Below, piece by piece: positions 1 through 23,886 of a DNA stretch of 23,886 nucleotides (positions are counted from its first letter, which is position 1; the number at the start of each line of letters is the position of its first letter). The stretch comes from a virus. Below the pieces are notes generated by a model. That model made no database searches. It saw only the letters and a program-made list of their open reading frames with translations, and was not told where the DNA came from. The translations under genes and the position numbers were made by a program. Location of the stretch: positions 1 through 23,886 of IMG/VR virus record IMGVR_UViG_3300025646_000369; one strand, written 5' to 3'.

Positions 1-549
1 TACACACTTAAAGTAGGATCACCTTCTGTAGATATTACTGACGCCACAGCCCTTGCAATTGTAAGCCAATACCGAGCTATGTATTTTAATGTTGCTAGAC
101 TTTGGCATACATTCAAAGACTTTTTATATACTATGTGTGTTCCTTCAAAGTCCACTTGCTATCCATACGGTCCATTAATTATTAAACATCAAGCCATCGA
201 GCTGCCAAACGGTATGCATTTGCAATACCCCAAATTAAATTTTGCAGGCGGTCAACATAATTATGATTCAGGCAAAGGATTTATCAAAACGTACGGGGCT
301 CGTGTAACGGAGAACGTAGTCCAGGCACTTGCACGTATTGTAATTATTGAACAAATGTTAGCAGTACACGCACTCCCTGAAGTATCCGTAGTATTGCAAG
401 TACACGACGAAATTGTATGTATTGGCTCAAATGTTGATCCAGACAAGACACTTAACAAAATTCTAAGTATAATGAAAACACCCCCTGCTTGGTGTTCTGA
501 TTTACCACTGGATGCTGAAGGGGGTTATAGTCAACAGTATGACAAATGA
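1..549 (+). CDS. Family A DNA polymerase, C-terminal part (5' end outside window)
   Basis: Replicative phage DNA polymerase of the Pol I family. The frame is open from base 1, so the gene starts before the window; 182 codons are visible. The piece carries the end of the polymerase domain: a Q-helix-like stretch (TENVVQALARIVI, encoded near 310-350) and motif C (VLQVHDEIV, near 394-420), whose His-Asp-Glu holds the catalytic aspartate that binds metal. The fingers and any 3'-5' exonuclease domain must lie upstream. The stop codon overlaps the next start as ATGA, so the CsrA-like gene is translationally coupled to the polymerase. An ATG at 79 is internal, because matching polymerase-like sequence continues upstream of it. 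The family call is firm; the subfamily cannot be told from this fragment. Confidence 0.93.
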   Translation, partial: YTLKVGSPSVDITDATALAIVSQYRAMYFNVARLWHTFKDFLYTMCVPSKSTCYPYGPLIIKHQAIELPNGMHLQYPKLNFAGGQHNYDSGKGFIKTYGARVTENVVQALARIVIIEQMLAVHALPEVSVVLQVHDEIVCIGSNVDPDKTLNKILSIMKTPPAWCSDLPLDAEGGYSQQYDK

Positions 550-731
550 GCAATCTAGTTTTAACAAGAAGAAAAGGGGACGCAGTTGTAATATACAAAG
601 ATAATGAGTTTCTTTGTAAAGTTACTGTTACTGCATTAGGCCCTAAACAAAGTAAACTAGCTTTTGAAGCTACCCCAGATATACATATTGACAGAGAGGA
701 AATATATAATTCAAAACAAGAAAATCCATAA
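546..731 (+). CDS. csrA: CsrA/RsmA-like post-transcriptional regulator
   Basis: A 61-residue protein with the full CsrA layout: an N-terminal strand LVLTRRKGD matching the bacterial L-LTRR-GE start, a central KVTVTALG strand matching VTVTVLG, and a C-terminal DIHIDREEIY matching VAVHREEIY. The RNA-contacting residues of E. coli CsrA, Leu4 and Arg44, correspond here to Leu6 and Arg50. Known family members are homodimers that bind GGA motifs in mRNA leaders, often covering the ribosome binding site. Compared with the bacterial protein there is an insertion of about five residues between the first two strands (YKDNEFL). It sits between the polymerase (ATGA overlap, no separate Shine-Dalgarno) and the primase-helicase, so it should be made with the replication genes. 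Targets, phage or host, cannot be read from the sequence. Confidence 0.86.
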   Translation: MSNLVLTRRKGDAVVIYKDNEFLCKVTVTALGPKQSKLAFEATPDIHIDREEIYNSKQENP

Positions 732-748
732 TAATATAGGAGTTAGAT

Positions 749-3202
749 ATGGAATTAGTATTTTTAAAAGCTAAACAACGCTTAGCAAAACATTTTACTG
801 AAGAAGGTGTCACACCTTATCCCTTAATAAAAAACTTTACTTCAGTACATAAACAAATAACTAAAGACACAAAAAAATTATTTACTGAACTTACAACAGC
901 AGCAGATGCTGGCATGTGTTTACACAAAGGTCTTTTAAAACGCCCACTTAAACACGAACCAAGAGCTTTAATGACAGATCGTATTGCAGCTACAGATTTG
1001 TTAGTTTTAGACTTTGACGACATACACGCAACTATTCCTAAAAAATCTGAGTTAAATACTCAAGATTTAGAATTACTAGCTGAACAACTTATTCAACAAT
1101 TACCTAATGAGTTTCACAATGTAAGCTATATTGCACAAGCTAGTGCTTCATTAGGTTTTAAAAAAGATAAAATATCTATGCATATCTTTTTTATACTTGA
1201 ACACGCAGGCCACCCAAAAGTATTAAAAGAACTTCTTAAATTATTAAATTATGAAACAGATAAACTTGCAGCTGAGTTAACTTTGTCAGCAAACGGTCAA
1301 AGTTTATCTTACAGACTTGATCCAGGAGTCGCTGACAATTCTAAAATTATTTATCTTGCGCCCCCCACATTTGCTAAAGAAGTACACAACCCAATTCCTG
1401 GACTTAGATTTATTCACGCCAAACGTGATTTAGAAACGTTAGATCTTTCTACTTTGCTTACTACAGTAAATCCTGAACGCGTTCATAATGTAGGAGTTCA
1501 AATAAAAGATAATTTAAGAAAAAAATTAAACCTTCCTAAAAAAGCTATAAAAACTACAACAGTTAATGTAGCTGGCGAACCTCACGAAGTATTACAAAAC
1601 CCAGATAAAATGACTATTGAAATAAGTCGAGTAGCTGAACCTTATGTTAATTGTAATGTTAACGGGGGCGATAGTGGTGCATATTATTTTGTATTAACTA
1701 ACCCGCATTATATGTATAACTTTAAAGGTGAACCTATTTGGGAAATACAAAAAGCTGACCCAGATTTTTATAAAAATATATTTGAAACTTTTGCAGATAA
1801 AATTGATAAAGATCAAAAATTAAAACCTTTAGCTCTTCGAGATTTTTATACTGACACTTACTATAACGGAGTATTTGATGAAACAATTCAACAATTTACA
1901 GAAGACTACCCTCTTACGCCAACTAATAAACAATCCATTGATGACTTTCTTAGGTCTCACAATCGCCCTTCCTTGGATTTTATTCCAGATGCTCGCGTTG
2001 TTTTTGATCCAAGTTCTGATAAAGGTATTGAACTTGACCAAGCACCCTACTACGTAAATCTTTATAGAAAAACTTCTTACATGTTACAACAAGAAGAACA
2101 TGTACCTGAACTAGAATATGGGACAGCAGAGAAAATAAAAATTCTAACTCCTCTTGTATACACTCTGTTGTCTCATGTTCTTGGTAACGGTAAAACTGAG
2201 TTAGAACATTTTGTCAATTGGCTTGCATACATTTATCAAAACAAACGCAAAACAATGACAGCATGGATATTTACGGGCGTACCAGGCACTGGTAAAGGGT
2301 TGTTTATTTATAAAGTTTTAAAACCTTTGTTTGGTGATTCCCAAGCCCCTATGCGTTCTTTAGAAAATATAGAAGAACAGTTTAATTTATATATGAGAAC
2401 TGCTTTATTTTTAATAGTTGATGAATTTCGTATGAGTGATGCAGGTAGTATTGGTAAAATGGCTGATAAACTTAAACATCAAATAACTGAACCTAGTTTA
2501 ACCATACGTGCAATGCGTACTAATCAAATAGAATTACCTTCATTTACTAACTTTATATTTTTAACTAATCGAGGAGATGCTGTAAAAATAGAAGATGGCG
2601 ATCGTAGATACAACGTAGCTCCTCGTCAAGAAACTAAAATAGAAATACAGCACCCAGAACTTTTACAAAATGTTAATAATATAGAAAAAGAACTTTATAT
2701 ATTTGCAGGCGTTTTAAATAAATTCAAAGTTGATCAACGTATGGCACATACAGCTTTAGAAAACGAAGCTAAATCTAAAATGAAAGAAATATCTATGTCT
2801 GTTCTTGAAGAGTTTGCTTTTGCTATTCGCCAAAGAAATTTAATTTATTTTTCAGAACTTTTAGAAATTCCACTTACTAATACTTTTGATGCGGGTGGGA
2901 TAAGCACTGCACAACGTTACGTAAAAGATTGGATTGCAAAAGCTGGAAACGAAACTTGTATACCTATGTCTCATTTTAAATTAGTTTATGATGTATTAAC
3001 TGATACACGAAATAAACTATCTCAACGAGACTTTACAAAAGCTATGTCACGATTAAATGTTACAACTTCTGTTAAACGTATAAATGATAAAACAGCAAGA
3101 GGGGTTGTATTAACTTGGAAATTAGACAATAATGTTAAACAAGAATTAATTGATACTCATTTTGAAGATCGAGATAAGCAACTACTAAAAGGAATTAGCT
3201 AA
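749..3202 (+). CDS. Primase-helicase: AEP-like primase domain plus SF3/D5-like helicase
   Basis: An 817-residue replication protein that probably primes and unwinds at the fork. The N-terminal part resembles an archaeo-eukaryotic (PrimPol-type) primase: an acidic motif LLVLDFDD at about residues 84-91, an S-x-H motif (SMHIFF) near 142, and a later aspartate in YRLDPGV near 188. The C-terminal part is a superfamily 3 helicase: Walker A GVPGTGKG near 510, Walker B LFLIVDEF near 553, a sensor Asn in FIFLTN near 602 and an Arg-finger candidate in GDRRYNV near 618. This matches the D5/DUF5906 phage and plasmid primase-helicases. A GGAG Shine-Dalgarno at 739-742 supports the ATG at 749. The helicase call is strong; the primase catalytic assignment rests on motif spacing only. 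Confidence 0.88.
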   Translation: MELVFLKAKQRLAKHFTEEGVTPYPLIKNFTSVHKQITKDTKKLFTELTTAADAGMCLHKGLLKRPLKHEPRALMTDRIAATDLLVLDFDDIHATIPKKSELNTQDLELLAEQLIQQLPNEFHNVSYIAQASASLGFKKDKISMHIFFILEHAGHPKVLKELLKLLNYETDKLAAELTLSANGQSLSYRLDPGVADNSKIIYLAPPTFAKEVHNPIPGLRFIHAKRDLETLDLSTLLTTVNPERVHNVGVQIKDNLRKKLNLPKKAIKTTTVNVAGEPHEVLQNPDKMTIEISRVAEPYVNCNVNGGDSGAYYFVLTNPHYMYNFKGEPIWEIQKADPDFYKNIFETFADKIDKDQKLKPLALRDFYTDTYYNGVFDETIQQFTEDYPLTPTNKQSIDDFLRSHNRPSLDFIPDARVVFDPSSDKGIELDQAPYYVNLYRKTSYMLQQEEHVPELEYGTAEKIKILTPLVYTLLSHVLGNGKTELEHFVNWLAYIYQNKRKTMTAWIFTGVPGTGKGLFIYKVLKPLFGDSQAPMRSLENIEEQFNLYMRTALFLIVDEFRMSDAGSIGKMADKLKHQITEPSLTIRAMRTNQIELPSFTNFIFLTNRGDAVKIEDGDRRYNVAPRQETKIEIQHPELLQNVNNIEKELYIFAGVLNKFKVDQRMAHTALENEAKSKMKEISMSVLEEFAFAIRQRNLIYFSELLEIPLTNTFDAGGISTAQRYVKDWIAKAGNETCIPMSHFKLVYDVLTDTRNKLSQRDFTKAMSRLNVTTSVKRINDKTARGVVLTWKLDNNVKQELIDTHFEDRDKQLLKGIS

Positions 3203-3214
3203 AAGCTACAAACT

Positions 3215-3970
3215 ATGACTAAGCTTGTACAAAACAAGCGTCCAGATCTAATTAATGTAATAGAACTGGGCACACCAAAGGAGTTGGGTTTAATACCTAC
3301 CTGGTCGCATTCCGCTTTAAAAACTTACGAAACCTGCGCATACCGTTCTTACATCTCTAAAGTTAAAAAAGTACAAGAAGAGTTTGGACCAGCCGCGCAA
3401 CGAGGTACTGACATACACGAACAAGCCGAGCTTTATGTAAACGGCGAACTCGGTGAAATGCCAGACACCCTTAAAAAATTCCAATCACAATTTGAAGAAC
3501 TTCGTGAATTTTTCATAGATGCAAAAGTAGAACTAGAAGGTGAATGGGGGTTCACTATTGAATGGGAACCTTGTGGTTGGATGGCTCCTAATGTTTGGGG
3601 TAGAATCAAACTAGATGCAATAGTACATGAAACAGAAACCTCAGCGCGAGTTATTGACTATAAAACAGGCAAACGCTTTGGTAATGAGATAAGCCATTCA
3701 CAGCAAGCTCTAACTTATGCAATTGGAAGTTTTATGAGATATCCAGATTTAGAAATTGCAAAAACAGAACTTTGGTATTTAGATCATGGTGAAACTAGCG
3801 AGCAAGTGTATACAAGAGATCAAGCTTTAGCGTTTATGCCAAACCTACAGCAGCGGGCTATTGATATGACAACAGCTACAAAGTTTCCCCCCAATCCTTC
3901 CAAAGACAATTGCAAATGGTGTTCATTTAAAAATGGTGAATATCCTATTTGCGAATGGGGTCTTAAATAG
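3215..3970 (+). CDS. PD-(D/E)XK exonuclease, RecB/Cas4-like, with a four-Cys cluster
   Basis: A 251-residue nuclease. The N-terminal SHSALKTYETCAYRSY (residues 31-46) matches the start of RecB/AddB/Cas4-type nucleases, with Cys41. The catalytic core shows an Asp in IKLDAIV near 133 and D-x-K in VIDYKTGK near 148, followed by a conserved Gln in SQQALTYA. The C terminus has Cys233, Cys236 and Cys246. One N-terminal and three C-terminal cysteines is the pattern that holds a 4Fe-4S cluster in AddB and Cas4, so a cluster is likely here. It lies between the primase-helicase and an SF2 helicase, fitting a role in end resection or recombination during replication. There is no clear Shine-Dalgarno; translation may depend on coupling from the gene 12 nt upstream. 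Cas4 proper is unlikely, as no CRISPR genes are nearby. Confidence 0.86.
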   Translation: MTKLVQNKRPDLINVIELGTPKELGLIPTWSHSALKTYETCAYRSYISKVKKVQEEFGPAAQRGTDIHEQAELYVNGELGEMPDTLKKFQSQFEELREFFIDAKVELEGEWGFTIEWEPCGWMAPNVWGRIKLDAIVHETETSARVIDYKTGKRFGNEISHSQQALTYAIGSFMRYPDLEIAKTELWYLDHGETSEQVYTRDQALAFMPNLQQRAIDMTTATKFPPNPSKDNCKWCSFKNGEYPICEWGLK

Positions 3971-3993
3971 TATAATAACTATTTACGACGAAA
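3949..3993 (+). promoter_or_regulatory. Candidate promoter upstream of the SF2 helicase
   Basis: In the 42-nt gap after the nuclease gene there is a perfect -10 hexamer TATAAT at 3971-3976. A partial -35, TTGCGA, lies at 3949-3954 with 16 nt between them. The stretch 3971-3993 ends in TACGACGAAA and is related to 5972-5991, before the ssDNA-binding-like gene. The gap is unusual in an otherwise gapless operon. A phage-specific motif rather than a sigma-70 promoter is equally possible. Confidence 0.35.
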
Positions 3994-4012
3994 CATTAAC
4001 AACGGAAAACGA

Positions 4013-5362
4013 ATGATGAATAATATACTTGCGCCTTACGCGCACCAATCTAAAACCACTAACTTTATTCTATCTCACCCACGCTGTCTTATTACATCCG
4101 ATCCCGGCACTGGTAAAACTAGAGCAGTTCTTGACGCTATTACAAACCTTCCAGGTAAAACACTTGTACTTGCGCCGTTATCTATACTTGAAGCAGCATG
4201 GGTTGATGACATTAAAAAGTTTCAACCTAATATAAAATTTGGAGTTGCATATGCTAAAAACCGTAAAAAAATATTTACCGACACTTCGCACGAGATGGTT
4301 ATTACTAACTTCGAGGCTGTCAATTTCTTATATAAAAACCCACACTTACTTAAGGGATTCACTACAATCGTTATTGACGAATTCACCGCTTTTAAAAACA
4401 AAGATTCGCAACGATCTAAAAGTATCAGAAATTTTATCTCATTGTTTACTTATAGGATTGCCATGTCTGGTACTCCTAATAGTAATTCTATTCTAGACCT
4501 TTGGCACCCAGTGTTGCTCGTAGATGATGGTGATCACCTCGGGCAACGCTTTTATTCTTACCGCAACCAAGTTTGCACGCCTAAATTCAATGGCTTTGCT
4601 AACGAATGGGTTGACAAGCCAGGTATTGAACAAGCAGTTGCGGCTCGACTTAGTGATATAACTATTCGCTACAAACTAGAAGACTGTATTGACTTACCTG
4701 AAAATATTATAAGAACTGTACGAACTAATCTAAGTCCTGAAGTCCAACGTATGTACAATGACTTCAGCAAAGATTCTGTTTTGTATACCAAAATGGGCAC
4801 CATCAATGCTGTACACGCAGGGGCCCGAGTTAAAAAGTTATTACAAATCATCTCAGGCGGAGTATATGACGAAGATGGCTTAGTTCAATATCTTCATCAA
4901 GAACGCTATGACATTGTTATGGATCTTGTATCCGAACGTAAACATTCTATTGTTGCATTCAATTGGAGGCATGAACGAGATGCGTTAATTGAATTAGCAA
5001 CTAAACAAAAAATATCTTACGAAGTTATTGATGGCAGCGTACCTGCTGAAAAACGTAAAGACATTGTACAAAGATTCCAGGCTGGTCATATTCGTGTACT
5101 GTTTTGTCATCCACAATCCGCAGGCCATGGTCTTACGTTAACAAAAGCTACCACAGCCATATGGTGTTCACCAACTTACAATGCTGAGCACTTTCAACAA
5201 TTTAATAGACGTATACACCGCGCTAGTCAAACACAAAAAACCGAAACAATTCTTATTGCTGCTAGAAATACGTGGGAAGAAGAAGTATATAAAAAACTAA
5301 ATGGAAAATTAGGAAAAATGGAAAACCTACTTCATATTCTCACGGAGCTTAATAATGAATAG
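4013..5362 (+). CDS. SF2 helicase, SNF2/DEAD-like
   Basis: A 449-residue helicase or translocase. Visible motifs in order are a Q-motif-like PYAHQ at residues 8-12, Walker A SDPGTGKT at 29-36 (Lys35), motif II VIDEFTAFKN near 120-129, motif III AMSGTPNS near 149, and in the second RecA lobe GHGLTLTKA near 374 and motif VI QQFNRRIHRASQ near 399-410. This combination, with a DE-x-x box and an R-x-H-R-x-x-Q end, is typical of compact phage SNF2-like helicases. There are two adjacent ATG codons at 4013 and 4016; I use the first. Its position after the nuclease suggests both act on the same DNA intermediates. The 3' end overlaps the next gene by 8 nt. The exact activity (unwinding, translocation or annealing) is not readable. 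Confidence 0.88.
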   Translation: MMNNILAPYAHQSKTTNFILSHPRCLITSDPGTGKTRAVLDAITNLPGKTLVLAPLSILEAAWVDDIKKFQPNIKFGVAYAKNRKKIFTDTSHEMVITNFEAVNFLYKNPHLLKGFTTIVIDEFTAFKNKDSQRSKSIRNFISLFTYRIAMSGTPNSNSILDLWHPVLLVDDGDHLGQRFYSYRNQVCTPKFNGFANEWVDKPGIEQAVAARLSDITIRYKLEDCIDLPENIIRTVRTNLSPEVQRMYNDFSKDSVLYTKMGTINAVHAGARVKKLLQIISGGVYDEDGLVQYLHQERYDIVMDLVSERKHSIVAFNWRHERDALIELATKQKISYEVIDGSVPAEKRKDIVQRFQAGHIRVLFCHPQSAGHGLTLTKATTAIWCSPTYNAEHFQQFNRRIHRASQTQKTETILIAARNTWEEEVYKKLNGKLGKMENLLHILTELNNE

Positions 5363-5609
5363 ACGTTTATTAAAATTATTTGATGAAGTTATAGATGGAA
5401 CACTTGATGATTTAACAAAACGCCCACCTAAAATTGTAGCTTTAGCTTTACTCATGATGACCGTTGAACATCTTTTAGAAATTGATAAACAAAAATACAA
5501 AGATGGAAACGTACGAAGTTTATTAGAAGATGCCTGCAAGGAGGCTTTAAATATAACAGACGGAATCTACCTTGAAATTCCATCTAACCACAAGGAGACC
5601 ATACATTGA
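5355..5609 (+). CDS. Hypothetical protein, helical, 84 aa
   Basis: I do not recognise this protein. It is 84 residues, mostly predicted helix by eye, with a hydrophobic central helix (VALALLMMTVEHLLEI, about residues 28-43) that carries too many polar residues at its end to be a clear membrane span. It starts inside the last codons of the SF2 helicase gene (8-nt overlap), so it is translationally coupled to it. It ends in TTGA, overlapping the TTG start of the next gene. Being locked between a helicase and a coiled-coil protein suggests a replication-accessory role, but this is context only. Confidence 0.65.
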   Translation: MNRRLLKLFDEVIDGTLDDLTKRPPKIVALALLMMTVEHLLEIDKQKYKDGNVRSLLEDACKEALNITDGIYLEIPSNHKETIH

Positions 5610-5971
5610 CTATTGATGAGATGTTAAATGAGTTAACAAACGTTCGCCAGCAGCTGGTGACATTGTTGGATCAAGAAAAAGAATTAAAGCGTACTAAAGA
5701 TATGCTAGAAACACAAATCGCTACCAGCCTTAAAGAACAAGGAATTGATCGAGTTGGTAACGACCAGTGTACTGTTTCCATTAAACAGGAAATAGTTCCT
5801 ACTGTAGAAGACTGGGATGCATTGCATCGGCACATATTGGAAACACAACAATTTGAGCTGCTGCAAAAACGTATGTCAGCTACTGCTTATAGGGAGTTGT
5901 TACAAATGGGACAGGCCGTTCCAGGTGTAACATCAACAGAGTTGACCCGAGTTAATTTCAGGTCAAAGTAA
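5606..5971 (+). CDS. Hypothetical coiled-coil protein, TTG start, 121 aa
   Basis: Unknown function. The N-terminal 50 residues form a likely coiled coil (leucines in MLNELTNVRQQLVTLLDQEK and on to about residue 45). A basic/hydrophobic strand region (TVSIKQEIVPTVEDW) follows, then a helical C terminus. The start is TTG at 5606: an AAGGAG Shine-Dalgarno at 5591-5596 is 9 nt upstream of it, while the first in-frame ATG at 5621 is too far from that site. The TTG overlaps the stop of the preceding gene as TTGA. Its position before the ssDNA-binding-like gene fits an accessory replication or recombination factor. I considered a Gam-like nuclease inhibitor but saw no convincing match. Confidence 0.7.
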   Translation: MTIDEMLNELTNVRQQLVTLLDQEKELKRTKDMLETQIATSLKEQGIDRVGNDQCTVSIKQEIVPTVEDWDALHRHILETQQFELLQKRMSATAYRELLQMGQAVPGVTSTELTRVNFRSK

Positions 5972-5998
5972 TATAAACAATATCGACGAAAAAAGGAG
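5972..5998 (+). promoter_or_regulatory. Second copy of the TATAA...CGACGAAA motif plus strong RBS
   Basis: The 35-nt gap before the ssDNA-binding-like gene holds TATAAACAATATCGACGAAA at 5972-5991, related to 3971-3993 with a few bases inserted or deleted in the middle. A good Shine-Dalgarno AAGGAG follows at 5993-5998, 8 nt before the ATG. No -35 at normal spacing is obvious; TTGACC at 5942-5947 is 24 nt from TATAAA. The repeated motif may be a phage promoter or a processing or regulator site. Confidence 0.3.
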
Positions 5999-6006
5999 AA
6001 CGTTCT

Positions 6007-6669
6007 ATGAGTGATATTGCACTAGTAAGCGATAAGGTCCCAGCACACGTACAAGCGGGTGCAGGGTTAGGTAACGAAAATGTATCTGCAGAACATCTGC
6101 AAACACCAAGGGTTAAACAGCTTCAACAGCTTAGCAACGAAGTTGATGAAAACCATAGTGAATACATTAACGGATCTAAACCCGGTGATTTTGTCAACAC
6201 AATAACCAGAGAAAACTACGGTAAAGATATTTACGTTATTAACGTTAAGTTTACCGAAGAATTCGTAGCCTGGAAAAAACGTGAGAAAGGTGGTGGTTTA
6301 GCAGGTAGTTTTGCTACTGAAAAAGACGCTATCGATAGCCTCACATCACAAGGTTTGAACCCTGATGACTATGACATCACTCAAACCCAATCGCATCTTT
6401 TAATTCAAAAGAATGCAAAAACTGGTAAATTGGATACTCCATTTATCTTTGATTGCTCATCTTCTAAGTTGAGAGTTTCAAGAGAATGGAATACTCAAAT
6501 TGCTCGTCTTGGTGGAGACCGTTTTTCATCTCTATGGAAAATGTCTTCTTCACAAACTCAAAACAGAGCTGGTCAAAAGTTCTACAACATTGCAGTTGAG
6601 AACGTAGGCTGGACTACCGAAGAAGATTACGAAAACGCTAAAAAAGTTTTTGAAAGCGTTTCTAAGTAA
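6007..6669 (+). CDS. Probable single-stranded DNA-binding protein
   Basis: A 220-residue soluble protein. Its N-terminal pattern, GLGNENVSAEHLQTPRVKQL then QLSNEVDENHSEYINGSKPG (residues about 19-60), resembles a phage family with a GxxxVxxxDLxxPRxKLLQxLSPE signature. That family is often found next to replication genes and is sometimes annotated as ssDNA-binding. The body has alternating beta strands and aromatic/basic residues (EFVAWKKREKGGG, FSSLWKM) that would suit an OB-like fold. The C terminus is acidic in part (TTEEDYENAKKVFESVSK) but lacks the classic DDDxPF tail. It has the strongest Shine-Dalgarno of the plus-strand operon and is followed by a long hairpin, consistent with high expression as for an ssDNA-binding protein. 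The functional call is from family memory and context. Confidence 0.6.
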   Translation: MSDIALVSDKVPAHVQAGAGLGNENVSAEHLQTPRVKQLQQLSNEVDENHSEYINGSKPGDFVNTITRENYGKDIYVINVKFTEEFVAWKKREKGGGLAGSFATEKDAIDSLTSQGLNPDDYDITQTQSHLLIQKNAKTGKLDTPFIFDCSSSKLRVSREWNTQIARLGGDRFSSLWKMSSSQTQNRAGQKFYNIAVENVGWTTEEDYENAKKVFESVSK

Positions 6670-6679
6670 TTATCTTACT

Positions 6680-6712
6680 TACACGGTGCGACATATACTG
6701 TCGCATCGTGTA
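6680..6712 (+). terminator. Long hairpin after the ssDNA-binding-like gene
   Basis: Bases 6680-6693 and 6699-6712 are complementary over 14 pairs (one a G-U wobble) around a 5-nt loop TATAC. It begins 10 nt after the stop codon. The following sequence, ATACTCTTTATATG, has only a short T-run, so intrinsic termination would be weak. It could instead be an mRNA-stabilising 3' hairpin or an attenuator before the following gene, whose ATG lies 10 nt downstream. Confidence 0.55.
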
Positions 6713-6722
6713 TACTCTTTAT

Positions 6723-6908
6723 ATGTATCTTGAACAACCTTGCGAAATTTGCGAGCACCCTAGGTATAAATGTAAGTGTGATAACAATCCTGGATGGTAT
6801 TGGGACCACATAAATAAAACATTCTATAGATGGTATGATTTAATGCTGCTATATAAAGAACGTGAAAGAAAAGGACTTCATCAACAAAATCCACAAAAAG
6901 CTTCCTAA
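6723..6908 (+). CDS. Small Cys-rich protein, possible zinc-binding
   Basis: A 61-residue protein from the ATG at 6723 (a GTG at 6708 would lie inside the hairpin stem and add five residues). It shows CEICEHPRYKCKC, that is C-x2-C-x6-C-x-C, which could bind one zinc ion, followed by an aromatic stretch (WYWDHINKTFYRWYD) and a basic tail. There is no visible Shine-Dalgarno, since the hairpin occupies the leader, so expression may depend on hairpin status. The 3' end overlaps the nuclease gene by 47 nt. Function unknown. Confidence 0.6.
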   Translation: MYLEQPCEICEHPRYKCKCDNNPGWYWDHINKTFYRWYDLMLLYKERERKGLHQQNPQKAS

Positions 6909-7251
6909 AGAAATTTATAAGTGGAAAATCAACGACCCGTATCACGGCGGTGTGCCTGACACTTTCTATTCTGGCCCAAAAGGGTTTGCATTTATTGAAT
7001 ATAAATACAAACAAAAACTCCCCGCCCGTGGTTCGTCAAAAATAACCATCGACCTTTCTCCCCAACAACGCGCCTGGCTTCAGCAACAGTATGACCACAA
7101 TTTGCCTGTGTATTACGTACTAGGATCCCCGGGCCATGTTGTTGTAAGCCAAGACTTTCAAAAAGAATTTTTTACTTTAGATGAGTATCTAAGGCATGCC
7201 TGCAGTTTTGATCAATTTATAGACAAATTAGTAAACATATGTTTAGAATAA
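6862..7251 (+). CDS. VRR-NUC family nuclease
   Basis: A 129-residue stand-alone VRR-NUC-type nuclease. The catalytic core of this PD-(D/E)XK branch is visible: Asp33 in GGVPDTFY, Glu46 and Lys48 in FIEYKYK, and a Gln pair in LSPQQRAWL (68-69). Family members in phages act as structure-specific or Holliday-junction-type endonucleases, probably here for resolving recombination intermediates or degrading host DNA. The start is GTG at 6862, inside the previous gene, with AAAGAA just upstream as a weak ribosome site. The core motifs begin at residue 29, so the start choice does not change the call. Confidence 0.82.
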   Translation: MKEKDFINKIHKKLPKEIYKWKINDPYHGGVPDTFYSGPKGFAFIEYKYKQKLPARGSSKITIDLSPQQRAWLQQQYDHNLPVYYVLGSPGHVVVSQDFQKEFFTLDEYLRHACSFDQFIDKLVNICLE

Positions 7252-7261
7252 GGAAGTAAAT

Positions 7262-7489
7262 ATGGACTTTGACCCAGTAAACAAGCCAATGCACTATAAC
7301 CAAGGCGGCATAGAATGCATTGACGCAATACGAGCAAGTATGACTGATGAACAATTTGCAGCGTACTGTAAGGGAAACATTATGAAATACCTTTGGCGTT
7401 ACGAAAATAAAAATAAAAAACAGGATTTGCTTAAAGCAGAATGGTACTTGCGGCGTCTAATAAATTCCGTAAGTGATAATGATGAATAG
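7262..7489 (+). CDS. DUF3310 protein
   Basis: A 75-residue protein matching DUF3310 from end to end: N-terminal VNKPMHYNQGGIECIDAI, then YCKGNIMKYLWRYENKNKKQ, then DLLKAEWYLRRLI. The domain is widespread in tailed phages and appears in T7 gp1.7, a nucleotide kinase; whether isolated DUF3310 proteins have this activity is not settled. AAGGAA at about 7251-7256 is a suitable ribosome site for the ATG at 7262. The 3' end overlaps the next gene by about 11 nt. A role in nucleotide metabolism is possible but unproven. Confidence 0.85.
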   Translation: MDFDPVNKPMHYNQGGIECIDAIRASMTDEQFAAYCKGNIMKYLWRYENKNKKQDLLKAEWYLRRLINSVSDNDE

Positions 7490-7769
7490 TGAAGGATCTT
7501 TTTTTACAAACCTAACAAAAACTCTTGGGTGTTGTTCAAGCCTTGCAGATTGTCCCTGCATTGGCGTTTGTTCAACAACCCAGTGGGGAGATGACAGGTG
7601 TAAGGGGTGTGGAAGAACCGCAACTGAGGTAAAAGATTGGGGAACTTACTCAACCGTTGAGAAAAAACTCATAAATTTACGAAATGCGGCAGAAAAATAC
7701 CCCATAAGACAGGTAAAAAGGCAAAATCGCGTTAGACGCACACAGAAGCCCGTGGCTGCATTTTCGTAG
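7479..7769 (+). CDS. DUF1289-like Cys-rich protein
   Basis: About 96 residues from the ATG at 7479 (a GTG at 7473 and an ATG at 7482 are alternatives). The core DCPCIGVCSTTQWGDDRCKG then CGRTATEVKDW matches the DUF1289 pattern PCIxVC...CxGCGRTxxEIxxW of small proteobacterial proteins, probably metal- or Fe-S-binding. An extra CC pair lies upstream of the core. The C terminus is basic (RQVKRQNRVRRTQK). It is the last plus-strand gene before convergence. Known DUF1289 proteins are mainly bacterial, so this may be a host-derived gene. Confidence 0.75.
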   Translation: MMNSEGSFFTNLTKTLGCCSSLADCPCIGVCSTTQWGDDRCKGCGRTATEVKDWGTYSTVEKKLINLRNAAEKYPIRQVKRQNRVRRTQKPVAAFS

Positions 7770-7799
7770 TTCCGATACCTAACACCTTACCCACCTTAA

Positions 7800-7822
7800 G
7801 AAAACGCAACCAGCGCGTTCTC
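7800..7822. terminator. Weak hairpin at the convergence point
   Basis: Bases 7800-7807 (GAAAACGC) and 7815-7822 (GCGTTCTC) pair with one mismatch around a 7-nt loop. On the plus strand a T-run starts about 9 nt later (7832-7837). On the minus strand the stem itself ends in GTTTTCTT. It sits between the stop codons of the two converging operons (7769 and 7829), where a two-way terminator is expected. The stem is short, so this is tentative. Confidence 0.35.
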
Positions 7823-7828
7823 AAGAGG

Positions 7829-8029
7829 TCATTTTTTCTTAGATCCGATTTTTTTAAGGGTTTTTGCCAGTCTGGCACGTTTTTTAGTAGTTTCTGAGTA
7901 TTTACTACCTTTTTTTAAAACTTCAGTAGCAAATTGAGATACGGACATCTTTTTTCTTTTAGCTTGAGCAGTAAAAGCCCCAGGTTTTTTAATAGCTTTT
8001 TGAATCCACTTCTTATCTTTTTTAGCCAT
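7829..8029 (-). CDS. Small basic protein, 66 aa, unknown function
   Basis: Sixty-six residues, over a third of them Lys or Arg. The signature WIQKAIKKPGAF near the N terminus and KRARLAKTLKKI near the C terminus recalls a family of unknown function that recurs in marine phage genomes. It is the last gene of the minus-strand operon. Its ATG directly follows the stop of the 94-aa gene (TAG then ATG), so it is probably translated by coupling. The charge suggests nucleic-acid binding or packing in the virion, but nothing in the sequence proves it. Confidence 0.72.
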   Translation of the reverse strand: MAKKDKKWIQKAIKKPGAFTAQAKRKKMSVSQFATEVLKKGSKYSETTKKRARLAKTLKKIGSKKK

Positions 8030-8314
8030 CTAGCATTTCCAACGTCTTCTTGCTTGTCTAAGTCTTGAATTTGGATTCTTTGCTGCTTTTGGGAATTGTT
8101 TCATTTGCCCAGCAGATCTAGCACAAAAAGACTTTCTCCTTTTTGCTGCTTTACTACCAGGTTTAACTTTGCCTGTTACAGCAGTTTTTAATTTTGAACC
8201 AGGATTTAACCTGCGATAAGCTTTTACACCCGCAGCAGTCATACCAGCACCAGATTTCGTAGAACGAAAGTTCTTTTTATTTCTTGCGGGCATCTTACCT
8301 TTACTTGCGGCCAT
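8030..8314 (-). CDS. Small basic protein, DUF6321-like, 94 aa
   Basis: A 94-residue, very basic protein. The ordered motifs TAAGVKAYRRLNPGSKL, KAAKRRKSFCARSAGQM and NPNSRLRQARRRWKC match what I recall as DUF6321, a family of marine phage and giant-virus proteins with no known activity. The two invariant-looking cysteines (CAR near the centre and the final Cys) could be structural. The 5' end overlaps the preceding gene by 14 nt. A DNA-binding virion component is a reasonable guess. The domain name is from memory. Confidence 0.72.
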   Translation of the reverse strand: MAASKGKMPARNKKNFRSTKSGAGMTAAGVKAYRRLNPGSKLKTAVTGKVKPGSKAAKRRKSFCARSAGQMKQFPKAAKNPNSRLRQARRRWKC

Positions 8315-8582
8315 TTGTTTTCCTTTTCGCTATAGTTCTAACTCTAGTTGGCTTGCCACCCACACCTTGGGCTTTAGCTCGTTTACGTTTTACAGCGCTC
8401 CGTTTCTGTGATGCAGTCATACTCGCAGCTTTCGCTTTCGGTACACATTTTGGATATCCTTTGCTTTTAGTAGAAGCTTTTTTTCTTCCACAAGGTGCAT
8501 ACCCACCACCTTTCTTTTTTCTACCTATATCAACCCACTCTTCGTTAAACCATTTGGTGAGTCCACCGGTTGGCTTAGCCAC
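8301..8582 (-). CDS. Small basic protein, DUF5872-like, 93 aa, GTG start
   Basis: A 93-residue basic protein with TGGLTKWFNEEWVDIGRKKK at the N terminus, CGRKK and YPKCVP in the centre, and KRSAVKRKRA then PTRVRTIAKRK at the C terminus. This fits a family recalled as DUF5872, found in marine viruses, function unknown. The spaced cysteines (PCGR and PKC) may bind metal. The start codon is GTG at 8582, sharing one base with the preceding stop (TAGTG), a tight coupling junction. Domain name from memory. Confidence 0.72.
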   Translation of the reverse strand: MAKPTGGLTKWFNEEWVDIGRKKKGGGYAPCGRKKASTKSKGYPKCVPKAKAASMTASQKRSAVKRKRAKAQGVGGKPTRVRTIAKRKTNGRK

Positions 8583-8752
8583 TATCTGTAGCCCCCACCT
8601 CTTTGTTTGTAAGTTTTAGTTAACCAACCTGAAGCATATGCAGAAGGCCAAACTTTAAACTTACGTTTAGCTTCCGCTTTTACGCGTGCATACAACTCTG
8701 GTTTAGTAGGAGTAGGCCCTTTCTTTGTAGTTTTTTTCTTAGTATTAGCCAT
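8582..8752 (-). CDS. Small basic protein, 56 aa
   Basis: A 56-residue protein read from ATG at 8752 to TAG at 8584-8582. It begins MANTKKKTTKKGPTPTKPEL, continues YARVKAEAKRKFKVWPSAYA and ends SGWLTKTYKQRGGGYR. The KPELYARVKAEAKRKF and SAYASGWL segments resemble a family seen in cyanophages and pelagiphages whose members end in GGxY. Its ATG overlaps the upstream stop (TAATG) and its stop overlaps the next GTG, so it is embedded in the coupled chain. It is real by context and family resemblance; function unknown. Confidence 0.72.
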   Translation of the reverse strand: MANTKKKTTKKGPTPTKPELYARVKAEAKRKFKVWPSAYASGWLTKTYKQRGGGYR

Positions 8753-8868
8753 TACTTTTTTTTCACTCTACCACGTTTTTTAGGTGTGGGTTTGTAAACT
8801 TTTTTAAAAAGCTTGCTGTAGCTTTTTCTCATAAAGTCATCTATTTTTTTAAAAAATTTTTTAATCAT
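8752..8868 (-). CDS. Tiny Lys-rich peptide, 38 aa
   Basis: A 38-residue frame from ATG at 8868 to TAA at 8754-8752: MIKKFFKKIDDFMRKSYSKL in the first half and KPTPKKRGRVKKK at the end. The first half is a likely amphipathic cationic helix, with Phe/Ile/Leu on one side and Lys on the other. Its start overlaps the end of the 26-aa membrane peptide by 8 nt and its stop overlaps the next start (TAATG). I recognise no family. The coupling pattern on both sides is the main evidence for its being a gene. It could interact with membrane or nucleic acid. Confidence 0.5.
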   Translation of the reverse strand: MIKKFFKKIDDFMRKSYSKLFKKVYKPTPKKRGRVKKK

Positions 8869-8941
8869 CAGGTAAGTCTATCATAAAAACAGCGGCTAAT
8901 AAGCCCAAAGCCACTATTAAAGTTGTTATTAAACTAGCCAC
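8861..8941 (-). CDS. 26-aa single-span membrane peptide, GTG start
   Basis: A 26-residue frame from GTG at 8941 to TAA at 8863-8861. Residues about 4-21 (LITTLIVALGLLAAVFMI) form one clear transmembrane segment and the tail is DLPDD. The main support is a near-perfect Shine-Dalgarno AAGGAGG at 8952-8946, 4 nt before the GTG, the best ribosome site in this part of the operon. It overlaps the end of the HNH-like gene and the start of the 38-aa gene. A tiny holin-like, antiholin or other membrane effector is possible. Function is unknown. Confidence 0.6.
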   Translation of the reverse strand: MASLITTLIVALGLLAAVFMIDLPDD

Positions 8942-9185
8942 GGCGCCTCCTTGACGTTTTAGTTCTAGGAAAAGAACGGTTAGATTTATGTGATTCCATG
9001 CGTATATTTTTTACGCTGGCGTTTAAAGGGTTATTATCTTTGTGTGCTACGTCTTTACCATCCCCTTTTCTTGCTTTACCAGCACGCTCCATAATACGCC
9101 TAGACTTATTACGTCCAGCTCTACGTTTCTTTTGTTTTGGAGAGGAATGATAATTATCGTATTCGCTACGATAGTTTCTAGCCAT
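8934..9185 (-). CDS. HNH-like basic protein, 83 aa
   Basis: An 83-residue basic protein. The segment DVAHKDNNPLNASVKNIRME (residues about 45-64) followed by SHKSNRS resembles the beta-beta-alpha core of HNH nucleases, whose pattern is D-x-x-H-K-D-x-N-x-x-N-N-x-x-x-N-L. A candidate metal-binding or catalytic His (AHKD) and the Asn of PLNA are present, but there are no zinc-knuckle cysteines. Similar short proteins with this motif occur beside other basic small proteins in marine phages. It may be a compact nuclease or a catalytically dead DNA-binding derivative. The ATG overlaps the preceding gene by 8 nt. Confidence 0.65.
   Translation of the reverse strand: MARNYRSEYDNYHSSPKQKKRRAGRNKSRRIMERAGKARKGDGKDVAHKDNNPLNASVKNIRMESHKSNRSFPRTKTSRRRRG
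8946..8952 (-). promoter_or_regulatory. Strong Shine-Dalgarno for the 26-aa membrane peptide
   Basis: AAGGAGG on the minus strand, 4 nt before GTG at 8941. It lies inside the C-terminal arginine codons of the upstream 83-aa gene, so those bases both code for Arg and act as a ribosome site. It decides the non-ATG start. Confidence 0.7.
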
Positions 9186-9366
9186 TTTTTTCTTTGAATT
9201 TTTTATGGGCTTCTTTAAGCGTATCCCCCATAAGCATTCTACGTTTCATAAAACTTTTGTGTTCTTGGCTAGTGCCTTTAGTGTGCTTCTTTAAAGCGGT
9301 CTCTTGTCTTTTAGTTAGCCCTTTCTTTTGGACTTTCATTGAGGATCTTTTTACAGGTTTTGCCAT
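9178..9366 (-). CDS. Small basic protein, 62 aa
   Basis: Sixty-two residues, about a third Lys or Arg. The signature LTKRQETALKKHTKGTSQEH followed by FMKRRMLMGDTLKEAHKKF recalls a recurring small protein of marine phages (KRQxxxLKKHS...HMxxMRxxMxxGxxFxxAHKKA). Function unknown. Its ATG overlaps the stop of the EF-hand-like gene as TAATG. The likely all-helical, His- and Lys-rich sequence fits nucleic-acid association, as inference only. Confidence 0.72.
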   Translation of the reverse strand: MAKPVKRSSMKVQKKGLTKRQETALKKHTKGTSQEHKSFMKRRMLMGDTLKEAHKKFKEKNG

Positions 9367-9500
9367 TATTTCTTTTTAATTCCTCTTCCCATCAAAACGT
9401 CTGCATAAGTAATTTGCCCATCTTTATTTAAGTCAGGAAAACTTTTTTTACGTTTGTTTTTACGAGCTTTTGCAGCTTGCATATACTTTTCATTAGCCAT
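9366..9500 (-). CDS. 44-aa EF-hand-like peptide
   Basis: A 44-residue frame from ATG at 9500 to TAA at 9368-9366. After a basic N-terminal helix (YMQAAKARKNKRKKS) comes DLNKDGQITYAD, a near-canonical 12-residue EF-hand calcium loop: acidic or Asn side chains at positions 1, 3 and 5, Gly at 6, Ile at 8 and Asp (not the usual Glu) at 12. A short helix VLMGRGIKKK ends it. A single loop with Asp at 12 is closer to dockerin/calcium-loop motifs than to a paired EF-hand. It overlaps both neighbours (8 nt upstream, TAATG downstream), which supports it as a gene. Calcium binding is inferred. Confidence 0.65.
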   Translation of the reverse strand: MANEKYMQAAKARKNKRKKSFPDLNKDGQITYADVLMGRGIKKK

Positions 9501-9717
9501 TTGCTTTCTCCGTTGTAGAAATTAAAAAATCAACAATTTTTATCTTGTCATTTACTTCTGCTAATTCCCCAATTAGTTTATCTATCTCAACACTATATTG
9601 TGTGTGTTCAGGAATACTGGTTGGGTTATTTAACAATACTTCTAAATCTAAACTTATTTGTGCACGTTGTCCGTGTAACACTTCTTTTTGTGCGCAAAGC
9701 ACTCCTAGCTTATTCAT
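9493..9717 (-). CDS. Coiled-coil protein, 74 aa
   Basis: A 74-residue, non-basic protein in a run of basic ones. Two helical segments with heptad-like leucines (LCAQKEVLHGQRAQISLDLE and VEIDKLIGELAEVNDKIKIV) are separated by a short Pro-containing turn (NNPTSIPE), suggesting a helical hairpin that may oligomerise. No family recognised. It starts 7 nt after the 18-aa ORF stop and overlaps the EF-hand-like gene by 8 nt. A structural or chaperone-like small protein is possible. Confidence 0.65.
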   Translation of the reverse strand: MNKLGVLCAQKEVLHGQRAQISLDLEVLLNNPTSIPEHTQYSVEIDKLIGELAEVNDKIKIVDFLISTTEKANG

Positions 9718-9723
9718 AATTAC

Positions 9724-9780
9724 CTACTTCTTTTTAGGTTTGCTTTTTTTCTTTTTCTTTTTAGGGCCGTAGTTATACAT
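9724..9780 (-). CDS. 18-aa Lys-rich micro-ORF
   Basis: A very short frame, MYNYGPKKKKKKSKPKKK, from ATG at 9780 to TAG at 9726-9724. It fills the 65-nt space between two better-supported genes and begins 2 nt after the preceding stop. Eleven of its 18 residues are Lys, in line with the neighbouring basic proteins. No Shine-Dalgarno is evident apart from coupling. It could equally be a non-functional frame in A-rich DNA. Confidence 0.3.
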   Translation of the reverse strand: MYNYGPKKKKKKSKPKKK

Positions 9781-9782
9781 AA

Positions 9783-9950
9783 TTATTTTTTATTTATTCT
9801 CCAAGGGTCAAAAAACTTCTTATCAGAATCTTTAACTCCTGGAATATCACCAGAATGGTCTTTAACCGTTGAATATTTACACCCACAAAGATCTTTATAC
9901 TTGTGAGGTTCTTTATGACCAATGGGTTGATTTATACCTGAATGTTTCAT
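9783..9950 (-). CDS. 55-aa small protein with C-x-C motif
   Basis: A 55-residue frame from ATG at 9950 to TAA at 9785-9783. It has a His-rich N terminus (MKHSGINQPIGHKEPHKYKD), LCGCKYSTVKDHSG in the middle and FFDPWRINKK at the end. The CxC plus several His residues could bind a metal. It lies 14 nt after the tail assembly chaperone stop. Unrecognised. The frame has a balanced, protein-like composition, which supports it more than its length does. Confidence 0.5.
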   Translation of the reverse strand: MKHSGINQPIGHKEPHKYKDLCGCKYSTVKDHSGDIPGVKDSDKKFFDPWRINKK

Positions 9951-9964
9951 ACTTTTATAATAAC

Positions 9965-10357
9965 TTATTCTGGCAAAGTTGGAAAGATAACTTCTTCAAT
10001 TGTTGTTTCACCACTAAGATTAGTGGGCATATCACGTAATGCTTGTCGATACGTAGCCCACTCTGTTTTTTTAGCTTCAGATAGTGGGCTATCTACAGCT
10101 TGTGTCCAATCTGATTGCAACAGTCTGGCATTTCTAATTAAACGAACTTGTTCTGCTAAACTAGCTTCTTCAATAGTTCCATCTATTATTACGTCATCTA
10201 CAACCCGAGCCCCCCTAATCTGTTGCGGAGACCCCTCAATCCAAGCGGTTGCGCCTTCGGGTTGTGATACATCTTCTAACCCAACCGCACAATTTTGTAT
10301 AGAAACAACATTTCCGTCTGCGTTATACCAAGTTATTGTTCTTATATCTCTACTCAT
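9965..10357 (-). CDS. Phage tail assembly chaperone-like protein
   Basis: A 130-residue protein. The C-terminal half contains LIRNARLLQSDWTQAVDSPL and WATYRQALRDMP, the classic signature of the Phage_tail_APC/DUF4376-type tail (fibre) assembly chaperones (RxxLLxxSDWTxxxDxPL...WxxYRQALRDxP). The N-terminal half is a beta-rich small domain beginning ITWYNADGNVV. In known phages these proteins are encoded just downstream of the fibre or tail-tip gene they help fold, and here the 777-aa tail-tip gene lies immediately upstream (TAA 1 nt before ATG). It is not expected to remain in the virion. Confidence 0.83.
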   Translation of the reverse strand: MSRDIRTITWYNADGNVVSIQNCAVGLEDVSQPEGATAWIEGSPQQIRGARVVDDVIIDGTIEEASLAEQVRLIRNARLLQSDWTQAVDSPLSEAKKTEWATYRQALRDMPTNLSGETTIEEVIFPTLPE

Positions 10358-10358
10358 T

Positions 10359-12692
10359 TTATCTAAAAGTTACAAAGACCTGTATAGTACTTGGGCCGTA
10401 GCTTCTGTTAAAGCCACCAATGGTTGAAGTACCTTGTGTCTGCAAAGTCATTTTGTATTGGTAATAATATTCTGAAGTAAAAGTATCGGAGTCTACAATA
10501 GTTTGAATAGCCTCTGCACTATCTCCGTACATAGTATAACTCTGCACTTGAATATAAGAACCAAGTCCACCAGAAGTAGACCCACTTCTTCTATATAACC
10601 TTAATCGCACAAAGTCACTAGAGGTACCAGAGTTAACCAAAATCATAGTATTACCAATAATCGCAAATGGATTTGTAGTAATTGCTGGGGCTTGAAAAAC
10701 CGCCGTTTCTGCTATAGTAGTTTCAGCTAGGTTATCTGTAAAAAAAGTTCCAAGGTTACCTGTAGCAATAGCAAATAAAGAAACCGCGTTAATTCCAATC
10801 TGCAATGTGCCCACACCCGCTTGTTTAATAATTAGTGTGCCACTTCCATTTGTATCAAGGGTTATACCATCAATATTTATATAGTCAGCACTCAATGATC
10901 CTGTGTTTATTTTGTTTGCACTTAAATTGGCTATTTTTGCATCTGTAATAGTTGCATTTGCTATCTTCGCGTTTGTTACTGCTAAATCAGCTAACTTACC
11001 CTCGGTTACTTGAAGGTTACCTATTTTTGCTGTTTCTACAGCTAAGTTTTGTATACGCGCTGTGGTAATTGCACCATCTTGAATCCTTGCATTATCTATA
11101 TAAACAACACCACCGGACACGATGAAAGGTGCTGTACCTGAAGAGCCATTCCATATTGCAAATTTATCTGAGGTAAATTGAACAGCAGACCCTGCTCCAG
11201 CTCCATAAGCATTTGCCTCTAACACCATTCCAGAAACAGACCCATTTGCTTCTACTTTTAAAACATAGGCTGCACTAGCATCATTCTGTAGGTTTGTAGT
11301 TACTGTTTGTAAAGAAGTTATGTTGGCACTGTTTGTACCAGTGGTGCTTTGCAATGAAGTAATTGCACTAGCATTAGAGGATATGCTTGTTCCTTGTGAA
11401 CTAACAGTAGTTTGCAAACTAGAAATGGCACTGGCTTGTGATGCTATGTCTCCATCGTTAGATGTAATCTGTGATTGCAAAGAAGTTACAGAGCTGCTTA
11501 AAGAAGATATATCATTATCATTGGCTGTAATCTGTGTCTGTAAACCAGAAATTGTACTAGCTTGTGCTGCTATATCTCCATCATTGGATGTTATTTGAGA
11601 TTGTAAAGATGTAACCGAACTACTTAAAGAAGTAATGTTGCCTTCTGCTGTGGTTACTCTTGTGCTTAAACTTGAGATAGCATTTGCGTTAGTAGTTACA
11701 TTAGAGTTGGTTGTGCTTAAAGAGCTTTGTAAATTTGTAATAGCAGTTGCATTACTAGAAATATTAGAAGTAGCAGTAATAATATCTGATTGAGCAGATG
11801 CCATAGCCGCTGTTAAAGTGCTTCCAGTAAAGCTTGATGCCCCGACTAAAGTAACTAAACTAGAATCTCTAGCTTTTATCCAGTCGGTGTTTCCTGCATT
11901 TCTTACATACACCTGATTGTTATCATCTGTATCCACCCATATGTCTGTTGGTTGCAAACTTGTTGCATCCTCTCTTTGTGTGGGAGCAGAAGTTGATTTG
12001 ATTACTCTGGTAGTTGCACTGGTTAATGTTGATAAGTCGTTTGCTATATCGCTAAATTCATCTGCTATAAGTGTTTGATAACCAGGAAGATTTGAAAGAT
12101 CTTCTGACAACTGCGCCATAACCGCTCCAATATCTTCCGCTGTTGTAGCGGGTGTACCGTTTGTTGCGTTATATGGACCGGGAACATTGGATGTACTTAC
12201 GTAGCGCACCCAATAATAATAGGTTTCACCATACCCCGTTTCATCAGTATAAATAAAAGCCGTGGTTGTTGCGCGTAAAGTAGCGCCTCCAAGATTGTTT
12301 GCCCTTGATCGCCAGATTTCTGTATATGCATGGTTGCCATAGGGTGCACTGGCACTCATGCCATTCCAGTTCAATATAACGGCGGTAAATACTCCCGAAG
12401 CTTCCAGACTAACAGGGGCTGGCGGCACGGCTAGATTTTGGAGGGGGGTGTTCGCAGTAAAATCTAACGTGCCGGTACCAGCGTTCGGATCAAATGGGTT
12501 TTCTTTAAGTTGTTTTGCAAGACCACTGTCAATAAGTTCTCGTAAGGTTACGTTTCTATCTCGTGGGTCTCCCCTACGCCCAAGACGAATCTCTTGAGCT
12601 TCTTTCATAGACTCAAGGGTCGCTTTTAATTCACGTTCTGTGCTTGCGGGGATATTCTTAATTGCAGGAACTTTGGTGCCTGTGGTAGCCAT
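10359..12692 (-). CDS. Tail tip / host-specificity protein (J-like C-terminal architecture)
   Basis: A 777-residue fibrous protein. Domains by eye: an N-terminal helical region (about 1-60); one Fn3-like domain (about 80-190; VILNWNGMS, TEIWRSR, YYYWVRYV); a linker with IWVDTDDNNQVYVRN (about 245-270); a trimeric coiled-coil-like region of Ser/Thr/Asn-rich heptads with repeats (about 290-470); a beta region FAIWNGSSGTAPFIVSGG (about 505-530); then a ladder of AKI/ARI repeats (ITTARIQNLAVETAKIGNL); and a beta-rich C-terminal tip. This layout matches the C-terminal part of lambda J-type host-specificity proteins (DUF1983 region) and related fibres. It contacts the host receptor by inference. 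It is followed directly by its likely chaperone gene. Confidence 0.8.
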   Translation of the reverse strand: MATTGTKVPAIKNIPASTERELKATLESMKEAQEIRLGRRGDPRDRNVTLRELIDSGLAKQLKENPFDPNAGTGTLDFTANTPLQNLAVPPAPVSLEASGVFTAVILNWNGMSASAPYGNHAYTEIWRSRANNLGGATLRATTTAFIYTDETGYGETYYYWVRYVSTSNVPGPYNATNGTPATTAEDIGAVMAQLSEDLSNLPGYQTLIADEFSDIANDLSTLTSATTRVIKSTSAPTQREDATSLQPTDIWVDTDDNNQVYVRNAGNTDWIKARDSSLVTLVGASSFTGSTLTAAMASAQSDIITATSNISSNATAITNLQSSLSTTNSNVTTNANAISSLSTRVTTAEGNITSLSSSVTSLQSQITSNDGDIAAQASTISGLQTQITANDNDISSLSSSVTSLQSQITSNDGDIASQASAISSLQTTVSSQGTSISSNASAITSLQSTTGTNSANITSLQTVTTNLQNDASAAYVLKVEANGSVSGMVLEANAYGAGAGSAVQFTSDKFAIWNGSSGTAPFIVSGGVVYIDNARIQDGAITTARIQNLAVETAKIGNLQVTEGKLADLAVTNAKIANATITDAKIANLSANKINTGSLSADYINIDGITLDTNGSGTLIIKQAGVGTLQIGINAVSLFAIATGNLGTFFTDNLAETTIAETAVFQAPAITTNPFAIIGNTMILVNSGTSSDFVRLRLYRRSGSTSGGLGSYIQVQSYTMYGDSAEAIQTIVDSDTFTSEYYYQYKMTLQTQGTSTIGGFNRSYGPSTIQVFVTFR
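11434..11634 (-). repeat. 126-nt tandem repeat in the tail-tip coiled coil
   Basis: Two similar segments start near 11434 and 11560, exactly 126 nt (42 codons) apart, encoding the repeated SLQSQITSNDGDIA and its flanks. Shorter heptad-like units continue on both sides. The copies differ mainly at third codon positions (for example ccatcg against ccatca), pointing to an old duplication kept under protein selection. Such repeats allow length change of the fibre shaft. Confidence 0.75.
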
Positions 12693-14677
12693 TAGATAGC
12701 CCTTAGTTCATCTATAGATTCGCCTATACAAATTTCATTAACAGTATTTGCAGAAGAAACTTCAATTGCATAAGTACGGTGTACACTTGCTGGTAAGCGA
12801 ACAATAGGCTCATAAATGGTAGTCGAACTAAAACTAGGAGTAGTTCCTGCTACAGAATACACACTGCCAGAAGTACTAATAGTTGCATTATATATAACAG
12901 ACCCGTCTCCATATACTTTAATAGTTACTGGATAGGATTCTGCATCTACTTTAGCAAACCCCATACTTGTTGGTTTAGGGGGTACAAACTCCTTACTCTT
13001 CCAAGTAAAAGTTTGGTTAGTACTACCACCTTGAAACTTTTTGATGTCATCATCAACAATGATGTAAAGCTCGTTATCATCAGGATCGGTAAAGCCCCCC
13101 CGTACTTCCGTAGAAAAACTTAAACTAGTAAGCGTTGCTTCTCCCCCTCTTGGGTCAAAAATAAATCCCTTGTAAGCAGAACCAGTGTAATAAAACCCAA
13201 CGTATCTGCCTTTCCACAAAAAGCCTTTAATAGTAGAAGGGTAGTAGTCTGATTGCCATTGATCAGCAGAAATAAGCCCTTCGGTAGCGATTCTAACTTC
13301 TGCGCCTTGTGCAGCAACCAAACCTTCAGGTCCTGCATACAATACGTAGCTACCCATATCAACCATAGAGCGTTTACTAAGGCATGCCTGCGCTGCTTCC
13401 ATTCGTACAGCACTCATAGATTGAGGGTCTGTACCTGCTATTAAATAGGGTCTGCCCTCTGTACCAACAATCAAACCATTTCCAGACATAGCAATTGCAA
13501 CTATGTTATCTTCTAGAGTAATTCTATAAGTAACAGGCCAAGCGTGGGGTAAAAAAGGCTCAGAAAAACAAATTCTTTTACCTGTAAACCCAGCAAATAC
13601 CCCATATGGCATAGCAACTAAACCTTTTAAAGGTCCGTCAGGGTATAAACTAGTATCTTCATTTGGTGGCCCAATCCAATAAGTAGAGGGAATAATCTCT
13701 TGTAAATCTGCGTTATCAGACGTATCCGAATAAGATGTAGTTGCCAAGGATACTTCTGCTACAAACTGATAAATAGTTGTATTCGAGCCAGTATTTGAAC
13801 GATAAATACGTTTTGAAGATAAATTAGTGTTTGTTCGACCGGTGCCCGAGGCACTTGTTTCAAGACCCGAGATTGTTATGGTTTGGTTATCATCCGTAGT
13901 TACTATAGTAGATGCAGCAGAAGGTGGACCTTCTTCACCATACGCACTTACAAAAGTGTATACATAGGCAGTACTGTAATCAATTAAAGCGTCGGTGGGT
14001 CCATTTGTAGCTACACCTTGAGCTACCGCACTTGAAGTAGCATTTGAGGTTGCTGATCCGTTGGTTGCAACAACAAACGTAGTGGCGGTAGGTACGCTGG
14101 TAACTTTAAAATCTCCATTAATATCGTCTGCTGCTATTCCACCTGTAGCAGAGAAGTTTGCTAAAGTAACGTAATCCCCGACTGCTAGACCGTGGTTCCC
14201 GGTCGTTGATGTATCAACCGTCAGCCCTGAATCGCCGTTTACGGTGGTTACAGTAGACGTAAAATAATTTGGGCTATTTACAGCAACCGTTGGTGCTGCA
14301 CTTGGAGCGGGTATCCCTAAACGATAATAGCTGCTAGGAAAAGGGGCTACACCAACAATGACAGAACTTCTACCCATACGGGGATAACTTTGTCCTGTCC
14401 AATATACCGTGTCATTCGTATCGCCAGCAATCGGACCAGGAACAACATCTACATCTTCATCAAACTCTAACCAACGCTCTGGTGAGTCGGTGTATTTGTA
14501 TATGCTAGTTCTAAAAGCGTCGTCAAGTACGAGGGTTTGGGAGTTGTCAGTAATAGGTACAAGTCTACCACTTTCTAGGTTTACGTCTTCTGCGGTTTGT
14601 GCGAGGTTATCTTTAAGTAATCTAGGGGAAAGCTGTGGGGCTAGTCCGCCAAACGTAATAAGTTTAAAGTATGCCAT
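12692..14677 (-). CDS. Large virion structural protein, possible tail nozzle/stabilisation-like
   Basis: A 661-residue protein beginning MAYFKLITFGGLAPQLSPRL. It appears almost entirely beta, with repeated short strands. A conserved-looking block near 360-460 includes FTGKRICFSEPFLPHAWP, IVAIAMSGNGLIVGTEGRPY and VLYAGPEGLVAAQG. That block (SEP...PHAWP, then repeated G-L-V-G) is typical of a phage protein set that forms beta-propeller-like tail nozzle or stabilisation proteins (compare T7 gp12 and P22 gp10), although I cannot show homology. The N-terminal third also holds a Ser/Thr-rich insertion. Its stop and the next ATG overlap as TAATG, tying it to the tail-tip gene. It is a virion tail component by context. 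Confidence 0.62.
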   Translation of the reverse strand: MAYFKLITFGGLAPQLSPRLLKDNLAQTAEDVNLESGRLVPITDNSQTLVLDDAFRTSIYKYTDSPERWLEFDEDVDVVPGPIAGDTNDTVYWTGQSYPRMGRSSVIVGVAPFPSSYYRLGIPAPSAAPTVAVNSPNYFTSTVTTVNGDSGLTVDTSTTGNHGLAVGDYVTLANFSATGGIAADDINGDFKVTSVPTATTFVVATNGSATSNATSSAVAQGVATNGPTDALIDYSTAYVYTFVSAYGEEGPPSAASTIVTTDDNQTITISGLETSASGTGRTNTNLSSKRIYRSNTGSNTTIYQFVAEVSLATTSYSDTSDNADLQEIIPSTYWIGPPNEDTSLYPDGPLKGLVAMPYGVFAGFTGKRICFSEPFLPHAWPVTYRITLEDNIVAIAMSGNGLIVGTEGRPYLIAGTDPQSMSAVRMEAAQACLSKRSMVDMGSYVLYAGPEGLVAAQGAEVRIATEGLISADQWQSDYYPSTIKGFLWKGRYVGFYYTGSAYKGFIFDPRGGEATLTSLSFSTEVRGGFTDPDDNELYIIVDDDIKKFQGGSTNQTFTWKSKEFVPPKPTSMGFAKVDAESYPVTIKVYGDGSVIYNATISTSGSVYSVAGTTPSFSSTTIYEPIVRLPASVHRTYAIEVSSANTVNEICIGESIDELRAI

Positions 14678-14678
14678 A

Positions 14679-14954
14679 TCATCTTAAATTATACACAATA
14701 ATACTGGCTACAGCGGATATGAAAATCCAGAAACCTCTTTCAAACATACTAATACCTTTTGCGTTTATTATGGCTTTGTGCTCAACAGTTTCTACTCGGT
14801 CTTCAAGACGATCCAGTCTTGCAATAAATCTATCGTTTTGCTTCAATACTGTAGTTACCCTCTCCTCTATACGTGCAATAGCTATGATGGCTTCGGAAAG
14901 CTTATCAATTTTATCTTCTAGTTTTTCTAACCGTTTTGAAACGTCGTCAGACAT
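14679..14954 (-). CDS. Coiled-coil membrane protein, XhlA/holin-accessory-like
   Basis: A 91-residue protein with a long N-terminal coiled coil (RLEKLEDKIDKLSEAI through RLDRLEDRVETVEH, about residues 7-60). A C-terminal transmembrane helix (FWIFISAVASIIVYN, 75-89) ends just before the stop. This N-out coiled coil plus C-terminal anchor is the layout of XhlA-type haemolysin/holin-accessory proteins of phages. It follows the lysozyme gene directly (TAA then ATG), which supports a lysis role. A tail-associated membrane protein is an alternative. Confidence 0.68.
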   Translation of the reverse strand: MSDDVSKRLEKLEDKIDKLSEAIIAIARIEERVTTVLKQNDRFIARLDRLEDRVETVEHKAIINAKGISMFERGFWIFISAVASIIVYNLR

Positions 14955-15398
14955 TTATATAGTACTCCAATCTTCGCCTTTAAATAGTAAGGCTTCGGCT
15001 TCTCTTCTCCGTACAAGCCCATCCAGTACCTTTCCCCCAGCTTTATTCCAACGTTTGATTTGCGTTGGAACGTCGTCATAGGACGACGAATTAAGTACTT
15101 TCAGCATCGTGCTGCTGTTTAAGTTTGACGGTCCTAAGTTGTACGTCCATGACACAAGTGCATCAAACTGATTCTGTGTCAACGGTACCTGTACCGCCTC
15201 GTTCACATAATTCTCATACTCAACAAGCTCTTCTTCTAACCAAGCTTCTGCTTGTTCTTGAGTACAAGTATCGCCAATTGTAACACCTTTTGTTCTGCCG
15301 TAGGCAATAGTTGGAACAGAAACAGCATCTAAATATGCTTCTAATTCACACCCCTCAAAGTGTTTTATAAGACTTTTTCCCTCGTTAGAGATCTTCAT
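14955..15398 (-). CDS. GH24 lysozyme (endolysin)
   Basis: A 147-residue muramidase of the T4 lysozyme/GH24 family, cutting peptidoglycan glycan strands for host lysis. The catalytic triad is in place with canonical spacing: Glu15 in HFEGCELEAY, Asp24 in YLDAVSVP and Thr30 in PTIAYGRT (T4: Glu11, Asp20, Thr26). Later family motifs are LTQNQFDALVSWTYNLG (the usual Q-x-x-F-D-A-L-v-S-f-x-y-N-x-G) and GLVRRREAEALLF. No signal peptide or N-terminal membrane segment is seen, so it should depend on a holin. The start ATG overlaps the upstream stop (ATGA). A holin-like gene lies two genes upstream. Confidence 0.93.
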   Translation of the reverse strand: MKISNEGKSLIKHFEGCELEAYLDAVSVPTIAYGRTKGVTIGDTCTQEQAEAWLEEELVEYENYVNEAVQVPLTQNQFDALVSWTYNLGPSNLNSSTMLKVLNSSSYDDVPTQIKRWNKAGGKVLDGLVRRREAEALLFKGEDWSTI

Positions 15399-15637
15399 TC
15401 TTTTGGTTCTTCTTCCACTACTGGCTTTATCTTATCTTCTTTGATAACACCTTTTAATTCTTCGGAAGTATGAACCTGTGCAGCTTGGCATTTTTTAAGT
15501 TGATAGGTAATATCCGCAAGCTCTTGATTCAGTTTAATAAGCATATTAAACCCTTCAATAGCTCTAGGAGTTAAATCCTCTATCTTGTAGTTTTGATTTT
15601 CAAAATTAATAGTTTTAATTTGTTGTTGTTCAGACAT
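15395..15637 (-). CDS. Small helical protein, DUF6447-like, 80 aa
   Basis: An 80-residue protein. It opens with INFENQNYKIEDLTPRAIEG, resembling the DUF6447 pattern (I-x-G-x-x-Y-x-x-x-D-L-S-x-x-A) found beside lysis or tail genes in marine phages. A helix rich in Leu/Gln follows, then an acidic Lys/Glu tail (KIKPVVEEEPKE). AGGAGA at about 15644-15649 is a good Shine-Dalgarno. It sits between holin-like and lysozyme genes. Function unknown; domain name from memory. Confidence 0.68.
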   Translation of the reverse strand: MSEQQQIKTINFENQNYKIEDLTPRAIEGFNMLIKLNQELADITYQLKKCQAAQVHTSEELKGVIKEDKIKPVVEEEPKE

Positions 15638-15648
15638 GATAATTCTCC

Positions 15649-16143
15649 TTAGTCTTTGTCTTGTGTGTTAGAGGCGCCAAAATAAAATGATATTACAGCG
15701 CTTGCCAATCCTCCTAAATACCCCAACACTAAATTGATAAGGGCTTCAGAGTTTTGTTCTGGTGGTTGTATTGTAACCAAAAAGATGTAGCCAAGAAAGC
15801 CACCTAAAGTAGCAATACCCATAATTCTAGCAGTCCAATCTTTGCTAAACTTTCCTCTAGCGTCTTGTTTGTCTTGTACTTCTAAAGCAAATACATCTAC
15901 TTCTAATTCTTTCAGTTTAAGTTCAAAGTCTTTTTCTGCTTTTTTAAGTTCAAGCATTTGCGCTGGAGTTGCTTGTTGAATGCCTTGCTCTATAGATTTT
16001 GGGTTGTTAGGTACGCCAAGTACTTCTGCAATTACAGAGCCCGCCATACCACCAAGCGGCCCACCTAGAGCTGCGCCAAGATTTGGGGCTATGCTGCCTA
16101 CAACGTTTTTAAAAGATCCTGATAATAAGTTTTTAAATGCCAT
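15649..16143 (-). CDS. Holin-like membrane protein (GTA 3TM-holin type)
   Basis: A 164-residue protein. The N terminus has a Gly/Ala-rich hydrophobic segment (residues 18-43, PNLGAALGGPLGGMAGSVIA), then a charged helical middle with ATPAQMLELKKAEKDFELKL (58-77). Two clear transmembrane helices follow at 107-125 (IMGIATLGGFLGYIFLVTI) and 135-155. This order matches the 3TM holin family first defined in gene transfer agents. It should permeabilise the inner membrane and release the GH24 enzyme encoded two genes downstream. It directly precedes the 80-aa gene. Confidence 0.8.
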   Translation of the reverse strand: MAFKNLLSGSFKNVVGSIAPNLGAALGGPLGGMAGSVIAEVLGVPNNPKSIEQGIQQATPAQMLELKKAEKDFELKLKELEVDVFALEVQDKQDARGKFSKDWTARIMGIATLGGFLGYIFLVTIQPPEQNSEALINLVLGYLGGLASAVISFYFGASNTQDKD

Positions 16144-16144
16144 T

Positions 16145-16501
16145 TTAATTCGCCAAAGGGTTTTTATCTTTTTCTAATTTACTTTCTAGGTCTTTGATTT
16201 GCTTTTCAATGTTCTGTTTAGAGTTCATGTATTGCTCTTTTAACAAAGCCCAGTCCTGATTATTTTTGCTAATGTCTTGTTGAAGGGAATCAATTAAATT
16301 TATTTTTTGAATCTTTTCTTGAAGTACAGAAAGATCTGTTTTAATTGCATTAATATCTTCTTCGTATGATACAGAAGTTTGAGATTCTAAAGCTTCAATG
16401 CGCTGTACGTACCCCGCTCCTGTGTAGCCAAAGCCAGCAATAGTAGCAATAAGACCACCTAAAGCAACAATCTGCCCAAGTTTTGATTCTAAGAAATTCA
16501 T
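16145..16501 (-). CDS. N-anchored coiled-coil protein, possible i-spanin
   Basis: A 118-residue protein with one N-terminal transmembrane helix (about 9-31; IVALGGLIATIAGFGYTGAG) followed by a long periplasm-directed coiled coil (INAIKTDLSVLQEKIQKINL through IEKQIKDLESKLEKDK). Type II topology with a charged coiled coil next to holin and lysozyme genes is the layout of inner-membrane spanins (Rz). No obvious lipoprotein o-spanin partner is seen overlapping it. Its ATG overlaps the stop of the large exported protein (16498-16501). Assignment is by architecture only. Confidence 0.6.
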   Translation of the reverse strand: MNFLESKLGQIVALGGLIATIAGFGYTGAGYVQRIEALESQTSVSYEEDINAIKTDLSVLQEKIQKINLIDSLQQDISKNNQDWALLKEQYMNSKQNIEKQIKDLESKLEKDKNPLAN

Positions 16502-18591
16502 AAATTTACCTGTAAATCAATAATTTTTTGAAGCGTACTTATGTTCGCTCCACTTAAATTATAGTATGCATTTGTATTATCATCAATTTTATTGTCAGTA
16601 TAAATTGTTTTATCTTGATACCACTGCTGTTGATCAGGAATACTTGTATCTCTGTATTGATTAAATCCTGGAACAAAACCTAGATAGGCTACGAATGCCG
16701 TTTGGTCTGCATATTCACCAGACTCTTGTTGTTCTTCTTCCATCTCTTCTTGTTCTTGTTTTAAATTTTGAGCAATAATTTTATCTGCAATTTTATCTGC
16801 CTCGGATGCTGTCATAACATTAGTGGTTGCAGAAAGTATTTGGTCTTGAATGTCGTTTATTTGAACATCAGCCATGACTGTATCATCTAAAGTAAATAAA
16901 GGTGTAATAGTGATTGAATTTCCGCCTAGCGTTTCTGTGTTATCTGTCATTTGTAGAACCGTATTTGTTTGTGCACTTGCAGATAATATTTGATCGGAGA
17001 TAGAAGGAGAGTTAGATGTACTTGACCCAAAGCTGTTGCTTGATTGACTGGATGTAGTCTGTTGGGTTTCTGTATTCCCTATATTGTTTTGAGTTGTATA
17101 ACTATCGGTTGCTACAGACATAGCTTGAGCTATGACCGCTAAACCTTTGCTTATGCTGTTTCCTTTTACTTCTTCCTGAACAACCTCTTTCTCAACAACC
17201 TCCTCAATGCTTTCCTCTATAGCTTCTTCTACTATTTCTTCTACAATCTCTTCTTCAATAATTGGCTCTTCTTCAATGATCGTTTCTATTTCTTCCATGG
17301 TTTCTTCTAATACAAAAGCTTCTACTAATTCTTCTGCATCAAATACATCAATCACATCTATGATTTCTGGAAGAGGATCATAGGTTTCTACAACTTCTAC
17401 AGGCGGCTCGTATAGTTCTTCTTGAATAGATTCTTCAAAAAATACTTCTTCCACAGGTTCGGTGTAAGGTATAACTTCTTCTTCGGTAATTTCAAATACT
17501 TCATACTCCATAGGAGAAGTCTGTATTGCCATAATTGCAATGACTTCTGGTATGTAGCCAGAACAAGTAGGATAGGCTTGAGAATCTAATTCACATTCAT
17601 AATCACGATAGGCTTGCTCATACCCCGGGCAAGAAGTGTCATACAAAGTATCTATAGTGCATTGTTGGTCAAGATAAGCTTCAGCATAACCTGTGCAAGA
17701 ACTGTCATACAACGCATCTATACCACATTGCTGATCAAGATAAGCTTCCTCGTATCCTGAACATTCAGTAGAGTAAAGAGAATCTAAGCCACATTGTTGG
17801 TCTTGATAGGCTTGTGCATAACCAGTACAGCTTGTTGAATAAAGAGCATCTATATCACATTGCTGGCTAAGATAGGCTTCTTCGTACCCAGTGCAGCTTG
17901 TATCATTTAAGGGATTGCTACAATCAACCGCTTCATAATATAAAGACCCACCAGCTTCTAAGTTTGCATTTTTATCAGAACTATTCCAATCGTAGCTATA
18001 ACAGTTTGTGCCGTTATATGATCCTGTATTGCATTCATCATGGAAATAGTAGGTGTAAGTTTCATTGGATGTCCCTTGTTGTCCGATAAGAACATCGTGG
18101 TTAATAACATCTAAATCTCCGTAACGGATATCAAAACTATTATTGTTCCAAAGAATAACTTCAAAGCTGTTATACGAGTTGGTGCGATAATACTCTTGCA
18201 TCTTGTACCAACCAAAAACAATCTTGTCGTTAAAGTTTTTTGCTGCCATCTTTGCATTAGCATCGGCTGCTATAAGATCAGTCCAAAAGGGATATATGGT
18301 GTAATTAAATTTAGGTAAAGGGGTGGGGTTATATTGATTACAGCCTGTACCTGTTGAACCAAAATGCAAACAACCATTGCTTGCCATCCGTGCTGTAGAA
18401 AAAGTTTGATCGTAAAAGGTAAAGTCAAACCCTAAATTAAAAGCTGCCGAGATACCGTCATCACCCGTTGTTAACCATGTAACATCTGTTTGATTGGTTA
18501 AATCAACTAACGATTGGTTGGATTCGTATATGTATTGTGGAAATAGGTTACAACAAAGAAGTGCTATTCCCCATAGAACTCTTTTTTGCAT
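16498..18591 (-). CDS. Large exported protein: nidogen-like domain, Cys repeats, Glu-rich stalk
   Basis: A 697-residue protein of unknown function. Residues 1-20 (MQKRVLWGIALLCCNLFPQY) look like a signal peptide. Residues about 30-215 resemble a nidogen-like (NIDO) beta domain: FNLGFDFTFYDQTFSTARMA, SNGCLHFGSTGTG, YPFWTDL, and FEVILWNNNSFDIRYGDLD. Residues about 224-346 carry near-identical 22-residue repeats with two Cys each. Residues about 360-480 are extremely Glu-rich, then a Ser/Asn/Gln-rich region and a helical, Gln/Glu-rich segment near 640. Known NIDO domains mediate extracellular adhesion. The gene starts within the last 28 nt of the other signal-peptide gene. It could be an exported envelope protein, a superinfection factor or a virion surface adhesin. 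Confidence 0.72.
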   Translation of the reverse strand: MQKRVLWGIALLCCNLFPQYIYESNQSLVDLTNQTDVTWLTTGDDGISAAFNLGFDFTFYDQTFSTARMASNGCLHFGSTGTGCNQYNPTPLPKFNYTIYPFWTDLIAADANAKMAAKNFNDKIVFGWYKMQEYYRTNSYNSFEVILWNNNSFDIRYGDLDVINHDVLIGQQGTSNETYTYYFHDECNTGSYNGTNCYSYDWNSSDKNANLEAGGSLYYEAVDCSNPLNDTSCTGYEEAYLSQQCDIDALYSTSCTGYAQAYQDQQCGLDSLYSTECSGYEEAYLDQQCGIDALYDSSCTGYAEAYLDQQCTIDTLYDTSCPGYEQAYRDYECELDSQAYPTCSGYIPEVIAIMAIQTSPMEYEVFEITEEEVIPYTEPVEEVFFEESIQEELYEPPVEVVETYDPLPEIIDVIDVFDAEELVEAFVLEETMEEIETIIEEEPIIEEEIVEEIVEEAIEESIEEVVEKEVVQEEVKGNSISKGLAVIAQAMSVATDSYTTQNNIGNTETQQTTSSQSSNSFGSSTSNSPSISDQILSASAQTNTVLQMTDNTETLGGNSITITPLFTLDDTVMADVQINDIQDQILSATTNVMTASEADKIADKIIAQNLKQEQEEMEEEQQESGEYADQTAFVAYLGFVPGFNQYRDTSIPDQQQWYQDKTIYTDNKIDDNTNAYYNLSGANISTLQKIIDLQVNL
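17553..17921 (-). repeat. 66-nt coding repeats, 22-residue Cys repeat
   Basis: About five and a half tandem units of 66 nt encode the pattern C-x2-D-x-L-Y-x3-C-x-G-Y-x2-A-Y-x-D-Q-Q within the large exported protein. Each unit has two cysteines nine residues apart, suggesting disulfide-bonded modules in an oxidising compartment. Units differ mostly by silent or conservative changes. Confidence 0.8.
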
Positions 18592-19613
18592 TGTCCAGCG
18601 GTTTTAGTTTTGCGTGTATAAATCACCTGTATAGCACCCACAACATCTCTGTTGACTTTTTCTCTTTGGGGGTTTGGTTCATTTATACACTGTTTAATAA
18701 ACTCTTCTAAGACCTCTTCTTTGTCGGGTCTATGACTTGGGTTTTCTATCCATGCTTTAGTAGCTTCTTCTCCTATTTTGCCTCTATAAGGACAAGGAGT
18801 GCCTGCCATATTCATTGCTTTAAATACTCTTTCATCTTGGCATAGCAAAGCAACAGAAGCTACTTTCATACCCATGTCGTATAAATATTTAGATAGTTTT
18901 AATCTTTCGCAATTTTGATCTATGACTGCCTTACCGCCTGATAAACCAAACACCTGCCCCTGAAATGCACCAGATACTCCTGTAGTACAAAGGTCTTGTG
19001 AATACGACATAATGCTTGGGGCAATCGCACTTGCTGGGGGTGCTTTAGTTTTTACTGTTTGGTTGATGTTTTGCGTTGAAGTCGATTCATTAATATTTCT
19101 ATTGGTATTGTCAGAAGTAGAATTGCTGACATTGTTGTTAAAGTTAGTGTTAGTGTTGTCAGTTGTAACATTGGACTCAGAAGTCGATTCATTGTAGTTC
19201 CTATTCGTGTTGTCCGAGGTGCTGTTATTTTCATTGTAGTTAGTATTTGTTGAGGTTGAAGTATTAGTTACATTTTGATCAACCGTAGAATTTTGAGTTA
19301 CATTCGACTCGTTATAATTATTATTAACATTATTGTTGGTATTGGTTGATGTCGAAGTTGAAGTCGAATTATTAGTATTTACATTCGTATTGTTATTGGT
19401 GTTGGTATTATCGGAAGTAGATGTCGAAGTAGAAGTCGAGGTGTTGGTATTGGTATTAGTGTTGGTATTAGTGTTAGTGGTTGTAGTGGTATTACTAGTA
19501 TCTAAGCTGTTAGCTTCACAATATTGAGTACCAGCATTACAACTACCTGTTTGTTGGGCAAAAGCTATTATAGGTAAAATTCCTAAACTTAGTAAAATTG
19601 CCCTTTTAATCAT
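18564..19613 (-). CDS. Exported Asn/Thr/Ser-rich protein with conserved C-terminal domain
   Basis: A 349-residue protein. Residues 1-19 (MIKRAILLSLGILPIIAFA) are a textbook Sec signal peptide with an A-F-A cleavage site before QQTG. Residues about 39-190 are low complexity, almost only Asn, Thr, Ser and some Asp/Val, with periodic NYNES and STSDNTN motifs. Residues about 195-349 form a compact domain with spaced cysteines: SYSQDLCTTGVSGAFQGQVF, NCERLKLSKYLYDMGMKVAS, LLCQDERVFKAMNMAGTPCP. I recall this last domain from other marine phages but know of no function. The gene overlaps the next signal-peptide gene by 28 nt and follows a 47-aa gene by ATGA overlap, so the set is co-translated. Exported by sequence; role unknown. 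Confidence 0.72.
   Translation of the reverse strand: MIKRAILLSLGILPIIAFAQQTGSCNAGTQYCEANSLDTSNTTTTTNTNTNTNTNTNTSTSTSTSTSDNTNTNNNTNVNTNNSTSTSTSTNTNNNVNNNYNESNVTQNSTVDQNVTNTSTSTNTNYNENNSTSDNTNRNYNESTSESNVTTDNTNTNFNNNVSNSTSDNTNRNINESTSTQNINQTVKTKAPPASAIAPSIMSYSQDLCTTGVSGAFQGQVFGLSGGKAVIDQNCERLKLSKYLYDMGMKVASVALLCQDERVFKAMNMAGTPCPYRGKIGEEATKAWIENPSHRPDKEEVLEEFIKQCINEPNPQREKVNRDVVGAIQVIYTRKTKTAGQCKKEFYGE
19045..19500 (-). repeat. Low-complexity Asn/Thr/Ser coding repeat
   Basis: The DNA is built from short degenerate units on the minus strand (AAYACY and TCGACTTC-like triplets) encoding N-T and S-T dipeptides, with several longer near-copies of NRNYNES and NSTSDNTN. It is prone to slippage, and its length probably varies between relatives. 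The antisense strand gives a long Val/Leu frame that is an artefact. Confidence 0.7.
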
Positions 19614-19753
19614 TCCTCTACCTCAACCCACTCGCCGTTTGTGTAAACAAACTTAAACCCACGATGCTCTGCATTATCTCCTTCTTCCACTGCAGGAAAA
19701 AATAAAGCATTAATTTCTACTGTAGCTTGTTCTATTGTAATTTCTTCATTCAT
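19610..19753 (-). CDS. 47-aa acidic protein
   Basis: A 47-residue frame from ATG at 19753 to TGA at 19612-19610. It starts MNEEITIEQATVEINALFFP and ends GFKFVYTNGEWVEVEE. It joins its neighbours by TAATG with the second tail fibre gene and by ATGA with the Asn-rich exported protein gene. The acidic, Trp-containing composition is protein-like. No family recognised. By position it could be a small fibre chaperone. Confidence 0.62.
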   Translation of the reverse strand: MNEEITIEQATVEINALFFPAVEEGDNAEHRGFKFVYTNGEWVEVEE

Positions 19754-21855
19754 TAATATGCTCCTGTTGCTGAACTGGTTTGTGTTGTTGCTACTACTTT
19801 AGCATTTCTAAATGCATAACCACCCCATTGATCCCAATCTATTGCTAAATGACAATATGAAGCTGCTAGATATGCAACCAAAACAACATAGTTATCTGAG
19901 GAGGTGTAGCTACTTTGTACCAAAGCCCAGCTAGAGTTATAATTTACTATTCCAACATTATAATACCCACCTGACCAGTTGTGCCACCCTAAAATTCCTT
20001 CAGCAACATTGCCGCCTCCACCATAAGCATATGCTCTATACTTAAACAATGACATAGTGTAAGAACTATTAACTGTGCTATTAGGCAAATCTGTTTTTAT
20101 ATGCAGATAAGCACCTGTATTTGTAGGTGGACCAGCATATACAAACCAATCTCTTATACAATGTAACCCTCCTGTATAAGAACCTTGGAAAGCTCCTGAA
20201 ATTATTGGTCCATAACTCTGAATTGCTTCATTTCCTACATTAGTAGTACCAGCTCTTGGAGCAACATTTTCTACTCCTGCAAGTAATCTTCCATTTGGAT
20301 CTATTCTTACTCTGTCTCCAGTTGTAGATCCTACAGAAATTGCAAGGTCGGCTCCATCATAACCACTAACACCAATTCTCCATTCTGGACTAGTTTCGTC
20401 TGCGGTAGCTTTTGCAAAACTAATACACGGAGCTTGAGATCCGTGTATATGAACTCCTTTATAATTAGTAGAGCAATTTGTACTTACTATACCAGCATCA
20501 GTTATTTTTGTTACAGGTGCATCATTTAAATAAAATAACAAATCAACAGTACTTGCATTTCCCCCCAAATACATTCTTGTTCCATTTATGCCATAAAAAG
20601 CCGCAGTGCCTGAATCATCTTTAAAATTAATTGCAGGAAAAGTTCCATCTATCGATAGTGTTGGGGATTGAGAAGCACTTATGTTTTTATATACAGTTCC
20701 TGACGAACCTATTGAAATATCGCCTGTATTAAGAATTCTCATTCTTTCTGTTCCGCCTAGATTAAATACAAGACCTCTATCCGTATCGTTACTAGTTCCC
20801 CTATGAAAACTTACTTCTCCATAGTAAGTCCCCTCATTTTCAGTAGCTAATCTAAGAGTTGCATATTGATTCCAAGTAGCAGATGAATTAAAAATCGAAA
20901 GGTTTGTAGAAGGACTAGTCGTACCTATACCAACATTTCCTGAGGAATTTATTGTTAATCTATCGCTAGTATTACCTTGGTCTCTAATTACAAATGATGA
21001 ACCTCCATATGCTCCTACTCTAAAATTAGCACTTGAATTTTCATAAACAGTATAAGCATAAGTACCTGCTGAATAAAGTTGCATAGAAGCTCCTGCTGCT
21101 GCAGTGGCTTCTATTTTTAATTGATGCTCTGAATCAGATTTTATATGTAAAGGTGTACTAGGACTACCCGTATTTATACCAACATTCCCATTGTCTTTAA
21201 TGACTACTAAATTTAAAGTATCGGTAGAATTATTAAACCTGTAACCATGAGTTGCATTGCCAATCCAGTAACCATTATTCCCCAAAGTTATAGCACCATT
21301 TGCATTCATAGCACCAAATGTAGGCGTTGAAGTCCCACCATCTAAATACGATTCTATTTCTGTAGCTAAAGAAGAGCTTATGGCTTTATTGTTAGAATCA
21401 CCTATAAAGATGTCTCCGTCATCAAGGTTGGGTACGGCATTTGTTCTCCCCGCACCGCCTACCTTGATAGATCCGTTAGCGGCATGAACCCTTTGTACTA
21501 TACCTATGTTCTGAAGCTTGGTTGCTTCAAGACCAGATGGGTTGTTGGTTAAGGCACCCGCTGTGGTGTCGACATATAAAATGTCCCCTAGCGAATAACT
21601 GGATGTATCTAAGCCTGCAAGTGTACCAAAGCTGGTTACTTCTACTTCCGCGTTGGTGGATACGGTAGCCTCGGCTAAACCAAAGGCTGGCATTTTTGCA
21701 GTATCGTCTGCGTCTGCTAAAGATACAACGGGTAGCTCTCCAGATATTCCTGAGATGTAAACTGGTTGTCCCTTGGTTATATTTTCCCCCGCCTTCGCCG
21801 TGAAGCGTACTACGGAGTCTTGTAAATATTCACCATGTACTTTAGTTTTTGCCAT
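19753..21855 (-). CDS. Tail fibre protein 2
   Basis: A 700-residue fibre. The N-terminal region (about 1-145) has VVRFTAKAGENITKGQPVYI, DTSSYSLGDILYVDTTAGAL and KLQNIGIVQRV, a small beta domain of the kind found in phage decoration or fibre-attachment modules. Several units of the NVGIGTTSPST type follow in a repetitive beta shaft (near 225 and 310), then a long beta-rich body and a C-terminal tip (GGYYNVGIVNYNSSWALVQ, HLAIDWDQWGGYAFRNAKVV). No S74 chaperone ends this protein, in contrast to the upstream fibre. It starts 1 nt after the upstream stop. It probably carries receptor-binding activity at its tip. Confidence 0.82.
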   Translation of the reverse strand: MAKTKVHGEYLQDSVVRFTAKAGENITKGQPVYISGISGELPVVSLADADDTAKMPAFGLAEATVSTNAEVEVTSFGTLAGLDTSSYSLGDILYVDTTAGALTNNPSGLEATKLQNIGIVQRVHAANGSIKVGGAGRTNAVPNLDDGDIFIGDSNNKAISSSLATEIESYLDGGTSTPTFGAMNANGAITLGNNGYWIGNATHGYRFNNSTDTLNLVVIKDNGNVGINTGSPSTPLHIKSDSEHQLKIEATAAAGASMQLYSAGTYAYTVYENSSANFRVGAYGGSSFVIRDQGNTSDRLTINSSGNVGIGTTSPSTNLSIFNSSATWNQYATLRLATENEGTYYGEVSFHRGTSNDTDRGLVFNLGGTERMRILNTGDISIGSSGTVYKNISASQSPTLSIDGTFPAINFKDDSGTAAFYGINGTRMYLGGNASTVDLLFYLNDAPVTKITDAGIVSTNCSTNYKGVHIHGSQAPCISFAKATADETSPEWRIGVSGYDGADLAISVGSTTGDRVRIDPNGRLLAGVENVAPRAGTTNVGNEAIQSYGPIISGAFQGSYTGGLHCIRDWFVYAGPPTNTGAYLHIKTDLPNSTVNSSYTMSLFKYRAYAYGGGGNVAEGILGWHNWSGGYYNVGIVNYNSSWALVQSSYTSSDNYVVLVAYLAASYCHLAIDWDQWGGYAFRNAKVVATTQTSSATGAY
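20907..21188 (-). repeat. Dispersed GIGTxSP-encoding repeats in tail fibre 2
   Basis: Two segments (20907-20940 and 21154-21188) encode N-V-G-I-(G/N)-T-x-S-P-S-T motifs and match each other and 23361-23383 and 23601-23635 in the upstream fibre gene at about 20-30 bases with a few differences. They mark where shaft units join and could serve as sites for recombination between the two fibre genes. Confidence 0.6.
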
Positions 21856-21856
21856 G

Positions 21857-23886
21857 TTATGCGTTCTCCAGTGTTTCTATTCTTGCTTTGAGGTCTTCAA
21901 TGATGGTTTGTTGTTCTTGTATCGCCTTAGTAAGAAGTGGTATTAATTTGCTTTGATCTATGCCTTGGTACTTAGGAACTTCTCTAGTGCCCATAACTGC
22001 TTGAGTTGTTACGACTCCATATTCATCTAAAATCTCAGGAGTTACTTCGTATTCTTCTTCCTGCATTTCATCTTTAACACCTGTAACAGCTTCAGGGACT
22101 ATATCTGAAACTTCATGTGCTAAGAAACCATCTACTGTTGTGTCTGCATCCGCTATAAAATTAAATCTTCTGGGCTGTAAAAGTTTTACTCTATCGATGG
22201 CATTCTCAAGCTCTACAACATTTTCTTTTAGTCTGTAGTCTGAAGTAGTGTTATATGCTGTGGTGGAACCAGTTGAAGTAATACTGCCTACTCCGCCACC
22301 GCCTGAACTTACCGCAAAATTTATAAAAGTTCTCGTTCCACCGTTATCTGAGTTCCACAATCCCAAACACTGTGCAGTAGCAGTTACAGTTCTTATTCCT
22401 AAACCTTGACCGCTTGCAGCAGAATTTATAATACTAGCTTTTTCTCCACTTGAAAAAGCTATGCTATTACCAGCCCCTATACTAACACTTCCACTTTGTT
22501 TAATTCTAAATGTTTCTGTTCCTTGTCCTCCCGTAGAGCCTGATGTGCCTTGAGTATTATAAAAAACGGTATGCCCAGTTTGTTTTTCAAAACGCATATA
22601 TACACCATAGCCGTTATTATATTTACGCCCATAGTACTGACCTTCTGGATGTATATTTACACCTATTCCTCCAGAATCATATGTAATTCCTGGTTCTGAT
22701 ACCCACATTAAAATATTACCATTGGTAGAATCATTATTTTGATCGTCATAAATCGCTTCAATTCTTGCTGTATTATGACCTGCATCACTACGAATCATAT
22801 GCCCTGCTGTTATAATACCAGATGTAGTAGTTAAACTGCCTGTCGGTAAAGTAACATCCCCCGCAGAAGTTATTTTCATTCTAAGTGCTGGAGTATTATC
22901 AGAAGAAGCAGTAAAAAATCCTATTCCATAGAACCCACCGTAGTCAGATCTAGCTTTTATATTTAAATCACCATAAGCAGTTTCGGTAAGAGCAGATGAG
23001 GATGTGTAAAGTCCTGCTGTTCTTGGCAAACTCGATACATAATCAAAACCTAACCCATGACCATCGTGAACTAGTGATAAAGTATTTTCGGCGGTTCCAC
23101 TAAATAAACCCCCGCTTCCCCCAATAGAAACATAGCCATTTGCATGTATTCTCATGCGTTCTATGCCTGAACTAGCAAAAGCTATACCAGAATAACCTGA
23201 TATACCAATGGGTCTTGTATTAGTAGGGTTAAAATTAATTCCATAATGAGGATTAGTTTGACCATTAAAAGTAAACGAATCAGATGTCAAAGTACCTACA
23301 ATACCTGTTGTTGAGTTAATTCCTCCCTCTACATTTAATATAGAATTAGCAATAGTAGCAGTCGTACCTATACCAACATTACCTGATGAGTCTATGGTTA
23401 CTGCATCAGTATATCCAGTTGGAGCACTTGTAGTTAATGTTGCTCCAGTGCTTAGAGTCATTGAGCCTGTTGAATACAATCTTGTTTGACCACCTGCCCA
23501 AATACCAGCACCTACAGAACCAGTGTATGCTTGTAATAAATTATTACCAGCAGCCCCACCAACTCTTGCCATTCCGCCAACAACGCTTATGTCTAGCTTT
23601 GTACTAGGACTACTCGTACCTATACCGACATTGCCAGTAAAGCTTGGGCTTGCCAGTGGTGCTTTTAAAGCAAGGGAGTTAGTAACGGTTGTGGAAAAAT
23701 TAGCGTCATCTCCTAATGCTGCTGCAAGTTCGTTAAGGGTGTCGAGGGCAGCCGGGGAAGAATCAACAAGATTAGAAACAGCGGTCTCTACATAAGCAGT
23801 AGTAGCTATAGCAGTAGAATTATCACCAGCAGTTTGTGTAGTAGCTGTAGCTGTAGATGGAATAGCTAAACTGGAGGTGTCAAGCT
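21857..23886 (-). CDS. Tail fibre protein 1 with S74 autoprocessing chaperone (5' end outside window)
   Basis: The frame is open from the window edge at 23886 down to TAA at 21859-21857, so the gene is partial. An ATG at 23572 is internal: the 104 codons upstream have no stop and read as fibre sequence (STAIATTAYVETAVSN, ALDTLNELAAALGDDANF, ASPSFTGNVGIGTSSPST). The shaft is beta-rich with GIGT repeats. The last 130 or so residues are a Peptidase_S74 intramolecular chaperone: TSDYRLKENV with the Ser and Lys five residues apart, as in endosialidase chaperones (Ser911/Lys916). LQPRRFNFIADAD, GFLAHEVSDIVPEAV and a final helix IQEQQTIIEDLKARIETLEN follow. The family trimerises the fibre and then cleaves itself off before the Ser. 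The fibre-tip residue is thus just upstream of that Ser (encoded near 22241). Confidence 0.88.
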   Translation of the reverse strand, partial: LDTSSLAIPSTATATTQTAGDNSTAIATTAYVETAVSNLVDSSPAALDTLNELAAALGDDANFSTTVTNSLALKAPLASPSFTGNVGIGTSSPSTKLDISVVGGMARVGGAAGNNLLQAYTGSVGAGIWAGGQTRLYSTGSMTLSTGATLTTSAPTGYTDAVTIDSSGNVGIGTTATIANSILNVEGGINSTTGIVGTLTSDSFTFNGQTNPHYGINFNPTNTRPIGISGYSGIAFASSGIERMRIHANGYVSIGGSGGLFSGTAENTLSLVHDGHGLGFDYVSSLPRTAGLYTSSSALTETAYGDLNIKARSDYGGFYGIGFFTASSDNTPALRMKITSAGDVTLPTGSLTTTSGIITAGHMIRSDAGHNTARIEAIYDDQNNDSTNGNILMWVSEPGITYDSGGIGVNIHPEGQYYGRKYNNGYGVYMRFEKQTGHTVFYNTQGTSGSTGGQGTETFRIKQSGSVSIGAGNSIAFSSGEKASIINSAASGQGLGIRTVTATAQCLGLWNSDNGGTRTFINFAVSSGGGGVGSITSTGSTTAYNTTSDYRLKENVVELENAIDRVKLLQPRRFNFIADADTTVDGFLAHEVSDIVPEAVTGVKDEMQEEEYEVTPEILDEYGVVTTQAVMGTREVPKYQGIDQSKLIPLLTKAIQEQQTIIEDLKARIETLENA

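Follow-up and report, generated by a model that had tools for sequence, protein, structure and literature searches.

A divergent CsrA-family gene fixed between the DNA polymerase and primase genes of an uncultured phage clade

The open reading frame at positions 546-731 of the plus strand was confirmed to be a real, divergent gene of the CsrA family, and it lies between the genes for a family A DNA polymerase (polA) and a primase-helicase in every relative that has sequence at this place. CsrA is a bacterial RNA-binding regulator. The window, that is, the whole stretch of DNA analyzed here, is a complete linear contig of IMG/VR with a length of 23,886 bases. On balance, and with some reserve, we regard the product as a phage-owned, dimeric CsrA that binds GGA-containing RNA, is co-expressed with the replication proteins and probably serves as a translational regulator, mainly of the phage's own programme. 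The operon contains the following features.

1..549, plus strand: 3' end of polA (family A DNA polymerase), cut by the contig start (PHROG 7766 DNA polymerase, E=9.5e-27)
517..524, plus strand: GAAGGGGG, a purine-rich, Shine-Dalgarno-like stretch within polA, 21 nt before csrA (Gly-codon usage)
546..549, plus strand: ATGA, the overlap of the csrA start and the polA stop, start-stop coupling (the two genes overlap or almost abut in nearly all relatives)
546..731, plus strand: csrA-like gene, 61 aa, putative RNA-binding regulator (Pfam PF02599, PHROG 9500, AlphaFold2 model, kept in all relatives)
725..753, plus strand: candidate hairpin at the primase start, a weak candidate target (-6.6 kcal/mol, z -2.2)
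749..3202, plus strand: primase-helicase (DUF5906 / VapE-like), the next operon gene (Pfam DUF5906, E=2.1e-17; PHROG 24712, E=1e-157)
3215..3970, plus strand: PD-(D/E)XK exonuclease, same operon (Pfam PDDEXK_1, E=2.7e-20)
4013..5362, plus strand: SNF2-type helicase, same operon (PHROG 62, E=1.2e-105)

The product of the csrA frame is MSNLVLTRRKGDAVVIYKDNEFLCKVTVTALGPKQSKLAFEATPDIHIDREEIYNSKQENP (61 aa). Its ATG occupies positions 546-548 and the TGA of polA positions 547-549, and the primase-helicase of 817 aa starts at 749. The initial annotation had described a csrA frame coupled by ATGA to polA and placed directly before the primase-helicase, and all of this was found as claimed. In related contigs, where polA is full-length, it encodes about 600 aa. 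Two members of the clade (L034 and L035) have an extra small open reading frame between polA and csrA.

The assignment to the CsrA family was examined by profile searches and by structure prediction. The product matched Pfam PF02599 with 37 bits (E=3.4e-9), above the cut-off of 27, and PHROG 9500 'CsrA-like regulator' with E=4.8e-10. Meanwhile, it missed the cut-offs of the NCBIfam CsrA equivalogs NF002469 and TIGR00202 by a wide margin (36.6 vs 73 and 31.8 vs 70.1 bits), and the phage protein is therefore, as judged from its profile scores, a divergent member of the CsrA family and, by the equivalog test, not an orthologue of bacterial CsrA. The AlphaFold2 model built with 28 relatives in the alignment reached a mean pLDDT of 91.4 and superseded an earlier, mediocre model from 12 sequences (pLDDT 74). 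It has the CsrA chain fold of five strands and a C-terminal helix: strands were assigned to residues 13-18, 21-32 and 35-42 and the helix to residues 51-59, while residues 3-9 and 46-50, the equivalents of β1 and β5, adopt an extended form without pairing partners in the monomer. These free edges are consistent with what a domain-swapped dimer would require. The Foldseek search with this model returned CsrA, RsmA and RsmE chains in all of its first 14 rows, the best E-value being 0.009; the E-values are modest, as can be expected of such a short chain. In VIA-align 2, the seven best entries were all from the CsrA family (Z 5.7-8.2), headed by P. aeruginosa RsmA (1vpz; Z 8.2, rmsd 1.6, 57 residues), and the first unrelated row had a Z of 3.3. 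The initial annotation had proposed the profile search as a check and had agreed to give way if there were no match or if the fold were a different one; the search gave a significant match and the single-chain model has the CsrA fold.

The phage protein shares its chain fold with the bacterial proteins E. coli CsrA, P. aeruginosa RsmA (1vpz) and P. fluorescens RsmE (2jpp), to which it is about 30-34% identical in the structure alignments. It also has the LTRR of β1, the I/V-x-R-E-E of β5 and the equivalents of L4 and R44 in common with them. L4 and R44 are the critical RNA contacts of E. coli CsrA (PMC7652899), and they align with L6 and R50 of the phage protein. Among 93 distinct loci, M1, L4, T7, R8, A42, D49, R50 and E52 (phage numbering) were invariant, and L6 and I48 were each retained in 92; the reading of the initial annotation that the 61-aa product keeps both main RNA-contact positions is supported. 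A few members with non-ATG starts or an LSR variant stand outside this count and have the same core, with T7 changed to S in some.

The subfamily differs from the bacterial proteins in several respects. The position of E. coli H43, which adjoins the key arginine, is D throughout the clade. The β2-β3 hairpin is lengthened by about six residues (Y17-K25 in place of three E. coli residues), the β3-β4 turn has a two-residue deletion compared with E. coli CsrA, the N-terminus carries a short extension of 2-5 residues, and a cysteine occupies position 24 in 71 of 73 distinct proteins. An insertion had been anticipated in the initial annotation, at about five residues; it is real and counts six, but it is located in the β2-β3 hairpin and not between β1 and β2. 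The change of H43 to D, together with a score far below the equivalog cut-off, suggests that the RNA specificity may have shifted.

To follow the gene through related phages, IMG/VR was scanned with the CsrA protein as the query, which gave 36 loci, and separately with the primase alone, blind to csrA, which gave 80 loci, 78 of them with sequence upstream of the primase. csrA was present in all 78, and polA was visible in 77, each in the order polA-csrA-primase. A search for this order in relatives had been suggested from the window, and its outcome was very strongly positive. A wider scan with a primase alignment, whose contigs partly overlap those of the first scan, again found csrA in every locus (75 of 75), and the primases across the set diverged down to 42% identity. 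As csrA recurs at this site in all relatives whose sequence covers it, its location is far beyond chance. The accessory, patchy distribution expected of auxiliary metabolic genes was not observed in the 78/78 and 75/75 loci. With its presence throughout a diverged clade, at a fixed operon site, csrA behaves like a core phage gene and not a patchy metabolic accessory; always found between polA and the primase, it looks like a standard working viral part and not an occasional borrowed gene.

The pairwise distances between csrA genes followed those of the primase (Spearman 0.75) and of polA (0.71), with a Mantel p of 0.002; by this comparison of distances, csrA was shown to be inherited vertically with polA and the primase within the clade. 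The closest csrA pairs (dS 0.10-0.24) had dN/dS values of 0-0.32, and for these pairs the codon comparison showed purifying selection. At larger distances the median dN/dS was 0.27, a value that is unreliable because the synonymous sites are near saturation.

We propose that the phage CsrA would pair into a domain-swapped dimer and that this dimer would bind GGA-containing RNA by the edges of β1 and β5. Through start-stop coupling to polA, it would be co-expressed with the replication proteins, and it may damp or time the translation of selected mRNAs during infection. Phage mRNAs would be the main targets and host mRNAs possible additional ones. The likeliest primary role lies in the phage programme, where CsrA would set or switch the expression of phage genes, because csrA is a fixed core gene of the clade. 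On its distribution, we lean towards phage-directed timing over the control of host carbon. The initial annotation had named both: the retuning of host carbon flow received no direct support, csrA being universal in the clade and fixed in the replication operon, whereas the timing of phage mRNAs appears to fit the core-gene pattern better. An accessory gene of carbon metabolism was rejected as the leading reading because of the universal presence in the clade. A further proposal, which we hold to be doubtful, is that CsrA acts as an obligatory internal post-transcriptional switch, coupled to polA and altered in specificity (H43 to D, longer β2-β3 hairpin), which would time the passage from replication to virion gene expression.

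It is possible, although on the unlikely side, that the protein binds RNA in the manner of CsrA but acts mainly on host mRNAs and takes over the host Csr/Rsm regulon (carbon metabolism, motility and defence, e.g., cas). The retained RNA-contact residues would suit such a role, and there are precedents in the parts of the literature covered here: RsmA represses CRISPR-Cas and phage RsmA homologues correlate with RsmA-bearing hosts (Campa et al. 2021, PMC8450108), and the plasmid protein RsmQ reshapes and controls host behaviour (PMC9928087). However, a universal, syntenic presence in a replication operon would be unusual for a host-directed accessory gene. Moreover, the sole cellular match, L145 (contig PBPT01000002.1, 60,834 bases), is a phage-sized contig of 60.8 kb in a Candidatus Neomarinimicrobiota (Marinimicrobia) MAG in which no further CsrA match was present. 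We did not accept Marinimicrobia as the host, since this one phage-sized contig of the clade in the bin is a weak hint; a search for tRNA genes as a further hint of the host found none.

Phage CsrA as such has already been published. The survey of Sobrero and Valverde (2020) recorded csrA in 30 of 2517 phages, marine metagenomic entries included (PMC7366521), and Campa et al. (2021) collected phage CsrA/RsmA from GenBank and IMG/VR and proposed an anti-CRISPR role (PMC8450108); their IMG/VR search may already include some contigs of the present clade. The published genes come, as here, from tailed phages, including marine metagenomic ones. In the sections of these surveys that we considered, phage csrA is treated as scattered or host-acquired and read as host-manipulating cargo, whereas here it is a fixed clade gene at one operon position. 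None of the sections considered reports a clade in which csrA is invariably placed between polA and the primase, an absence that is not proof. The new part is the fixed replication-operon subfamily. A fixed and vertically inherited csrA raises a testable question, namely whether the timetable of a phage is run by RNA-level control through CsrA. In addition, more than 70 distinct natural variants are available from the clade, all of a small and well-understood RNA binder in which the residue beside the key arginine is changed.

Judged by the portal and capsid encoded on a related contig of 57 kb, the nearest phages to the clade are KPP25-like podoviruses, with 55% identity in the capsid, followed at a greater distance by Bcep22-like ones. 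The polymerase, primase, portal and capsid of the KPP25-like podoviruses and Aeromonas phage phiA008 are related to those of the clade but, unlike the clade, these phages gave no CsrA match anywhere in the searched records. The same was true of all six sisters searched, i.e., KPP25, phiA008, Acidovorax phage AP1, Pseudomonas phage Rollin, Rhizobium phage RHph_TM3_14A and MW202615, in the last of which one match (12.6 bits, 26 residues) was judged to be due to chance. Most simply, this can be read as csrA having been gained separately at the base of the clade. A CsrA-fold protein also occurs in the podoviruses Bcep22/DC1, Parlo, PEp14, Skulduggery and SopranoGao, whose virions (portal, capsid) are distantly related; there, the csrA-like gene lies right before that of the major capsid protein, and the LTRR motif is lost. 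Orthology with these proteins was rejected, as they scored 0-13 bits against the clade profile and E. coli CsrA scored 35 bits; scores below that of E. coli make a separate acquisition likelier. Nine records of 57-64 kb, for which completeness is not given, contained no integrase, so a lytic life is likely. The clade is a large group of uncultured phages, apparently marine to judge from related marine phage entries.

The RNA targets were sought around the genes of the operon, where they bear on autoregulation in cis, i.e., on a ratio of polymerase, CsrA and primase that is set through GGA sites where csrA and the primase gene begin. We consider this unlikely, even though csrA lies between both genes in every member. 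The EGG codons of polA, 14-21 nt upstream of the csrA start, are Shine-Dalgarno-like, and 61 of 73 distinct polA tails have GGA or GGG at the Gly codon compared with 33% in the polA bodies, a count that ignores relatedness. Such a bias can mean either a Shine-Dalgarno aid to coupling or a CsrA site, and it may only reflect the former function; the window itself has GGG, not GGA, before csrA. At the primase start, a Shine-Dalgarno GGA and AUGGA are present in many members, and in the window the Shine-Dalgarno GGA is predicted to fall within the hexaloop AUAGGA (736-741) of a hairpin whose stem includes the start codon. A similar hairpin was predicted for L003 only and was absent from L002, L004, L008, L013 and L018; as it is not kept across the folded members, we rejected a conserved hairpin with GGA at this start as the target. 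None of these GGA sites is shared by every member.

The search was also extended beyond the operon. No intergenic ANGGA cluster of the kind expected for a CsrB-like sponge RNA was found in the records scanned, and the densest stretch, where one record ends with six ANGGA motifs over 690 nt, was rejected as a sponge since it had no repeat in other records. ANGGA outside Shine-Dalgarno sequences occurred in 0.45 of start regions vs 0.29 internally, a weak and modest difference taken without statistical control.

It is highly improbable that the fold was kept while RNA binding was lost or altered, with the protein serving as a protein-binding partner, e.g., in a heterodimer that blocks host CsrA: the clade-wide change of H43 to D, the lengthened β2-β3 hairpin and the near-invariant new cysteine would agree with this, and the loss of LTRR in the Bcep22-like relatives indicates that such loss occurs in phages, but the (near-)invariant L6, T7, R8, I48 and R50 are hard to explain without RNA binding.

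A strongly structured non-coding leader of about 170-200 nt was seen outside the window, immediately before the gene of the major capsid protein (L120:17589-17809, which is 37589-37809 of record G001); about 60 distinct loci among L222-L301 have it ahead of their capsid gene as well. Two-sided changes that preserve pairing were present in 17 of its 30 predicted pairs, and a covarying helix (A3 columns 104-107:121-124) interlocks with 99-102:111-114 as an H-type pseudoknot. The covariance model of the leader matched once per clade genome searched and gave no match in the KPP25 or Bcep22-like regions. The leader had no Rfam match. It looks like an undescribed cis-regulatory RNA. As a target of CsrA it was rejected, having no conserved GGA besides the Shine-Dalgarno sequence.

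Several other proteins were observed. Another viral contig (L037:677-967) encodes a CsrA-like protein with the same MSNLVLTRK start, but with over 30 residues inserted. On the minus strand of the window, two large proteins had no Pfam match: one of 697 aa (16498-18591) that has a repeat containing cysteine (QQC..DxLY..xCxGYxxAY) as well as a long acidic stretch rich in E, I and V, and one of 349 aa (18564-19613) with an N-terminal half made almost only of N, T and S repeats. Between 7829 and 9500, the same strand encodes a series of small proteins with a very high content of lysine and arginine (66, 94, 93, 56, 83, 62 and 44 aa); one of them has a weak HNH match and one a weak DUF5872 match, and a similar run of small proteins is present in record G001.
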